A stretch of DNA of 64,000 nt. Origin: Desulfovulcanus ferrireducens. GTDB taxonomy: Bacteria > Desulfobacterota > Desulfovibrionia > Desulfovibrionales > Desulfonatronovibrionaceae. Below, piece by piece: positions 1 to 64,000 of the stretch. The notes below the pieces were generated by a model, which ran no database searches, was not told the origin of the DNA, and was given only the letters and a program-made list of their open reading frames with translations. Position numbers and translations under genes: made by a program. Location of the stretch: contig NZ_JAGUQP010000001.1 in NCBI RefSeq assembly GCF_018704065.1, positions 62,001-126,000 of the forward strand, given 5' to 3'. Within the stretch, counting starts at the first letter, position 1, and every line of letters starts with the position of its first letter.

Positions 1-223
1 CCATTCCGGCGAGAAACCCTGCACCCATAGCCAGAGCCAGGGACAAAAAAGGGTTTACTCCATGGGTAATAGCAACAGCAGAGATCGAAGCTCCCAGGGG
101 GAGACTACCGTCAACTGTCAGATCCGGAAAATCCAGAATCCTAAAGGTCAGGTAGACCCCCAGGACCATTATTCCATAAACAAAGCCTTGTTCAATGGCT
201 CCGATAAATGCGTACCAGGTCAT
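1..223 (-). CDS. ABC transporter permease, N-terminal part (cut by window edge)
   Basis: The reverse strand reads from an ATG at 223 through at least 74 codons with no stop. It gives a hydrophobic protein beginning MTWYAFIGAIEQGFVYGIM, with a small loop containing DFPDLTVDGSLPLGA. That loop is characteristic of inner-membrane permeases that pair with binding proteins of the ABC_sub_bind family (YufP/TrpX-type importers). It lies directly downstream, on the same strand, of just such a binding-protein gene (333-1298), so the two very likely form one importer. The substrate is unknown; tryptophan or purine-like compounds are possible by family. The C-terminus lies outside the window. Confidence 0.75.
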   Translation of the reverse strand, partial: MTWYAFIGAIEQGFVYGIMVLGVYLTFRILDFPDLTVDGSLPLGASISAVAITHGVNPFLSLALAMGAGFLAGM

Positions 224-288
224 ATTAAGTTAGTGTTGGGTGGTTGTGGTTAATGTTAGGTTTCCTAAATTATGGTAAAATTTATAAA

Positions 289-310
289 GGGGCGAAGTGC
301 TGTTCGCCCC
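289..310 (-). terminator. hairpin between binding-protein and permease genes
   Basis: GGGGCGA and TCGCCCC form a perfect 7-bp stem around an 8-nt loop, just after the stop of the binding-protein gene. On the minus strand it is followed by an interrupted T-rich stretch (TTTATAAATTTT). It could be a partial terminator that lowers permease expression relative to the binding protein, as often seen in such operons. It might simply stabilise the upstream mRNA. Confidence 0.45.
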
Positions 311-332
311 TAGTGTTTTTTTACGGACTCTC

Positions 333-1298
333 TTACTCGTAAATCTTATCAGCTGCTTTCAAGATTTCCTCAGGCACTTTTACGTTCATTTTTTTAGCAG
401 CTTTTAGGTTTAAATGAAGCTTGAGATCCTTTTGGGTTTCAACAGGTGTTTCACCTGGGACAGCCCCCATAAAGATACGCTTGGCCATGGCACCGGTCTG
501 GCGACCATGTTGGTAATAATCAAAACCCATAGCTGCAACAGCTCCCCGGGCTACGGAATCCACGTCACCGGCAAATAGAGGGATTTTGTTCTGGATGCAG
601 ACTTTGACAACTGATTCTATTGCGGAGATAACTGTATTGTCTGTGGGGATATAAATAGCATCTACGCGACCAACAAGCCCTTTGGCTGCCTGGTAGACCT
701 CGCTGGTTTTAGAAGCAGTGGCTTCCTCTACCTTAAAACCCATTTTTTTGGCCTGTTCGTGGATGAGACGAACGAGGGTTTTGGAGTTGGCTTCACCGGA
801 ATTATAAATTACCCCGAGTCGCTTAAGATTAGGGTAGAATATCTTAACCATTTTCAGGTGTTGGTCTATAGGTAATAGATCAGAAACACCGGTGATGTTT
901 TTGCCTGGCCGGTTCAGGTCTTTTACCAGTCCTGCTCCTACCGGATCTGTTATGGCCGAAAACAACAGGGGGGTGTTTTGCAGTTTGGGAGATTTTTTGA
1001 TGGCTTGTGCACAGGCCTGGGCAGACGGAGTGGCAATGGCCAAAACCAAATCCGGATCTTCATCTGCAATCTGCTGAGCGATCTGATTGGCTGTCGCCAT
1101 GTTGCCCTGGGCATTATGGATATGATATTTTACCTTGATATTTTGTTCCTTGAGGTAGTCTTGAAACCCTTTGAGAACGGCATCCAGGGCAGGGTGCTCC
1201 ACAAACTGGTTAACCGAAATAGTGTACGTTTTGGCCTGGGCCATGGTTAGTGACGCAAGAGTTAAGATTACAGTGAGTAATGACAGTATTTTTTTCAT
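333..1298 (-). CDS. ABC transporter substrate-binding protein (ABC_sub_bind family)
   Basis: This 321-residue periplasmic binding protein starts with a clear signal peptide (KK, a hydrophobic core to about residue 20, cleavage after AQA). The mature part has the two-lobed pattern of PF04392: early VEHPALDAVLKGF, then DPDLVLAIATPSAQA and FSAITDPVGAGLV, and later the IYIPTDNTVISA and PLFAGDVDSVARGA segments. It is the full family length. GTAGGAGATAG precedes the ATG. It is the first gene of an operon with the permease at the window start. It should capture a small molecule in the periplasm; the ligand cannot be read from sequence. Tryptophan-type ligands are known for some members. Confidence 0.88.
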   Translation of the reverse strand: MKKILSLLTVILTLASLTMAQAKTYTISVNQFVEHPALDAVLKGFQDYLKEQNIKVKYHIHNAQGNMATANQIAQQIADEDPDLVLAIATPSAQACAQAIKKSPKLQNTPLLFSAITDPVGAGLVKDLNRPGKNITGVSDLLPIDQHLKMVKIFYPNLKRLGVIYNSGEANSKTLVRLIHEQAKKMGFKVEEATASKTSEVYQAAKGLVGRVDAIYIPTDNTVISAIESVVKVCIQNKIPLFAGDVDSVARGAVAAMGFDYYQHGRQTGAMAKRIFMGAVPGETPVETQKDLKLHLNLKAAKKMNVKVPEEILKAADKIYE

Positions 1299-1928
1299 AT
1301 CTATCTCCTACTATAAATTAAGTTATTAGAACGCTTCCCAAGCAAGCGAACCAGTATTCTCTACAACAGATTTTTAAAAGCGTAAACCTGTTCAATATAG
1401 CCCGTCATGTCTTCCTTTTCGACCGACACGTGAAGAATAATGGCCAAGCCTTTTCAGGCAAGCCTCATCGACTTGTCAAAATTTTTGTTTTTGATGTTTC
1501 TTGCATAGTCAGATTGAGGTGCTAAGCTAATTGTTAATGGCATAGATAATATTATTTATTTTTTACCAAATATTGATTTTATATTTTTATTGATATATTG
1601 TTAATAGAATTATGTTGTAAGTTTCAAATATAGTTAACTATTTTTGATTGTAACAATAAATGTCCACTTTTTTAATCGTAAATAGTTAGCATTTTGTAAA
1701 AATTGTAAATAATATTGTTTCATAGCTGAAAATGTGGGATAGAAAAAAAGTCATGTCTTTAAGAAATTTTGATAACACATGCTTAAGAGATGGCTAAGAA
1801 TATTGAAGTTAGATGATTTTTTGAGCGCTAGCATATTTCCCTTGATGTTTTTGAATTGAAGAAGTTAGCTATTATATCTGCTGCAAACTAATTAAGTATA
1901 TATAAACAATGGGAGGAATATTTAAAGT
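1299..1928. other. gene-free AT-rich stretch between divergent genes
   Basis: These 630 bases separate the leftward binding-protein gene from the rightward small gene at 1929. From about 1540 onwards the sequence is strongly AT-rich, with many TTT/AAA runs and no open frame with a ribosome site. It must contain promoters for both flanking genes, but none matches a consensus well enough to mark. I see no tRNA, repeat or recognisable remnant. Confidence 0.5.
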
Positions 1929-2276
1929 ATGAAAACAATATTTTTTACATTAGTATTGTTTTTAGTCATATCATCTCTAGATACTTTTGCTAGAACAAAT
2001 ACTTTAATGGATAAGCAGTATATTTTTACAAATGTTAATGTAGTGTTGTCTAACAATCATCTGGTGTTGGGAGGCCGTGTGTCAGGTGGGCCTTATTGCA
2101 AAACTTTAAAGGCAAAATTTATTGTACAAAATAGTCATGGTGAAACAAGGGTAATCACTACTTACATCGAAGACGTTGGTCGCGGAGGACAGATTGTATC
2201 TGGAAGAGTTCGAGAATATGGCAAAAATGCCGAATCATGGGATGCATTACAAGTCAGTACCTACTGTATTCAATAA
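1929..2276 (+). CDS. small secreted protein of unknown function
   Basis: 115 residues with a Sec signal peptide (MKTIFFTLVLFLVISSLDTFA, probable cleavage near residue 21). GGGAGG lies about a dozen bases before the ATG. The mature part of about 94 residues is predicted mostly beta: YIFTNVNVVLSNNHLVLGG, then KAKFIVQNS and RVITTYIEDVG. It has exactly two cysteines, C57 and C113, which could form a disulfide in the periplasm. I do not recognise the family. It stands alone between two AT-rich gaps, so its context gives no function. The signal peptide and the good ribosome site argue that it is real. Confidence 0.65.
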   Translation: MKTIFFTLVLFLVISSLDTFARTNTLMDKQYIFTNVNVVLSNNHLVLGGRVSGGPYCKTLKAKFIVQNSHGETRVITTYIEDVGRGGQIVSGRVREYGKNAESWDALQVSTYCIQ

Positions 2277-2681
2277 CAGGGATTTTGCCGTATATCCTCT
2301 ATTTGAACAATTTAGACAGTCCAGGCTCGGGTAAAGGCGGAAAAAAATATGAAACAAGAATCAAAACTCAGTTTTAAACTTTGGTCTCTAAATATTTCAT
2401 GACTTCACTGCTAAATGCTTCGTAACTTCCCCACCCTTAGGTATTCAGTTTTCCTTTCCGTCAAGGTTTGTCCCACGCTCTCTCCAGCAGCTTTAAAAGT
2501 GAGTCGTGATCATGGGGCAAGTCTTTTGTCGAGCAATTTTTTTTAACAAAGTTCATTTTTTAACTTTTCCATATTGACATAAACTGTCGAGCAAGATATT
2601 TTTTTCACAAAACCATTAACCTAATAATTTCAGGGAAATAAAATGAGTTGAAAATTTATTTTGTGAAAACATGGAGAAATT
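2277..2681. other. gene-free stretch with possible decayed reading frame
   Basis: No intact gene is visible. On the reverse strand from about 2526 to 2374, one frame broken by two stops reads pieces such as LLKLLERAWDKP and GWGSYEAFSSEVMKYLETKV before a TAA. This looks like a decayed gene end, but I cannot name a parent. The motif TGTCGAGCAA occurs twice (near 2527 and 2587), 60 bp apart. The region before 2682 is very AT-rich and probably promoter DNA. Confidence 0.3.
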
Positions 2682-3137
2682 ATGAAAATTAAGAATAGCC
2701 AGCTCGACTCTTTTACAGTTATTCTTCTGGTCTTCTTCATAATACTAGTTCTAATTACTAACCTTAAAAACAGTTCGAAAAAATTTGGATATGATAAGAT
2801 AATTGGACATTGGTCTATTGAAACTTTTGAGAGTCTTCTATCAGATATTCATCCAACAGATATTATTTTTGATTATGATTTTTATATAGTGAAATTTAGT
2901 AATGGAGGGTATATCAAAAACAAGCCAGATGTAGAAATATATAATATAAAATCAAAAAATAAACATACAGATAAAATGGAGACTTTGTTAGCATCAATTG
3001 ATCCTTTTATCGCAGGAGGACAGGCATTTTTATATTTAACAGAGGAAGGAGAAATTCGTGCTGAGGAATCGTTAAAGCAAGGTTCAATGAAAGATGAAGA
3101 TTGGAATGTATATATCTTGTCACATGTTGGGGGATAA
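2682..3137 (+). CDS. membrane-anchored protein of unknown function
   Basis: 151 residues. Residues 10-29 form one strong membrane segment (SFTVILLVFFIILVLITNL). The remaining 120 residues are hydrophilic, probably on the periplasmic side, with segments such as IIFDYDFYIVKFSNGGYIKN. A short GGAG precedes the ATG. Base use is clearly more AT-rich than in the housekeeping genes further right, like its neighbour at 1929, which suggests recent acquisition or relaxed selection. I do not recognise the family. Confidence 0.6.
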   Translation: MKIKNSQLDSFTVILLVFFIILVLITNLKNSSKKFGYDKIIGHWSIETFESLLSDIHPTDIIFDYDFYIVKFSNGGYIKNKPDVEIYNIKSKNKHTDKMETLLASIDPFIAGGQAFLYLTEEGEIRAEESLKQGSMKDEDWNVYILSHVGG

Positions 3138-3504
3138 AGCTTATATTATCTGTTTGGTTTCAATAGTTCCACTACACTAAGATAAAGCAGAGAAAGAAGA
3201 AGAATTGGCCATTGTGTTGCGTTCCGCATGATTAGTTGCCAAGGATGAATTGGCCGTTGTTTATGGCTGAAAAAAATCAAAACCATCTTAGAAAGTAACT
3301 CGAACTGGTGTCCAAGTTTATTGTTTTCATGGCCTTGTCCAAAAGTTTTTGAGAGATTTGGGGCCTTTTTCTGCTAGGCTTTACGATTGTGCCCAAGATT
3401 TTGTAACTGCCAGACCCCAACCTAATCGTAAAGATAATATCCTGACCGTTCTAACCACAAGTGTTCAGCAACTATAATCAAGTTGGATTGCCGTAACTGG
3501 CTGC
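3138..3504. other. gene-free stretch with possible gene remnant
   Basis: No gene with a start and ribosome site is visible. On the plus strand, one frame stays open from about 3285 to a TAA at about 3475 and reads fragments such as FLRDLGPFSARLYD and RKDNILTVLTTSVQQL. These look protein-like, but no start codon or upstream domain is present. It may be the 3' remnant of a lost gene. No repeat or RNA gene is seen. Confidence 0.3.
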
Positions 3505-4008
3505 TTACCGCCTAAAAGCATCATCATTAGGTTTTCTAATACGAATACCGTGTTTTTCCATATAAGAACGAAGTCTTGTAGCATGATTTTTGTCATCTTT
3601 ATTCAACTTCTGAAAAATTTTAATAAGTTGTACATCTGTTTTTTTCTCCATGAAGCGCTGAAAATGGATTTCTCCAGCCGATTGTTCAAATTCAAGAGCT
3701 ATATTAAAAGCTTCTTCTCTTGATGGAGGAGTGTCTAGACATTTTCTGGCAAGTGCAACTGCTTTTTTGTTAGCATCTCTCAGTTTTTGAAGTGATGAAG
3801 ACAACAATTCTACAGGAAATTTGCCTATAGGCGCAAAACTCTCTTTCCCTGCCCGTATTAAGGCGGCATGGTTCTTTTCTTCGAGCACCAATTGCCACCA
3901 GAAATCAGCATCCTCTGGGAATGTAGCATGGAATATAGTATATAGTTTAGCAATGTTATGCTCAAGTTGAATGGATTCATCAATGAGAAGAGAAAATTCT
4001 TCTTGCAT
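3505..4008 (-). CDS. ferritin-like (rubrerythrin-type) diiron protein
   Basis: 167 residues from the ATG at 4008, which is chosen over an upstream ATG at 4056 because GGAGGTAAG lies immediately before it. The protein is an all-helical four-helix bundle with the diiron pattern of ferritin-like proteins: E16 in QLEHN, E44/H47 in EEKNHA, E107/E113 in EFEQSAGEIHF and D139/H142 in DDKNHA. It lacks the C-terminal rubredoxin domain of true rubrerythrins. In anaerobes such proteins usually handle peroxide or iron in the cytoplasm; that role is inferred. It stands alone on the minus strand. D139 takes the place of one usual Glu ligand. Confidence 0.75.
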   Translation of the reverse strand: MQEEFSLLIDESIQLEHNIAKLYTIFHATFPEDADFWWQLVLEEKNHAALIRAGKESFAPIGKFPVELLSSSLQKLRDANKKAVALARKCLDTPPSREEAFNIALEFEQSAGEIHFQRFMEKKTDVQLIKIFQKLNKDDKNHATRLRSYMEKHGIRIRKPNDDAFRR

Positions 4009-4432
4009 CTTACCTCCGTTTATGGTTGGAGACTCAGCCTTTTGAATTATATCCATGTTGAGTTAGTATATGGAAGCAATTTGGTTTTTTCGACCATCGG
4101 ATAGATGTTTTATCAGCTGTTTGAGGTAACGAAGTTGTATTAGATTAGTTTGTCAAGGTGTCCGGAGTAGGTCAAGAGAGAAGTTTCTTTAGGAACCGGT
4201 TATTCTTTCAGCCTTATAAGGTAGAAGTCGTGGCCCATGTCATCCAGTACTGCATCAGTTATAAGTTGGATATTTGTAATGGCCATGCCAATTCGATAGG
4301 AGAAACAAAAAATCATGTGCAAATTCGTGTCACTTTTTGTCTTTAAAAATAGAAGGATAAAGAAGTTCTTTGTGGGGCAAGTTTGAGACACTAAAAGGGT
4401 GGAATTTAGAAAAATTTTGATAAAATTAATAA
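4009..4432. other. gene-free stretch between ferritin-like gene and tRNA terminator
   Basis: Two short overlapping frames on opposite strands exist (4158-4346 plus, 4200-4391 minus), but neither has a ribosome site or a recognisable motif, so I call no gene. The right end holds the tRNA operon terminator. The left end should hold the promoter of the ferritin-like gene. Confidence 0.35.
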
Positions 4433-4466
4433 AAAAGGGCTTAGGTAAATTTTCCTAAGCCCTTTT
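4433..4466 (-). terminator. rho-independent terminator of the tRNA operon
   Basis: AAAAGGGCTTAGG and CCTAAGCCCTTTT form a perfect 13-bp stem with an 8-nt loop. On the minus strand it is followed by TTTTTTATTAAT. It lies about 100 bases past the end of tRNA-Glu in the direction of tRNA transcription. Confidence 0.85.
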
Positions 4467-4563
4467 ATCGTTTTTTCTCTACTCTAAAAACGTAATTTGG
4501 CCCTTTTTTGGCCCTCCCGAAGGTTTTGATTTCGAGAGACTTTCATAAAGCCTTGATTTTATT

Positions 4564-4641
4564 TGGCGTCCCCAGGGGGATTTGAACCCCCGTTACCGGC
4601 GTGAAAGGCCGATGTCCTGGACCGGGCTAGACGATGGGGAC
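4564..4641 (-). tRNA. tRNA-Glu (anticodon TTC)
   Basis: The reverse strand folds as a full cloverleaf: acceptor stem GTCCCCA/TGGGGAC, anticodon stem CGGCC/GCCGG-type around CTTTCAC, and T arm GGGG-TTCAAAT-CCCC. The anticodon is TTC, reading GAA/GAG. The discriminator is G and CCA is encoded. It is the second gene of a two-tRNA transcript. Confidence 0.95.
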
Positions 4642-4654
4642 GCATATATATTTA

Positions 4655-4728
4655 TGGCTGGGGGACAAGGATTCGAACCTTGGTTAACGGGGCCAGAACC
4701 CGTCGTCCTGCCGCTAGACGATCCCCCA
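4655..4728 (-). tRNA. tRNA-Gln (anticodon CTG)
   Basis: The reverse strand starts TGGGGGATCGTCTAGCGG, the U1-containing acceptor end typical of tRNA-Gln. The anticodon loop is TTCTGGC (CTG), the T loop is TTCGAAT, the discriminator is G and CCA is encoded. It lies 13 bases upstream of tRNA-Glu and is co-transcribed with it. A TTG isoacceptor for CAA codons must be elsewhere. Confidence 0.95.
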
Positions 4729-4742
4729 ACGCAGAGACAGTA

Positions 4743-4771
4743 TTTTTATTTTTATCCGTCTCGTATGTCAA
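4743..4771 (-). promoter_or_regulatory. sigma-70 promoter of the tRNA-Gln/tRNA-Glu operon
   Basis: On the minus strand a perfect TTGACA (4766-4771) is followed after 17 bases by TAAAAA (4743-4748). This places the start of transcription about 8 bases before the first base of tRNA-Gln. Confidence 0.75.
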
Positions 4772-5486
4772 GTAATTTTTTCATTTTTTTTGTCTAGGTG
4801 CAGGCAAATTGAGTTCATCCGTCAACCGGAGAAAGGGGTTAATAGATAAAGGGCTCGAAACTGTCAAGCAATTTTTAAAAAAAATGCCCTGGGTAAAAAA
4901 AATATTGGATGGGCTTTAAATAACTACATTAATTGATGCTCCGTGTTTGGTTTGTTTGAGCAGTAGTTCTGTTGAAGTCATGCACGTTTGCGACCCTAAA
5001 GCTTGAACTGGGTTTCTGTTCGTCGGCTCATAGTTTTGACTATGGTTATCTTACGGCAACTCCTTTGTTTTCAGTTTAGTGTTTGATGTTAAAGACTCTG
5101 CCTGCTAGGATGTCTCCTTGGGGTTGGCAGGCAAAGCGAGCCGCATCCAGGGCTAGCTCTACTCATGATACCAGTACAGGCTTTTTTAGTAGTTTAGAGT
5201 TAATTATATCAATAGATTGTGATCGGGTTTGTCAAATTTTGAAATCTGCTTTTCTTTGGCACTGACTCCTATCTACTTTTTTTGTAACAGGCCTTCAATT
5301 TTTTTAACTTTTAAAATAAATTTTTGTTTCTTGGTATGAGCTTTGAAGTTTTTGCGTTCCAAGACTGCGCCCTGAATTTTAAAAGAAATTAGGCAGGGTT
5401 CCGTCTCCGTGCCTCTACTCCCCCTAAATGTCGCGAGCTAAAAATATTTAAAAAACCTTTCGTCGTATGTTCGCCTTTCCAGAACA
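4772..5486. other. gene-free stretch upstream of the ORP cluster
   Basis: Over 700 bases without a supportable gene. An open frame at 5083-5265 has no ribosome site and a composition unlike a protein. On the minus strand a TTGACA occurs near 5230 with TATAAT-like bases too far away (21 bp) to be convincing. No RNA gene or repeat is recognised. Confidence 0.4.
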
Positions 5487-5535
5487 TGGCGCAAAATTAG
5501 CCCGCCATTGTTTTTTGTTGGCGCAAAATTAGCCC
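5487..5535 (+). promoter_or_regulatory. tandem 17-bp repeats, putative sigma-54 activator sites
   Basis: TGGCGCAAAATTAGCCC occurs exactly twice, at 5487-5503 and 5519-5535. The 32-bp spacing is about three helical turns, so both lie on the same DNA face. They sit roughly 90-130 bp upstream of the predicted start of the sigma-54 promoter at 5595. That is where enhancer-binding activators normally bind. Binding by an ORP-type sigma-54 activator is inference. Confidence 0.55.
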
Positions 5536-5594
5536 ATAATAATTTCTCTCAGACAGTCTGTTTTTTTATTATCCTGAAATTATTGAAAAAAAGT

Positions 5595-5612
5595 TTGGCA
5601 CCAAAAGTGCTT
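5595..5612 (+). promoter_or_regulatory. sigma-54 promoter of the ORP operon
   Basis: TTGGCACCAAAAGTGCTT matches the -24/-12 consensus TGGCAC-N5-TTGCW at nearly every position. The GG (5597-5598) and GC (5609-5610) are exactly 12 bases apart. Transcription should start about 5622, only about five bases before the ATG of the first gene, so the leader would be almost absent. ORP operons of Desulfovibrio are known to be sigma-54 dependent. Confidence 0.8.
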
Positions 5613-5626
5613 AATTAAAGGACAGG

Positions 5627-6073
5627 ATGATGAATGAGCATGAAGAAAAGACAATTTGCTTGGCCTGTTACGGTAAACGTCTCGCTGCTATTATAGATAG
5701 CGCCTCGGACTTGTTAGTATTTAAATTAAAAGATGATAAAATTTACCCCGCAGGCCATCTCTCCCTCCCGTTAGGAGATCTGCCTGGTATGGTCTCGCTA
5801 CTGAAATCCTGCGGGGTAGACATTCTAATTTGTGGTGGAATTAGCGGTTGCACCATTCGTATACTACAAAATGTAGGTATTCTGGTCATCCCTTGGATTG
5901 CTGGAACAATTGAACAGGTTTTGTCTGCGCTTCAGAATAACAGGCTGGATAAGTTGACCATGCCAGGTTGCCGAAGTGTGGCGGGGGCGGGATGTCATTT
6001 TAGAAGAAGGCAGCAGAGGCAAGGAAAAGGAGGAGGTCGAAATGAAAATAGCTATAACTGCTCAAAGCAATAG
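5627..6073 (+). CDS. NifX/NifB-C-like protein of the orange-protein cluster
   Basis: 148 residues. Residues 8-115 have the dinitrogenase iron-molybdenum cofactor (NifX-like) fold: an early beta strand (ICLACYGKRLAAIID), then VDILICGGISGCTIRILQNVGILVIPWIAG and a final MPGCR. It is the first gene behind the sigma-54 promoter. Two in-frame ATGs (5627, 5630) are possible starts. The last 35 residues are basic and Gly/Arg-rich, and overlap the next gene by 32 bases. It corresponds by position to DVU2107 of Desulfovibrio, in which the ORP complex binds a Mo-Cu sulfide cofactor and has been linked to cell division. Metal binding here is by family analogy only. Confidence 0.8.
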   Translation: MMNEHEEKTICLACYGKRLAAIIDSASDLLVFKLKDDKIYPAGHLSLPLGDLPGMVSLLKSCGVDILICGGISGCTIRILQNVGILVIPWIAGTIEQVLSALQNNRLDKLTMPGCRSVAGAGCHFRRRQQRQGKGGGRNENSYNCSKQ

Positions 6074-6401
6074 TTTGGATGCACCTATGGACAGTAGATT
6101 TGGCCGTGCCCAGGGGTTTATTGTTTATGATCTGGATAAGGATGAATTTGAATATGTGTCAAATGATCAAAACTTGAATCTGCCACAGGGAGCTGGGATT
6201 CAGGCCGCCCAAAATGTTGCTCAGACAGGTGCAAAGGCTGTGATTACGGGCCATGTTGGCCCCAAGGCATTTTTGGCCTTGGAAAAGGGCGGTATTGATC
6301 TTTATCTGGTTGGATCTAAAACAGTAGCTCAGGCCATAGATGACTTTAGAAATGGTCGGTTAAACAAAGCCGAGGAAGCAGATAAGCCAGGGCACTGGTA
6401 A
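6042..6401 (+). CDS. orange protein-like NifX-family protein
   Basis: 119 residues from the ATG at 6042, which has AAAGGAGGAGG just upstream. An in-frame ATG at 5976 lacks a ribosome site and would overlap too far. This is a single-domain NifX/NifB-C protein: MKIAITAQSNSLDAPMDSRF at the N-terminus, GAKAVITGHVGPKAFLALE in the middle and the VAQAIDDFRNGRL helix near the end. It closely resembles the small orange protein (ORP) family that carries a sulfide-bridged Mo-Cu cluster without any Cys ligand. Consistent with that, this protein has no cysteine. It probably works with the MinD ATPases and the Mrp fusion downstream. Confidence 0.85.
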   Translation: MKIAITAQSNSLDAPMDSRFGRAQGFIVYDLDKDEFEYVSNDQNLNLPQGAGIQAAQNVAQTGAKAVITGHVGPKAFLALEKGGIDLYLVGSKTVAQAIDDFRNGRLNKAEEADKPGHW

Positions 6402-6514
6402 TGTTGAATGTTGAATTAAAAGAAAGCAGGTGGCTGCATAGATACCTGTCTCTAATTCAGGGTCAACGTTCGACGTTTTCTTTCATTCAACATTAAAAAA
6501 AGGAGGTAATAAAA

Positions 6515-6811
6515 ATGCCAGGATTTGATGGAACAGGACCAATTGGTCAAGGAGCAAAAACAGGTCGTGGTTTGGGCCGTTGTACCGGTTTTGGCGGTGG
6601 ACTTGCTAGCAGAAGAGGACTCGGTTTGGCCAGAGGATTGGGCCGTGGTCGGGGACTCGGTTTTGGCCGCTGCAGGTTGGGGCGTGGATACGGATATGGT
6701 CCGGCGCTTATGAGTACTGAAGAAGAAAAAAATCTTATCAACTATAGAATAAACGCCCTTGAAAACCAACTTCAATATTTAAGAAAAAGACTAGACGAGA
6801 TTAATGGCTAA
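6515..6811 (+). CDS. DUF5320-type Gly/Arg-rich small protein
   Basis: 98 residues starting MPGFDGTGPIGQGAKTGRGL, the signature of the DUF5320 family commonly found beside NifX/MinD genes in anaerobes. Residues 1-66 are a low-complexity Gly/Arg/Leu stretch with two cysteines, and residues 70-98 form a short coiled-coil helix (EEEKNLINYRINALENQLQ). AAGGAGG precedes the ATG. The function is not known. A role in handling the metal cofactor or as an ATPase partner fits the neighbourhood but is inferred. A family A repeat begins 44 bases after its stop. Confidence 0.8.
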   Translation: MPGFDGTGPIGQGAKTGRGLGRCTGFGGGLASRRGLGLARGLGRGRGLGFGRCRLGRGYGYGPALMSTEEEKNLINYRINALENQLQYLRKRLDEING

Positions 6812-6855
6812 GGGGTTTCTGGTTATGGGCAGGATATTTGTTGTCCTGCCCTTAT

Positions 6856-7171
6856 GAGCTTGTAGCCAAACCTTTTTATAAACTTAATTTCTATGGTTTA
6901 TTCTAGTCTTGATTTCTTTCATGCTGGTACAAAGACTTGGACCCAACTAAAACTTGCTTGCGGACAGAGCATAATGGGATATTTTAGGTAAACAAATATT
7001 CTTTTTATTATCGATAGTTATGGCTAATATCGCAAAATATTTAGCCCATTCATCCCGATGCTCTGTTTTCCCGCAAGCTTCGTTAAGAATGGGTTACCCA
7101 AGCCGTTTGTAATGCATTTCAGAAACCAAGACTTTCAGTCAGCGCCTAAAATGGGGTTTGGCCACAGACTC
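6856..7171. repeat. family A miniature inverted-repeat element, copy 1 (316 bp)
   Basis: The element runs from GAGCTTGTAGCCAAACC to GGTTTGGCCACAGACTC, which are inverted copies of each other. It is flanked by the 4-bp direct repeat TTAT (6852-6855 and 7172-7175). The interior is also largely palindromic: CTTGCGGACAGAGCAT pairs with ATGCTCTGTTTTCCCGCAAG, and the TTTCTTTCATGC arm pairs with the GCATTTCAGAAACC arm. No transposase frame is present. It lies inside the ORP cluster. Confidence 0.85.
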
Positions 7172-7249
7172 TTATACGTATGTATGTCAAGAAAATAGGA
7201 GGGGAGGAATTTTTCCTCACTTCTTAACTTCAGAAAACGGAGGTGGAGC

Positions 7250-7489
7250 ATGGTGTGGAATAGAAATAATAAGCAAGGACAGGGACAAGGATGTTGTAGC
7301 GGTGGTCAGGGGAAAGGTATGGGTAGAGGCCAAGGAAAGAAAGGCCAGGGCATGGGCAAATGTTGTACTTCTCCTGGTGCTGTGTGTGTTTGCCCTCAAT
7401 GCGGAGCCGAGGCCCAACACCAGACTGGAGTGCCTTGTGTGGATACTAAATGTCCGTCTTGCGGGGCGCCAATGACCCGTAAGTTTTAG
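7250..7489 (+). CDS. small Gly-rich zinc-ribbon protein of the ORP cluster
   Basis: 79 residues with GGAGGTGGAGC upstream. The N-terminal half is Gly/Gln/Lys-rich with a CC pair. The C-terminal half is a double Cys-pair ribbon: CVCPQCG, then C and TKCPSCGAPM. It should therefore bind one zinc or iron ion. A similar small protein precedes the two MinD genes in the Desulfovibrio orp2 operon. It ends 8 bases before the next start, and AGGAGGTAAT for that gene overlaps its stop. The exact function is unknown; the 4-Cys ribbon and the context are the evidence. Confidence 0.8.
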   Translation: MVWNRNNKQGQGQGCCSGGQGKGMGRGQGKKGQGMGKCCTSPGAVCVCPQCGAEAQHQTGVPCVDTKCPSCGAPMTRKF

Positions 7490-7497
7490 GAGGTAAT

Positions 7498-8367
7498 ATG
7501 CGCGTTGCAGTTGCCAGTGGCAAGGGGGGCACAGGCAAAACCACTGTTGCTGTTAATCTGGCCAGGTATTTAATAGGAGAAGGAAAAGAAGTCAGCTTTA
7601 TTGATTGTGATGTAGAAGAGCCAAATGCCCATTTTTTTCTTATACAAGAATTTGATGAGGAATTTAAAGAATACGTGACGGTCCCTGAAATAGATACTCA
7701 AAAATGTTTGGGCGAAAGCTGTAAAAAGTGTGTTCAGGAGTGCCGGTTTAAATCCTTGATCTGGATGGTCAGTGAGGTGCTGGTGTTCCCGGAATTATGT
7801 CACAGTTGTGAACTGTGTAAGCTTGTTTGCCCTGCTCAGGCTGTGCTGGATGGCCAGAGAGAGATCGGCACTGTTCGTCACGCCAGGAAGGATAAACTAA
7901 AATTTTACAGTGGCCTTTTGCGCATTGGCGAAGCCATGGCCCCGCCTTTGATTAGAAAAGTAAAGGAATATGCAAATCCAGGTGATGTGCAGATATTGGA
8001 TTGTCCTCCGGGGACAAGTTGCCCGGTGATTGAATCCCTGGAAAGGGCGGATTTTGTTGTTCTGGTCACCGAGCCTACTCCATTTGGCCTTAATGACTTG
8101 AAACTGGCCGTAGAACTTACCCGCAAACTAAACTATCCTTTTGGGGTGGTCATTAACAGAGACGGTATGGGCGATGATGCTGTTTTGCGATATCTGGATG
8201 CGGAAAACATCCCTGTGCTGGCCAGGTTCCCCCATGTGCAGGAGGCTGCACAGGCCTATTCTCAGGGAAAATTGTTAGTGGATGCTTTTCCGGAATTTAA
8301 GGGTTTATACCAGGGGTTGTGGATGGAGATTAACAAGCTGACTGATGGTTTAGGGGGAGCACGATGA
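7498..8367 (+). CDS. MinD-type ATPase with [4Fe-4S] ferredoxin insert (ORP cluster)
   Basis: 289 residues. It has the deviant Walker A SGKGGTGKTT at 7-16 and the second nucleotide motif DCPPGTSCPV. A two-cluster ferredoxin insert has C70/C75/C78/C82 and C101/C104/C107/C111. The first set has an unusual CxxxxCxxCxxxC spacing. The protein is a soluble SIMIBI-class ATPase. In Desulfovibrio its counterpart belongs to the ORP complex and is thought to aid cofactor or Fe-S handling. It is translationally coupled to the next gene: the stop TGA overlaps the next ATG. Confidence 0.9.
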   Translation: MRVAVASGKGGTGKTTVAVNLARYLIGEGKEVSFIDCDVEEPNAHFFLIQEFDEEFKEYVTVPEIDTQKCLGESCKKCVQECRFKSLIWMVSEVLVFPELCHSCELCKLVCPAQAVLDGQREIGTVRHARKDKLKFYSGLLRIGEAMAPPLIRKVKEYANPGDVQILDCPPGTSCPVIESLERADFVVLVTEPTPFGLNDLKLAVELTRKLNYPFGVVINRDGMGDDAVLRYLDAENIPVLARFPHVQEAAQAYSQGKLLVDAFPEFKGLYQGLWMEINKLTDGLGGAR

Positions 8368-9218
8368 AAGAGATAGTGGTTATCAGTGGCAAAGGTGGGA
8401 CTGGAAAGACCAGTATAGTATCGAGTCTGGCTGCTCTGGGGCCCAAAAAAGTACTGGCAGACTGCGATGTGGACGCGGCAGATTTACATCTTGTCCTGCA
8501 TCCACAAATAAAAGAAAAACACGACTTTATCAGCGGAGAAAAGGCCACTATCGATCCTGAATTATGTATTGAATGCGGAGAATGTAGAGAAAAATGTCGT
8601 TTTGGAGCCATTTCTGATAATTTTAAAGTTTTGCCTGAGCATTGCGAGGGTTGTGGAGTATGTGCATATGTTTGTCCTGCAGATGCGGTCAAAATGTCGC
8701 CCAGCCATTGTGGTTATTTATATGTATCTGATACCAGGTTTGGCCCCATGGTTCATGCCAGCCTCGGCATTGGTGAGGAAAATTCCGGTAAATTGGTCAC
8801 TACAGTGCGCAAAAAAGCCGCTGAGTTAGCTAGAGAGTATGGTTATGAGCTAGTACTTGTGGATGGTTCGCCTGGTATTGGTTGTCCGGTCATTGCCTCT
8901 TTGACCAATGCTGACCTGGCTGTAATAGTTGTGGAACCGACGATTTCGGCAGAACACGATATGCGTCGTGTTCATGAATTGACACAGCATTTCAATATCC
9001 AGTGCCTGGTTATTTTAAATAAGGCAGATATAAATGTTTCTATCAGCGAGCGGATTAAAGATTATTGTCATAAGGCAGAAATTCCCGTATTGGGCACCCT
9101 GCCTTATGATATAAAATTTACACGGGCACAGATTGAAGGAAAGTCTGTAGTAGAGTTTGACCCTCACGGTTTGGGAAAAGAAATTGAAAAGATTTGGCAG
9201 AAAATGATGAGTTTTTAG
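8364..9218 (+). CDS. second MinD-type ATPase with ferredoxin insert (ORP cluster)
   Basis: 284 residues, a paralogue of the preceding protein. Walker A is SGKGGTGKTS at 8-17. The insert carries two classical CxxCxxCxxxC sets: C68/C71/C74/C78 and C94/C97/C100/C104. The VDGSPGIGCPV motif replaces DCPPG. It starts within the stop of the upstream gene (ATGA), so the two are probably made in equal amounts and may form a heterodimer. A deleted family A repeat follows its stop after about 120 bases. Confidence 0.9.
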   Translation: MKEIVVISGKGGTGKTSIVSSLAALGPKKVLADCDVDAADLHLVLHPQIKEKHDFISGEKATIDPELCIECGECREKCRFGAISDNFKVLPEHCEGCGVCAYVCPADAVKMSPSHCGYLYVSDTRFGPMVHASLGIGEENSGKLVTTVRKKAAELAREYGYELVLVDGSPGIGCPVIASLTNADLAVIVVEPTISAEHDMRRVHELTQHFNIQCLVILNKADINVSISERIKDYCHKAEIPVLGTLPYDIKFTRAQIEGKSVVEFDPHGLGKEIEKIWQKMMSF

Positions 9219-9342
9219 GGTTTACATTTAGGGTTTTGCGTTTATTAAGTTCTAAATTTTGGGGCCGATTTACTGCTCATGCAACTATATACTTATACTT
9301 TACAATTATATCAGAATGCCGATTGGGAGACCATACTTTATG

Positions 9343-9500
9343 GAGTCCGTGGCCTAACACTCAGAGGATAATTTTTCATAATTTTTTCAATCTTGATTTC
9401 TTTCATGCTGGTACAAATGCCTGGCCCCAGCCCTTTGCAATGCTTTCAAGAAACCAGGATTTCTAATCTGGTAGTCAAAATGTGGTTTGGCCACAGACTC
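9343..9500. repeat. family A element, copy 2, internal deletion (158 bp)
   Basis: It starts GAGTCCGTGGCCTAACAC and ends TTTGGCCACAGACTC, matching the ends of the full-length copies. About half the interior is gone: TTTCTTTCATGCTGGTACAAA runs directly into the CCCTTTGCAATGCTTTC arm. Flanks are TATG and TATA, so any target duplication is imperfect. It lies in the ORP cluster, in the same orientation as copy 1. Confidence 0.8.
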
Positions 9501-9593
9501 TATAAATTTCAAAATAGCCAAACACTAGACTCTAATAAGCCATTAGAGAATAAATTTTAAATGAGAGAGTTATTAAAGTTAGGAGGAGAAGAT

Positions 9594-10838
9594 ATGGCAG
9601 AACACAAATGTGGATCATGTTCGGGGGGAGGTTGCGCGACCCAAAAAGAAGATAAGTTACAGAAAAAAATGGGTCGAATTAAACACAAACTGGTTATTTT
9701 ATCTGGTAAAGGCGGTGTGGGTAAGAGCACGGTTGCAGCTAATATTGCCGTAGGTCTGGCCATGGCGGGACAAAAAGTAGGCCTGCTTGATGTGGATGTG
9801 CACGGCCCGTCTATCCCCAGGCTTCTTAGCTTGAGCAATGAAAAACCGCATATTGAAAAGGATTATATTGAACCAGTTCCCTGGAGCAAGAACCTGTGGG
9901 TTATGTCACTAGGCTTTATGTTGCCGGATAATAAAGAGGCTGTAATCTGGCGTGGTCCGGTAAAAATGGGTTTGATCAAGCAATTCCTTGAGGATGTGGC
10001 TTGGGGGGACCTGGATTTTCTGGTTGTGGATTGTCCTCCGGGCACAGGTGATGAGCCACTGTCTACCTTGCAATTGATAGGGCCCTCTGCCTATGCAGTA
10101 ATTGTCACAACTCCCCAGGGCGTGGCCATTGACGATGTGCGTCGTTCAGTGACTTTTTGCCACCAATTAGGGAACCCTATATTAGGTATTGTGGAGAACA
10201 TGAGTGGTTTTGTCTGTCCCAAGTGTGGTGAAAGGGTAGACATTTTTAACTCTGGTGGTGGTGAAGCCCTGGCGAGGGAAATGGGAGTGAACTTTTTGGG
10301 AAGCATCCCCATGGATCCTGAAGTGGTAAGGTCCGGAGATGAAGGATATATCTATGTTAAAACCCATCATGAAAGTGAAACAGCCAGGGCTTTAGGGCGG
10401 ATAATCAAGCCTATTCTGGAGCTGGCCGGGACACTGCAGGAAGAGCAAAAGGATGTTTCTTCGGTAGAAAGCTCACTACCTGAAGTCGAGGGTAAAGAGA
10501 TCAAAGTAGCAATTCCCACGGCTGGTGGTGAGTTGTGTATGCACTTCGGTCATTGTGAGAAGTTTGCCTTTGTTACAGCGGATACGGAAAAAAAAGAGAT
10601 CCTGGGCGTGGAATTTTTAACTCCTCCTCCGCATGAGCCGGGTGTTTTGCCCAAATGGGTGAGTGAACAGGGTGCAAATCTTGTTATTGCCGGCGGTATG
10701 GGGGCCAGGGCCCAGAGCTTGTTTACTGAGCAGGGAATTAAAGTCGTGGTAGGAGCAAAAGGTGGAAAGCCGGAAGAGATTGTTAAGGCCTACTTGGATA
10801 AAAAACTGGAACTAGGTCAAAATGTATGTGACCATTAA
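9594..10838 (+). CDS. Mrp/NBP35-type ATPase fused to a NifX-like (ORP) domain
   Basis: 414 residues from the ATG at 9594, which has TTAGGAGGAGAAG before it. The N-terminus has a Cys cluster (C6, C9, C14) as in NBP35 scaffolds. Walker A SGKGGVGKST lies at 37-46, followed by DVDVHGPSIPRL, DCPPGTGDEPLS and the CPKCGE pair that carries the bridging Fe-S cluster in Mrp dimers. From about residue 300 there is a full NifX-like domain (KVAIPTAGGELCMHFGHCEKF ending near the C-terminus). This Mrp-ORP fusion is typical of Desulfovibrionales. It probably loads or delivers an Fe-S or Mo cofactor for the ORP complex. Confidence 0.9.
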   Translation: MAEHKCGSCSGGGCATQKEDKLQKKMGRIKHKLVILSGKGGVGKSTVAANIAVGLAMAGQKVGLLDVDVHGPSIPRLLSLSNEKPHIEKDYIEPVPWSKNLWVMSLGFMLPDNKEAVIWRGPVKMGLIKQFLEDVAWGDLDFLVVDCPPGTGDEPLSTLQLIGPSAYAVIVTTPQGVAIDDVRRSVTFCHQLGNPILGIVENMSGFVCPKCGERVDIFNSGGGEALAREMGVNFLGSIPMDPEVVRSGDEGYIYVKTHHESETARALGRIIKPILELAGTLQEEQKDVSSVESSLPEVEGKEIKVAIPTAGGELCMHFGHCEKFAFVTADTEKKEILGVEFLTPPPHEPGVLPKWVSEQGANLVIAGGMGARAQSLFTEQGIKVVVGAKGGKPEEIVKAYLDKKLELGQNVCDH

Positions 10839-10857
10839 ATAATTATGTGCGATTATT

Positions 10858-10886
10858 AAAAAGAGCGGGCTTGCCCCGCTCTTTTT
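10858..10886 (+). terminator. rho-independent terminator of the ORP cluster
   Basis: AAAAAGAGCGGG and CCCGCTCTTTTT form a 12-bp stem around CTTGC, followed by TTTTT-G-TTTTTT. It starts 20 bases after the Mrp-fusion stop. Confidence 0.9.
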
Positions 10887-11191
10887 GTTTTTTCTCCTTT
10901 CCTCAATTTAGATTTCTTCTCAATCGATTTTTTATAGCTGCAAGAACTTTTTCTGTTATTATAAATAACCTTTGACCTTTTTGACAATATTGTTTAAGTC
11001 AATCGCCTGCAAAAAGTGGTATCCGAAATGTTGCATGGATGGGCTGGCGAATTTTAAAGTTAAGTCAATAGGTTAAATTACAACAGTTTTTCTTGATTCG
11101 TCACTTAGTTGAAGAACTTTTTTGTAGAAACTGTGGCCATGGCTAAGTAAAGTAAGCTAAGTGAGAATTAAATTTTAGCTCCGGAGGAAAA
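10887..11191. other. intergenic stretch between ORP cluster and TPR gene
   Basis: About 305 bases without a gene. It must carry the promoter of the TPR gene, which is not obvious. No repeat or RNA gene is seen. Confidence 0.4.
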
Positions 11192-11860
11192 ATGTCGGAA
11201 AAAGAAAGAGAAAAAAATTTGATCCAGGAAATCGAAGAAGAGGTTGATGAAACCATTCACCCGTTTTTAGAAAAAATCTTAAATAATATCAAACCAATAG
11301 GCTTTGCTATTGCTGCTATTGTTTTGGCGACTGCTTTGTATTCCGGTTATGATTTTTATCAGCAAAGCCAGCAGGAAAAGGCAACCAATGAATTGGGGAA
11401 AATTTTAGCTCAAAAGGACGATAAAGCCAAGGTCAATGCCCTAAAAGGTTTTCTGAAAGTTGCCCCTGAAGAATTAAAAATTAGTGCACAATTAGAATTG
11501 GCCAGAATTTATATACAAAACAAGGATTACGAGCAGGCCGCCCGGGTTTTCGGTGAATTGGCAACAGCGCAGGATGTGGATGAACATCTTAAACGCGTTG
11601 CTGTTTTGGGTCAGTCCAAGGCATTGGAGTTGAACAGGCAATATGCCCAAGCCCTTGAAGTTTTAGAGAAAAATAAAGAAGCTTTTCCCAAGGAATATAA
11701 TGAGCAAGTAGCGCAGAGAATAGCGTTTCTGGCTGAGAAGACCAAAGATTGGGCCAAAGCTTTGGCTGCTTATGAAGAGTTAAAGGCAAGCGTCCAAGGT
11801 GGCGAGACAAAGTTTTTTGACTATAAGATTCAGACACTAAAGAAAAAAATAACCAGTTAG
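11192..11860 (+). CDS. TPR-repeat membrane protein (YfgM/TPR_21-like)
   Basis: 222 residues. It has a charged cytoplasmic N-terminus (EEEVDETIHPF), one membrane segment at about 36-55 (IGFAIAAIVLATALYSGYDF), then a periplasmic helical part. TPR-like repeats include AQLELARIYIQNKDYEQAARVFGEL and YAQALEVLEKN. This layout matches YfgM-type proteins that help periplasmic chaperones at the Sec translocon. CTCCGGAGG precedes the ATG. It stands 86 bases ahead of iorA and may be a separate transcript. Confidence 0.7.
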   Translation: MSEKEREKNLIQEIEEEVDETIHPFLEKILNNIKPIGFAIAAIVLATALYSGYDFYQQSQQEKATNELGKILAQKDDKAKVNALKGFLKVAPEELKISAQLELARIYIQNKDYEQAARVFGELATAQDVDEHLKRVAVLGQSKALELNRQYAQALEVLEKNKEAFPKEYNEQVAQRIAFLAEKTKDWAKALAAYEELKASVQGGETKFFDYKIQTLKKKITS

Positions 11861-11906
11861 CATTGAGCAGAAATAACTCCTAGGCAGAGGCAGAGAAGAA
11901 TTGGTA

Positions 11907-11922
11907 TGGCTGGCTATGTGCA
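11907..11922 (+). promoter_or_regulatory. possible sigma-54 promoter of iorAB
   Basis: TGGCTGGCTATGTGCA keeps GG and GC 12 bases apart (11908-11909 and 11920-11921), with TGGC and TGCA conserved but two mismatches in the -24 box. The start would be near 11933, 14 bases before the ATG of iorA. A sigma-54 activator gene follows iorB, which supports but does not prove it. Confidence 0.35.
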
Positions 11923-11946
11923 ATGAGTAAAAAGTGAGGTCAGTTT

Positions 11947-13803
11947 ATGTCACAGATTTTGCTTGAAGACAGAAGTGGCGAAAGGCATCTTCTTCTGGGT
12001 AATGAGGCTATTGTGCGCGGGGCCATAGAGGCGGGAATAGCTTTTGTTTCATGCTATCCCGGGACTCCGTCGTCAGAGGTGCCAGATACTTTTTATCGTT
12101 TGGCCCCGCAGGGTGATTATTATTTTGAATATTCAGTGAACGAGAAAGTTGCCATGGAGGTGGCTGGGGGGGCAGCACTAGGCGGGGTACCATCTTTGGT
12201 GACCATGAAACATGTGGGCGTTAATGTGGCGGCTGATCCTTTAATGACCCTGGCCTATATTGGCACCCCGGGTGGACTGGTAATCTTGAGTGCAGATGAT
12301 CCCGGATGTCATTCCAGTCAAAATGAACAAGATAACCGTTACTATGCCCGACTGGCTGGCCTGGCCTGTTTGGAGCCGGCAACTGCTCAGGAATGCAAAG
12401 ACATGACCAAAGAGGCTTTAAGGCTTTCAGTTAAATATGAGCAGCCTGTTCTTTTACGCACCACCACCAGGGTTAATCACTTGCGCGGGCCAGTAGAGTT
12501 TGCAGCCATTGAACCGGTTAAAACAGCGGTAGGCAAGGGTGATTTTGCTAAAAATCCCGGACGTTTTGTTCCGGTTCCTGCAGTCGCCAGGGTGCGGCAT
12601 CGCGTTTTGCTTGAAAAATTGGAAGAATTGCAAAAAGAGGCTGAAAAATCTCCCTTGAACAGGACCTGGGGCACGGGAAATGTGGGAGTTATTGCCTCTG
12701 GAATCAGCCGGGCTTACCTCAAGGATATATTGACAGAACATCCGCAATTTAAGTGTAAAGTACTGGAACTCGGGTTCACCTATCCAGAGCCGGAAAAATT
12801 GATTTTGGAATTTTTAAAAGGCGTAGAGAAGGTTGTTATTCTCGAAGAGTTGGAGCCTTTACTTGAAAATAAGGTTAGGGAACTGATTCAAAAAAACAGT
12901 CTGGATGTTCAGATTTTTGGTAAAAATGATGGGCTGCCTTTGTTTGGTGAATATTCAACAGCGCTTGTTGCTAAAGTTTTGGCAAAGGCTTTAGATAGTG
13001 ACTTGCCTCAAGTTAAGCCCTGGAACCAGGATGTAGCTGATCTTCCTCAGAGGCCACCTAATTTATGTCCTGGATGTCCACATCGGTCCACTTATTATGC
13101 TGTGCGGAAGATATTTGGTGACGACGCTGTTTATTCAAATGACATTGGCTGTTATACCCTGGGCCTTTTGCCACCGCTTAAAATGGCTGACTTTTTGCTG
13201 TGCATGGGTTCATCGGTTTCAGCAGGATCAGGCATGGCTCGGGCTATAGGAAAGCCAGTGGTAGCTTTTATTGGTGACTCCACTTTTTTTCACTCCGGTA
13301 TAACCGGATTAATTAATGCAGTGTATAATAACCATGATCTCTTATTGGTTGTTTTAGATAACAGGACCACTGCTATGACCGGCCACCAGCCCCACCCGGG
13401 AGTCGACAGGACGATACATGGCCAAAGTCCAACCAGCCTGGAAATTGAGCCCATTGTTCGGGCCTGTGGGGTAGAGCATGTGCGTAAGGTCAAGGCTTTG
13501 AACCAGAATGCTGTGCAAAAGGCTTTACAGGAGTTCAAAGAACTGAGAGGTGTACGGGTTTTAATCGCAGAAGACCCATGCCCTTTATACGCTCGTCGTG
13601 TTTTGGGACGTAAATTTACACAAATAGCTTACATAGATGAGTCCTGTGATAATTGCCTGGAATGTGTGCAGAACTTAGCCTGTCCCGCATTTTACGTTCA
13701 TGAGGGAGAAGTTAAAATAAATCCTGTTCTTTGTATCGGTTGTATGCTCTGCGTGCAGATTTGTAAGCATATTAAAGGTAAAGTGAGAGAGGCGAAAGGC
13801 TAA
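11947..13803 (+). CDS. iorA: indolepyruvate:ferredoxin oxidoreductase, alpha subunit
   Basis: 618 residues, full length for IorA. Domain order is: pyrimidine-binding transketolase-like domain with CYPGTPSSEVPDTFY near residue 38, middle domain, then the TPP domain with LCPGCPHRSTYYAVRK and GDSTFFHSGITGLINA. Last comes a C-terminal pair of [4Fe-4S] sets (CDNCLECVQNLAC and CIGCMLCVQIC). The enzyme oxidatively decarboxylates aryl pyruvates made from aromatic amino acids, giving aryl-acetyl-CoA and reduced ferredoxin. It pairs with iorB 80 bases downstream. Spacing and strand indicate one operon. Confidence 0.95.
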   Translation: MSQILLEDRSGERHLLLGNEAIVRGAIEAGIAFVSCYPGTPSSEVPDTFYRLAPQGDYYFEYSVNEKVAMEVAGGAALGGVPSLVTMKHVGVNVAADPLMTLAYIGTPGGLVILSADDPGCHSSQNEQDNRYYARLAGLACLEPATAQECKDMTKEALRLSVKYEQPVLLRTTTRVNHLRGPVEFAAIEPVKTAVGKGDFAKNPGRFVPVPAVARVRHRVLLEKLEELQKEAEKSPLNRTWGTGNVGVIASGISRAYLKDILTEHPQFKCKVLELGFTYPEPEKLILEFLKGVEKVVILEELEPLLENKVRELIQKNSLDVQIFGKNDGLPLFGEYSTALVAKVLAKALDSDLPQVKPWNQDVADLPQRPPNLCPGCPHRSTYYAVRKIFGDDAVYSNDIGCYTLGLLPPLKMADFLLCMGSSVSAGSGMARAIGKPVVAFIGDSTFFHSGITGLINAVYNNHDLLLVVLDNRTTAMTGHQPHPGVDRTIHGQSPTSLEIEPIVRACGVEHVRKVKALNQNAVQKALQEFKELRGVRVLIAEDPCPLYARRVLGRKFTQIAYIDESCDNCLECVQNLACPAFYVHEGEVKINPVLCIGCMLCVQICKHIKGKVREAKG

Positions 13804-13883
13804 TGGGTTAATGGGATAAGAGGCTAATGAGGGTATAACGCCGAAGTCAAATAACGGCGAAGCAAAATAACGAGGGTAGATAA

Positions 13884-14489
13884 ATGAGCTTGATGCGCAT
13901 CTTTTTTACTGGCGTTGGGGGCCAGGGGACATTAACCGCTACAAACCTTTTGGCCCATATTGCTCTTGATAATGATATCCAGGTGACGGCCGGAGAGATT
14001 CACGGCATGGCCCAACGGGGCGGGGTGGTCCATTCTTTTGTCCTTTTAGGTGGTTATTTAAGCCCAAAGATTTCTGAAGCCGAAGCTGATATTCTTCTTG
14101 GCTTTGAGCCTTTGGAAACTTTAAGAGCCTTGAGTTTTTTAAAGCCTGGCGGGGTGATCGTGAGTAGTGAAGATCCTATACTGCCTATTAGTGTGGCTAC
14201 TGGCAAAGAAGAGTATCCCAGTGTGGAAAAGATAAAAGATAGTTGTACTACCTGCACTGGCAAGGCTTATTTTGTCCCTTGTTTAACATTAGCGTCTAAA
14301 ACTTCTGTCCCTCAGACTGCCAATATGGTCCTTTTAGGTGCCTTGTTTGCGGCCGGCCTTCTTCCTTTTGACTTTGATGCTCTGGCAAAGGGGGTAAAAA
14401 CATATCTTAAACCTAAAATTGTGGATGTAAATTTAAAGGCCATAGAACTTGGAGCAGAATTTGTGACCCGTAATTCGTGTTCCGGGTAA
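13884..14489 (+). CDS. iorB: indolepyruvate:ferredoxin oxidoreductase, beta subunit
   Basis: 201 residues of the gamma-type 2-oxoacid:acceptor oxidoreductase domain. FFTGVGGQGTLTATNLLAH at the N-terminus is the CoA-binding Gly motif, followed by GEIHGMAQRGGVVHSFV, both invariant in IorB. It completes the enzyme with IorA. The 80-base gap between them holds a low-complexity TAATGGG-type stretch rather than a promoter. A second ATG three codons later (LMRIFF) is an alternative start. Confidence 0.93.
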   Translation: MSLMRIFFTGVGGQGTLTATNLLAHIALDNDIQVTAGEIHGMAQRGGVVHSFVLLGGYLSPKISEAEADILLGFEPLETLRALSFLKPGGVIVSSEDPILPISVATGKEEYPSVEKIKDSCTTCTGKAYFVPCLTLASKTSVPQTANMVLLGALFAAGLLPFDFDALAKGVKTYLKPKIVDVNLKAIELGAEFVTRNSCSG

Positions 14490-14567
14490 ACTTAATTTAA
14501 CTGGTTCAATCGATAAAAACCAAAAATAAATTCAAATAAGATAAACAAGGGTAAGATAAACTGGGCT

Positions 14568-16097
14568 ATGGAGTTTTATTCTACATTATATGAGGTCCTT
14601 TTGGAAATTGGCTGCCAGGACTCATTCCACGAGAGTCTGGAAAGATTGTTGCAGAATACAGCCAAGGATTTAAATTATAAGCGCATATCATTGGCCATTT
14701 TTGATCCTAAAACCCAAAAAATTGAGTTCAGCATCTATGTTGGCCACCAGAAAATACCCAAAGCCTCATATCTTATAGGTCAGGGGATTACCGGCCAGGT
14801 AGTTAAAACAGGTAAGCCCATAATTGTTCCGGTTATGAAAGATGACCCCAATTTTTTAAACTTGGCTTTTGGGCGTCCTTTTCAGGAGTTAAGTGAACTA
14901 TCATTCATTTCCGTCCCTGTGCTTCGAAAAAATAGTGAGGGCGAGATAGAAATCTTGGGCGTTTTAAGTGTAGATATCCCTAAAAAGAACAAGCAAGAGC
15001 TTAAGAAGCACTGTGAATTTTTGCAGGTCCTGGCCCTGGTTATTGCTCGTCATACATCTTTCTTACAAGATGAAATTACGCGTCTAAGTGGTCATGCTTA
15101 TTTAAAAGATTTATCTCACCCGCCTCTTTCCAAGGAACTAGCCCAGAATAAGATTATTGCTACTTCCAAGGTTATGGCCACTATCATGGGCCAAATTATG
15201 CAGGTCGCGCCAAGTAGGGCCACGGTCCTTATTCGGGGAGAATCCGGAACAGGAAAAGAGCTTCTGGCCGAGGCCATCCATAATTTAAGTCCACGCAAGG
15301 ATGCGCCTTTTATTAAACTGAATTGTGCAGCCCTGCCTTCTGAACTTATAGAAAGCGAGCTTTTTGGATATGAACGGGGTGCATTTACCGGTGCCGTGGG
15401 GCAGAAAAAAGGTCGGTTTGAATTGGCCCATAAGGGAACTCTCTTTTTGGATGAAATTGGCGAGCTCAGTGCCGAGGCCCAGGCCAAGCTACTCAGGGCC
15501 ATTCAGGAGGGGGAAATCCAACGATTGGGTAGTGAAAAGTCCATCAAGGTTGATGTGCGTATTATTTGCGCCACTCACCAGCCCCTGGAAAGTCTCATTG
15601 AACAGGGGAGATTTCGTGAAGACCTCTATTACCGAATCAATGTTTTCCCCATTTTTATACCTCCGCTTCGGGAAAGAAGAGAAGATATTTTGCCTCTGGC
15701 GGAACATTTTCTGAATGTCTTTTGTCAGGAATACGATAAGAATATCAAACGGATTTCTACTCCGGCGATAGATCTTTTAACCCAATATCACTGGCCGGGA
15801 AATGTTCGGGAGCTGAGAAATTGTCTGGAACGATCTGTCCTGATTTGTAATGAAGAAGTAATTCGCACCTATCACTTACCACCAACATTACAGACAGCTG
15901 AGAGCTCAGCCACTGATACACAACTTCCTTTTGTGGAGGCAGTGGCTAAGTTTGAACAGGAGCTTTTGATTGAAGCCTTAAAAAAGGCCAAAGGGAATAT
16001 GCTCCAGGTAGCAAGGGATCTTAGGGCCAGTTACAGAGTGATTAATTATAAGGTGAAAAAATATGGAATAAATCCCAAAAAATATGCGTTGAAGTAG
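14568..16097 (+). CDS. sigma-54-dependent activator with GAF domain (NifA-like architecture)
   Basis: 509 residues. The GAF sensor domain is at about 15-165. The AAA+ domain at about 190-425 has Walker A GESGTGKE, the sigma-54-contacting GAFTGA loop, Walker B GTLFLDEIGE and WPGNVRELRN. A Fis-type helix-turn-helix lies at about 460-505. It lacks a receiver domain, so it is controlled through GAF ligand binding or a partner, not by phosphorylation. It lies 78 bases after iorB and may regulate iorAB, or the ORP operon 9 kb upstream, which has a clear sigma-54 promoter. Both targets are inference. No strong ribosome site is visible. Confidence 0.9.
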   Translation: MEFYSTLYEVLLEIGCQDSFHESLERLLQNTAKDLNYKRISLAIFDPKTQKIEFSIYVGHQKIPKASYLIGQGITGQVVKTGKPIIVPVMKDDPNFLNLAFGRPFQELSELSFISVPVLRKNSEGEIEILGVLSVDIPKKNKQELKKHCEFLQVLALVIARHTSFLQDEITRLSGHAYLKDLSHPPLSKELAQNKIIATSKVMATIMGQIMQVAPSRATVLIRGESGTGKELLAEAIHNLSPRKDAPFIKLNCAALPSELIESELFGYERGAFTGAVGQKKGRFELAHKGTLFLDEIGELSAEAQAKLLRAIQEGEIQRLGSEKSIKVDVRIICATHQPLESLIEQGRFREDLYYRINVFPIFIPPLRERREDILPLAEHFLNVFCQEYDKNIKRISTPAIDLLTQYHWPGNVRELRNCLERSVLICNEEVIRTYHLPPTLQTAESSATDTQLPFVEAVAKFEQELLIEALKKAKGNMLQVARDLRASYRVINYKVKKYGINPKKYALK

Positions 16098-16114
16098 AGT
16101 GTTTATAACTCTAC
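16094..16114 (+). terminator. weak hairpin after the activator gene
   Basis: GTAGAGT and ACTCTAC form a 7-bp stem with a 7-nt loop overlapping the stop codon. Only a broken T-rich tail follows. Confidence 0.35.
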
Positions 16115-16130
16115 TCTATTACTTTTGAGC

Positions 16131-16283
16131 CAGCGACTTTCATTCAATGGGTGAGATTGCCACGGGCAGCTTTGCTGCTCTCGTAATGACTTAGCGCTCA
16201 TCCTGTCATTGCGAGGAGCGAGCGTGAGCGAAGCTACGAAGCAATCTCAAACTTTAAACTACAAAAAAACACACAATTTAGGT
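16131..16283. repeat. family C REP-like element, copy 1
   Basis: The core GGTGAGATTGCCACGGGCAGC is followed by a TCGTAATGAC...GTCATTGCGAGGAGC inverted repeat, then GAAGCAATCTCAAAC and an AATTTAGGT end. The same order occurs at 22677 (inverted), 52206 and 63231. This CATTGCGAG/GCAATCTC repeat type is widespread in unrelated bacteria, so it is not specific to this genome. Confidence 0.75.
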
Positions 16284-16407
16284 ATAAATTATTTTTGTGA
16301 ATGTAAGCAGAAGTTGAATCTGCCCGTAAATCAGTAAAAAAGTTATAGTGAGGGTCAGGCGAGTGAAGTGATGTGTAGTGGGTGATAAATGGGAAACTTT
16401 TAGTGAA

Positions 16408-16707
16408 TCACAAATTTAATTTTTCCTGAATGGATTCCACTTTTTTCTTCAAGCCACCCTTTCTGCCTTTGCGATAGTCGATCTTTAAATTGACATAAAT
16501 CCGATCGCTATCGGCCTCCATGGCTTTAAAGCATTTGTCCACTACATTCATAACTTCATCCCATTCACCTTCAATACAGCTGCCCATCGGGCCAAGTTCA
16601 TAATCTAATCCGCTATCCTGGATGATTTTTACCATTTTAGCCACATAAGGACTTAAACTTGCGCCTTTGCCAAGAGGAAAGATGGATAGTTCGGCGATTG
16701 TGCTCAT
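16408..16707 (-). CDS. MTH1187-family thiamine-binding protein
   Basis: 99 residues matching the short MTH1187/YkoF-like family (formerly DUF77): N-terminal IAELSIFPLGKGASLSPYVAK, then GPMGSCIEGEWDEVM and a beta strand DRIYVNLKIDYRKGR. Family members bind thiamine or a pyrimidine precursor as a small ferredoxin-fold oligomer in the cytoplasm. GGAGATAAAA precedes the ATG. It follows the pilin gene on the same strand, separated by a hairpin, with no obvious functional link. Confidence 0.85.
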   Translation of the reverse strand: MSTIAELSIFPLGKGASLSPYVAKMVKIIQDSGLDYELGPMGSCIEGEWDEVMNVVDKCFKAMEADSDRIYVNLKIDYRKGRKGGLKKKVESIQEKLNL

Positions 16708-16730
16708 TTTTATCTCCTTATAATGCTAGT

Positions 16731-16753
16731 GCTTCCCGCCAAAGGCGGGAAGC
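16731..16753 (-). terminator. hairpin between pilin and thiamine-binding genes
   Basis: GCTTCCCGCC and GGCGGGAAGC form a perfect 10-bp stem with a 3-nt loop, just past the pilin stop. No good T-run follows on the minus strand. It may stabilise the abundant pilin mRNA or partially stop transcription. Confidence 0.5.
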
Positions 16754-16761
16754 AATAAAAG

Positions 16762-17118
16762 TTATTGTGGGCTGCAAGTTACGCCTGTACTGTTCCAGTT
16801 GCAGTCTACCTTTATATTTTTAACTAAGATTCCAGTTTGGCTGCCAGATATGATCTCACCAGTTTGGGAGTTTGCAGTCAAAGTAACGTTGCTAGTTCCA
16901 ACTGTGCAAGTTGTAGAATTGGTTCCGTTATCTGCAAATTCGGCAACTAACTCATTCATGCAGTTTTTTATTGTTGCCTCGGCATTGCCAGCAGCGGCTT
17001 TTCCTTTATACTTCGTAAACTGCGGTATAGCGATGGCAGCCAAAATACCGATAATGGCCACGACGATCAAAAGTTCCACCAGGGTAAAACCTTGTTCATT
17101 TTTCTTGGCAAGTCTCAT
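16762..17118 (-). CDS. pilA: type IV pilin (prepilin-like major subunit)
   Basis: 118 residues. A short basic leader (MRLAKKNEQG) is followed by the class III signal GFTLVELLIVVAIIGILAA. Prepilin peptidase should cut between G10 and F11, and E15 is the conserved Glu5 of mature pilin. The hydrophobic N-terminal helix leads to a short globular part with three cysteines (in NCMNEL, TTCTV and DCNW) plus a fourth near the end (VTCSPQ), enough for two disulfides. AGGAGGGA precedes the ATG. At 108 mature residues it is short, like the conductive-type pilins of Desulfobacterota. It lacks their aromatic-rich tail, so conductivity should not be assumed. Confidence 0.88.
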   Translation of the reverse strand: MRLAKKNEQGFTLVELLIVVAIIGILAAIAIPQFTKYKGKAAAGNAEATIKNCMNELVAEFADNGTNSTTCTVGTSNVTLTANSQTGEIISGSQTGILVKNIKVDCNWNSTGVTCSPQ

Positions 17119-17168
17119 GAGTCCCTCCTAATTTGATTTTAAAGATTCACCTTTTGATAGTTATTTAT

Positions 17169-17186
17169 CCATTTTTTGTGCCAAAA
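17169..17186 (-). promoter_or_regulatory. possible sigma-54 promoter of the pilin gene
   Basis: The minus strand reads TTTTGGCACAAAAAATGG. The -24 box TGGCAC is perfect, but the -12 position has GG where GC is expected. It lies about 50 bases before the pilin ATG. Many pilA genes use sigma-54, which raises the prior, but the poor -12 box keeps this tentative. Confidence 0.3.
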
Positions 17187-17314
17187 TAAAAGTTCAATTA
17201 TTTCAATGTGAATAGGAGGGAGGGGTAATGATATTGGGACAATTTATGTTATTTATAGACAAATTTTGTCCGTTTTAAAGTGTTCGCTAAGAACAAGGAT
17301 TAAGAATAATAATT

Positions 17315-18442
17315 TTAGGCCAATGATTTAAAGACAATCTTAAGCCGACTTAAAAGTTCGTGCACATCTTCTTTTGTCGTCATTCTGCCCCATGAAAATC
17401 TAATGGTCCCTTGGCCATAGTCTTCATTTACATTCATGGCCTTAAGAACATAGCTAAGTTCTTTTTCCCCGGAGGAGTGGCAGGCTGCTCCGGCAGAGAC
17501 AGCTACTTCATAGCTAATAAGTCCTGAGATTACATCTCCTGCCCGAAGATTTTTAAAACCAATGCTCATAGTATTAGGCAGGCGTGGTGCATTCTGGCCG
17601 TGAAGGATGAAGTCGATGTCTAAATTTTTCAGGCCGGATAGAAAAATTTCCCCTAGTTCCTTTTGCCGTTTTATCTCTTGGTCAAGGTCGTTTTGGGCCA
17701 AGGCACAGGCCTGACCTAAGGCCACTAGATAAGGGATGTTTTCTGTTCCTGGACGAAGGCCTTTTTCCTGTCCGCCGCCATATAAAATGGGCTTTAAATT
17801 TATTTCTTTGCGGATAAATAAAGCACCAACTCCTTTTGGTGCGTAGAATTTGTGTCCGGCTATGGTTAAAAAATCTGCACCCAGGTCTTGGACATCCACG
17901 GGGATTTTGCCCGTGGCTTGAGCAGCATCTGTATGGACCAGAATATTTTTTTCTCTGGCCCAAGATGTAATTTCTTTGAGCGGCTGGATAGTACCTACTT
18001 CGTTGTTGGCAAGCATGATGGAGATAAGTTTAGTTTTCTCTGTGCAGGATTCTTTTAGAACATCAAGTTTAATTAATCCGTTGTGATCAACAGGAATGAT
18101 TTTAAGGTCGATTCCTTTCCGGACCAGGGCTCTGGCCGGATTCAATATGGCTGGGTGCTCAATGGCTGAGACAATTAGTTCATCTCCAGGCTCTAAAAGA
18201 CCTTGCAGTACCAGGTTGTTAGATTCGGTAGCGCCAGAAGTGAAAATTATTTCTTCAAAACTTGCATTGATAAGGTCGGCCACCTGTTGTCTAGCCTTTT
18301 GCATGGCTTTTTGGGCGCTCAAACCATAGGAGTGAGTGCAACCAGGATTGCCGAAGTGTTCATTAAAATAGGGAAGCATTGCCTCCATAACCTGGGGATG
18401 GGTTGGGGTTGTAGCATTATAGTCAAAATAAAGAGGGCGCAT
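17315..18442 (-). CDS. cysteine desulfurase (NifS/IscS family)
   Basis: 375 residues from the ATG at 18442 (GGAGGATAAA upstream); an earlier in-frame start would add an unrelated leader. It is a PLP enzyme that takes sulfur from cysteine for Fe-S and thio-cofactor assembly. It shows MRPLYFDYNATTPTHP at the N-terminus, TSGATESNN, the HTDAAQATGK segment and the PLP lysine in AGHKFYAPKGVG. The catalytic Cys lies in AGAACHSSGEKELSYVL. No iscU or nifU gene lies beside it. The flexible Cys loop is of the NifS/IscS type. In an organism that makes selenoproteins, it could also serve selenium delivery, which is inference. Confidence 0.92.
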   Translation of the reverse strand: MRPLYFDYNATTPTHPQVMEAMLPYFNEHFGNPGCTHSYGLSAQKAMQKARQQVADLINASFEEIIFTSGATESNNLVLQGLLEPGDELIVSAIEHPAILNPARALVRKGIDLKIIPVDHNGLIKLDVLKESCTEKTKLISIMLANNEVGTIQPLKEITSWAREKNILVHTDAAQATGKIPVDVQDLGADFLTIAGHKFYAPKGVGALFIRKEINLKPILYGGGQEKGLRPGTENIPYLVALGQACALAQNDLDQEIKRQKELGEIFLSGLKNLDIDFILHGQNAPRLPNTMSIGFKNLRAGDVISGLISYEVAVSAGAACHSSGEKELSYVLKAMNVNEDYGQGTIRFSWGRMTTKEDVHELLSRLKIVFKSLA

Positions 18443-18518
18443 TTTATCCTCCCAAGTGCGTCTGCAAAAACACAAGTTTTTACAGGCAGTTTTGAGTTTT
18501 GGGTTATTTAAACCGGAT

Positions 18519-19523
18519 TTAGGCTGCTATTCTTTTCAGAAGTAGTTTAAAAATCATTTCAGGGCTAATATTACGCATACATCTATAGTCATTTTTGCAT
18601 CTGTCCTGGCCATGTAAAGAACAGGGGCTACAAGGGTTCTGCAGATGAACAACCATGTCTTTTTCTCCTGAAGGGTAAAAGCCCCATTCCTTGCTTGTAG
18701 GGCCAAACAAAGCCAGGACAGGGGTGTCTACTGCCGTACCCAGGTGCATGGGGCCGGAGTCGTTAGTGATTAAATGTTGGGACCTGGCAAGGATGGCGAT
18801 GGTTTGTCTTAAACTTGTTTTATTGGTCAGGTCCTGGGGATGGTCAGGGATAAGTGGTCTTTTATTTTGTCCCAGAACAAGCCAGGACAGGCTATGCCTA
18901 TCCATCATTTCAATGAGTTTTAGCCAGAATTCTTTTGGCCAGGATTTAGCCGGGTGTGTGGCATAGGGATGGAGACAGATAATAGGAGCTTGTAAACCTT
19001 TTCCCGCCACAAATTCCTGGGCCCAGAGATTTTCCTCCTTTCTCAGATAGACTCTGGGACGAAGGTCGGAAATATTTGGTGCGTCGTCGCACAAAGCCAG
19101 GGCATAGCGTTGGGGGACATTTAATTCCAGCCTTTTTTTGAGCAGGCTGCTTCTGGTTAATAGATAAGCCCGCCTGGTTAAACTGAATTTTGGATAGGAT
19201 TTAACAGGTCCGGGCCAGATAGGTTTTAAAATTTTGCTTCTTAAATTTTGATGTAAATCTAAGAGACCAAAATGCGGACAATCTTTTTTTAATTCATTAA
19301 TCCGTTTGAGCCAAGCCAATAAATTTAAATCTTTGTTGGTTACCGAGATGGTTTTTTGAACATAGGGGTTGTTATCAAGCACAGGAGCAAAGCTTTTTTT
19401 GGTCAGAAAATAAAAGTTTAAATTATATTTTTGGCCTAGATAGGCAAGAACTCCTGTAGTTAGGACCACATCTCCCAAGGCGCTAAGTCGTATTACAAGC
19501 CAGTTTTGATTTCTTAAATTCAT
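18519..19523 (-). CDS. glycosyltransferase family 9 (heptosyltransferase-like)
   Basis: 334 residues with the GT9 layout: N-terminal WLVIRLSALGDVVLTTGVLA, a central IICLHPYATHPAKSWPKEFW donor-binding segment and the C-terminal TNDSGPMHLGTAVDTPVLALFGPT motif. Family members add heptose to the LPS inner core on the cytoplasmic face of the inner membrane. A C-terminal Cys group (CSPCSLHGQDRCKNDYRC) is common in deltaproteobacterial members. It sits with GmhB and a GT4 gene on the same strand, supporting LPS core synthesis. Confidence 0.87.
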   Translation of the reverse strand: MNLRNQNWLVIRLSALGDVVLTTGVLAYLGQKYNLNFYFLTKKSFAPVLDNNPYVQKTISVTNKDLNLLAWLKRINELKKDCPHFGLLDLHQNLRSKILKPIWPGPVKSYPKFSLTRRAYLLTRSSLLKKRLELNVPQRYALALCDDAPNISDLRPRVYLRKEENLWAQEFVAGKGLQAPIICLHPYATHPAKSWPKEFWLKLIEMMDRHSLSWLVLGQNKRPLIPDHPQDLTNKTSLRQTIAILARSQHLITNDSGPMHLGTAVDTPVLALFGPTSKEWGFYPSGEKDMVVHLQNPCSPCSLHGQDRCKNDYRCMRNISPEMIFKLLLKRIAA

Positions 19524-19606
19524 TATTTAGTTCTCAACTTCCTGTTTTTTCAAATTTTAGTGTTAGTTGCTTTACCCCGTACCCCTTAATCCTTACCCCT
19601 AACTTC

Positions 19607-20740
19607 CTAACTTGCCCCTAATTCTAGATATGCCTGCATGAGTTTTTTAGCCACATTTTCTTGGTGAAATTTTTGCGCGTGGCTGTAGCCAATACTGGCC
19701 ATTTGTTGACGTAACTCTTCATCTTTTATGACTTTTCCCAAGGCCTGGGCTAGTTCTTCTGGACTATGCGGGTCCACATAAATACTACTCGTCCCTCCTG
19801 CCTCACGAAAGCAGGAACCTTTGGAGGTAATCACGGGGGTGTTACTAAATAAGGCTTCTAAAATGGGGATCCCAAACCCTTCATAAAGGGATGGATAAAC
19901 AAAAACAGTTGCTTGTTGATAGAGAGCAGGAAGGTCATTAGTTGGGACAAAGTCTAAAAATTTTACTTTGTTATCTAATTTTAGTTCATGAATTTTTTGA
20001 ACTAATTTCTGTTTGTAAGTCTTGCCTTGACCCACCAGGACTAGAGGTACGCGTATCTCTTCGGGCACAAGGCTTAGGGCGCGAAGCAGAGTGATTAGAT
20101 TTTTTCTGGGTGCAAGGGCGCCAACATATAGAATAAAGTTATCGGGCAGGTGATATTTTTTTTTCACCTTCTCTTTTTCCCCGGCGGATACGGGCGCATA
20201 AAAATTTGGATCACATGATTGATAGATAACCTTTATTTTTTGCTCATTGATATTAAAATATTCAATAATATCTTTTTTGGTTTGCTCGCTGATAGCCACA
20301 ATCAGGTGGGCGTTTTGACAGCTTTTCTTATATTTAAAAGTATAGGCAAGGATATCAAACTTTGAATATAGCTCAGGGTGTTTTAAGAAAATAAGGTCAT
20401 GGATAGTGACCACAAGCTTGGTCTTGTTTGATTTTTTTATCAAAGGTATTTCATGGGATAGCCCGTGGTAGATATGCAGGTTATCTTTTTCTATGATTTG
20501 ACCCAAGAAAATGCTCCGCCAAAATGGGTGAAACTTTCTAGTCAAAAAATTTTCAGGAGTGCGGACTTGTATTTTATGATGGGCTAGAAGTTTTGTGAAT
20601 TGTTCTTTGACTTTGGGAGTATATAAAAAGTAATCATGCTCTGGATAGTACTTGGCCAGAATAGAAATGGTCGAGCGTGAATAGTTGCCCAGGCCAGTCC
20701 GGTTTAAAAAAAAGCGCTTTGCATCAAATCCAATGTTCAT
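19607..20740 (-). CDS. glycosyltransferase family 4 (GT-B)
   Basis: 377 residues. N-terminal MNIGFDAKRFFLNRTGLGNY is the acceptor-side start typical of family 4 mannosyl/rhamnosyl-type transferases. It has FILYVGALAPRKNLITLLRA, then the donor-binding VFVYPSLYEGFGIPILEAL with the conserved E-x7-E. It probably builds LPS or another surface glycan from a nucleotide sugar. It lies between GT9 and gmhB on one strand with short gaps. The sugar specificity cannot be read. Confidence 0.87.
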   Translation of the reverse strand: MNIGFDAKRFFLNRTGLGNYSRSTISILAKYYPEHDYFLYTPKVKEQFTKLLAHHKIQVRTPENFLTRKFHPFWRSIFLGQIIEKDNLHIYHGLSHEIPLIKKSNKTKLVVTIHDLIFLKHPELYSKFDILAYTFKYKKSCQNAHLIVAISEQTKKDIIEYFNINEQKIKVIYQSCDPNFYAPVSAGEKEKVKKKYHLPDNFILYVGALAPRKNLITLLRALSLVPEEIRVPLVLVGQGKTYKQKLVQKIHELKLDNKVKFLDFVPTNDLPALYQQATVFVYPSLYEGFGIPILEALFSNTPVITSKGSCFREAGGTSSIYVDPHSPEELAQALGKVIKDEELRQQMASIGYSHAQKFHQENVAKKLMQAYLELGAS

Positions 20741-20801
20741 GTTCTAATTACCCAAACTTATTATTTTTGAGGACAGAGGGCCACCTTGCCAGGCAAGGCT
20801 T

Positions 20802-21401
20802 CTATTCAGTCATTAGTCCTTTTCTCACCGCCTCCCATGCGGCCTTAATATCCCTGGCCACAATATCGGGCCAATTAGGTTTTTGGGGAGCAAGTTTCAT
20901 CCAGGAATCAGTCAAACATGGCAGGTCTAACTTTTCAGCCTCTTTCAAACCGTGACCGGTGAGCACCAGAATAGAGCTCTTAAAGCCACAATTGCGCCCG
21001 AAGAGGATATCAGCCTCTTTGTCACCAATTATAATGCTTTCTTTTGGATCAAGGGCAAATTTTTTCTTTAACTTATCCCACATGAGAGTTTTTGGCTTGC
21101 GGCAAAGGCAATTTTCATCAGGCCGGTGTGGACAATATTGGGTGGCTGTAAAATTCACCTGGAAAGTATCAAGTAGTTCTCCAAGCTTTTCCTGAACAGC
21201 CAGGTAATCTTCTACCTTAAAATATTTTCGGCCAATGCCACTCTGGTTCGTAATCAAAAATAAACGGCATCCTTGTTTTTGCATGGCTGCCAGCGTTGAG
21301 CCTGCTTCAGGGATGAGTTCTACTTCTTTTGGGTCGCTAAGATAGTGTTTTTCAAGGATAACTGTTCCGTCTCGATCCAAAAAAACATTTTTGATTTTCA
21401 T
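20802..21401 (-). CDS. gmhB: D-glycero-D-manno-heptose-1,7-bisphosphate 7-phosphatase
   Basis: 199 residues of the HAD superfamily. FLDRDGTVI carries the nucleophile and acid Asp (DxD), LITNQSGIGR is motif II, and IIGDKEADILFGRNCG is motif IV. The zinc loop CPHRPDENCLC marks the GmhB/HisB-N group. It removes the 7-phosphate during ADP-heptose synthesis for the LPS core. It is the first gene of the minus-strand group with the two glycosyltransferases, and its gene order agrees with that role. Confidence 0.9.
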   Translation of the reverse strand: MKIKNVFLDRDGTVILEKHYLSDPKEVELIPEAGSTLAAMQKQGCRLFLITNQSGIGRKYFKVEDYLAVQEKLGELLDTFQVNFTATQYCPHRPDENCLCRKPKTLMWDKLKKKFALDPKESIIIGDKEADILFGRNCGFKSSILVLTGHGLKEAEKLDLPCLTDSWMKLAPQKPNWPDIVARDIKAAWEAVRKGLMTE

Positions 21402-21622
21402 AGCGATTGTCTTTTTTTTGTGTCAGTCTTTGTCTTTGTGGGTTGTGCCTTTGGCTTATCTCTTTTTTCGTTCAGGTCAAGCTTGCGAAAGTGTTTAAAG
21501 TAAACTAAAGTAAATTTTCTCTAATATCTTCAGATATAAAAATTTTGTCACTAAATCAGGGGATTAACAAGGGTGCAAACTTTTAGTCATTTCAAACCTT
21601 AGCGCAGGTCAGTCATTTTTAC

Positions 21623-22654
21623 ATGTGGGAACTAATTATTGCTGTAGCATTGGCCTCGGGTATTTCAGCAGTCTGTTCAGTTGCTGAGGCTGTTATATAT
21701 TCTGTCTCGTGGACCTTTATTGAACGGTTGAAAGGTCTGGGTCGCAAAAGTGGTCAGGTATTACATGAATTACGTTCGAATATAGAGCAGCCCATCACGG
21801 CAATCTTGACTTTAAATACCATTGCTAACACTGCCGGAGCTGCTGTGGCCGGGGCTGCCGCGGCAGAAGTCTTTGGCCAGGAAAATCTTTTTTATTTTTC
21901 TATTTTTTTTACTCTTTTTATTCTTATCTTTTCAGAAATTATCCCCAAGACTATCGGGGTTGTCTATAACGAAAAGTTAGCCCCGGTCTTTGCCAAACCT
22001 CTTTTATATTTAGTCCTGTTTTTAAAGCCAGTAATAAATCTGTGTCGTTTTCTGGTTAAGTTTATTGAGAAAAAAAAGGTTACTCCGCCCGTTTCGGAAG
22101 AAGACTTGCTGGCTGTTATCAGCCTGACTCGTAAATCCGGAGCCATCAAACCCTACGAAGAGCAGTCTATTCAAAATATTTTGTCCTTGGACAAAAAAAC
22201 AGTCAAGGATATTATGACTCCGCGCATGGTGGTTTTTTCTTTGCCGGCCCACCTGACTGTTGCCGAGGCCAGGAAGGCCAAGACTATATGGCCGCATAGC
22301 CGCATCCCTGTGTACGCAGACGATGATCCTGAAGATATTGTGGGTATAGTATATCGTCGCGAGGTTCTGGAGGCTCTGGCTAACGACCAGGATGAGTTAA
22401 AGCTTGAGGACTTGATGAAACCTGTTCATTTTGTGTTGGAGAGCTTGACTTTAGATCGCTTACTGATCAAATTTCTGGAGTCGAGGATGCATTTATTTGT
22501 GGTTTTGGATGAGTACGGCGGAGTTGCTGGGGTAGTTACTTTAGAAGATGTGTTGGAAGAAATTTTGGGGAAAGAGATTGTGGATGAAACCGATCAAGTA
22601 GTGGATATGCGCCAGTTGGCCCGAGAACAGCGTAAGAAGTTAATAGGTAACTGA
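21623..22654 (+). CDS. CNNM/HlyC-CorC family membrane protein with CBS pair
   Basis: 343 residues. The DUF21/CNNM membrane domain occupies about 1-170 with four hydrophobic segments, including FFTLFILIFSEIIPKTIGVVY. Two CBS domains follow at about 190-315 (DIMTPRMVVFSLPAHLTV and LFVVLDEYGGVAGVVTLEDV). The family C-terminal CorC_HlyC transporter-associated domain is absent, making it shorter than usual (about 420). Related proteins take part in Mg2+/Co2+ or Na+ movement, so a cation role is likely but unproven. No ribosome site is obvious before the ATG. It reads away from gmhB. Confidence 0.85.
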   Translation: MWELIIAVALASGISAVCSVAEAVIYSVSWTFIERLKGLGRKSGQVLHELRSNIEQPITAILTLNTIANTAGAAVAGAAAAEVFGQENLFYFSIFFTLFILIFSEIIPKTIGVVYNEKLAPVFAKPLLYLVLFLKPVINLCRFLVKFIEKKKVTPPVSEEDLLAVISLTRKSGAIKPYEEQSIQNILSLDKKTVKDIMTPRMVVFSLPAHLTVAEARKAKTIWPHSRIPVYADDDPEDIVGIVYRREVLEALANDQDELKLEDLMKPVHFVLESLTLDRLLIKFLESRMHLFVVLDEYGGVAGVVTLEDVLEEILGKEIVDETDQVVDMRQLAREQRKKLIGN

Positions 22655-22676
22655 TTTTAGATTCTTTGCTTTATGG

Positions 22677-22824
22677 ACTTAAATTGTGCGTTTTTTTGTA
22701 GTTTAAGTTTGAGATTGTTTCGTCGCTTCGCTCACGCTTGCTCCTCTCGATGACAGGCTGAGCGCTAAGTCATTGCGAGGGCAGCGATGCAGCCCGTGGC
22801 AATCTCACCCATTGGAAGAGAGTT
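22677..22824. repeat. family C REP-like element, copy 2 (inverted)
   Basis: It carries the same ordered blocks as at 16131 but on the other strand: AAATTGTGCGTTTTTTTG, GAGATTG, a TCATTGCGAGGGCAGC arm and CCGTGGCAATCTCACCCATTG. It lies between the CNNM gene and ccmE. Confidence 0.75.
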
Positions 22825-22949
22825 GTTGGTTCAAAATGCACTTTTATTCCAATATGTTTAATGCAAAACTCAATTAAAAATCGTTCAATTTAGGATGGAA
22901 ATATAGTTAAAGCCTATATTTCGCATAGAATGTATAGGGGGAGTTGAGA

Positions 22950-23363
22950 GTGGGTAAAAAAAATAACCAAAAATGGATATATATCGTAGCTTTCGTCCTT
23001 GTTTTTTCCGGCATAGGATACTTGGTTTGGTCCGGGCTTTCGCAAAACAGTGTCTATTTTTTAAAAGTTTCAGAAGCCCTGGCCATGGGGACAGAAAATT
23101 TAAGTCAGGCGCGGCTATTTGGTAAAGTATCAGCAAAAGAAATTATCAGGGAAGAAAGTGGGTTGGGTGTGACCTTTAACCTGGTGGACAAGGACGATCA
23201 ATCAAAGTTCATAAAAGTTAAATACTCAGGCGCTGTGCCTGATACTTTTAAGCCAGGTGTAGAGGTGATTGTGGAGGGTAAGATTGCATCAGATGGCCAA
23301 TTGTTTTTGGCCAAAACCCTTATGACCAAGTGCCCATCCAAATATAAGAAAAAGGCTCCTTAG
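22950..23363 (+). CDS. ccmE: cytochrome c maturation protein CcmE, Cys variant
   Basis: 137 residues from GTG 22950, which is properly spaced from ATAGGGGGAG; the TTG at 22944 is too close. One membrane anchor lies at about 10-30, then the OB-fold heme chaperone domain in the periplasm (ARLFGKVSAKEI, VTFNLVDKDD, VEVIVEGKIASDGQLFLAKTL). The covalent heme site is normally HxxxY. Here it is CPSKY, with C128 replacing the histidine. The same CxxxY change is known from Desulfovibrio CcmE. It takes heme from CcmC and passes it to CcmF. A terminator separates it from ccmF. Confidence 0.93.
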   Translation: MGKKNNQKWIYIVAFVLVFSGIGYLVWSGLSQNSVYFLKVSEALAMGTENLSQARLFGKVSAKEIIREESGLGVTFNLVDKDDQSKFIKVKYSGAVPDTFKPGVEVIVEGKIASDGQLFLAKTLMTKCPSKYKKKAP

Positions 23364-23375
23364 GGAACGCCCATG

Positions 23376-23398
23376 CAATCCCGTCAGTGGCGGGATTG
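23376..23398 (+). other. small hairpin after ccmE
   Basis: CAATCCCG and CGGGATTG form an 8-bp stem with a 7-nt loop, 13 bases after the ccmE stop and just ahead of the terminator at 23417. No T-run follows it directly. Confidence 0.4.
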
Positions 23399-23416
23399 AT
23401 GAAAGAACTGGGGATC

Positions 23417-23445
23417 AGGATGGGTGAGCCCATCCTCTTTTTTTA
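23417..23445 (+). terminator. rho-independent terminator between ccmE and ccmF
   Basis: AGGATGGG and CCCATCCT form an 8-bp stem with a TGAG loop, followed by CTTTTTTT. It suggests that ccmE is at least partly transcribed apart from ccmF. Confidence 0.75.
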
Positions 23446-23478
23446 TATTTAACTAAGCTAAAGTAAGGTGAACTAAAA

Positions 23479-25374
23479 ATGCATTTTATTGCCTTTTTTT
23501 CTCTTCTATTATCGCTTTTGGTTCTGATTTTGTTAGGTGGGGCAGGTTTTTATCAAGTATTAAAACGAAATAATGGCCAGAGTGAGTTAAATATACTCGC
23601 CTGGATGGAACGGGGCCAGATAGCTTCATTAGTGTTAATTAGCCTAAGCTCTGTAATTCTCTTTTGGGCCTTGGGCATAAGGGATTTTTCCTTTGCTTAT
23701 GTCCATGATTATACAGATGAGTTCTTGCCTTTATTTTATGCACTGACAGCCTTTTGGGCCGGGCAGGATGGTTCTTTTCTGTTTTGGTCCTGGGTTTTAT
23801 CTATCCTGGGCTTTTGTTTTATATTTTCACCAACGTATAAAGAACTAGACTCGAAAACCAAGGTCTTCTTCTGGGGATTTTATTTTTTGGCTGAGGCCTT
23901 CTTTCTACTTATGCTTACCGGCCCCAGCAATCCGTTTTTAAAAATTGTTCCTACCCCGACGTCTGGTAAGGGCTTGAATCCGCTTCTCCAAAATCCAGGC
24001 ATGATATTCCACCCGCCACTTTTATTTTTAGGTTATGCTGGCTTTACCATCCCCACTTGTCTGGCTTTTGCCAATTGGGTTACTGGTGACCAATTTTCCT
24101 GGATGAAGCAGGGACGTAATTGGATTTTATTCGCCTGGATCGCTTTGAGCGCAGGTATAATCTTAGGCGCATGGTGGTCTTATATGGAGCTTGGCTGGGG
24201 TGGATATTGGGCATGGGATCCGGTTGAAAACGCATCGTTAATACCCTGGTTGATAAGCACGGCCTATTTACACACAGCTGTAATCGGCCGTCAAAAAAGA
24301 GCCCTGGCAAGGACCAATTTATTTTTTATGGCCTTAAGCCTTATTAGCTGCTTTTTTGCCACTTTCTTGGTGCGAAGCAACGTTATTGATTCATTGCACG
24401 CCTTTGGCAGTAAAGGAGTAGGAGTTCCCCTTTTATGGTTGATGTTTCTTTCGTTTCTAGTCACATTTTTTCTAATGTTCACAGTAAAAGAAAACAGTAA
24501 GGCGATGGATGCTCCCCTGAGCAGGCAGGGAGCCATGCTTCTTTTTAGCTGGCTCTTTATAGCTCTAGGGTTGATTGTCGTTCTGGGAACCATGTGGCCT
24601 GTAATCTCCAGCCTCTGGACCAGTAATACAGTAGGTCTTGAGGCCGGTTTCTATAACCGAGTCTGTCTGCCTTTATTTGTAGTTATGTCCCTTCTCCTTT
24701 GTATCTGTCCCTGGCTGAAATGGAAAAAGGGGCTAACGGATCCGAAATTTGGTTTTATAATAGCACTTTTTTTGCTCTCCAGCTTTATAGTTCTGTGGAT
24801 ATCAGGAATTAGAGACATCTTACCCCTTTTGGGTGCCGGTTCAGCCATAACTATTTGCCTGTCTATTGTACTCCTTTTTATCCGCCAGCAGGCATTAAGG
24901 AGACAAAGGGTATATTGGGGTACTTATGGAGTACATCTGGGTATAGCCTTGATCGTTCTGGGCATTTCTTTTTCTGGTCCGTATAAACAGGAAAAAGAAG
25001 TTATCTTATCCCTGAATAAAACAATGTCCATAAAAGAATATGAAGTAAAATACATCGATTTTAAAGAAAAATTTACTCCAGGCATGGCCATTTACGAGGC
25101 TAAGCTGGAAGTTTATAAAGATGGAAAAAAAATCGGGGAGCTATTTCCGCAAAAAAGGATTTATCGCAATTTCGAACAACCATTTGCCGAGGTTTCTGTC
25201 TTGCCCTCTTTGGGTGATGAACTTTACGCTACCCTTTTAGGTTTTGATGAAAGTAAGGTTATAAGTCTGAAAATTAGTGTCAATCCCCTGATTAACTGGA
25301 TTTGGATTGGCGGGACCATTGTCTGTATTCTTGGCTTCTTAGCGATGAACAGGAGAGGGAAGTTGAGAGCTTAA
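23479..25374 (+). CDS. ccmF: cytochrome c heme lyase subunit CcmF
   Basis: 631 residues with about 14-15 membrane helices. The WWD heme motif WGGYWAWDPVENA lies near residue 236, and conserved periplasmic His residues occur in the flanking loops. A soluble C-terminal domain follows (about 520-600), then a last helix. CcmF takes heme from CcmE and attaches it to the CxxCH of apocytochromes c in the periplasm. AAGGTGAAC precedes the ATG. ccmA starts 3 bases after its stop, so translation is coupled. No CcmH homologue is seen nearby. Confidence 0.95.
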   Translation: MHFIAFFSLLLSLLVLILLGGAGFYQVLKRNNGQSELNILAWMERGQIASLVLISLSSVILFWALGIRDFSFAYVHDYTDEFLPLFYALTAFWAGQDGSFLFWSWVLSILGFCFIFSPTYKELDSKTKVFFWGFYFLAEAFFLLMLTGPSNPFLKIVPTPTSGKGLNPLLQNPGMIFHPPLLFLGYAGFTIPTCLAFANWVTGDQFSWMKQGRNWILFAWIALSAGIILGAWWSYMELGWGGYWAWDPVENASLIPWLISTAYLHTAVIGRQKRALARTNLFFMALSLISCFFATFLVRSNVIDSLHAFGSKGVGVPLLWLMFLSFLVTFFLMFTVKENSKAMDAPLSRQGAMLLFSWLFIALGLIVVLGTMWPVISSLWTSNTVGLEAGFYNRVCLPLFVVMSLLLCICPWLKWKKGLTDPKFGFIIALFLLSSFIVLWISGIRDILPLLGAGSAITICLSIVLLFIRQQALRRQRVYWGTYGVHLGIALIVLGISFSGPYKQEKEVILSLNKTMSIKEYEVKYIDFKEKFTPGMAIYEAKLEVYKDGKKIGELFPQKRIYRNFEQPFAEVSVLPSLGDELYATLLGFDESKVISLKISVNPLINWIWIGGTIVCILGFLAMNRRGKLRA

Positions 25375-25377
25375 AAG

Positions 25378-26103
25378 ATGAGTGTAAAAGAATTCAAATC
25401 TGTTGCCAGGGCCAATACCCCTAAGCCTGACGCAGAGCTCCCGGCCAGGCAGTTGTTGGTCAGCTTAAAAAATATAGCTCATTTTTTTGGCCAGAGATTG
25501 ATTTTTAAAGATATAAATCTGGAAATCCTCTCCGGACGTGTTTATATTTTGGCCGGACCCAATGGCGCGGGTAAATCAACATTGCTTAAAATTATGGCCG
25601 AGATCATTGAGCCCAGCCAAGGAGAAGTGAGGCTCACACTTCCCAGGGAGCAGATTGCCTATCTCGGGCATCAAACTTTTATTTATTCTTCTCTTTCCGC
25701 CCTTGAAAACCTTAACTTTTGGAATTCTATGTATGGCTTGAGTCTTAGTGAAGAAGAACTTGTTCAGATATTAAAACGCGTTGATCTGGGGCCATTTGTA
25801 TATGAGAAAGCAGGAAATTTTTCTCGCGGGATGGCCCAGAGGCTCAGTCTTGCCAGGGTTATCATGCTAAAACCCAGGCTTCTGTTTTTAGATGAACCAG
25901 GCACCGGTTTGGATAAAGACTCCCGTGATCGTTTGATTTCAGAGATCGAAATAGCCCGTAACGATGGCGCAGGAGTTGTTTGGATAAGTCATGATATTGA
26001 AGAGTTTTCCTTTTCTGATCATATCTTTTTTCTTCAGGGGAAAAAGATTGTCTTTTCCGGACCAAGCGAGGATTTTTCTTTAGAGGGTGCCAATGACTCT
26101 TAA
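25378..26103 (+). CDS. ccmA: heme-export ABC transporter ATPase CcmA
   Basis: 241 residues with an N-terminal extension of about 25 residues. Walker A is GPNGAGKST, the Q-loop region is AYLGHQTFIYSSLSALENL, the signature is FSRGMAQRLSLARV and Walker B is LLFLDEPGTGLD. The SRGMAQ signature is typical of CcmA. With CcmB and CcmC it releases holo-CcmE. It lies between ccmF (3-base gap) and ccmB, which overlaps it by 11 bases. Confidence 0.94.
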   Translation: MSVKEFKSVARANTPKPDAELPARQLLVSLKNIAHFFGQRLIFKDINLEILSGRVYILAGPNGAGKSTLLKIMAEIIEPSQGEVRLTLPREQIAYLGHQTFIYSSLSALENLNFWNSMYGLSLSEEELVQILKRVDLGPFVYEKAGNFSRGMAQRLSLARVIMLKPRLLFLDEPGTGLDKDSRDRLISEIEIARNDGAGVVWISHDIEEFSFSDHIFFLQGKKIVFSGPSEDFSLEGANDS

Positions 26104-26764
26104 AACCTGGGCTATTGTCCGCAAAGACCTGCAGCTTATCTTCTCTGGTGGAGGAGGGCTGGTTCAGGCCGTTCTTTTGGGGTTGCTACTCATTTTTGTC
26201 TTTAGTCTGGCCAATCCTGTGGGCGAAAAGGTTTCGCCTCAGGGGGCGGCAGCCATCTTCTGGCTGGCTTCAAGCTTTGCCCTTATCCTTGTATTTAATA
26301 CTTTGTATTCTGTAGAGGAGGAAAATCTCTCCCGCATTGGTTTGATTTTGGCTCCAATTCCAGTGCAAATGATCTGGGTAGGCAAGGCTGTGGCCGGAGC
26401 TTTGCTCCTGCTCTTGGCCCAGATAGTTTTTTTGCCAGCAGTGGTCGTGTTTTTAGGGCAAGAAACCCTGATTTCCTGGCCAAAGGCCCTGGTTTTACTT
26501 TTGGGCGTAGACTGGGGGTTAGTTAGTATAGGCTCACTTTTAGGTGCTGTTTCTCAAGGCCATAATACCAAGGACTCTCTTTTGAGTATTATAGTTTTTC
26601 CTCTTCTTATCCCGCTTCTTCTGGCCGGAATTCGTCTAGGTGCTTTATATTTTGGGGCAACCTTAGAGAGTCCCGGGTCCTGGTTCGGCCTTATTTTTTC
26701 TTTTGACGCCCTGTTTACCGGAGCTGCGCTTATTTTATTTCCTTTTATCTATACCGGGGAATAG
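26093..26764 (+). CDS. ccmB: heme exporter protein CcmB
   Basis: 223 residues from the ATG at 26093 (TAGAGGG upstream); a GTG two codons earlier is less well placed. Six membrane helices are visible, starting after WAIVRKDLQLIF, the cytoplasmic start typical of CcmB. LYSVEEENLSRIGLILAPI is the conserved coupling segment. It forms the CcmABCD complex with CcmA. A family A repeat starts two bases after its stop and separates it from ccmC. Confidence 0.93.
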   Translation: MTLKTWAIVRKDLQLIFSGGGGLVQAVLLGLLLIFVFSLANPVGEKVSPQGAAAIFWLASSFALILVFNTLYSVEEENLSRIGLILAPIPVQMIWVGKAVAGALLLLLAQIVFLPAVVVFLGQETLISWPKALVLLLGVDWGLVSIGSLLGAVSQGHNTKDSLLSIIVFPLLIPLLLAGIRLGALYFGATLESPGSWFGLIFSFDALFTGAALILFPFIYTGE

Positions 26765-26765
26765 A

Positions 26766-27078
26766 GAGCCTGTGGCCAAATCCTATTTTAATCGTTGATT
26801 GAAAGTCTTGATTTCTGAAATGCATTACAAATGGCTTGGGTAACCCAATCTTAGTGAAGCTTGCGCAGAAACAGAGCATCGGGAGGAATGGGGTAAATAT
26901 TTTGCGATGCTGACCATAACTATCGGTAATAAAAAGAATATTTGTTTACCCAAAATATCCCATTATGCTCTGTCCGCAAGCAAGATTTAGATTGGTCCAA
27001 GTCTTTGTACCAGCATGAAAGAAATCAAGACTATAATAAACCATGGAAATGTTGATAAAAAGGTTCGGCCACAGGCTC
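26766..27078. repeat. family A element, copy 3, inside the ccm operon (313 bp)
   Basis: It starts GAGCCTGTGGCCAAATCC and ends GGTTCGGCCACAGGCTC, with an exact 4-bp direct repeat TAGA on both sides (26762-26765, 27079-27082). The left duplication overlaps the TAG stop of ccmB. Its orientation is opposite to copy 1. The inner arms can fold into one long hairpin. Confidence 0.88.
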
Positions 27079-27180
27079 TAGAGTCGGGGTGACGAACAGG
27101 GCGAATGGGAAGAATGTAGAGGAATTTGGGAAGATAAGTTAAGGGATTTACAAAGTTAACAAACTCAAAAGGAGTGTAGT

Positions 27181-27834
27181 TTGTCCGCAACACTTGCAGT
27201 ATTAGCTTTGATTGGCCTGATTGCATCCCAGTATTTCATCTGGGTCTATGCTCCACTAGAAGAAACAATGGGTTTAGTACAAAAAATATTTTACTTTCAT
27301 CTTCCTCTGGCTTGGTGGGCCTTGTTCAGCTTTTTTGTGGTTTTTGCGGCAAGTATTTTATTTCTGTTAAAAGAGGATAGTAAATGGGATGCCTTGGCGG
27401 GAGCTTCTGCGGAATTTGGCGTGGTGCTCAGTACCTTGGCCTTGATAAGCGGATCTCTTTGGGGTCGCGCTGCCTGGAATACATGGTGGACCTGGGACCC
27501 GCGCTTGACCACGACTTTAGTCATGTGGTTTGTCTACAGCGGATATTTAGTTTTACGAACTGCCCCCTTAAATGAACAGAAAAGGAAAAAAATTTGCGCT
27601 GCTTTGGGTATAGTTGCTTTTTTGGATGTCCCCCTGGTCTTTTTTTCGGCCAGGCTTTGGCGTAGCATTCATCCTGCTGTCTTTGCTGCTAAGGGGGGAG
27701 GATTAGAGCCTGAAATGTGGCATACTGTAATTATTTGCGTTATTGCTTGGGGTTTTTTGACTTTATCTGTTATTGGGCTGCGTTGGAGACAGATTATAGT
27801 AGAACAGAGAGTAAAAGATTTAATCAAGTTTTGA
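27181..27834 (+). CDS. ccmC: heme exporter protein CcmC
   Basis: 217 residues with six membrane helices. The WWD motif AWNTWWTWDPRLTTTLVMWF lies at about 98-117, and heme-ligand histidines occur in FYFHLPLAWW and SIHPAVF. It delivers heme to CcmE on the periplasmic side. The start is TTG at 27181 with AAAAGGAG 8 bases before; no in-frame ATG fits the family start. Family A elements lie on both sides (26766-27078 and 27847-27944). Confidence 0.94.
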   Translation: MSATLAVLALIGLIASQYFIWVYAPLEETMGLVQKIFYFHLPLAWWALFSFFVVFAASILFLLKEDSKWDALAGASAEFGVVLSTLALISGSLWGRAAWNTWWTWDPRLTTTLVMWFVYSGYLVLRTAPLNEQKRKKICAALGIVAFLDVPLVFFSARLWRSIHPAVFAAKGGGLEPEMWHTVIICVIAWGFLTLSVIGLRWRQIIVEQRVKDLIKF

Positions 27835-27846
27835 TGTTACATTTTA

Positions 27847-27944
27847 GAGCCTGTGGCCAAACCATATTTTGATTACCAGATTTAGAAATCAGGATTGAAA
27901 AAAATGAAATATTGTCCTTTTAAGTAAGGCTTGGCCACAGACTC
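27847..27944. repeat. family A element, copy 4, large internal deletion (98 bp)
   Basis: It starts GAGCCTGTGGCCAAACC and ends GGCTTGGCCACAGACTC, flanked by the 4-bp direct repeat TTTA (27843-27846, 27945-27948). Compared with the copy at 52415, about 215 bases are missing between ACCAGATTTAGAAA and TCAGGATTGAAAAA. That it has exact ends and a target duplication suggests the short form itself moved, or was deleted after insertion. Confidence 0.85.
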
Positions 27945-27985
27945 TTTAGCGTTCAACTTTTAACTTGGGAGTAGTGGGGAGAGAA

Positions 27986-28114
27986 GTGAAGTATTTGATT
28001 ATTAGCAATGTAATCATTTGGCTGGGAATCGGTGGCTATCTATTTTTTCTGGCCACCAAGGCAAAAAAGTTAGAAAGAAAACTTAAGCAATTGGAGTTAT
28101 TAAATAATGAGTAG
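27986..28114 (+). CDS. ccmD: CcmD-like small membrane protein
   Basis: 42 residues from a GTG with TGGGGAGA 5-6 bases before. Residues 4-24 form one membrane helix (LIISNVIIWLGIGGYLFFLA), followed by a lysine-rich coiled helix (TKAKKLERKLKQLELLNNE). This size, one helix and a basic helical tail are the pattern of CcmD, which holds CcmE in the CcmABC complex. It lies after ccmC and overlaps the TPR gene by 8 bases. It is too short for strong homology, so the call leans on context. Confidence 0.75.
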   Translation: MKYLIISNVIIWLGIGGYLFFLATKAKKLERKLKQLELLNNE

Positions 28115-28679
28115 GGCATTGAATCTAATAAATGTTCAAAAAACTGTAAGTCTTTTTGGTTTAGGGTGCTTGCTTCTGATTTTTGTTTCTTCACTTGTTT
28201 ATAGAGTAAAATCCCCTTCTCTGACTCTTGTTGTCCATAACAAGCAGGAACAGGCCCAGAATCCCATGATGGAAATAGTCACTCTAATGCAGACGCTGGA
28301 AAAAGAACCTAATAATATCCAAGTCTTAACATCTCTTGGAAACAGATTTATGTATATGCGTGCTTGGGAAAAGGCCATGGATTTTTGGGGCAGAGTTTTA
28401 GCCATTGAACCAGAGAATAAAATGGCTTTGAATCAGATAGGTGTCTGTTATTTTGAGCTAGGTAAATATCCACAGGCAAGAGATACATTCTTAAAATTAA
28501 TTAAAATTGATAACAAAAATTACAGAGCTTACTATAACCTGGCTATCATATACAAATATTATCTAGATAACAAGGATGAGGCCAAGAAGTATTTACAAAA
28601 AATCTTAGACATGCGACCTGACGATAAAGAACTCTTAGAAGCAGTGCAAAGAGAAATGCATAGTCCAAAAAAAGATTAA
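28107..28679 (+). CDS. TPR protein of the ccm cluster (CcmI/NrfG-like role)
   Basis: 190 residues. An N-terminal membrane anchor (about 14-33, VSLFGLGCLLLIFVSSLVY) is followed by a periplasmic part with three TPRs: VLTSLGNRFMYMRAWEKAMD, ALNQIGVCYFELGKYPQA and YYNLAIIYKYYLDNKDEAKK. Such proteins at the end of ccm operons hold apocytochrome for heme attachment. It overlaps ccmD by 8 bases, so it is co-translated. A family B element starts 23 bases after its stop. Confidence 0.8.
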   Translation: MSRALNLINVQKTVSLFGLGCLLLIFVSSLVYRVKSPSLTLVVHNKQEQAQNPMMEIVTLMQTLEKEPNNIQVLTSLGNRFMYMRAWEKAMDFWGRVLAIEPENKMALNQIGVCYFELGKYPQARDTFLKLIKIDNKNYRAYYNLAIIYKYYLDNKDEAKKYLQKILDMRPDDKELLEAVQREMHSPKKD

Positions 28680-28702
28680 TTTTAGATTTTGGCAGGTTAC
28701 CT

Positions 28703-28833
28703 GATGCAACTGCAATAATTAAAATTTTACAGTTTTGACAAACATCTTCATCTTGTAACCTGTTCAAATGATTCAACATTCATCATTCAAAATTCAACAT
28801 TGCCTGCAAAAAGCCCCTTTTTGCAGGCGCATC
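28703..28833. repeat. family B miniature element, copy 1 (131 bp, inverted)
   Basis: The ends are GATGCAACTGC and GCAGGCGCATC, inverted repeats with two mismatches, flanked by exact 6-bp direct repeats TTACCT (28697-28702, 28834-28839). Near one end, GCCTGCAAAAAG and its complement form a subterminal hairpin. The AT-rich middle holds TTCAACATT units. It is the reverse complement of copies at 36239 and 63532. Confidence 0.9.
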
Positions 28834-29202
28834 TTACCTGTTTGTGAAAGAATTAAGATAACAAGAACAGGATAGAGGACTGAGGACGTTGAAAATACTT
28901 TTATGGCAGAAAATTCAAAGATGTTGAGTTTTTTTTGATGAAGAGCCTGTTTTTTTGAGGGATACTGGGGCTCAAGGAAAGAATGCTTGGAGGATAAGAA
29001 ATCAAAAAATTTTATAGTCTTGATCTTGTGTCATATCTAAAGCCGTGCTGACAAAATTAAAACTCTAAATAATAGTTCCTCAACCCAGACAGTTTGTTTG
29101 ACAGGTATTATTGCTTGATGATAGCTACGCAGCACTCAGTAACCGAAGGTGAATAGAGGGCTTGATGCTCTAAAAATATCATAAAAATCTTAGGAGGTTA
29201 AG
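28834..29202. other. intergenic stretch upstream of the liv operon
   Basis: About 370 bases without a gene. A TTGACA at about 29098 is not followed by a convincing -10 box. It should hold the liv promoter. AGGAGG for livK lies at its right end. No RNA gene or repeat is recognised beyond the family B target duplication. Confidence 0.4.
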
Positions 29203-30336
29203 ATGAACAGAATTTTTGCAGGCAAGATGTTGGGCCGCTTATTTTTATCCGTGGCCCTGGTTGTCCTTGGTGCAGGCTTGGTTTTTGCTGGGGAAACAAT
29301 CAAAATTGGTGTGGCAGGTCCGCATAGCGGCGACTTGGCCTCTTATGGTTTGCCTTCAATAAATGCAGCAAAATTGGTGATTGACAAGTATAACGCTAAA
29401 GGTGGCATTTTAGGTAAAAAAATCGAAATTGTTAAAGAAGATGATCAGTGTAAACCCGAGTTGGCAACTAATGTTGCTACAAAGCTTGTTTCTGATGGTG
29501 TTGCTGGGGTAATTGGGCATATTTGTAGTGGTGCTACAAAGGCTGCTTTGACTATTTATAAGGATGCTAAAATCGTAGCTATCTCTCCTGCTTCTACCAA
29601 CCCACCGCTCACTCAAAGCGGCATGTATCCCAATTTCTTCAGAACCATAGCTCCAGACGATGCCCAGGCAAAACTGGATGTTGACTTTGTCTTGAATTAT
29701 TTAAAGGCGAAAAAGGTTGCCATTATTCACGACAAGGGTGATTACGGCAAGGGACTGGCAACAATGGAGAAAAAGTTTATAGAGCAGGATGGTCGGGCTA
29801 AAGTAGTTCTCTTTGAAGGTGTGACCCCGGGCGGTGTTGATTACTCAGCAGTAGTACAAAAAATCAAAAGGGCAAAACCGGATGTCGTGCTTTTTGGCGG
29901 TTACCATCCAGAGGCATCTAAAATTGTGACTACAATGCGTAGAAAAAGAGTCAAAATTCCTTTCTTGGCAGGTGATGGAGTAAAAGATATATCTTTTATT
30001 AAAGTAGCTGGTAAATATGCTGAAGGCGTTTACGCGTCTGGACCAAGAGATGTTTCCAATAATCCGGAGTATAAGGAAGCAGTTAAAGAACACAAAAAAG
30101 TTTTTGGCACCGATCCTGGACCTTTCTTTGAAAATGCTTATGCAGCAACAGAAGCCCTGTTAAATGCCATTGAGAAGGCTGGTTCAACAAAATATGAATC
30201 TATTGTAAAAGTTTTACGTACTCAGTATGTAAACACCCCATTAGGCAAAATTAAATTTGATGCAAAAGGTGATGCTGAAGGCGTAGGATTTTCTGTTTAC
30301 CAGGTTCAAAATGGTAAATTTGTAGAGGTTAAATAG
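29203..30336 (+). CDS. livK: branched-chain amino acid ABC transporter, binding protein
   Basis: 377 residues with a signal peptide (cleavage near residue 29, VFAGE). The mature protein is a Leu/Ile/Val-binding type I fold: IKIGVAGPHSGDLASYG, INAAKLVIDKYNAKGGILG, GVIGHICSGATKAAL, AISPASTNPPLT and YEAVKEHKK-type C-lobe segments. CVTPGGVDYSAVVQKIK-like sequence is replaced by GVTPGGVDYS here. LTAGGAGG-type spacing, with TTAGGAGGTTAAG upstream, gives a strong start. It is the first gene of the liv operon, and a strong hairpin follows it. Confidence 0.93.
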   Translation: MNRIFAGKMLGRLFLSVALVVLGAGLVFAGETIKIGVAGPHSGDLASYGLPSINAAKLVIDKYNAKGGILGKKIEIVKEDDQCKPELATNVATKLVSDGVAGVIGHICSGATKAALTIYKDAKIVAISPASTNPPLTQSGMYPNFFRTIAPDDAQAKLDVDFVLNYLKAKKVAIIHDKGDYGKGLATMEKKFIEQDGRAKVVLFEGVTPGGVDYSAVVQKIKRAKPDVVLFGGYHPEASKIVTTMRRKRVKIPFLAGDGVKDISFIKVAGKYAEGVYASGPRDVSNNPEYKEAVKEHKKVFGTDPGPFFENAYAATEALLNAIEKAGSTKYESIVKVLRTQYVNTPLGKIKFDAKGDAEGVGFSVYQVQNGKFVEVK

Positions 30337-30355
30337 GTATAACCATTGATGACTC

Positions 30356-30393
30356 TGATGCGTCTATCCTACCTTGAACGGATGGGCGCATCA
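30356..30393 (+). terminator. long hairpin between livK and livH
   Basis: TGATGCGTCTATCC pairs with GGATGGGCGCATCA over 14 bp (two G-T pairs) around a 10-nt loop. The tail is TATTTTATACC, with no clean T-run. It probably gives partial termination or protects livK mRNA, so that the binding protein exceeds the membrane parts. Confidence 0.65.
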
Positions 30394-30463
30394 TATTTTA
30401 TACCTAAGTACTTATGTCTCAACCAATAACTTAAAACTAAAAACATCACAGTTAGAGAAAAAA

Positions 30464-31367
30464 ATGGATTACTTTCTCGAATTATTTTTTGGGGGCTTAA
30501 CAAAAGGTAGTATTTACGCATTAATCGCCCTGGGCTATACCATGGTCTATGGTATTATCGAACTAATAAATTTCGCCCATGGTGAAATCTATATGATTGG
30601 AGCCTTTACAGCGTTAATTGTAGCCGGAGTTTTGTCACTTTTAGGTTTAAATACAGTCTCTATTCTTATCCTAGCAACCCTGATTGCTGTAGTTTATTCT
30701 TCTGCTTTATGGATATACCGTTGAGAAAATAGCTTATAAGCCTTTGCGTAATGCTCCAAGGCTATCGCCTCTCATTAGTGCTATAGGGATGTCAATTTTT
30801 TTGCAGAATTATGTTCTGCTCGCTCAGACTTCAGATTTCTTGCCATTTCCCAATCTTATTCCTGAATTTGAGTTTATGGAGCCATACTATCATATTATGG
30901 GATCAGCTGAGCTGGTGATAATTTTGACCACCGCCGTAGTCATGGTTTTATTGACTTTTTTGATCAAGTTTACCCGTATTGGAAAGGCCATGCGGGCAAC
31001 TGCACAAAACAAGAAGATGGCCATGTTGACCGGGGTCAATGTGGACCGGGTCATCTCTATGACTTTTGTTATTGGCTCGGCTTTGGCTGCCATAGGTGGA
31101 GTTTTGATTGCCTCCTATGTTGGACAAATAAATTTTTATATTGGGTTTATTGCCGGAATTAAGGCTTTTACCGCTGCAGTACTAGGAGGAATTGGTAGTA
31201 TCCCTGGCGCAGTTTTAGGTGCGCTTGTTCTGGGCTGGACAGAAAGTTTTGCAACTGGCTATGTTTCCAGTGATTATGAAGATGTATTCGCTTTTTGTCT
31301 TTTAGTATTAATCCTCATTTTTCGTCCTGCAGGTATATTGGGCAGGTCAACGACACAAAAAGTTTAG
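30464..31367 (+). pseudogene. livH: livH, branched-chain amino acid permease, with +1 frameshift
   Basis: The first 87 codons (MDYFLELFFGGLTKGSIYAL onward) and the part from about 30711 to 31367 are both typical LivH but lie in different frames. The first frame stops at TGA 30722. Removing one T in CTTTAT (30706-30710) restores a normal reading: SSAL, then GYTVEKIAYKPLRNAPRLSP. The second part holds the EAA-like loop GKAMRATAQNKKMAMLTGV and FTAAVLGGIGSIPGAVLGA. LivM, LivG and LivF are intact. It is therefore a recent mutation, a sequencing slip or a translational frameshift. The ATG at 30464 fits the family start; only a weak ribosome site is seen. Confidence 0.85.
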
Positions 31368-31541
31368 CTTTTGTTGATTGGTTGAATGGTGAAATGGCTG
31401 AAAGGTTGATTGGTTTATTGGCACATGTGAATTTAGAGCAACATTTTAATTTTTAGTAGTTACAGACAACTACAAACTAATCAACCACTCCGCTAATAAC
31501 CAATTAACTAATAAACTAATTAAACCAGTATAGAGGAGCTA
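31368..31541. other. livH-livM spacer with imperfect inverted repeats
   Basis: The 174 bases hold TTGATTGGTTGAATGG-like units on the left and AATCAACCA/CCAATTAAC units on the right, which can pair. The same low-complexity style recurs at 61530-61635. No gene is seen. Confidence 0.4.
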
Positions 31542-32771
31542 ATGTCAGGCTTAAAAAAATCCATTCTTGTTTCTTTATGGTTTATGTTTCTTACTTTTCC
31601 CATCATGGTGATTCGGGTGGATACTATTGAGGGTATTGTCCAATGGAGGTGGAAGAACCTGCTCTTCGTGGGAGTGGGAAGTTTTTTTCTTTCTTTTTTG
31701 TGGCGCTACCTTCTAGAGAGAAAAGAGAAGGGCGCAAAGAAAAAAGAAATGGGCCAGGCAGAGCTTAGCTTGGTGCAAAAAATAGTATCTGAACCTCGCT
31801 ACAGTCGGCCCGTTTATTTTTTGTTTTTAATTTTTATCCTGGTTTTTCCTCTGATTTTTTCTACTTACCAGACCAATATAATGATCTCGGCTTTGATCTA
31901 CGTTCTATTAGGCCTGGGTCTAAATATTGTTGTTGGTCTGGCCGGACTTTTAGACTTGGGATATGTGGCCTTTTATGCTGTTGGGGCTTATTCTTATGCC
32001 TTATTAAACTATCATTACGGGTTAGGTTTTTGGACAGTCTTACCCATCGGTGGTTTTTTAGCTGCTATTTTCGGTATTATATTGGGTTTTCCTGTCTTAA
32101 GGCTACGTGGTGATTACCTGGCCATTGTCACACTGGGCTTTGGAGAAATCATCAGGCTGGTCTTGGAGAACTGGGATGAATTTTCTTTTGGCCCCAGTGG
32201 AATAGCCAATATTCCCAGACCTGGTTTTTTTGGCATTGATTTAGATGTTCAGTCGGCTACTATTTATATTTATTATTTAATGGTTATTATGGCTTTGATA
32301 ACCATATTTGTGGTCAACCGGCTGCAAAACTCCAGACTGGGTCGGGCCTGGCTAGCATTAAGAGAAGATGAAATTGCATGTCAGGCTATGGGTATTGATA
32401 AGATAAAAACTAAACTCACCGCGTTTGCCTTAGGCGCAACCTGGGCGGGTTTTGGAGGCGTAATATTTGCTGCCAAGACAACCTTTATCAATCCAGCCAG
32501 TTTTACTTTTCTTGAGTCGGCCATAATTTTGTCCATTGTCGTTCTTGGTGGCATGGGATCTATTGTTGGGGTTATTTTAGCCGCATTTATTATGATTCTT
32601 CTACCAGAATATTTACGTGCCTTTTCAGATTATCGGATGCTGATATTTGGTGCCTCAATGGTCTTGATGATGGTTTTTAGGCCGCAGGGACTTATTGCCA
32701 ATGTGCGGCGTAAATATGAGTATAATACTAAAAGTCGATTGGACGCCGCTTCAAAAAACAGCACGACCTAA
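31542..32771 (+). CDS. livM: branched-chain amino acid ABC transporter, permease LivM
   Basis: 409 residues. Two extra N-terminal helices and a basic linker (about 1-85) precede the normal LivM core. The core shows YVLLGLGLNIVVGLAGLLDLG, FPVLRLRGDYLAIVTLGFGEI and the coupling loop GRAWLALREDEIACQAMGID, then FINPASFTFLESAIILSIVVLGG. It forms the transmembrane channel with LivH. GAGGAGC precedes the ATG. The length fits the longer proteobacterial LivM type. Confidence 0.92.
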   Translation: MSGLKKSILVSLWFMFLTFPIMVIRVDTIEGIVQWRWKNLLFVGVGSFFLSFLWRYLLERKEKGAKKKEMGQAELSLVQKIVSEPRYSRPVYFLFLIFILVFPLIFSTYQTNIMISALIYVLLGLGLNIVVGLAGLLDLGYVAFYAVGAYSYALLNYHYGLGFWTVLPIGGFLAAIFGIILGFPVLRLRGDYLAIVTLGFGEIIRLVLENWDEFSFGPSGIANIPRPGFFGIDLDVQSATIYIYYLMVIMALITIFVVNRLQNSRLGRAWLALREDEIACQAMGIDKIKTKLTAFALGATWAGFGGVIFAAKTTFINPASFTFLESAIILSIVVLGGMGSIVGVILAAFIMILLPEYLRAFSDYRMLIFGASMVLMMVFRPQGLIANVRRKYEYNTKSRLDAASKNSTT

Positions 32772-32939
32772 TTGCCGCACCAGTCAGCGACAATATTAAA
32801 TGTGAAATACTGAGAAAGTAAAAAAAATTTTTCGAGTACTCTTTGACCTAGCATTAGAGTCTTTGCAGGGTGTCAGACTGGCTTAATTTTGTATGAGTTT
32901 TTAAAACCTTAAAACATAAAACTAAAAATTGTTTAAGAT

Positions 32940-33728
32940 ATGCAGCCAATACTAGATGTTCAAGGAATGAGTATGGATTTTGGGGGCTTACGGGCTCTTA
33001 ACAGTGTGGACCTGCAGGTCCATCCAGATGAGATAGTTGCGTTAATCGGCCCTAATGGGGCGGGGAAAACTACATTTTTTAATTGTATTACAGGAATTTA
33101 TGAGCCCACTGAAGGAGATATTTATCTTCTGACCAAGGGTAATAAGAGGAAGAGAATTAATGGCTATAAGCCCAATAAAGTTACAGAGTTGGGCATGGCC
33201 AGAACTTTTCAGAACATCCGTCTTTTTCCCAATATGACTGTTCTGGAAAATGTAATGATTGGCAGACATTGTCGAACAAAGTCCTGGATTTTAGGAGCCA
33301 TATTTCGTGGAAAGTCAACAAAGCAGGAAGAGCAGGAGACTATTGATTTCAGTTATAATCTCCTGGAAAAAGTTGGATTGGAAAAATATGTAAATGAAGT
33401 GGCCATGAATTTACCCTATGGCGCACAAAGACGCTTAGAGATTGCTCGAGCTTTGGCCACCGAACCAATACTTCTTCTGCTGGATGAGCCTGCTGCTGGA
33501 ATGAACCCTCAGGAAACAGCAGAGCTAAAAGATCTTATCCAGCAAATAAGAGATGAGGAAAACATTGCCATCTTGTTAATAGAACATGATATGAAGTTAG
33601 TCATGAATATTTCCGATGTTGTTTATGTAATGGAGTATGGTCGCATGCTAGCTAAAGGTAGGCCGGAGGAGATCAAGGAAAACCCCCAGGTGATCAAGGC
33701 TTATCTTGGGGAGGATCATGATGCTTAA
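32940..33728 (+). CDS. livG: branched-chain amino acid ABC transporter, ATPase LivG
   Basis: 262 residues. Walker A is GPNGAGKTT, the Q-loop region is ARTFQNIRLFPNMTVLENVMIG, and the signature region is NLPYGAQRRLEIARAL (YGAQ in place of SGGQ, usual for LivG). Walker B is LLLLDEPAAGMNPQE, followed by the H-loop EHDMKLVM. It couples ATP hydrolysis to import with LivF. The stop overlaps the livF start region. Confidence 0.94.
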   Translation: MQPILDVQGMSMDFGGLRALNSVDLQVHPDEIVALIGPNGAGKTTFFNCITGIYEPTEGDIYLLTKGNKRKRINGYKPNKVTELGMARTFQNIRLFPNMTVLENVMIGRHCRTKSWILGAIFRGKSTKQEEQETIDFSYNLLEKVGLEKYVNEVAMNLPYGAQRRLEIARALATEPILLLLDEPAAGMNPQETAELKDLIQQIRDEENIAILLIEHDMKLVMNISDVVYVMEYGRMLAKGRPEEIKENPQVIKAYLGEDHDA

Positions 33729-34428
33729 GTTAAGAAATATAAACACATTTTACGGTAATATCCAGGCCTTGCATGATGTTTCCCTTGAAGTGAAACAAGG
33801 TGAAATCATTACTTTGATAGGGGCCAATGGTGCCGGAAAAACAACCACATTAATGTCTATTTGTGGAGTAGTTCCTCCCAGGTCCGGAGAAATAATCTTT
33901 GAAGGCAGGCCAATACATAATATGTCCACAGATCAGATAGTTGCCCTAGGTATTGTTCAAGTTCCAGAGGGGCGGCTTATTTTTCCATATATGACTGTAA
34001 TGGAAAACTTGGACATGGGAGCTTATTTAAGAAAAGATAAAGATGGGATCAAAAAAGACCTGGAATATATATTTGAACTTTTCCCTATTTTGGCCCAGAG
34101 AAGAAATCAGCAAGGTGGCACGTTAAGTGGTGGAGAGCAGCAGATGTTGGCGATTTCCAGGGCTTTAATGGCCAGGCCAAGGCTTTTGCTTTTGGATGAA
34201 CCTTCCCTGGGACTGGCTCCTTTGGTTATAAAACAAATTTTTGAAATAATTAAAAAGATTAATAGAGAGAGTAATACGACAATCTTTTTGGTGGAGCAAA
34301 ATGCCCATCAGGCCTTGAAGATAGCTCATCGTGGCTATGTCATGGAAAATGGGCGTATTACTCTGGAGGATTCAGCCTCAAATTTACTAGACAACGAAGA
34401 AGTTAAAAAGGCCTATTTAGGTCTCTAG
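33721..34428 (+). CDS. livF: branched-chain amino acid ABC transporter, ATPase LivF
   Basis: About 236 residues. The ATG at 33721 is best spaced from GGGGAGG (33708-33714), though 33718 is also ATG. Walker A is GANGAGKTT, the signature LSGGEQQMLAISRAL, Walker B LLLLDEPSLGLAP and the H-loop VEQNAHQAL. It overlaps livG by 8 bases and ends the liv operon. No terminator is evident. Confidence 0.94.
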   Translation: MLKLRNINTFYGNIQALHDVSLEVKQGEIITLIGANGAGKTTTLMSICGVVPPRSGEIIFEGRPIHNMSTDQIVALGIVQVPEGRLIFPYMTVMENLDMGAYLRKDKDGIKKDLEYIFELFPILAQRRNQQGGTLSGGEQQMLAISRALMARPRLLLLDEPSLGLAPLVIKQIFEIIKKINRESNTTIFLVEQNAHQALKIAHRGYVMENGRITLEDSASNLLDNEEVKKAYLGL

Positions 34429-34549
34429 AATCATATTCGATCTTGTTGAGTAGATTAAGATTAGTGTTAAGAGGGCTGACAATTTGACCTTTGCGTGATA
34501 TATCTTTTTGCTACTACGCTTTCACTCATTTACATAATTTACTCACTAA

Positions 34550-36037
<1,488 letters not shown>

Positions 36038-36238
36038 GGTTTATTTATCTCGTTGGGCGGCGAATTGGACAAGATAAAAGATATTAAATTTGTTTATCGT
36101 TTTTATAGACTATAGATGTTTGAGCATTGTATTATATTGATGGTTCTTTTTTTTAAACTTTAAAAATCAATTTATTGCAGTTACAATAAGTCTTACAAAT
36201 TTTATAAACTTTTATTAAAAGAGTATGTAATTATATAA

Positions 36239-36366
36239 GATGCGCCTGCAAAAAGGGACTTTTTGCAGGCAATGTTGAATTTTGAATTATGAATGTTGAA
36301 TTATTTAAATAGGTTACAGGATGTTTTTTGTCAAAATTGTAAATTTTTAATTTTTGCAGTGGCATC
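36239..36366. repeat. family B miniature element, copy 2 (128 bp)
   Basis: It starts GATGCGCCTGC and ends GCAGTGGCATC, flanked by exact 6-bp repeats ATATAA (36233-36238, 36367-36372). The subterminal hairpin GCCTGCAAAAAG/CTTTTTGCAGGC is a perfect 12 bp. It lies 30 bases before the guaA ATG, so it must sit in the guaA leader or promoter. Confidence 0.9.
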
Positions 36367-36396
36367 ATATAATATTAATTACAAGGAAAGGTAATT

Positions 36397-37944
36397 ATGC
36401 ATATTGAAGATAAAGTAATTATTCTTGATTTTGGGTCCCAGTATACCCAATTAATAGCCAGGAGGATCAGGGAAGCTGGTGTTTATTCAGAAATTCATCC
36501 CTGTACTATAGATATAGATGAACTAAAAAGTTTATCTCCTAAGGCTATAATTTTGTCCGGTGGCCCGGCAAGTGTCTGTGAACTTGATGCTCCAAAGATT
36601 GATCCGGAAGTGTTTGAGTGGGGACTTCCTATCCTTGGTATATGCTATGGGATGCAGCTTATTGCTCATATGTTTAAGGGTGAGGTAACTCCTGCAAAGG
36701 ATAGGGAATACGGTCGTTCCGAACTGGAGATAATCTCAGATTCTCCTCTGTGGGAGGGGGTTGAGGTTAAAGATAAACTAACCGTGTGGATGTCCCATGG
36801 TGATACGGTTCTGAGTCCTCCTCCAGGCTTCGAAATTTTGGCTAAGACAGAAAGCATCGATGTGGCAGCCATAGGTAATGCTCAGAAAAATATATATGCT
36901 CTCCAATTTCATCCGGAGGTGGCTCACACAGAACAAGGGGATAGAATTATTAACAACTTCTTATTTAAGATTGCAGGATTAAAACCTACATGGTCTATGT
37001 CCTCTTTTATTGATTCAACAATAAAAAGTCTTCGTGAGCAGATTGGAGATGATCATGTAGTCTGTGCTTTAAGTGGTGGTATCGATTCCACTGTGGTGGC
37101 TGTTCTGTTAAATAAGGCTATTGGCAAAAGGCTTCATTGTATTTTTGTTGACAATGGTGTTTTGCGCTTGAATGAAGGCGAGGAAGTTGTAAGCTATTTG
37201 CGCGAACATTTTGATTTGAATTTGAAGTATGTTCAAGCTCAGGATCTTTTTCTCGGGCGGCTAAAGGGTGTTGAAGATCCCGAAGAAAAAAGAAAAATTA
37301 TTGGTTACACTTTTATTGAAGTTTTTGAAAAGGAAGCCAAGGCCATACCCGGAGTTAAATGGCTTGCCCAGGGAACTCTTTATCCTGATGTTATTGAAAG
37401 CGTTTCTTTCAGAGGTCCTTCTGCTGTAATTAAAAGCCATCACAATGTTGGTGGACTACCGGAAAAAATGCAGCTAAAACTAGTGGAGCCTCTCCGGGAG
37501 CTGTTTAAGGACGAGGTGCGCAAGGTTGCTGTTGAATTGGGTTTGCCCGATTTTATCGTCTGGCGTCATCCTTTCCCGGGCCCTGGTTTGGCCATTCGTA
37601 TTATTGGCGAAGTGACACCGGAAAAGTTGGATATCTTACGCCAAGCAGATAAGATAGTTCAAAGTGAGTTAAAGGCTTCTGATTGGTATCGTAAGGTCTG
37701 GCAGGGTTTTGCCGTGCTTTTGCCTTTAAAGACTGTTGGTGTTATGGGAGATGAAAGAACCTATGAACATGTTATTGCTTTGCGCGTGGTAGATAGCATA
37801 GATGCCATGACAGCTGATTGGTCAAGATTGCCTTCTGAGCTACTGGCTCGGATATCCAACAGAATTATCAATGAAGTTAAAGGTGTAAACAGGGTTGTTT
37901 ATGATATTTCCTCAAAACCTCCCAGCACTATTGAATGGGAATAG
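36397..37944 (+). CDS. guaA: GMP synthase (glutamine-hydrolysing)
   Basis: 515 residues. The class I glutaminase domain (1-195) has the nucleophile in [11 protein letters not shown] and [10 protein letters not shown]. The ATP-pyrophosphatase domain has the P-loop [10 protein letters not shown], and the C-terminal dimerisation domain ends [17 protein letters not shown], the canonical end of GuaA. It amidates XMP to GMP. AAGGAAAGG precedes the ATG. A family B element lies just upstream, between it and guaB. Confidence 0.97.
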
Positions 37945-38063
37945 GAACTGGATTTTTGACTGGATTGATTTAATTATAGTTTGATTAATTGGGTTATTTG
38001 GTAAGCGAAGCTGCGGAGTTAGGGGTTAAAGTTTGGTTGTTGAAATAGAAAAAGGAAAATAGA

Positions 38064-38429
38064 ATGTTTGGTATTGGTTCAACAGAATTGCTTATTATTT
38101 TGGTTGTTGCCTTAATTGTTATTGGGCCTTCCAAACTACCGGAAATAGCAAAGACTTTGGGCAAGGCCATGGCTGAATTCAGGCGTGTAAGTAGTGATGT
38201 CAAGAGAACGATTGAAATGGAAGTAGAGAAGGAGGAGGAAAGAAGAACCAAAGAAGAGGTAAAAAAAGATTTCAAGACCATAGAGCAAGAGGAAAGTTCG
38301 GAAAGTTCTCTTAAAAATGAAGAGACAAAAGATGACCAGGAAGAGGAAGTTCTAATTGAAGGTGATTTGGATGAGGAAGAAAGCAGTACAAAAAAACGTG
38401 CTAGTCTTAAGGAAGAGATAAATGGTTAA
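38064..38429 (+). CDS. tatB: Sec-independent translocase protein TatB
   Basis: 121 residues. The single N-terminal helix MFGIGSTELLIILVVALIVI carries the Glu at position 8 typical of TatB. The GP hinge and the amphipathic helix KLPEIAKTLGKAMAEFRRV follow, then a very acidic and lysine-rich tail. Together with TatC it binds twin-arginine signal peptides at the inner membrane. It overlaps tatC by 8 bases. No TatA is adjacent; one may lie elsewhere, or this protein may serve both roles. Confidence 0.88.
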   Translation: MFGIGSTELLIILVVALIVIGPSKLPEIAKTLGKAMAEFRRVSSDVKRTIEMEVEKEEERRTKEEVKKDFKTIEQEESSESSLKNEETKDDQEEEVLIEGDLDEEESSTKKRASLKEEING

Positions 38430-39231
38430 AGAAGAGGTAAAAGAGAATACTCCTGAGCAGGATGCCCCCCTGGAAGGGGAGATGACTTTTACTGAGCACC
38501 TGGAGGAACTACGTCAGAGGCTTATACGTTGTATCATTGGCGCAGTAATCGGTTTTGCAGTCTGCTATCCTTTTTCGGAGAGACTTTTTGAGCTTTTGAT
38601 GGAGCCTTTGCTTACTGCTCTCCCTCCGGAAAGCACACTGATTTTTACCTCCCTACCCGAAGCTTTCTTTACTTACCTTAAAGTTTCATTTGTGGCCGGA
38701 CTTTTTTTAGTCAGTCCGTTTATTTTTTATCAACTCTGGAAGTTTATTGCCCCGGGACTCTATGATACTGAAAAAAAATATATCCTTCCAATTGCATTTT
38801 TTTCAGCATTTTTCTTTGTAGTGGGGGCCCTATTTGGATATTTTGTAGTTTTTCCTTTTGGATTTCAGTTTTTTATGGGTTTTGCTACCGATTTTATTCG
38901 GCCCATGCCCTCAGTTCGCGAATATTTGAGTTTTTCTATCAAGTTATTATTTGCTTTTGGTGTAATTTTTGAGTTGCCTTTGTTTATCTTTTTCCTGGCC
39001 CGATTGGGCATGGTTACCGCGAATGGCTTAAGAAAAAAGAGAAAATACGCGATACTCATTGCCTTTATCGTCTCAGCAATTTTGACGCCACCTGATGTGG
39101 TTACCCAGATATTTATGTCCGGTCCTCTTATTATCCTTTATGAACTGGGAATTTGGGTGGCTCATTTCTTTGGCAAGAAAAAGAAGGAAGAAGGTAGTTC
39201 CCAGGAATTAGCCCAAAAAGAGGAAGGTTAA
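38422..39231 (+). CDS. tatC: Sec-independent translocase protein TatC
   Basis: 269 residues with six helices. It has the conserved start MTFTEHLEELRQRLIRCI, then PFIFYQLWKFIAPGLYDTEKK and FGVIFELPLFIFFLARLG, whose Glu is conserved in TatC. It is the receptor for folded proteins with RR signal peptides. A lysine-rich cytoplasmic tail follows. hisB begins on the very next base after its stop, so the two are co-translated. Confidence 0.95.
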   Translation: MVKEEVKENTPEQDAPLEGEMTFTEHLEELRQRLIRCIIGAVIGFAVCYPFSERLFELLMEPLLTALPPESTLIFTSLPEAFFTYLKVSFVAGLFLVSPFIFYQLWKFIAPGLYDTEKKYILPIAFFSAFFFVVGALFGYFVVFPFGFQFFMGFATDFIRPMPSVREYLSFSIKLLFAFGVIFELPLFIFFLARLGMVTANGLRKKRKYAILIAFIVSAILTPPDVVTQIFMSGPLIILYELGIWVAHFFGKKKKEEGSSQELAQKEEG

Positions 39232-39816
39232 ATGCGCAAAGCAAAAATAGAAAGGGATACATCAGAAACCAAGATATCCGTCCAGGTTAACCTGGATGGA
39301 GAGGGACAAAATAGGATCGTAACCGGCTTTGGTTTTGCTGACCATATGCTGGATTTAATGGCTTTTTGGGCTGGTTTTGATTTAAATATCAAATGTTCGG
39401 GTGACTTGCATATTGATGCTCATCATAGCCTGGAAGATATTGCCATTTGTCTGGGACAGGCACTAGCTGAAGCTTGGGGTGACCGAAAGGGTATAAATCG
39501 TGTTGGCTGTGCCAAAGTACCTATGGACGAGGCTTTGGCTGAGGTAATAGTGGATATATCTGGACGCCCCTATCTTGTGTACCTTGGAGATGGCCTTTTG
39601 CCACCAATTATATCCGGACAGGAAAAAGATTTGTGGCGGGAGTTTTTTAAGACCCTGGCTTTTAATGCCAGGATCAATATGCATATTATTTTTCATTACG
39701 GTCAGAATGGGCATCACCTGGTGGAGTCTGCGTTTAAGGCCTTGGGATTAGCATTAAAAGAGGGTCTGTCTTTGGGTAGGAAACAGGTTCTCAGTACCAA
39801 AGGGAGCCTGGATTGA
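39232..39816 (+). CDS. hisB: imidazoleglycerol-phosphate dehydratase
   Basis: 194 residues, a stand-alone IGPD without the phosphatase domain. Metal-binding His/Glu sets occur in [33 protein letters not shown] and [19 protein letters not shown]. It carries out the sixth step of histidine synthesis. Its ATG follows the tatC stop directly and its TGA overlaps the ATG of the lipoprotein gene. It belongs with hisA 620 bases downstream. Confidence 0.95.
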
Positions 39817-40439
39817 TGAAAAAGGGTCTAGGGTTAATAATTATTGTTTTTTTATTGTCTTCCTGTGCCACAAAACCAAAAGCACTGTTTTTTGAACCAG
39901 GTGCGACACTGGCTGTAGCCGGGTTTTCTCAGCCGAGACATAGCTGGGAAATGTTGGCCGGATATATTTATGAGACCAAAGAAATTTCTCCCCAGGTGTT
40001 AGGTGAGTTGGATACCCTTTTGTCTCAATTGGTAAATGAGAGAGGTCAGGACTTTGTCGGTCCAAAAATTGTTCGCCAGTGCCAGGAACTGGTCATAGGG
40101 CGGGAAGATAAGTCAAGATTGTCCGCTTTCAAATATTGGGTAAAAGTTGGTCAATGTGTGCCTGTTGATTTTATTTTAGTACCTTTTGTTTTCAAATGGC
40201 AGGAAAGACAGGGAAAGGAATGGGGGGCTGAAATCCCGGCAGCTGTTATTCTTGATCTGTATTTGATTGATGTAAAAAATAAACAAATGCGCAGGTTTCA
40301 TTTTGAAGAAGAACAAAAGTCTTTAAGTGAAAATATTTTAGATATCGGCAAATTTTTCAGAAGGGGTGGTAAGTGGATAACTGCCATTAACTTGGCCAGG
40401 GAAGGAATTGATAGAGGTCTTAAGGAGCTAGGTTTATGA
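39816..40439 (+). CDS. lipoprotein of unknown function between hisB and hisA
   Basis: 207 residues from the ATG at 39816, which overlaps the hisB stop. It has a lipoprotein signal with LLSSC (acylated Cys at 17), then ATLAVAGFSQPRHSWEM and a basic C-terminal helix. The middle segment YWVKVGQCVPVDFILVPFVFKWQ resembles predicted outer-membrane lipoproteins whose partners are unknown. I do not recognise a named family. Its tight coupling to hisB and hisA is positional and need not mean a role in histidine synthesis. Confidence 0.75.
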   Translation: MKKGLGLIIIVFLLSSCATKPKALFFEPGATLAVAGFSQPRHSWEMLAGYIYETKEISPQVLGELDTLLSQLVNERGQDFVGPKIVRQCQELVIGREDKSRLSAFKYWVKVGQCVPVDFILVPFVFKWQERQGKEWGAEIPAAVILDLYLIDVKNKQMRRFHFEEEQKSLSENILDIGKFFRRGGKWITAINLAREGIDRGLKELGL

Positions 40440-41167
40440 TCATTTTTCCGGCGGTAGATATCAAAGATGGTCAGTGCGTACGGTTGAAACAGGGCTTAGA
40501 ACATGAGGTCACAGTCTTTTCCAATGATCCTGTACAGATGGCCAGCCATTGGGAAGAATTGGGAGCAAAATGGCTTCATTTGGTGGATTTAGATGGGGCC
40601 TTTTCCGGACGGCCTAAAAACTTTCGCCTGATTGAAAAAATTTGTCAAACCGTGAACATCCCAGTGCAATTGGGAGGTGGAATTCGGGATTTGGATATCG
40701 CCAAAGCCTATATTGATGCCGGTGTGACCCGCATAATTATCGGTACTATGGCTTTAGAAGACAAAGAATTGTTTGCTAAGTTGTGTGCGCTTTATCCTGG
40801 TCAAGTTGGCGTCTCCTTGGATGCAGAAAATGGCAAACTTAAATCAAAGGGCTGGGTTGAAGATACCGGCGTGACAATAGAACAGGCTATTCCGGAACTT
40901 ATCCGGCTTGGAAGCGCGTTCATCATTTTTACTGATATTACTCGTGATGGGATGCAGGTTGGGGTAAATCAGACCTCTTTGCAAGAGGTTTTAAATCTTT
41001 CTTCTGTTCCGGTAATCGTAGCAGGTGGTATAGCTACATTAGAAGATATTAAGAAAGTTTACCCCTTAAAAGAGCGAGGGCTGGAAGGAGTAATCACGGG
41101 CAGGGCCATTTATTCTGGAAGCCTGGATTTCAAAGAGGCCATTGAGTGGCTGGAAAGCCAAGGATAG
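40436..41167 (+). CDS. hisA: phosphoribosylformimino-5-aminoimidazole carboxamide ribotide isomerase
   Basis: 243 residues, a TIM-barrel. IIFPAVDIKDGQCVRLKQG carries the N-terminal catalytic Asp, VQLGGGIRDLDIAKAYIDAG and the C-half TDITRDGMQVGVN carry the second Asp, and VIVAGGIATLEDI binds phosphate. It converts ProFAR to PRFAR in histidine synthesis. It overlaps the lipoprotein gene by 4 bases (ATGA). It is the last gene of this operon and faces a leftward gene at 41302. Confidence 0.95.
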   Translation: MIIFPAVDIKDGQCVRLKQGLEHEVTVFSNDPVQMASHWEELGAKWLHLVDLDGAFSGRPKNFRLIEKICQTVNIPVQLGGGIRDLDIAKAYIDAGVTRIIIGTMALEDKELFAKLCALYPGQVGVSLDAENGKLKSKGWVEDTGVTIEQAIPELIRLGSAFIIFTDITRDGMQVGVNQTSLQEVLNLSSVPVIVAGGIATLEDIKKVYPLKERGLEGVITGRAIYSGSLDFKEAIEWLESQG

Positions 41168-41301
41168 ACCCCTGATGCCCCACTCAAGGCACGGCCTCCC
41201 AAAGTGTTTATTAGCCTCTGAGTTTTTAAGTTATTGGGTAGGCGAGTCTGTTTTAAAGTCGAGTTGCCAATGGAGCAAATTGTTTTTTTAATCTGCACCC
41301 G

Positions 41302-41619
41302 TTACTCATAAATATATTTTTCCAGGGCACCATCCAGATGGATTTTTCGGGGGTGTATTTTTGAACCCTCTATCTCATATCTGGTCATTTGCCACTCGTC
41401 AAAGTTAATAAAATCAATTTGTCCACTGTCCTGATCGCTTAAAACTTCCTGAAGCTTCTCAATATATTCTTCTGGGTCAATAAATACTTCCTCCAGATCA
41501 AAATCTATTCTATTTTCATCTATTTTTAAGTCAAAGTCAGTAAATATTTCTCTGAGGACGTCAATTTTTTTAGGATCTTGAACATTGATAAACCCATATA
41601 ATCTCATTTTTTCTTTCAC
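41302..41619 (-). CDS. small protein of unknown function
   Basis: 105 residues from a GTG at 41619 with AAAAGGAG 6 bases before; the ATG four codons later lacks spacing. It is soluble and acidic: RLYGFINVQDPKKIDVLREI, then DLEEVFIDPEEYIEKLQEVL and FDEWQMTRYEIEG. No membrane segment or metal motif is seen. I do not recognise it. It starts 13 bases after the end of the LysM gene on the same strand, so both are probably one transcript. Confidence 0.65.
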   Translation of the reverse strand: MKEKMRLYGFINVQDPKKIDVLREIFTDFDLKIDENRIDFDLEEVFIDPEEYIEKLQEVLSDQDSGQIDFINFDEWQMTRYEIEGSKIHPRKIHLDGALEKYIYE

Positions 41620-41631
41620 AACAAACTCCTT

Positions 41632-43089
41632 TTAAAGATTTAAAATATATCCTCTTTTTTGGTTTAGATAGATTAGAGCAATAATTACGGGGTTATCATC
41701 TTCAATTAAAATATATTCCTGGCCATTGTGTGTGTATATGTAGCAGTCTATATATAAATATAATTTTTTATGTTTATAATTAAGTAAATTTAAGGTTATT
41801 CTTTTTCTATTTATAATCTTTTTACCTTCAAGGTGGGAAATAAGTGATTTTAAGTTGTATAGGTTTTTACCTGTTTTTAGTTCTGGAAAAACATTTAAAA
41901 AATCACCTACAGAGTTTAGTTTAGGAGCAAATATTTTATTTACTAGGATTTTTCGTGCTTTAGAGGTATGGTATTTGCTTTTTTGGTCCGAGAAAAAGGC
42001 AATGTATTCAATATTTAAAGATTTTAAGAGGCTGTATGCCAAGTTGTTTTTATTTTTATAGGTATCATTTTTAAATATATTCATTATAAACAATTTGTCA
42101 TCAACCTTAACTATATAATCTGCAACAATCTCCAAAGATATATTTTTCGTCTGGAAAAGAAATGGTCGATTTGATGCCCAGACTTTTATATGTTGGGAAA
42201 ATTTATTCTTAAGCCCTAAAAGTAAATCATGAATTTGCCAGTCACTATTAAACAATGGTGTAAATTCAAACTCTTTACCTCTACTCTTCCAGTATTTAAA
42301 ATCGTTGGTTACAAATAGTAACTTTTCTCCCCACGGCGCTAGAACTAGCGGAGTCTGAGTAAGATCAAGTTTAAACCAGGTTCCATTTGATTGAGGGAAA
42401 AAGACAGAGTCTCCCGAGATGAATTGGAAACCAAGTTTTTTCAGGAAAAGCTCACAATTTGCCTGGTCAATTGTTTTTTCAGTGATAGTTTTGTGAGTAC
42501 TTTGTACTGTTGACCTTTTATTCTTTTTAACAGTTCTAACTATACCCTTGATTTTTTTTTCCGGCGGCAGAGGAAGTAAAATTTTTTGACCAACTTTTAG
42601 TGAATTAATGCTTTTAATTTGAGGGTTAATTTTTTTAAAAAGGTTAATGTATTCGTTGAAAATCAGTTTATCAGGAAGATGAGCGATGTTTCTTAATATT
42701 TTGACGAGATTGTCCCCTGATTTTACAATATAACTTTTTTTCAGAACTGATTCAGGGGTTGGTATTGTTTGCCGTGTGGTAATTATTGTTTTCTGCGGGG
42801 GGGAGACTAGTGGCAGGAGCAGAGTCTGTCCCGGTTTAAGTTTAGATAGGTTTTTTATATGTGGATTAAGTTCGTTTATTAAGCGAATTACGTAGGGTAT
42901 ATCTTGCGTTGATACATTATAATTTCTTAAGATTTTATATAACCATTCTCCTTTTTTTATTTTATGCTTGATTAACTTCTTTTTATTTATCGAGATTTTT
43001 TTTTCAAAAACCAGCCTTGGTGGCTTTTGAGTATAGCCACTCAAAGTCCAAATAAGAGTGAATATAGAGAATAAAATTATTTTTTTCAT
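41632..43089 (-). CDS. secreted protein with two LysM-like domains
   Basis: 485 residues. A signal peptide spans about 1-20. Two LysM domains lie at about 41-95 (HKIKKGEWLYKILRNYNVST...LKPGQTLLLPL) and 119-174 (YIVKSGDNLVKILRN...LKVGQKILLPL). A unique region of about 300 residues follows, with beta-rich segments such as DSVFFPQSNGTWFKLDL and a Lys/Asn-rich composition. LysM domains bind glycans such as peptidoglycan, so a cell-wall or outer-membrane location is likely. The C-terminal domain is unrecognised. Codon use is markedly AT-rich. Confidence 0.75.
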   Translation of the reverse strand: MKKIILFSIFTLIWTLSGYTQKPPRLVFEKKISINKKKLIKHKIKKGEWLYKILRNYNVSTQDIPYVIRLINELNPHIKNLSKLKPGQTLLLPLVSPPQKTIITTRQTIPTPESVLKKSYIVKSGDNLVKILRNIAHLPDKLIFNEYINLFKKINPQIKSINSLKVGQKILLPLPPEKKIKGIVRTVKKNKRSTVQSTHKTITEKTIDQANCELFLKKLGFQFISGDSVFFPQSNGTWFKLDLTQTPLVLAPWGEKLLFVTNDFKYWKSRGKEFEFTPLFNSDWQIHDLLLGLKNKFSQHIKVWASNRPFLFQTKNISLEIVADYIVKVDDKLFIMNIFKNDTYKNKNNLAYSLLKSLNIEYIAFFSDQKSKYHTSKARKILVNKIFAPKLNSVGDFLNVFPELKTGKNLYNLKSLISHLEGKKIINRKRITLNLLNYKHKKLYLYIDCYIYTHNGQEYILIEDDNPVIIALIYLNQKRGYILNL

Positions 43090-43139
43090 AGCAACTGAAT
43101 TCGCATCATTTTTCAGATTGGTTAAAAAATATCATAAAA

Positions 43140-43456
43140 TGGTCTGTGGTCGAACCTTTTTATCAACTTAATTTCCAAGGTTTATTTCAGTCCTGGTTTC
43201 TTTCATGCTGGTACAAAGACTTGGACCTGTTCTCAAAACTTGTTTGTGGACAGAGCATAATGGGATACTTTGGGTAAACAAATATTTTTTTTATTGTCGA
43301 TAGTTATGGCAAATAGTCCCGGATAGTTAGTTTTGTCGCCCCGATGCTCTGCTTATCCGCAAGCTTCGCCAAGATGGTTTACCCAGCCCTTTGCAAAGCT
43401 TTCAAGAAACCAGGATTTCCAATCTGGTAGTCAAAACGGGGTTTGGCCACAGGTTC
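43140..43456. repeat. family A element, copy 5 (317 bp)
   Basis: It reads GGTCTGTGGTCGAACC at the left and TTTGGCCACAGGTTC at the right, with the usual inner arms (TTTCTTTCATGCTGG, GACAGAGCATAATGGGAT, CCGATGCTCTG). The ends are degenerate and no clear target duplication remains, so it may be an older copy. It has the same orientation as copy 1. Confidence 0.8.
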
Positions 43457-43625
43457 TTAAGAAATTAATCTAGTTGGTACATTAATAAGCCTTAATCATC
43501 AAGATTGGGCTATATCTGGCTTTCTGTCTATCTGGCTTTGACGCAAAAGTGAGTTATGGTGGGCTTCAGGTGGGTTTAAGTGAGGTAGGTGGGTAAGATT
43601 AAAATTGTGTTTTTTTACACATAGG

Positions 43626-43654
43626 TTGACAAGTTTTAGATTCGTATCTAACTA
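43626..43654 (+). promoter_or_regulatory. probable sigma-70 promoter of the HesB-like selenoprotein gene
   Basis: A perfect TTGACA (43626-43631) is followed after 17 bases by TAACTA (43649-43654), a partial -10 match. The start of transcription would be about 30 bases before the ATG. Confidence 0.45.
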
Positions 43655-43688
43655 AAAATACCAATAAAAAAAGGAGGGAATATAATCG

Positions 43689-43991
43689 ATGTTTGAACTT
43701 ACAGAATCTGCAAAGAATCAACTTGAGAGGTACTTTGCCAATCAAGAAAAGTCCCCTATCAGGGTTTATTTGGCTGCTGGCTGAGGAGGACCAAGGCTTG
43801 CTCTTGCTCTGGACGAGCAAAAAGAGAATGATAATGTCTATGAAGTCAAAGGCTTTCAGTTTTTAGTTGATAAAAGTCTCATGGAGACAGCTGCACCTAT
43901 TGAGGTTGATTTGAACGAGTCTGGTTTTATAATCAAGTCAAGCTTGAAGCTTGATCCAACAGGTGGGTGTGGTTCTTGTACCTCTTGTTAG
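43689..43991 (+). CDS. HesB/IscA-like protein with selenocysteine at codon 32 (in-frame TGA)
   Basis: 100 residues read through one TGA (43782-43784). AAAGGAGGGAA lies before the ATG. The frame reads MFELTESAKNQLERYF, then VYLAAG-U-GGPRLALALDE, and ends GGCGSCTSC. In Cys-containing relatives the UGA site is Cys (GCSGPRLALALD-like), the first of the three IscA-type ligands; the last two are in GCGSC. A 9-bp stem-loop starts 16 nt after the TGA, suiting a bacterial SECIS. HesB-like selenoproteins are known in this phylum. The likely role is Fe-S or redox chemistry in the cytoplasm. Read conventionally, the gene would be a 31-codon fragment. Confidence 0.85.
43801..43826 (+). promoter_or_regulatory. 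putative SECIS element of the HesB-like gene
   Basis: The RNA can pair CTCTT-GCTC with GAGC-(AAA)-AAGAG around the apical loop TGGAC, giving a bulged stem starting 16 nt after the UGA. Bacterial SECIS elements sit just downstream of UGA with a small G-containing apical loop, as here. The fold was judged by eye. Confidence 0.55.
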
Positions 43992-44021
43992 TTTCTTGTT
44001 AGTTCAGAATTATAACAATAA

Positions 44022-44059
44022 AATACGGCCGTGCTCAAATGAGTATGGCCGTATTTTTT
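44022..44059 (+). terminator. terminator of the HesB-like selenoprotein gene
   Basis: AATACGGCCGTGCTC pairs with GAGTATGGCCGTATT over 15 bp (two imperfect pairs) around AAAT, followed by TTTTTT. It lies about 30 bases after the TAG, supporting TAG rather than the internal TGA as the true stop. Confidence 0.9.
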
Positions 44060-44148
44060 ATGTCTTGCCAAGTTTTTAAAAAAACTAAGAGGTTATGGAA
44101 AATATTTTTTGTTTTTCTATTTGCTTCGTCTAAAAAGACTAATTTAAC

Positions 44149-44178
44149 TTGACATAACCATTGGTCGTAACCTAATTA
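44149..44178 (+). promoter_or_regulatory. possible sigma-70 promoter of the PxxKW gene
   Basis: TTGACA (44149-44154) is followed after 17-18 bases by CTAATT/TAATTA. The ATG is at 44240. Confidence 0.4.
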
Positions 44179-44239
44179 ACTCAAATTTTGATTATGAGGG
44201 GTTGCTGCTCATAGTTATACTAGAGGAGGAGATTATTCA

Positions 44240-44527
44240 ATGAAATGTGCAACTATTAAGAATGGTGAAGAATGTGCCTTCATGGCTGAAAGTGGTTGTT
44301 CATACAAAGATGGCCGTTGTTATCCTGTTGTTGAAAAGTGTGAAGGTTGTGAGAGGATTAAGGAGTATGGGGGTGAGAAATACTGCACCAGCTATCCAGA
44401 GCCAGCCGTGAAGTGGGCGCACGGTGCTTGTAATTTCGCCACTCATGTTAAAGCCACTGTTGACAAATCAGGTCAAGTCAAAATTAATCCGCTTAAGGCG
44501 TCAAAGCGGGCAGCTCGCGGTCGCTAA
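44240..44527 (+). CDS. PxxKW-family cysteine-rich protein
   Basis: 95 residues with AGGAGGAG upstream. Nine cysteines fall in CATIKNGEEC, GCSYKDGRC, KCEGC and KYC, and one more in ACNFATH. The PAVKW motif names the family, found mainly in anaerobic Desulfobacterota. A basic tail (KASKRAARGR) ends the protein. The Cys spacing suggests metal or Fe-S binding, but no function is established. It is monocistronic, with its own promoter-like sequence and terminator. Cysteine density is high, so it is probably abundant and cytoplasmic. Confidence 0.85.
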   Translation: MKCATIKNGEECAFMAESGCSYKDGRCYPVVEKCEGCERIKEYGGEKYCTSYPEPAVKWAHGACNFATHVKATVDKSGQVKINPLKASKRAARGR

Positions 44528-44533
44528 TACTCG

Positions 44534-44563
44534 AAAACCGGTGGCAAAGGCCGCCGGTTTTTT
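44534..44563 (+). terminator. terminator of the PxxKW gene
   Basis: AAAACCGGTGGC and GCCGCCGGTTTT form an 11-of-12-bp stem with a short loop, followed by TTTG-TTTT. It starts 7 bases after the stop. Confidence 0.88.
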
Positions 44564-44595
44564 GTTTTGGTGCAAAATTACTTAGAATTATAGTT

Positions 44596-45819
44596 ATGAA
44601 AGAAATTTTTTCTTTGCTCGACAATCAGGTTCAGGAAGTAGTCAATATTCAGAGGGAGTTAGTCTCACGACCTGCCTTGGGTCCAGATAGTGGGGGGCAG
44701 GGGGAAAAAGATAAAGCTGACTATCTGATTAATTATTTGAAGAAGATTGGTTGCGATGAGATTTATGAATTAAATGCCCCTGACAAAAGGGTGAGCTGTG
44801 GGTACAGGCCCAATATCGTCGCAAAAATTTACGGCAGAAACAGAAGCAAAACTTTATGGATAATCTCACACACTGATATTGTTCCGCCTGGAGAGCAGGC
44901 ATTGTGGAATACAGATCCCTTTGTCCTGGAGGTTCAGGGCGACCTCTTAATTGGCCGCGGAGTAGAGGATAACCATCAGGGTATTGTTTCGTCTCTTCTT
45001 TTGGCCTCAAGCATCCGCCAGTTGAATTTGATCCCAGACCTAAGTTTAGGACTTTTATTCGTTGCTGATGAGGAAACAGGCAGCAGATACGGTTTGGACT
45101 ATGTTTTGACAAATCATGGACACCTATTTTCTAAAGACGATCTTTTTTTGGTACCTGATTGCGGGGAGAAAACTTCGGATCTGGTTGAGGTTGCTGAAAA
45201 AAGCATGCTATGGATAAAAGTTTCTGTTATAGGTAAGCAGTGTCATGCTTCAACTCCTTCAAAGGGGATTAACAGCTTGGTTGCTTGTTCTGATTTTGTG
45301 CTTAAGATCCAGCAGCTGTATTCCGAATTTGATATAAAAAATGAGCTTTTTTCTCCCCCAGTATCCACCTTTTCACCGACCAAAAAAGAGGCCAATGTCC
45401 CCAACGTGAATACCATACCGGGAAAGGACGTTTTTTATATTGATTGCCGCGTGCTTCCGGAATACGATTTGGATGAAATAATAAAAGCTATAAAAGACCT
45501 TGGGAAAGAAGTTGAACAAAAATACAAGGTCAAGACTGAATATGAAACCGTGTATATTGAGCAGGCAGCCCCGCCCACGAATCCTCAGAGCGAGGTCGTC
45601 TCTCGGTTATGCAGGGCCATAGAAGATGTCTATAAGGTTGAACCCAAGGTGCAAGGAATCGGGGGGGGGACTGTTGCTGCTTTTTTACGCCGCAGGGGAT
45701 TCTCCACAGTAGTGTGGTCAACTCTTATGGGGTTTGCCCATCAGCCTAATGAACGTTCTTCAATTGCAAATACTATTGGCGATGCCAAGGTGATGGCTCA
45801 TATGATCTTTCAAAAATAA
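44596..45819 (+). CDS. M20-family metallopeptidase (ArgE/DapE-like deacylase)
   Basis: 407 residues. Metal ligands are visible in LWIISHTDIVPPGE (H, D), the general base in DEETGS and another Asp/Glu pair in GRGVEDNHQGIVSS. A dimerisation domain follows (IKVSVIGKQCHASTPSKGIN). The C-terminal GGGTVAAFLRRRGF and AHQPNERSSI carry the last His ligand. It probably removes an acyl group from an amino acid. DapE or ArgE activity cannot be chosen between from sequence; dapF and dapA lie 14 kb away. The start at 44596 follows the terminator closely. Confidence 0.85.
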   Translation: MKEIFSLLDNQVQEVVNIQRELVSRPALGPDSGGQGEKDKADYLINYLKKIGCDEIYELNAPDKRVSCGYRPNIVAKIYGRNRSKTLWIISHTDIVPPGEQALWNTDPFVLEVQGDLLIGRGVEDNHQGIVSSLLLASSIRQLNLIPDLSLGLLFVADEETGSRYGLDYVLTNHGHLFSKDDLFLVPDCGEKTSDLVEVAEKSMLWIKVSVIGKQCHASTPSKGINSLVACSDFVLKIQQLYSEFDIKNELFSPPVSTFSPTKKEANVPNVNTIPGKDVFYIDCRVLPEYDLDEIIKAIKDLGKEVEQKYKVKTEYETVYIEQAAPPTNPQSEVVSRLCRAIEDVYKVEPKVQGIGGGTVAAFLRRRGFSTVVWSTLMGFAHQPNERSSIANTIGDAKVMAHMIFQK

Positions 45820-45880
45820 AGAGCGAAGTTTTTTTGCTGTAATAATTTAAAATGATTTGACATTTTGCGTATAAAGCTTA

Positions 45881-45904
45881 AAAAATCATGCAAGTGATTT
45901 TTTT
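45881..45904 (+). terminator. hairpin between the M20 peptidase and mnmG
   Basis: AAAAATCA and TGATTTTT form an 8-bp stem around TGCAAG, with TTTG following. It lies 60 bases after the peptidase stop and 15 bases before the mnmG ATG. It could terminate the peptidase transcript. Confidence 0.5.
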
Positions 45905-45919
45905 GCATGGGTAACATAT

Positions 45920-47800
45920 ATGTTAAAACCTTTTCCTCCCGAGATATTTGATCTTATCGTAGTCGGTGCAGGGCATGCTGGCTGCGAAGCCGCCATGGCC
46001 GCAAGTAAGTTAGGTCTTTCAACGCTACTTTTGACTATCAATATTGATCGTATTGGCCATTTATCCTGTAATCCTGCCATAGGTGGTTTGGCCAAAGGGC
46101 ATATGGTTAAAGAAATAGATGCCCTAGGTGGGATGATGGGGGTGTGGGCAGACCAGGCCGGTATTCAATTCAGGATTTTAAACACCCGAAAAGGACCTGC
46201 TGTAAGGTCTACCCGAGCGCAAATAGACAGACAGGAATATCTCAAGGTAGTACAATGGGATATTTTTAATCAACCAAACCTCTATGTGCGCGAAGCCATG
46301 GTTGAAGAGCTTTTGGTGGATAAGAATCAGGTCCGAGGAGTGCGCACGTTAATTGGAGAGGAAATAAAATCCAGGGCTGTTCTACTTACAACAGGCACAT
46401 TTCTACAAGGCTTAATCCATATTGGTTTGAAAAATTTTCCTGGCGGTCGGTTCGGGGATCCCGCAAGCAAAGGGTTATCTGGGTCTCTAAGAAAGTTGGG
46501 CATAGATTTAGGAAGGTTAAAGACCGGGACCGTTCCCAGGTTGCGCAAAGACAGTATTGATTTTGATCGGCTCGAAGTCCAGCCAGGTGATGATCCACCA
46601 AAGCCATTTAGTTTCCACTCTCCAGGAGTTAAGTTACCTCAATTACCCTGCCATATAACATACACCAATGAAAAGACTCATGATTGTATTCGCAAAGGTT
46701 TTGACCGCTCCCCTCTTTTTCAGGGAGTAATCAAAGGTACTGGTGCCAGATATTGTCCGTCTATTGAAGACAAGATAGCGCGTTTTCCCGATAAGGATAG
46801 ACATCAAATTTTTGTTGAACCAGAAGGTTTAGCCAGTCCCGAAGTTTACCCCAATGGCATCCCTACCAGCCTTCCTTTAGACATCCAAAAAGAAATGCTC
46901 AAGACTATTCCGGGCCTGGAAAATGCTCAAATTGTTCGCCCAGGATATGCCATTGAATATGATTTTGTATTTCCAACCCAGTTAAAATCAACTCTGGAAA
47001 CCAAAAAGGTTTCCGGATTGTTCATGGCCGGACAGATTAACGGGACTTCAGGCTATGAAGAGGCTGCTGCTCAGGGCTTGTGGGCGGCTATTAATATTTT
47101 TTGTAAACTAAAAGGTAGAGAGCCATTTATCCTGGAGAGAAGCCAGGCTTACATTGCCGTGCTTGTAGATGACTTGGTGACTAAAGGAACGCAGGAACCC
47201 TACCGTATGTTTACCTCCAGAGCCGAATACAGGCTACTGCTTCGAGAAGATAATGCAGACCAGCGTCTTACTCCTCTGGGCAGAGAACTGGGGCTAGTAT
47301 CTGACGAGCATTGGAAGATTTTTTCAGATAAGCAGAAAAAACTGAAGGAACTTCTATCAGCATTGCAGACTATAACGATTCGGCCGGAAGCAAGGACAAG
47401 AGATGTTTTGAACAGGATAAATGCCTCCATCCCCAAACGTTCTGTCAGTCTGGCAGAACTTTTAAGACAGCCTCAGCTGAACATCAGAGATTTACGCGTG
47501 TTTTGGCCTGGGATTGACGGATACAGTAGTGAAGTTTTGGAACAGGCTCAGATTCAAATTAAATATGAAGGTTACCTTGCACGACAGGAGGAGTTGGTCC
47601 GGAGATTTAAACGTCTTGAGAAAGCAATAATTCCTGATGAGTTGGATTTTAGCCAAGTTGCTGGCTTGTCCAAGGAGATTGTTGAGAAGCTAACCCAGAT
47701 TCAGCCTAGGACGTTGGGTCAGGCCAGCAGAATTTCAGGGGTAACTCCGGCAGCCATATCCTGCCTAGAGATCCATTTAAAAAAAATGGGATGGATATAA
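45920..47800 (+). CDS. mnmG: tRNA uridine-5-carboxymethylaminomethyl modification enzyme MnmG
   Basis: 626 residues. The FAD-binding Rossmann motif is [15 protein letters not shown], followed by [22 protein letters not shown], the conserved [12 protein letters not shown] and LKTGTVPRL. The C-terminal helical domain for MnmE binding ends [18 protein letters not shown]. With MnmE it modifies U34 of tRNAs such as tRNA-Glu and tRNA-Gln. No good ribosome site is seen; the preceding hairpin would lie just upstream. Two further candidate starts are absent, so 45920 stands. Confidence 0.96.
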
Positions 47801-48013
47801 TTTTTTAGGCCCACCTTATTCTGGTTAATTATTGTTTATATAAAAATATTAAATTCTATGGTTTGTGACCAAAAATATTAAGGTTAACCAGTTAAAATAA
47901 TTCAATATTCAAAATACAAATCTCAAAGTTTCATACTATCCCACTCCAGCGTGATTGCATTGGCTATAAAATGGCCTCTTTTCAACTTAAAAAAATCAAG
48001 ATAAGACCCTCTT

Positions 48014-48793
48014 ATGGGTACAAGAATATTTTATTCTTTGGGTAGGTTTGTTCTTGACAGGACGACTAGTTATCTTCAGGCTGGTTTTATACTTGCTCGA
48101 GCATTTTTTTCTTTTTTTAGATTTACTTTTTTAAATCATGCCGTTGCCCGGGTGTTTATTCGTCAGATATACTTTACAGCCATTCAAGCCCTGCCAGCCA
48201 TTTTTATTACCGCTGTTTTGCTTGGTTCTATCCTGGTTAACTATTTATTGGGGGTATTGACAGGGCTAAACGCATATGATCGGATTGGTGAGTTTATTAT
48301 TTACATAAATTTATACGAGTTAGGGCCAATCATTGTTCTTTTTATTATATTAATCCGCTCTGGATCGGCTGTTATTTCTGAAGTGGCTTTAATGAAATTA
48401 AACGGAGAAATTGACTCTCTGAGTTTTTTAAATATTGAGTTGTCGGATTATGTCTATTTACCCAGAGTTTTGGCCTTTGTAATCTCAGGCCCGGCACTTA
48501 ATATGGTTTTTTGTCTGACGTCTTTGATTGGTGGTTATTTGGTTTTAGGTTACATTCATAATATCACTTTTGATAATTATATTTATCAAATAACTTCCGC
48601 TATCTCAATTAAAGATTTGGTAATCTCTTTTGTAAAACCTTTCCTAATGTGTTTAATATTAATATCTATTTGTTTGCAAAAAGGCATGAGTGTACAAAAG
48701 TCTTTTACTGAGGTTCCTGGGAAATTGATTCAAGGACTTATGCATACAATACTGTTGATCGTTTGTGTCGAGATATTTTTTACTTTAATTTAA
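48014..48793 (+). CDS. mlaE: MlaE-family lipid ABC transporter permease
   Basis: 259 residues with five or six helices. It has LPAIFITAVLLGSILVNYLLG, YELGPIIVLFIILIRSGSAV and the Glu-rich cytoplasmic coupling segment ALMKLNGEIDSLSFLNIEL, all typical of MlaE (formerly DUF140). The usual C-terminal IGxxxG segment is reduced. It should work with the MCE protein at 49312 to move lipids between inner and outer membrane. The following ABC gene starts 2 bases after its stop and is degenerate. Confidence 0.85.
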   Translation: MGTRIFYSLGRFVLDRTTSYLQAGFILARAFFSFFRFTFLNHAVARVFIRQIYFTAIQALPAIFITAVLLGSILVNYLLGVLTGLNAYDRIGEFIIYINLYELGPIIVLFIILIRSGSAVISEVALMKLNGEIDSLSFLNIELSDYVYLPRVLAFVISGPALNMVFCLTSLIGGYLVLGYIHNITFDNYIYQITSAISIKDLVISFVKPFLMCLILISICLQKGMSVQKSFTEVPGKLIQGLMHTILLIVCVEIFFTLI

Positions 48794-48794
48794 T

Positions 48795-49307
48795 ATGATT
48801 GATGAAAAAAAAATAAATTATCTTTTATCAACCAGAAAAAATATTCTTTTGTTACTAAAAGAGGGGTCGTTTGATAGTTATATTATTAATTTGATTTCAT
48901 TCTCTCGTGGTCATATAGGATTGATAAGTAATAAGTTTCCTTTTTTATCTAGCTTGAATATAATTGAAAATGTATGTCTTGGTTTAATGTATAATCAAAA
49001 TATTTCTTTAAAGAATTCTATTAAGAAGATACATGATTACATTAAAATGATAAATATGGAGGATTGTCTTTGGCTCCGCAAAGAACAAATCAATGAGGAG
49101 CAGTTAGTAAAAGCTTATTTTTTGCGCTGCGTTGCTAATGGAAATAGTGTGATATTCATGGACTCACCAAAATACGAGTGGATTAAAATAGTTCTTCAAT
49201 GTATAGAAAGGACAAATTTATACCAAAATGTTTGGATTTCAACCTCTTTGGCCAACAAAGATTTATATAATGATTTAAAATTTGATGTAATTGAAGTTTC
49301 GGATTGA
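48795..49307 (+). CDS. degenerate ABC ATPase-like protein in the mla cluster
   Basis: 170 residues, shorter than the 250-270 of MlaF. The post-Q-loop helix is recognisable (FPFLSSLNIIENVCLGL, 49-64 region), as are a signature-like part (EEQLVKAYFLRC, 101-112) and a Walker B remnant NSVIFMDSP (117-125), where the catalytic Glu is Ser. No GxxGxGKS/T loop exists; residues 1-45 hold only KNILLLLKEGSFDSY. It therefore should not hydrolyse ATP. It lies exactly where mlaF belongs, between mlaE and mlaD. The frame is intact and coupled, so selection may keep it as a structural part. Confidence 0.65.
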   Translation: MIDEKKINYLLSTRKNILLLLKEGSFDSYIINLISFSRGHIGLISNKFPFLSSLNIIENVCLGLMYNQNISLKNSIKKIHDYIKMINMEDCLWLRKEQINEEQLVKAYFLRCVANGNSVIFMDSPKYEWIKIVLQCIERTNLYQNVWISTSLANKDLYNDLKFDVIEVSD

Positions 49308-49311
49308 TCTT

Positions 49312-50295
49312 ATGAGTGACACTTTCAAAAGTATAGAAGTTAAAGTTGGTATATTCCTGAGTTTAATCTTGTGTTTATCAGTCTTTATTCTAATTTATAT
49401 CGGATATAAAAAAGAAATTTTTTCTTCAAAAGTAAGTTATTATGTGATTAGTAAAACCGGTGAGAACATTGAGCGGGGTATACCCGTCCGTCTCTCAGGG
49501 TTTAAAATTGGGCAGGTTGAAAATGTTTTTTTGGATAATATTGATTATGTTAAGGTCGAAATAAAGATCCTTGAAAAGTATCAGAAATGGTTTCGTCAGG
49601 ACTCCAGGATTATTTTAGACCAAGAAGGGATAATTGGGAACAGCTATCTAAAGTTGATACCCGGGTCAGAAAAGAGTGAGCCTTTAGTGCCTGGTTCAGA
49701 GATTATTCTGGATAAAGTTGCCGGTCTTAATGAAATTCTTATTCAAGCCCAACCTGTAATTGAAGATCTAAAAGCCATCGTATCTAATGTCCGTGTCATT
49801 ACGGACCAATTTCTGGATAAAAACGGAACTATGCAAAAGATTTTATTTAATCTTGAACAAGTGACGGAAAAGTTACAAAAAAATAGAGGCCTTATTTACT
49901 ATTTAACAGAGGCTCAGCGACCGGTGCGCAAGGTGGACCGGATTTTATCTTATACAGATAAGTTAATGGCTTCCATGGATCAGTTATTACAGAATGCAAC
50001 CCTGAGGGTTAAAGATCTAGGGCCGATAGAAGATGAATTTTTAGGTATTACAAAAGATGCACGCTCTTTTGTCCAAGAATTGCAGGGTGTAAGCGAGGAT
50101 ATTTCTCCAATTTTGGATGATGTTAAGGAGATTACTGGTGAGCTCAAAAAAGCAAGCGATAATCTTTATCGCTTGCGGGAAGAAACTGAATATACCTTGC
50201 GTCTGGGTTCGGAGCTTTTGCAAAAACTTAAACAGAAATGGCCGTTTTTAGAAAAAGAAATTGACAAACAAAAAATTGAACAACCGATTCCATGA
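49312..50295 (+). CDS. mlaD: MlaD/MCE-family lipid-binding protein
   Basis: 327 residues from the ATG at 49312; an upstream TTG would overlap the previous gene. One N-terminal membrane anchor (about 11-33) is followed by a single MCE domain (SYYVISKTGENIERGIPVRL, then FKIGQVENVFLD and ILDQEGIIGNSYLKLIPG), then about 180 residues of helix forming a coiled-coil needle or barrel. It should form a periplasmic hexamer above the MlaE permease to shuttle phospholipid. The tail is longer than in E. coli MlaD, as often in this phylum. Confidence 0.87.
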   Translation: MSDTFKSIEVKVGIFLSLILCLSVFILIYIGYKKEIFSSKVSYYVISKTGENIERGIPVRLSGFKIGQVENVFLDNIDYVKVEIKILEKYQKWFRQDSRIILDQEGIIGNSYLKLIPGSEKSEPLVPGSEIILDKVAGLNEILIQAQPVIEDLKAIVSNVRVITDQFLDKNGTMQKILFNLEQVTEKLQKNRGLIYYLTEAQRPVRKVDRILSYTDKLMASMDQLLQNATLRVKDLGPIEDEFLGITKDARSFVQELQGVSEDISPILDDVKEITGELKKASDNLYRLREETEYTLRLGSELLQKLKQKWPFLEKEIDKQKIEQPIP

Positions 50296-50424
50296 CTTCA
50301 TGTAATCTAGTATTATAATATAATGATTACATATGACCTAAACCATAAAACGTTAAATCACATCAAGATTTCAGGATTTTTTTTGTTAAAATCATAGCTT
50401 ATATTTTTTCCTTTGTATTATAAA

Positions 50425-51123
50425 ATGAAAAAAAATATTTTGTTGATAATATCATTATTGTTTACGATTGCGTGTAACTTTGCTCCCCAAAAAAGTCCTC
50501 TTTATCGCCCTCCAGAAGGAATCAAGCTTGCTTCCGCACAACGTTTGGAGTTTGTGAACTTGTTTTTACAGGGAAGATGGTGCGAGGCCGAACTTTTATT
50601 TCGAAAAAGTCTTAATAATTACATCAGACAGGATGATTTTTGTTCTGCAGCAAAGAATTATATAGTTGCCTATAAGTTAATGGCATATATCGGGCAAAAT
50701 GACGAAAAGTTACTGGCCAAAGCTAGAGATTTTGCTCAGGCAGGAGAGCAATGTGTTCTTTTTACAGAACAAAATGAGTTGTTACCTACTGAAAAGGATA
50801 ATAAGTATAGAAAGTTAATCAACTCTTCAAACTTAAAAGCATTGATTTATGAACTTAACAGGGAAGATGATCCGTTATTTTTATCTGTCTATGCCCGCAA
50901 AGCTTCGTTGATTGCCAAAAAAAATAATTTTTTTAAAATCTCACAACTACTCATCCGCAAGGCATTGGAGGTTGACCGTAGACAGGGCTGGGTTATTTTT
51001 TTGATTGAGGATTGGAAAATTATTTTAAGTTTAGAGAAAAAATCTAGTAAGAAAAAACAAATTCAAAAAAGGATAAATATTCTTTATCAAAAAGTAGAGA
51101 CTTGTTCAAAAAACTTTTTTTAA
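50425..51123 (+). CDS. lipoprotein of unknown function, mla-associated
   Basis: 232 residues from the ATG at 50425. The signal peptide ends FTIAC, with Cys17 as the likely lipidated residue, followed by NFAPQKSPLYRPPEG. The mature part is helical with cysteine pairs and TPR-like helix repeats (EFVNLFLQGRWCEAELLFRK, then CSAAKNYIVAYKLMAYIG). It follows mlaD after 130 bases on the same strand. It could be a periplasmic helper of the lipid transporter, but no family is recognised. Confidence 0.65.
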   Translation: MKKNILLIISLLFTIACNFAPQKSPLYRPPEGIKLASAQRLEFVNLFLQGRWCEAELLFRKSLNNYIRQDDFCSAAKNYIVAYKLMAYIGQNDEKLLAKARDFAQAGEQCVLFTEQNELLPTEKDNKYRKLINSSNLKALIYELNREDDPLFLSVYARKASLIAKKNNFFKISQLLIRKALEVDRRQGWVIFLIEDWKIILSLEKKSSKKKQIQKRINILYQKVETCSKNFF

Positions 51124-51149
51124 AAATATTAAGTTTATTTTTCAAAAAT

Positions 51150-52184
51150 ATGTTTTATGTGCAAAGTTCTTATTTGTGGAATAAGATAAAAAGGGCTTTT
51201 GAGAGTTCAGGAGTTGATGATTATAATTTATTTCTCTTCGTAATAAGTTCAATATTAATTGTTATTGTAATAATATCAATTCTTATCTGGTTTATAAATA
51301 CGAAGTTTAATAGAAGTAAAAAGGATAAAGCTGACGGGGTAATCAAAGATAGAAGTACTATTTTTTCAATATTTCAAATAGCATTGAGCCAAAGATGTCG
51401 GTTTGATGTTTATTTTGAAGAAACTAAAAAAGAGTTTTATTGTTCTCTGATAAATATTGAAGAACAAAGTATTTTGTTGGAAGTCCCAATATATATTAAG
51501 CCTGGTAAGCTATGGCTAAATCGAAACATTGTATGTCATTTTAGGATTAGTTTAAATAAAAGGAATAATATATATTATAAATTTAGGTCTAAAATAGTAG
51601 ATTTAATTTTACATGATAAAAATTATCTCTTAGAGTTGTTGTTTCCTGACAAATTAAAGTTATGCCAAAAGAGAAGGCATTTACGTTTTGAACCACCACA
51701 TAAGTATATAGTTGAAATTATAATATGGAGAGCAGTTTATTCATCTACCGGCAATTTTGAAGGTAATATTAACCAATGGGGAACTCCTTTAGCTAAATAT
51801 GATCATACGATAACTAACCAATTACGTTTAATTGATATCTCGGCCGGAGGCTTAAGGGTTCAAATATTAAAAAAAAATATAGGAGTTGTCTCTAAGTTTA
51901 TAAAAGAAACGCCATTTCTTTTTTTTAAGATTTCACTATCAAATCCGGATAAAAATGGAGTTTCTTCTTTCTTTATCCTGGGTAAAATAATTAATTATTA
52001 CCAAGAAGTTAATCCCAACTTCGTTTCTTTTGGGATTAACTTTATTGCTTTAGGCAAGCTAAAAGACGGGTATAATGACCAAATTTTATGGTTAAAAATT
52101 GATGATGAGACTGGAATTGAAGAAATTGGCGATTGGGTCTTTAAGCGACACTTGGAATTTTATAGGGAAAAAGGGTTAATATAG
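51150..52184 (+). CDS. membrane-bound PilZ-domain protein (YcgR-like)
   Basis: 344 residues from the ATG at 51150; a TTG at 51102 in the same frame would overlap the lipoprotein gene and add 16 residues. One membrane helix lies at about 27-50 (LFLFVISSILIVIVIISI). A YcgR-N-like beta domain spans about 75-170. The PilZ domain starts with QKRRHLRF (RxxxR switch) and has DISAGG (D/NxSxxG), the c-di-GMP contact residues. It should respond to c-di-GMP at the inner membrane. A diguanylate cyclase lies 5 kb downstream. No ribosome site is clear at either start. Confidence 0.78.
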   Translation: MFYVQSSYLWNKIKRAFESSGVDDYNLFLFVISSILIVIVIISILIWFINTKFNRSKKDKADGVIKDRSTIFSIFQIALSQRCRFDVYFEETKKEFYCSLINIEEQSILLEVPIYIKPGKLWLNRNIVCHFRISLNKRNNIYYKFRSKIVDLILHDKNYLLELLFPDKLKLCQKRRHLRFEPPHKYIVEIIIWRAVYSSTGNFEGNINQWGTPLAKYDHTITNQLRLIDISAGGLRVQILKKNIGVVSKFIKETPFLFFKISLSNPDKNGVSSFFILGKIINYYQEVNPNFVSFGINFIALGKLKDGYNDQILWLKIDDETGIEEIGDWVFKRHLEFYREKGLI

Positions 52185-52205
52185 TTTGAGTTTCTTTGAT
52201 TTAAT

Positions 52206-52356
52206 CCTAAGTATAGCGATTTTTATCCATCAATGAGATTGCCACGTGCAGCTAAGCTGCCCTCGCAATGACAGGATGAACGTTAAGTAATTGCCAGGAG
52301 CGTTAGCCTTCATGCAATCTCAAAGATTAAACTGCAAAAAAATCACTCAATTTAGG
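52206..52356. repeat. family C REP-like element, copy 3
   Basis: Same order as at 16131: CCTAAGTATAGCGATTTT, TGAGATTGCCACG, CTCGCAATGAC, an imperfect CAATCTCAAAG block, and AATTTAGGTT at the right end. The CCTAA/TTAGG ends are inverted. Confidence 0.75.
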
Positions 52357-52414
52357 TTAGGTTAATGATAGACTTATTTTTTAGAAGAAAATTATATAGT
52401 AATTCATTTTTATA

Positions 52415-52729
52415 GAGTCTGTGGCCAAACCCTATTTTGACTACCAGATTAGAAATTCTGGTTTCTTGAAAGCATTGCAAAGGGCTGGGTAACCCATCTT
52501 GGTAAAGCTTGCGGATAAGCAGAGCATCGGGGTGAGAAAGCCAAATATCCGCGACTATTTGGCATAACCATCGACAATAAAAAGAATATTCAACTATCCT
52601 AAGTATACCATTATGCTCTGCCCGCAAGCAAACTATAGATGGGTCCAGGCATTTGCACCAGCATGAAAGAAATCAGGATTGAAAAAAATAAGAAAAATTG
52701 TCCCTTGAGTAAGGTTCGGCCACAGACCC
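52415..52729. repeat. family A element, copy 6, best-preserved (315 bp)
   Basis: It starts GAGTCTGTGGCCAAACCC and ends GGTTCGGCCACAGACCC, flanked by the exact 4-bp repeat TATA (52411-52414, 52730-52733). The inner arms are complete. It lies 86 bases upstream of the corC start. Orientation is as in copies 3 and 4. Confidence 0.9.
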
Positions 52730-52815
52730 TATAGGTATCGAGTGTACAGTTAAAAAAACATAATTTATTATTTAAGCAATATTTTTTTGGGTTCACTTTT
52801 AAAAGGAGGAGAGAG

Positions 52816-53655
52816 TTGGACGAAGGCTCAGAAAGTAAATTCTGGACCATGATGAAAAAGATTTTCGGCGGTAAATGTGACCTGCCCTTGGAAGAAGCCA
52901 TTCTGGAAGCCAAAGAGGAAGGGGAGCTTAAAAGCGATGAAGTGACAATGCTTCTTAATGTGCTTCGGCTTGAACAAAAACAGGCACATGAAATTATGAT
53001 CCCCCGGACTGATCTTGTTTGTGCGGAAGTAGGGGATACTTTAGAGAAAGTGGCAAAACTAATTATTGAAAGTGGTCATTCACGTATACCAATCTATAAA
53101 GTCAACAAAGATCATATTGTTGGTATTATTCATGCCAAAGATTTACTAAGATACTGTTTAATAGATAAAAGTGGTGAAGTTGCGCTAACAGACATTATTC
53201 GTCCACCATTGTTTATCCCTGACACAAAAAATATTAAAGAAATTTTGTTTGAGTTTCAGAGCAAAAAAGTACATATGGCTATTGTTCTGGATGAATATGG
53301 TGGTACTTCTGGTATAGTGACTTTGGAAGATGTTCTGGAGGAGATTGTAGGGGAAATTGAGGATGAATATGACAGGCCGCGGCCCAAAGAAATTATAAAA
53401 CAAAGTGACGGGTCCTACCTAGTTACAGGAAGGACCTATTTAGAAGATTTAAACGAACAGATAAACTTGGATTTAGAGTCGGAACAGGTTGAAACGATTA
53501 GCGGTTATTTATGTCAGTTGGCTGGGAGGGTACCTCAAAAGGGGGAAAAAATTGTTGATGATAGATATGAATACCAGGTTCAGGATGCAGATGCAAAGCA
53601 CGTGCGATGGGTAATTATTAGAAAGCTAAAGTCCGAGCAAAAATGCAGTTCTTGA
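52816..53655 (+). CDS. corC: CorC-type CBS-domain protein
   Basis: 279 residues, starting with TTG (AAAAGGAGGAGAG upstream). The order is a short helical N-terminus, two CBS domains (IMIPRTDLVCAEVGDTLEKV and KKVHMAIVLDEYGGTSGIVT) and the C-terminal CorC_HlyC domain with GRTYLEDLNEQINL. It has no DUF21 membrane part, as in E. coli CorC/YbeX. It is thought to affect cation transport; in E. coli it precedes lnt, and the same pair occurs here. It overlaps lnt by 13 bases. Confidence 0.9.
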   Translation: MDEGSESKFWTMMKKIFGGKCDLPLEEAILEAKEEGELKSDEVTMLLNVLRLEQKQAHEIMIPRTDLVCAEVGDTLEKVAKLIIESGHSRIPIYKVNKDHIVGIIHAKDLLRYCLIDKSGEVALTDIIRPPLFIPDTKNIKEILFEFQSKKVHMAIVLDEYGGTSGIVTLEDVLEEIVGEIEDEYDRPRPKEIIKQSDGSYLVTGRTYLEDLNEQINLDLESEQVETISGYLCQLAGRVPQKGEKIVDDRYEYQVQDADAKHVRWVIIRKLKSEQKCSS

Positions 53656-55154
53656 AGAAGAATATTTTTGGGATTTTGAGCTGTTGTCTTGGCCTTTTTT
53701 TAGGTTTTGCAAACCCTATATTCCATTTTCCGCCATTTATCTTTTTATTCCTTTGTAGCCTAAATTCCATTGCCTTAAAAAAGAATTCACCAGGCGAGGT
53801 TTTTAGGACAAGTCTTGTCTGTTCTATCCCGGCTTACTCTCTAGCCCTTTACTGGCTGGTTGTCCCAGTGCATAAGTATGGACAACTACCTTTAATTTTG
53901 GCCATTCCCTGCCCTATTTTAATGGGATGTTACCTAAGCTTATTTTCATCCTGCTATGCTTTGACTATAAATTTTTTTAAAAACAAGTTTTCATGGCCTA
54001 TTTTAGCTCTTGCCGGTGCGAGTGTTTGGGCCAGCTTGGAGGTCGTAAGGGAATATTTATTCACCGGTTTCCCCTGGTTAGTTTTGGCCTCATCTTTTAG
54101 CGAGTGGCCTTTTTTTATCCAGCCAGTTAAGTTTATTGGTTCTTATGGCCTGGGGTTTGCTCTCGCTACTTGCTCCATTTGGATTAGCTTGAAAAGCAAG
54201 AAAACTATTTCTTCAGCGTTTGTTTTGATAATATCAATTGCTCTGGTGGGGCTAGTATCAAAAAATAATACTCAGGTAGGAGCAGAAAAGACAGTACTTT
54301 TGGTCCAGGGCAATATTAATCAAGATAAAAAGTGGGAAAAAACTTACCAGTTAAAGACCATTAACAAATATATTTTCTTGACCAAAAAAGGGTTACAGGA
54401 AGGGAGACCAGATTTAGTCATCTGGCCGGAAACAGCTCTACCTTTTTATTTTCAGGAGGTAACAGACCTGAGCTTAAAGATAAAAAATTTTGTTAGGTCT
54501 GAAAAAATTAACCTTATCACCGGCGCACCGGGATATAAGCTACTTTCATCACGGGATAAGTATAGATTATTTAACCGTGCCTTTTTAATAAACGAAAAAG
54601 GAGATGTTCAAGGATATTACGACAAAGAACATTTAGTTCCTTTTGGAGAGTATGTTCCACTAGGAAAATATTTGCCATTCTTACATAAACTGGTTGAGGG
54701 AGCGGGCGATTTTTCCCCTGGCCAGCACACTCAGCCAATGCGCTTAGGTAATCTTGCTTTGGGGATGCTCATTTGTTATGAAGCTATCTTTCCACAGCTA
54801 GCCCAAAAGCGAGTTGAGCAAGGGGCCAATATCCTTGTAAATATTAGTAATGATGCCTGGTTTGGTGATACGTCAGCCCCTGAACAACATTTGCATTTGG
54901 CCTTACTTAGGGCAGTGGAGCAAGGGAGATACTTGGTCCGTAGCACCAATACAGGAATTTCAGTTATAGTTGATCCTTACGGAAGAATCATAAAACAAAC
55001 CGATTTGTTTACGGATGCTTTTTTAAGCGGTGAAATCCGTTTACTAACAAAGACTACTTTTTTCCACCGTTACTATTTTGGTATTCATTGTCTGCTAATT
55101 TTAAGTGCTATTATCTTTATTTCTTTGGCGTTTTTTAAAAGGTGGAGAGGTTAA
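53643..55154 (+). CDS. lnt: apolipoprotein N-acyltransferase
   Basis: 503 residues. Seven or eight membrane helices span about 1-200, then the periplasmic nitrilase domain. The catalytic triad is Glu in WPETALPFYF, Lys in YYDKEHLVPFGEYVPL and Cys in MLICYEAIFP. It adds the third acyl chain to lipoproteins, of which this window encodes at least two. It follows and overlaps corC. The last helix lies near the C-terminus. Confidence 0.94.
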   Translation: MQFLKKNIFGILSCCLGLFLGFANPIFHFPPFIFLFLCSLNSIALKKNSPGEVFRTSLVCSIPAYSLALYWLVVPVHKYGQLPLILAIPCPILMGCYLSLFSSCYALTINFFKNKFSWPILALAGASVWASLEVVREYLFTGFPWLVLASSFSEWPFFIQPVKFIGSYGLGFALATCSIWISLKSKKTISSAFVLIISIALVGLVSKNNTQVGAEKTVLLVQGNINQDKKWEKTYQLKTINKYIFLTKKGLQEGRPDLVIWPETALPFYFQEVTDLSLKIKNFVRSEKINLITGAPGYKLLSSRDKYRLFNRAFLINEKGDVQGYYDKEHLVPFGEYVPLGKYLPFLHKLVEGAGDFSPGQHTQPMRLGNLALGMLICYEAIFPQLAQKRVEQGANILVNISNDAWFGDTSAPEQHLHLALLRAVEQGRYLVRSTNTGISVIVDPYGRIIKQTDLFTDAFLSGEIRLLTKTTFFHRYYFGIHCLLILSAIIFISLAFFKRWRG

Positions 55155-55264
55155 GGTGTAAAGTTGTTTTAAAAGATAAGCAGATGAAAATTTTATCATC
55201 TCCCACCCTAGTTTCTTTAAATCTAAATTTTTAAAATGGTACTTTTAAAATGGCTAATAAGGAT

Positions 55265-56381
55265 ATGTTACAGTTCACAGACTTAAAGATACGAGCTTCC
55301 CAACTTCTTGATAAATTTTTGTCCTTTTGGGGGCGTCTTTGACCTGGACGGAAAGAAAAAAAAGTTAGCTGAGATTGAGGCAAGGATCAGCCAGCCAAAG
55401 GCGTGGGAAAATCCAGAAGCCTTGACCCCTATTTTACAGGAAAAGAGGCAATTGGAAGAAACTATTGCCAAGTTGGAAGAATTGAAAAAGAGTGAACAGG
55501 ACGTGCAGGAGTGGCTGGTTCTGGCTGAAGAAGAGCAAACTCAGGAGGTATTTTCCCTCTTAAAGGAACATTTGGATATCCTTAAAAGAAAGCTGCAGCA
55601 GGCAGAAATGGAAACCTTGCTCGCTGAGCCAGAGGATAAGTCGTCGGCCATTTTAGAAATTCATCCGGGAGCCGGTGGGACCGAGGCTCAGGATTGGGCG
55701 GAAATGCTTTTGCGTATGTATACCCGATGGGCCGAGCGCAAAGGCTTTAAAATTGATTATCTTGACTATTTACCCGGGGATGAGGCAGGCGTAAAAAGTG
55801 TTACAATTCAGGTAAATGGCTCATATGCTTATGGTCTGTTAAAAGGGGAGAAGGGGATTCATCGTTTAATCAGAATTTCACCCTTTGATGCTTCAGGGAG
55901 AAGGCATACCTCATTTGCTTCGGTAGATACTTATCCACAGGTTAGCGGTGAAATAGAAATAGATATAAGGGAAGAGGACCTACGCATTGAGGCCTTTAGG
56001 GCAAGTGGACCTGGTGGACAACACGTGAATAAAACCAGTTCAGCTATCCGTATAACTCACCTCCCAACAGGAATTGTAGTTCAATGTCAGAATGAGAGGT
56101 CTCAAAGACGAAATAAAGAGTCTGCTCTTAAAATTTTAAAGGCCAAACTTTATGAAATTGAGATCCAGAAAATAAATGCCGAAAAGCAAGCCGAGTATGC
56201 CTCAAAAGATGCTATTGCCTGGGGTAGTCAGATTCGCACGTATACCCTGCATCCCTATAGGTTAGTAAAAGATCACCGCGTTGGGACCGAAATAAGTGAT
56301 GTTGATAGTGTTTTGGACGGGAATTTGGACGAACTGATTCGCAATTATCTTTTGTATAAGGCCTCTAAGAGAAGTGGCTGA
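55265..56381 (+). CDS. prfB: peptide chain release factor 2, with programmed +1 frameshift
   Basis: About 371 residues. The first frame opens MLQFTDLKIRASQLLD and runs to CTT TGA C (55337-55343). A +1 shift there continues as DLDGKKKK to the stop at 56381. GGGGG three bases before CTT is the internal Shine-Dalgarno that drives the shift, as in E. coli. The protein has the RF2 SPF motif (SPFDASGRRH) and GGQ (GPGGQHVNK). It ends translation at UGA and UAA and controls itself through its own UGA. ATG 55250 is an alternative start. Confidence 0.95.
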
Positions 56382-56518
56382 GTCCAATTCTAAACATCTG
56401 AGGAACTTGTTTGAGCGGTGATAAACATTAACAAGTTGAGATTTGACTCTCTACAACTAACTTTTCATCTGATGACGCAGACAAATAATTAGTCTGAGTC
56501 TTTAACGAATTACGAATA

Positions 56519-57370
56519 ATGAAGGTTGAAAATTTTACTGACGAAGAAAGACAAAGGTTAATCCAAGAACTCAATCTGCTTGAGCAGCATATCCTGCGTC
56601 TTGATGAAAAAGGGGAAGAAAGACGTGAAGTTAGGAACATGCAGGTTCTGATTCGTCTTTGTCCGGACTTGGACGACAAAGAACTTTCAAGAATTCTTTC
56701 CTCGCTAAATTTAAATTCTTCATGGCTTAATTTTTCTTTAGAGGAAGATAAATATTTAGTACTGTTAAAGATCCAAGAATTAATAAGAACCTTAAGTCTG
56801 GCTAAGGACCATGATCCGTTAACTAACTTGTACAATCGTGGTTATTTTGAACACGTCCTTGCAAGAGAGTTACAGTATTCAAAGGAATTTAATACCCCGG
56901 TTACTTTATCTATAATGGATATTGATGATTTCAAAAAGATCAATGACCAATATGGCCATCTCTGTGGAGACAAGGTTTTAAAGACATTGGCTGGCATTTT
57001 ACGTTCAAATATCAGATCTACTGATTATGCATCCCGTATTGGTGGTGAGGAGTTCGCTTTAATTTTTTCTGGTGCAGGGATGACTAGAACCAAGGCTATT
57101 TTAAATAGGATCATGAATCAAATACGAAAAACAGTTGTTTGTTGCTCAGAAGTAAACCAGAAGGTAAAGTTTACATTATCCGTAGGTGTTGCATGTTATA
57201 GCGGAAAAGGTCTTATTGATAAAGATGAATTTATGAATATCGCAGACAAGCAGCTTTATAAAGCTAAGTCAGAGGGTAAAAATACGATTAAATACACTCC
57301 TGTGATAGGTAGATTAGAAGATGATATTTTCATTGTCAAAGGTGAAGAAAAAAAATTTCTGCTTTCCTGA
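56519..57370 (+). CDS. diguanylate cyclase (GGDEF domain)
   Basis: 283 residues. An N-terminal helical part (1-100) with no membrane segment is of unknown sensing role. The GGDEF domain is at about 105-270: DPLTNLYNRGYFEHVLAREL, then MDIDDFKKINDQYGH and the active-site IGGEEFALIFSG. RSTD, just before it, is the RxxD inhibitory site, so the enzyme should be feedback controlled. It makes c-di-GMP in the cytoplasm. The PilZ protein at 51150 is a candidate receptor. Confidence 0.92.
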   Translation: MKVENFTDEERQRLIQELNLLEQHILRLDEKGEERREVRNMQVLIRLCPDLDDKELSRILSSLNLNSSWLNFSLEEDKYLVLLKIQELIRTLSLAKDHDPLTNLYNRGYFEHVLARELQYSKEFNTPVTLSIMDIDDFKKINDQYGHLCGDKVLKTLAGILRSNIRSTDYASRIGGEEFALIFSGAGMTRTKAILNRIMNQIRKTVVCCSEVNQKVKFTLSVGVACYSGKGLIDKDEFMNIADKQLYKAKSEGKNTIKYTPVIGRLEDDIFIVKGEEKKFLLS

Positions 57371-57572
57371 TCTATGTTTGGAGTTATAGGTTATGAGTTT
57401 TGAGCATGAGACGCTGTGCTGTGTACATACTGTGTTGTAACTGCTTAAGGGGTGCATCCGATGGCTGCACTTGCGTTGAGTAGTTGAGTTGGTGAGTGGT
57501 TGACTATGTAGGACGGTCAGTGGATATGGGATTCCGTTAACTCAGAACCATGGACCTTAAAAAAGGTGAGAT

Positions 57573-58376
57573 ATGCAAAACAAGACATTAAGTATTTCTA
57601 TATTTAGTGGTAAGGGGGGGGTTGGTAAAACCAATCTGGCTTTAAATTTAGGCTATGCTTTATTTAAACTTGCTCAGCCAACAATGCTCATGGATTGTGA
57701 TTTAGGGTTAGCGAATTTGGATGTACTTTTGGGCATAACTCCAGACAAAAACTTTCAGGATATACTTAGGAAAGGGGCGAAACCAGAACAAATTATTGTT
57801 TATCTTGAAAAAAACGAGTTTGCTCTCATCCCTGCCGCTTCCGGAGTACCGGAACTTGTTGATCTGGATGAAGATTTGCAACTTCTAATTTTTCAAAATC
57901 TGGAGCAGTTATTTAAGAGATACAACTTTTTGTTGATGGATCTTGGCGCTGGCATAAGTTCAACGGTTTTATCTTTTGCCCGGACTAGTCACCAAAGGAT
58001 TTTAATTATCACTCCTGAGCCGACATCTTTGACAGACGGCTACGCCTTAATTAAAGTTTTGTATTTAAAACATAAGGTGAAGGATTTTTGGATATTAGTA
58101 AATATGGTTCAATCTGAAAATGAAGCCCTAAAGACTTTTGAACGTTTACGTGCAGCTTGTGATAAGTTTTTAAAATTGCCTATTAGTTTCTTGGGCTTTG
58201 TACGTAATGACCCAAAGATACCTGAATCAGTGCGTAAGCAGGTTCCATTTTTAAAATACGCTCCTTCTTCTCCCGGTGCGACAGATATTTTACTTATAGC
58301 AAAAAGATTGATTGAAAAGCGAGAAAAATTATTATCTACTATATCCGGTGCCTCGGTTTTAAAAATGGATTTCTAG
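57573..58376 (+). CDS. MinD/ParA-type ATPase (FlhG/YlxH-like)
   Basis: 267 residues. Walker A is FSGKGGVGKTN at 12-22, followed by MDCDLGLANLDVLLG and the Walker B-like LLMDLGAGISSTVL. The FVRNDPKIPESVRKQVP segment is typical of the FlhG/FleN and YlxH group that set flagellar number. No flagellar gene lies beside it, so the role is open. It could control polar placement of another machine. The MinD membrane-targeting helix is not obvious. Confidence 0.82.
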   Translation: MQNKTLSISIFSGKGGVGKTNLALNLGYALFKLAQPTMLMDCDLGLANLDVLLGITPDKNFQDILRKGAKPEQIIVYLEKNEFALIPAASGVPELVDLDEDLQLLIFQNLEQLFKRYNFLLMDLGAGISSTVLSFARTSHQRILIITPEPTSLTDGYALIKVLYLKHKVKDFWILVNMVQSENEALKTFERLRAACDKFLKLPISFLGFVRNDPKIPESVRKQVPFLKYAPSSPGATDILLIAKRLIEKREKLLSTISGASVLKMDF

Positions 58377-58579
58377 CCTAATTAAATTTTTTAACAAATA
58401 TAATGTATTAAAAAGACTGAAGATATTTTTTATATCTGCCAAATCTATTCAAAATTATCTCTCATTTTTTTATTTATCTATTGATTTTACTTGATTTTAT
58501 TTTGATTTTGAGAAAAATATTATTAAGAATCCAAAGCTGATTAGGTTTTTACAGGAAAAACACAAACAGGAGGGGGGCA

Positions 58580-58855
58580 ATGAATAAGAGTGAACTAATT
58601 AAGACGTTGGCTGAGGAAAGAAATATTTCTGTGGAAGAAGCTACAGACATTGTGAATATTTTTTTTGATTCTATGAAAGAAGCCCTCAAAATTGGAAACA
58701 GAGTTGAAATCAGGGGGTTTGGCAGCTTTAAGATAAAGGAGTATAAAGGCTACCAAGGTCGAAATCCCAAGACCGGTGAAAAAGTCGAGGTTAAACCAAA
58801 AAGGCTTCCCTTTTTTCGTGCCGGAAAAGAGTTGAAGGAATATCTCAATAGCTAA
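58580..58855 (+). CDS. HU/IHF-family DNA-binding protein
   Basis: 91 residues with the full HU fold. MNKSELIKTLAEERNISVEE is the N-terminal helix pair. The arm signature GFGSFKIKEYKGYQGRNPKT contains the proline-tipped loop that bends DNA, and FRAGKELKEYLN ends the protein. AGGAGGGG precedes the ATG. The final TAA overlaps the ATG of the next gene by one base, coupling it to the selenoprotein. Confidence 0.95.
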   Translation: MNKSELIKTLAEERNISVEEATDIVNIFFDSMKEALKIGNRVEIRGFGSFKIKEYKGYQGRNPKTGEKVEVKPKRLPFFRAGKELKEYLNS

Positions 58856-59712
58856 TGTTGAAGCTGAGGCTATTTTTTCTTTTTTCCCTTTTTTGTTTTC
58901 TGGTCTCACCGGTCTGGGCCAAAGGTTTAAGCATTTATTACACTGCTAATACATTTGCCAAAATCCGCCCCTGTCCAACCTGAGGCGGAAAGACACTAGG
59001 TGGACTGGCCCGGCGGGCTGGTTTTTTTGAACAAAAAAGGAAAAGTTTTACTTTCTTTGTCTTTGGTCCCTATGAATTTTTAAAGCCAGCTTCAATATCT
59101 CGAAAGCCAGAAGGATTTTACACTTCTTTAGTTTCTGCTTTTAGGTCTTTAAAGTATCATGTTGGTTTTCTAACCAGTTTAGAAAATGATATTTTGAAAA
59201 TAAACTCGAGCTCTATTCCTGAAAATTGGCGTGTAATGCCCAAGGAAAATCCGACGGTCTTTAAGTATAAAGTGAATAAAGATGAGATTTTTTTTGTTCT
59301 TTTTCCAGAAAAGACAAGTAAATTTGAACAGGTATGTAAAAAAGTAAATCTGTTAGCTAAAAGTATTAGTCTTAGCAATAAAGGGGCTTTGATTATTGGT
59401 CTTAGTCCCTGGGGGGCTGACCTCGAGAAGAGGTATCTAGAATTTCCAGGTTGTTTTGTGCATGTTTTATTGGGCTCTGGGGAGGGTTTTGGCACACGAG
59501 GGAAGATCGTCAACAATGCTTATACTCTTTGGATTAGACCTTATCCCCAGGGCAAGGCAGTGAATTTACTCAAAATTTTGAAGTTTCCTTCCGAGGATTC
59601 AAATTGGCAATGGAAACAAGGGGATAATGTAATTCTCGATATTTTCCCTTTAAATGATCGAGTTCCTTCAGATGAAAAAATTTTAACATTATTTAAAGGT
59701 GTTAGAGATTAA
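58855..59712 (+). CDS. secreted putative selenoprotein with CPTU motif (in-frame TGA)
   Basis: 285 residues, read through one TGA at codon 43 (58981-58983). The frame opens with a signal peptide (MLKLRLFFLFSLFCFLVSPV, cleavage near WA-KG), then GLSIYYTANTFAKIRPCPT-U-GG and LGGLARRAGFF. After that come about 200 residues including IIGLSPWGADLEKRYLEFPG. The start of the mature part recalls the UshA/5'-nucleotidase type opening (YTAN..., GGLARRA), but its metal-binding His is absent, so the family is unsure. CPTU is a CxxU redox-type motif. A stem-loop begins 19 nt after the UGA. It overlaps HU by one base and precedes dapF. Confidence 0.72.
59003..59023 (+). promoter_or_regulatory. putative SECIS element of the CPTU protein gene
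   Basis: GACTGGCCC pairs with GGGCTGGTT over 9 bp (three G-T pairs) around GGC. The stem starts 19 nt after the UGA, inside the 16-37 nt window usual in bacteria. The apical loop is very short and G-rich. It was folded by eye. Confidence 0.45.
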
Positions 59713-59714
59713 TT

Positions 59715-60563
59715 ATGACGGAGAATGAATTGGATACAGCGCAATTTTTTAAGATGCAAGGCAGTGGTAATGACTTTATTCTTTTTGATAACCGTGAATT
59801 GAGGCTTAGCCCGGAGAAGATGGGCCTTTGGGCCAAAAAACTTTGTCCACGCGCATTTGCTATCGGGGCGGATGGGATGATTTTTTTAGACGAACCGGAT
59901 AAACAGGGCATTGATTATCGATGGCATTTTTTTAATTCAGATGGGTCTCGGGCGGAGATGTGCGGAAATGGGTCCAGGTGCGCGGCCAGATTAGCTTATG
60001 AACTGGGCATGGCACCCAAAAAGCATATTTTTGGAACAGATGCCGGTCCAATACAGGCTCAGGTTCTGGAAGAAGGTCAGGTTAAGGTGCAACTTACTCC
60101 TCCACGAGATTTACAACTTAATCTGTCTTTGACACTTGATGAACAAAGGGAACTCAATGTCCATTTTGTAAATACTGGAGTACCTCATGCTGTTGTTATC
60201 ACAAAAAATTTGCAAAAAATGGATGTCCAGAAATTAGGTCAGACTATTCGTTTTCATACACAATTTTCACCTGCTGGCACTAATGTAAATTTTATCGAAA
60301 TAAAGGATAATGACAAAATATTATTACGCACCTATGAAAGAGGGGTCGAGAGCGAAACCTATGCATGTGGAACAGGTGCTGCTGCCAGCGTTGTTGTAGC
60401 TAATAGGCTGGGATTGCTCAACAATTCTGTTCAGGTGACCACAACTGGCGGGGAAGTTTTACGTATTATCCTTGAAGATGATAAAGTTTTCTTACAAGGT
60501 AAAGCTGTTCTTGTTTACGAAGGGCGAGTTTTTTTAAAACAGTTTGGTCTGGATGAAGAGTAA
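59715..60563 (+). CDS. dapF: diaminopimelate epimerase
   Basis: 282 residues. The two catalytic Cys lie in SRAEMCGNGSRCAARLAYEL and SETYACGTGAAASVVV, so both halves of the symmetrical fold are intact. N-terminal FFKMQGSGNDFILFDN is the usual start. It makes meso-diaminopimelate for lysine and peptidoglycan. It starts 2 bases after the CPTU protein stop, so the two are translated together; dapA follows after 90 bases. Confidence 0.96.
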   Translation: MTENELDTAQFFKMQGSGNDFILFDNRELRLSPEKMGLWAKKLCPRAFAIGADGMIFLDEPDKQGIDYRWHFFNSDGSRAEMCGNGSRCAARLAYELGMAPKKHIFGTDAGPIQAQVLEEGQVKVQLTPPRDLQLNLSLTLDEQRELNVHFVNTGVPHAVVITKNLQKMDVQKLGQTIRFHTQFSPAGTNVNFIEIKDNDKILLRTYERGVESETYACGTGAAASVVVANRLGLLNNSVQVTTTGGEVLRIILEDDKVFLQGKAVLVYEGRVFLKQFGLDEE

Positions 60564-60568
60564 TTAAT

Positions 60569-60602
60569 AGTTTCGAGTTAGGACGCGCCATACCTCGAAA
60601 CT
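60569..60602 (+). other. hairpin between dapF and dapA
   Basis: AGTTTCGAG and CTCGAAACT form a perfect 9-bp stem with a 16-nt loop. No T-run follows. It may adjust the relative expression of the two genes. Confidence 0.4.
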
Positions 60603-60653
60603 CGGAAATAATTTTAATCTTTAAACTCTAAACTTTTACTGGGAGGATATTAG

Positions 60654-61538
60654 ATGCAATTTAAGGGCGCATTTACAGCTTTGGTTACTCCTTTTAAGGA
60701 CGGCAAGCTAGATGAGGAAGCTTATAGAGAATTGATTGAGTGGCAGATAGAGGAAGGCATTAATGGCCTTGTTCCTTGCGGTACTACAGGTGAGTCCGCA
60801 ACCCTTAGTCATGAGGAACATAAACAAGTGATCAAAATTTGTGTTGAACAAGCCAAAGGAAGAGTGCCGGTTCTGGCAGGTGCCGGGTCAAACTCTACCA
60901 GTGAGGCCATTGATTTAACTCGTTATGCCAAAGAAGCCGGGGCAGATGGAGCACTGCTTATAACACCATATTATAACAAGCCGACACCTGAAGGAATAGT
61001 CGCCCATTTTAAGGCCATTGCCAAGGAAGTCTCTATTCCTATGATTGTATACAATGTCCCCAGCAGGACTTCTTTAAACGTTTTACCTCCAACAGTGGCC
61101 AGGCTCTTTAAGGAAATACCTGAGGTAGTTGGTATAAAAGAAGCTACAGGAGATCTAAAGCAAGTTTCTGAAGTAATTGAGGAGTGCGGTCCGGAATTTA
61201 TCGTTTTGTCTGGTGATGATTTTACAGTTTTGCCTCTGTTATCTGTTGGTGGACATGGAGTAATTTCCGTAGTCTCTAATATTGTGCCACGAAAGATGAG
61301 TGATTTATGCAAGGCGGTTTTTCAAAATGATCTGGAAACAGCTCAAAAACTTCATCAAGACATGGCTCCCCTTTGTCGGGCTATGTTTCTGGAAACTAAT
61401 CCAATTCCGGTTAAAACTGCTCTTTCATTAATGGGAAAGATAAGGTTGGAGTTGAGATTACCTCTGGTACCGTTGCTTGCGGCCAATGAAGAAAAATTAA
61501 GAAGTATTTTGGTGAGCAAACAATTGATCTCTGGTTGA
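60654..61538 (+). CDS. dapA: 4-hydroxy-tetrahydrodipicolinate synthase
   Basis: 294 residues, a TIM-barrel. [14 protein letters not shown] is the substrate loop, [10 protein letters not shown] has the catalytic Tyr, GIKEATGD has the Schiff-base Lys, and [12 protein letters not shown] is conserved. It condenses pyruvate with aspartate semialdehyde, the first step specific to lysine and diaminopimelate. GGGAGGAT precedes the ATG. With dapF it forms a short diaminopimelate operon ended by the terminator at 61551. Confidence 0.97.
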
Positions 61539-61550
61539 ATGGTTTATTAG

Positions 61551-61606
61551 TTGAGTAGCTGAGTGTTTTATTGGGTAGTGTCCATACTCAGCTACTCAAT
61601 TTTTTA
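61551..61606 (+). terminator. rho-independent terminator after dapA
   Basis: TTGAGTAGCTGAGT and ACTCAGCTACTCAA form a perfect 14-bp stem around a 21-nt loop, followed by TTTTTTATC. It starts 13 bases after the dapA stop. Confidence 0.8.
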
Positions 61607-61646
61607 TCAACTCAACCATTTAACTAATCAACTAGTTCCTGCTATA

Positions 61647-62351
61647 TTAAGGCACATCTGCTTCTTCCCAGGAAATAGCCTGTATCTGAGGTAAATCAAG
61701 TAGTTGAGATACAATCTTGTTCCAAGGCAGAGTATCTTTACTGTGTAATCTTATTTTGTAGGTTACATAGCCTTCCACTTTATCTTGATAATAATTGATA
61801 AATTTTATCCGCAAGCCGGGTTCGTAAAGGGATAGAACCGCCTTGACCATGTTCAAAGGAGCTTCGGAACATTCACATCTGAGAGTTAAAAGGGTGTGTT
61901 GATCATGGGTTATGGTTCGGCGAAAAAAACGTAAAGGGTAGAGGACAAATATACTGATGATAGTGGTTAAAATGGCTGGAATATATAATCCAGCTCCTAC
62001 AGTGAGGCCAATGCCGGTTACTAGCCATAGACCTGCAGCAGTTGTTAGCCCTCGTACGGATCCTTTTCCCTTAATAATTGCTCCCGCGCCTAAGAAACCC
62101 ATGCTGGCAATAGCGTAAGAGGCAATGCGCGCGGGATCAAGGCGAATAACGCTGTTTACATTATATTCTTTGAATATATCAGTGATTGCTAAAGAGAGAA
62201 TCATCATCAAACAGGCTCCTATGGCAACCAAAAGGTTGGTGCGAAAGCCTGCGCTTTGTCCGTGTGATTCACGTTCAAAGCCAATAACTCCACCTAAAAT
62301 GGCCGTTAGGAAGAGTTTAAATATATAGGTAGAAAGTTGAGGGTAGTCCAT
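61647..62351 (-). CDS. MgtC/SapB-family membrane protein
   Basis: 234 residues. It has five hydrophobic segments in about 1-150: FLTAILGGVIGFERESHGQS, then GFRTNLLVAIGACLMMILS, IASYAIASMGFLGAGAIIKG and RGLTTAAGLWLVTGIGLTVG, all hallmarks of MgtC. A soluble C-terminal domain of about 85 residues follows, ACT-like as in long MgtC proteins. MgtC proteins support growth in low Mg2+ and inhibit F-ATPase in some species. Upstream on the same strand lies pyrR, without clear link. Confidence 0.87.
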   Translation of the reverse strand: MDYPQLSTYIFKLFLTAILGGVIGFERESHGQSAGFRTNLLVAIGACLMMILSLAITDIFKEYNVNSVIRLDPARIASYAIASMGFLGAGAIIKGKGSVRGLTTAAGLWLVTGIGLTVGAGLYIPAILTTIISIFVLYPLRFFRRTITHDQHTLLTLRCECSEAPLNMVKAVLSLYEPGLRIKFINYYQDKVEGYVTYKIRLHSKDTLPWNKIVSQLLDLPQIQAISWEEADVP

Positions 62352-62416
62352 TAAAAAGTACCTTAACTATTTAAAGTTAAATGTGTTTGTCTTTCCAGGT
62401 TTCTATTTTTAGCCTT

Positions 62417-62950
62417 CTATCCTTCTAAAACAACCATGTCTTCACCGTCATGCTCTTTAGTTAGAACATGTACGAGCTCTCGTCTGGAAGTGTTTAACTT
62501 TTTGCCCACGAAGTCTGCATGGATGGGAAGTTCCCTGTGTCCCCGGTCAATTAAAACCAGAAGCTTGATGGTTTTGGGACGGCCAAAGTCTAAAATGGCT
62601 TCCAATGCTGCCCGGACAGTACGGCCTGTAAAGAGAACGTCATCTACCAAAACAATATCTTTTTCACCTAGGTCAAACGGAATATCGGTCTTATTAATAG
62701 AGGGGGTAGAGGCCAAATTGGTCCAGTCGTCCCGGTAAAGATTAATGTCTAGCTTACCTAAGTCTAATTGTTTTTTTGTTTTTTGTTCCAGGATTTTTTT
62801 TATGCGTTCGGCTAAATCAACGCCGCGTCTTTGAATACCAATAAGGGCTAATTTGGAAAAGTCAGATATACGTTCTAGAACTTCATAGGCTAGTCTTTCC
62901 AGAGTTTTTTGCATTTGTTCGGCATTCATTATTTGCTTTTCGTTTTTCAT
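62417..62950 (-). CDS. pyrR: PyrR-type bifunctional regulator/uracil phosphoribosyltransferase
   Basis: 177 residues. The PRPP loop is VLVDDVLFTGRTVRAAL. IQRRGVDLAERI, YRDDWTN (in the flexible hood) and the C-terminal RRELVHVLTKEHDGEDMVVL match PyrR. GAGGTGAG precedes the ATG. In Gram-positives it binds pyr mRNA. In Desulfobacterota it may act mainly as a uracil phosphoribosyltransferase. No pyr operon or attenuator is in the window. Confidence 0.9.
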   Translation of the reverse strand: MKNEKQIMNAEQMQKTLERLAYEVLERISDFSKLALIGIQRRGVDLAERIKKILEQKTKKQLDLGKLDINLYRDDWTNLASTPSINKTDIPFDLGEKDIVLVDDVLFTGRTVRAALEAILDFGRPKTIKLLVLIDRGHRELPIHADFVGKKLNTSRRELVHVLTKEHDGEDMVVLEG

Positions 62951-63230
62951 AATCTCACCTCAAAACATTTTGGTTATTAATTATGCCTTTAATTTAGACG
63001 TTCGTCAAAGTTTTCTCAGCTATATATTCTTAAATTTTTTCATTTTGACCTGGTTTAAACAGAATTTTACTTATGAGTTTGTGGCTGAAACTTTAAATCA
63101 ACTCAATTTGCATAGTTTATTTCAGTCTTAGTTTCTTTCATGCTGGTACAAAAACGTGGACCCATCTATAACTTGCTTGCGGACAGAGCATAATGGGATA
63201 CTTTGGGTAAACGAATAGTCTTTTAATTAT

Positions 63231-63385
63231 ACCTAAGTTTAGCGATTTTCACTCAATGGGTGATGAGATTGCCACGGGCAGCTTTGCTGCCCTCGCAATG
63301 ACGATCTCGCTCCTGTCATTGCGAGTGGAACAAAGTGTAGCGAAGCAATCTCAAAGTTTGAACTGCAAAAAAATCGCACAATTTA
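63231..63385. repeat. family C element, copy 4, inserted in family A
   Basis: It starts ACCTAAGTTTAGCG, passes through TGAGATTGCCACGGGCAGC and GAAGCAATCTCAAAG, and ends CACAATTTA. AATTAT lies on both sides (63225-63230, 63386-63391), a likely 6-bp target duplication. In copy 1 of family A the site reads ATTATCGATAG without it. Confidence 0.8.
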
Positions 63386-63531
63386 AATTATAGATAGTTA
63401 TGGTAAGTCTCGCAAAATATTTAGCCCATTTCTCCCGATGCTCTGTTTTTTCGCAAGCTTCCCTAAGATGGGTTACCCAAGCCGTTTGTAATGCATTTCA
63501 GAAACCAAGACTTTCAATCAGCGGTTAAAAT

Positions 63532-63658
63532 GATGCGCCTGCAAAAAGGGACTTTTTGCAGGCAATGTTGAATTTTGAATTATGAATGTTGAATTATTTA
63601 AATGGGTTATATGATATTTTTGCCAAAATTGTAAATTTTTAATGTTGGCAGTTGCATC
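63532..63658. repeat. family B element, copy 3, inserted in family A (127 bp)
   Basis: It starts GATGCGCCTGC and ends GCAGTTGCATC, with an exact 7-bp repeat TTAAAAT on both sides (63525-63531, 63659-63665). It is nearly identical to the copy at 36239 over its first 70 bases. The empty site is visible in other family A copies as CTAAAATGGGG. Confidence 0.92.
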
Positions 63659-63807
63659 TTAAAATTGGGTTTGGCCACAGACTCTGTAGTGAAGATGTTT
63701 GGGTAAAGCTATAAGCTTTAGTTTGGGGAAAGTATCTAACAATAACAAAAATATAGTAATCTAAAATTTTAATTTTAAAATTTTTCTCAAAATTTAATTT
63801 TCATGTA

Positions 63808-63835
63808 AAAAGGCAGGACTTCTGCCCTGCCTTTT
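63808..63835 (-). terminator. terminator of the TRAP transporter gene
   Basis: AAAAGGCAGG and CCTGCCTTTT form a 10-bp stem with an 8-nt loop. On the minus strand it runs into TTTTTACATG. It lies about 75 bases past the stop of the partial gene at the window end. Confidence 0.75.
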
Positions 63836-63911
63836 CAACGATGACGTCCCATTTATTAATAAAACTGCTCTAATTTTAAGTTTAGAGTTCAATTGGTCGT
63901 CTGTTAAAAAA

Positions 63912-64000
63912 TTATCGGATCATTTTTTGCGGTAAATAAAAAACTACCTCCGGGAAAACTGTAATCAAGATAACCATTAAAATCATAATTATAAAAAATG
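63912..64000 (-). CDS. TRAP transporter large permease, C-terminal end (cut by window edge)
   Basis: The reverse strand carries the last 28 codons of a membrane protein ending MVILITVFPEVVFYLPQKMIR and a TAA stop. A final hydrophobic helix with a Pro-Glu turn and LP before a short basic tail is the typical C-terminus of DctM-type TRAP permeases. The rest lies beyond the window. The call rests on this short piece only. Confidence 0.55.
   Translation of the reverse strand, partial: FFIIMILMVILITVFPEVVFYLPQKMIR

Follow-up and report, generated by a model that had tools for sequence, protein, structure and literature searches.

A MITE family with a one-sided hairpin in Desulfovulcanus ferrireducens, probably moved by an IS1182-like transposase

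Results

Three copies of a short dispersed element, one of them between guaB and guaA

The window, i.e. the whole stretch of 64,000 nucleotides of D. ferrireducens that was analysed, contains three copies of a MITE and the decayed end of a related element. The following features were assigned (window coordinates).

36239..36366, + strand: MITE copy of 128 bp between guaB and guaA (read-out, genome search, duplication, congener without the copy)
36233..36238, no strand: target duplication ATATAA, left of the 36239 copy
36367..36372, no strand: target duplication ATATAA, right of the 36239 copy
36239..36254, + strand: left terminal inverted repeat GATGCGCCTGCAAAAA, matching the IS ends described below
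36351..36366, - strand: right terminal inverted repeat GATGCCACTGCAAAAA (minus-strand reading)
36244..36270, + strand: perfect 12-bp hairpin with loop GGA; outer arm inside the terminal repeat, inner arm its inverted copy
28703..28833, - strand: MITE copy of 131 bp, flanked by TTACCT duplications (28697-28702, 28834-28839)
63532..63658, + strand: MITE copy of 127 bp within another dispersed repeat, flanked on both sides by the 7-bp duplication TTAAAAT (63525-63531, 63659-63665)
18455..18520, + strand: relic of a related element, consisting of its decayed left end (AGTGCGTCTGCAAAAACACAAGTTTTTACAGGCAG...); a right end was not observed

The spacer between guaB and guaA comprises 359 bp including the MITE, compared with 21 bp without MITE in the congener G001. 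The guaA start codon follows 30 bp past the end of the element, the distance already reported in the first-pass annotation. As the MITE splits the guaB-guaA pair, this copy likely sits in a transcribed leader, as predicted there, and it lies within mRNA if both genes are co-transcribed. Scanning of the spacer for promoters yielded four sigma-70-like sites, with 2.7 expected by chance. On the minus strand there is a single terminator-like site, and the T-rich tail of this site is supplied by the flank. Between guaB and the MITE, the spacer additionally harbors an AT-rich segment of 201 bp (36038-36238), which is missing from the 21-bp spacer of the congener and had no match in the other sequences compared.

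Genome-wide search and target duplications

The genome-wide search for copies that the first-pass annotation had called for was run on the window's own draft assembly (2,585,834 bases, 2.59 Mb; 60 contigs) and returned 22 full-length or near-full-length copies, plus fragments. The copies are 117-131 bp long, well within the limit of <~500 bp applied to MITEs, and free of genes including a transposase. With the hairpin end oriented left, exact 6-bp duplications were found at 13 of the 22 copies, an exact 7-bp duplication at one and one-mismatch duplications at six, while exact duplications of 3, 4, 5, 8, 9 or 10 bp were absent from all of them. When flanks were swapped between different copies as a control, 2/462 combinations gave an exact and 19/462 a one-mismatch duplication. 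The two copies without a good duplication are truncated (L019) or carry an internal deletion, with two mismatches in the flanks (L022). The dispersed copies possess AT-rich duplications of fixed length. Reconstructed target sites were free of any frame >80 codons in 17/22 cases and were spanned by a frame >200 codons in two.

The copy at 63532 also revealed its empty site. This copy resides in a host repeat (window ~63450-63531 and 63666-63690), which recurs at many places in the genome (L161-L180). In 19 of 20 inspected host-repeat copies the TTAAAAT-type site is single and the sequence continues through CAGCGGTTAAAATGGGGTTTGGCCAC or a near variant; they thus represent the site prior to insertion and indicate that no base was lost. 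The host repeat (...AAGACTTTCAATCAGCGGTTAAAATGGGGTTTGGCCACAGACTC) is itself far more numerous than the MITE, with at least 40 strong matches and 226 first-look candidates, and it truncates some MITE-related elements.

The three copies in the window are genuine transposon insertions. Their GATGC/GCATC borders and all three flanking duplications had been described correctly in the first-pass annotation, and its reading of a transposed, non-autonomous element is strongly supported: an array of copies lacking duplications or sharing flanks, which it had named as evidence to the contrary, was looked for in the genome and did not emerge.

Terminal repeats and related elements

The MITE ends form 16-bp inverted repeats with ~2 mismatches (GATGCGCCTGCAAAAA / GATGCAACTGCAAAAA), following the scheme GATGC(GC/AA/CA)CTGCAAAAA. 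The copies indeed have common ends, but these exceed the 11 bp initially proposed. The end pattern occurred 123 times in the own genome when up to two mismatches were allowed, compared with 17 occurrences of the reversed control. Further families in this genome combine the same ends and a one-sided hairpin with different interiors, for example:

C1:142959-143081; C4:2561-2676; C6:29664-29772; C7:30176: same-end families with other interiors

The exact 17-base end was present in 18 of 297 genomes of the order, and the control gave no matches. It is numerous only in the own bacterial family (own genus, g2, g3) and, outside it, in G054 from family f2; G018, likewise of family f2, carries a related element family. 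Other genera of the own family thereby also have elements that pair these ends with a hairpin on one side. Among elements of the relatives, 10 of 36 candidate pairs of ends, a set that includes some mispaired ends, were flanked by an exact 6-bp duplication, compared with 3/1260 for mispaired flanks.

Two further observations concern related elements. Elements in G011, G013, G002 and G015 (e.g. L112, L140, L080) carry another tandem short repeat beside the hairpin, e.g. ATCTGACATCTG or GGATGACAGATGAC, at the place of the TTGAATT units seen here; the layout is alike and the sequences are unrelated. Moreover, there are solo palindromes consisting of two terminal repeats, perfect or near-perfect and 36-45 bp long. 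One of them (L197) is bordered by the exact 6-bp duplication TGTCTT; most have none.

G000:C19:47762-47798; G000:C6:30276-30320; G001 (L199, L201, L203, L205-L208); G014 (L197): solo palindromes

A candidate autonomous partner in related genera

In G012, one MITE-type end runs into a reading frame that is broken off at the contig end. The same DNA is complete in G005:

G005:C2:783181-785080: complete IS of 1900 bp with ends GATGCGACTGCAAAAAGTC and GATGCGTCTGCAAAAAGTC, encoding a 567-aa transposase

The two ends of this IS are alike at 18/19 positions, and ends of the autonomous IS match the left end of the MITE at 18-20/21. The transposase was detected by the NCBIfam IS1182 model NF033551 with an E-value of 6e-51 and 174 bits, which stays below the curated cut-off of 270 bits; for this reason the partner is named IS1182-like and not filed as a family member. 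Pfam cut-offs were exceeded for DUF772 (PF05598), DDE_Tnp_1_6 (PF13751) and DDE_Tnp_1 (PF01609), and the combination of DUF772 with DDE_Tnp_1_6 is the architecture expected of the IS1182 family. Ends in common with the MITE were found at the IS of G005 and at fragments in G012, G014 and G015. Homologues or remnants whose ends contain the CTGCAAAAA core were detected in G001, G010, G014, G015, G019, G033, G036 and G040, one IS end in G010 being a weaker match to this core. The IS copy in G036 is flanked by the exact 7-bp duplication ATGACCT, and a clear duplication is absent at the other three of the four complete IS copies (G005, G001, G010).

No IS1182-like transposase of this lineage was found in the own assembly. 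A class-wide profile search with the transposase added no genomes to those already known to carry it, and scanning genome contigs with the transposase alignment gave three loci only, the relatives being named uncultured Desulfohalobiaceae and Desulfonauticus. A 22-aa fragment had no plasmid match. MITE ends and IS are both concentrated in one bacterial family; the likeness between them is confined to the ends, the MITE interiors not being derived from the IS. The search for an IS with common ends, which had been suggested initially, was therefore successful in related genera and failed in this genome, and the former statement that no named family matches can be narrowed to an IS1182-like MITE that still appears to be unnamed. 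Judged by sequence, the autonomous partner of the MITE is likely the 1.9-kb IS1182-like IS of a related genus.

Structure and probable origin of the one-sided hairpin

The hairpin arms GCCTGCAAAAAG / CTTTTTGCAGGC are present at one end of the MITE only. The perfect 12-bp hairpin proposed previously was borne out by DNA folding (-13.2 kcal/mol, z -5.4), and the opposite end forms no comparable structure. The inner arm corresponds to the terminal repeat in inverted orientation minus its outer 5 bp. The right ends of the IS in G005, G014 and G015 form an imperfect hairpin (-4.7 to -5.8 kcal/mol, DNA fold), which by itself is not significant against shuffles, and DNA folding detected no hairpin at the left end of the G005 IS. 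Given an imperfect hairpin at the IS right ends, none at the G005 left end and a perfect one in the MITE, the MITE probably owes its asymmetry to the IS right end, with sharpening at a later stage.

The arms co-vary across subfamilies (CCTGC/GCAGG, ACTGC/GCAGT, TCTGC/GCAGA, CATGC/GCATG), apart from a few exceptions. The loop reads GGGA in some copies and the reverse complement TCCC in others, and both states exist within each subfamily. At least five changes of loop orientation were counted on the MITE tree, most inner forks of which are poorly supported; since both states occur on either side of the split supported at 100/99, more than one inversion event must have taken place. Loop inversion and matched arms would both be produced if a near-palindrome underwent template switching or cruciform-mediated correction. 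As both features are expected from such correction at the DNA level, perfection of the hairpin need not mean selection. The data suggest that the palindrome is maintained or re-made at the DNA level, through template switching, through a cruciform or as a second, inverted transposase site, and no function as RNA has to be invoked to account for it.

Divergence of the copies

The MITE copies share a mean identity of 88%, the best pair reaching 97.7% and the three window copies 87-94%. They fall into two subfamilies, separated by the 100/99 split, with ~92% identity within and 85% between them. The impression that the copies are very alike was thus not upheld. The claim of recent activity derived from it turned out weak in view of the mean identity, the mismatched duplications at 6/22 copies and the missing transposase gene. 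The copy identities would fit long-lasting movement better than a fresh burst, and with 88% mean identity and no IS1182-like transposase in the assembly, current activity is unproven.

Discussion

The element is very probably a MITE of ~127-131 bp that was mobilized in trans by a DDE transposase of the IS1182-like type. As the own assembly lacks such a gene, mobilization in trans is deduced from the common ends, the duplication length and the distribution. This transposase would bind the 16-19-bp ends through their conserved CTGCAAAAA(GTC) core and would join the GA...TC tips to a staggered cut of 6 bp, sometimes 7 bp, in AT-rich, mostly intergenic DNA. It would be supplied by this IS lineage, presumably lost since from the genome or unassembled, and the one-sided hairpin would probably descend from the IS right end with its imperfect version. 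Exact or one-mismatch duplications at 20/22 copies, the empty site and the congener without insertion count for this model, as do the 10 exact 6-bp duplications in relatives, the IS ends matching at 18-20/21 and the 7-bp duplication of the G036 IS. Counting against it are the lack of the transposase in the own assembly, the interiors not derived from the IS, the three of four IS without clear duplication and the sub-cut-off score.

It appears improbable that another transposase mobilizes the MITEs, for instance one of the IS1634, ISAs1 or IS701 types, which the assembly does encode while lacking an IS1182-like one. However, GATGC..CTGCAAAAA ends are not found beside these genes, apart from unrelated MITEs nearby, whereas IS1182-like genes of related genomes bear exactly the MITE-type ends. 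The 608-aa transposase of IS1634-type near C6:24048 was rejected as partner because no MITE-type end lies beside its gene. As a separate observation, an IS1634-type IS with a 608-aa frame apparently splits an ISAs1-type transposase gene at G000:C6:25400-28600 (L093:2900-6051). An origin of the copies in larger duplicated segments is practically excluded: nothing in its favor was found, the flanks differ, each copy has its own duplication and there is an empty site.

Alternatively, the hairpin could have been selected by the host as an RNA or terminator element and have spread for its regulatory use, transposition being a by-product. Stability of the hairpin in DNA folding, location of the copies mostly outside long frames and the one terminator-like match at the guaA site would agree with this idea, which we nevertheless regard as very improbable, because neither strand of the MITE contains a U-tract, the terminator-like tail is derived from the flank, copies differ in loop orientation and Rfam returned no match for the MITE. 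An intrinsic terminator within the MITE was dropped for want of an internal U-tract. Regarding mobilization by the IS1182-like transposase, it is conceivable, albeit rather doubtful, that the hairpin itself has a function in transposition, the enzyme requiring one of the two ends to be a palindromic double repeat; its group is already connected with stem-loops through IS1272. Such a requirement would account for inner arms that track the terminal repeat despite differing interiors, and for the bare double-repeat palindromes of 36-37 bp, at least one of which has an exact 6-bp duplication.

The partner IS resembles the IS1182 family (IS1182, IS1272, ISPse1) in its length of 1.9 kb, a single frame, terminal repeats of ~19 bp and the DDE_Tnp_1_6 and DUF772 domains. 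It differs in the duplications, which measure 6-7 bp here as compared to 4 bp in ISPse1 (PMC3281130) and none in IS1272, which reportedly targets and replaces stem-loops (PMC5678879). The MITE does not follow such stem-loop replacement, as it has duplications and the empty TTAAAAT site is kept without loss. With bacterial MITEs in general it shares shortness, AT-richness, lack of genes, terminal repeats, duplications, mostly intergenic location and size variants (PMC10969869). In contrast to these, and to the Chunjie MITE of Geobacter uraniireducens (178-235 bp; PMC10969869), which was compared by description, it has a perfect hairpin end made from an inverted terminal repeat, with an inverting loop. 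REP/BIME elements, defined as palindromes that lack target duplications and have a RAYT partner, are likewise dispersed, short and mostly intergenic, and bare palindromes of 36-37 bp with the sequence seen here exist in the same bacterial family; however, the full elements have two terminal repeats, duplications and likely a DDE transposase partner whose IS shares their ends, and the assignment to REP/BIME was rejected. Titles and abstracts returned by literature searches that combined IS1182 and MITEs contained no matching description.

Taken together, the MITE family is real and apparently unnamed, of a kind of mobile element already known. A likely IS1182-like partner and a 6-bp duplication are now assigned to a MITE group, apparently undescribed, that is found in several Desulfohalobiaceae genera and in a neighboring family. 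At guaA, the MITE sits between two genes that lie tightly packed in the congener. If the hairpin is needed for movement, the group would provide a compact natural test of palindrome use by IS1182-type transposases.
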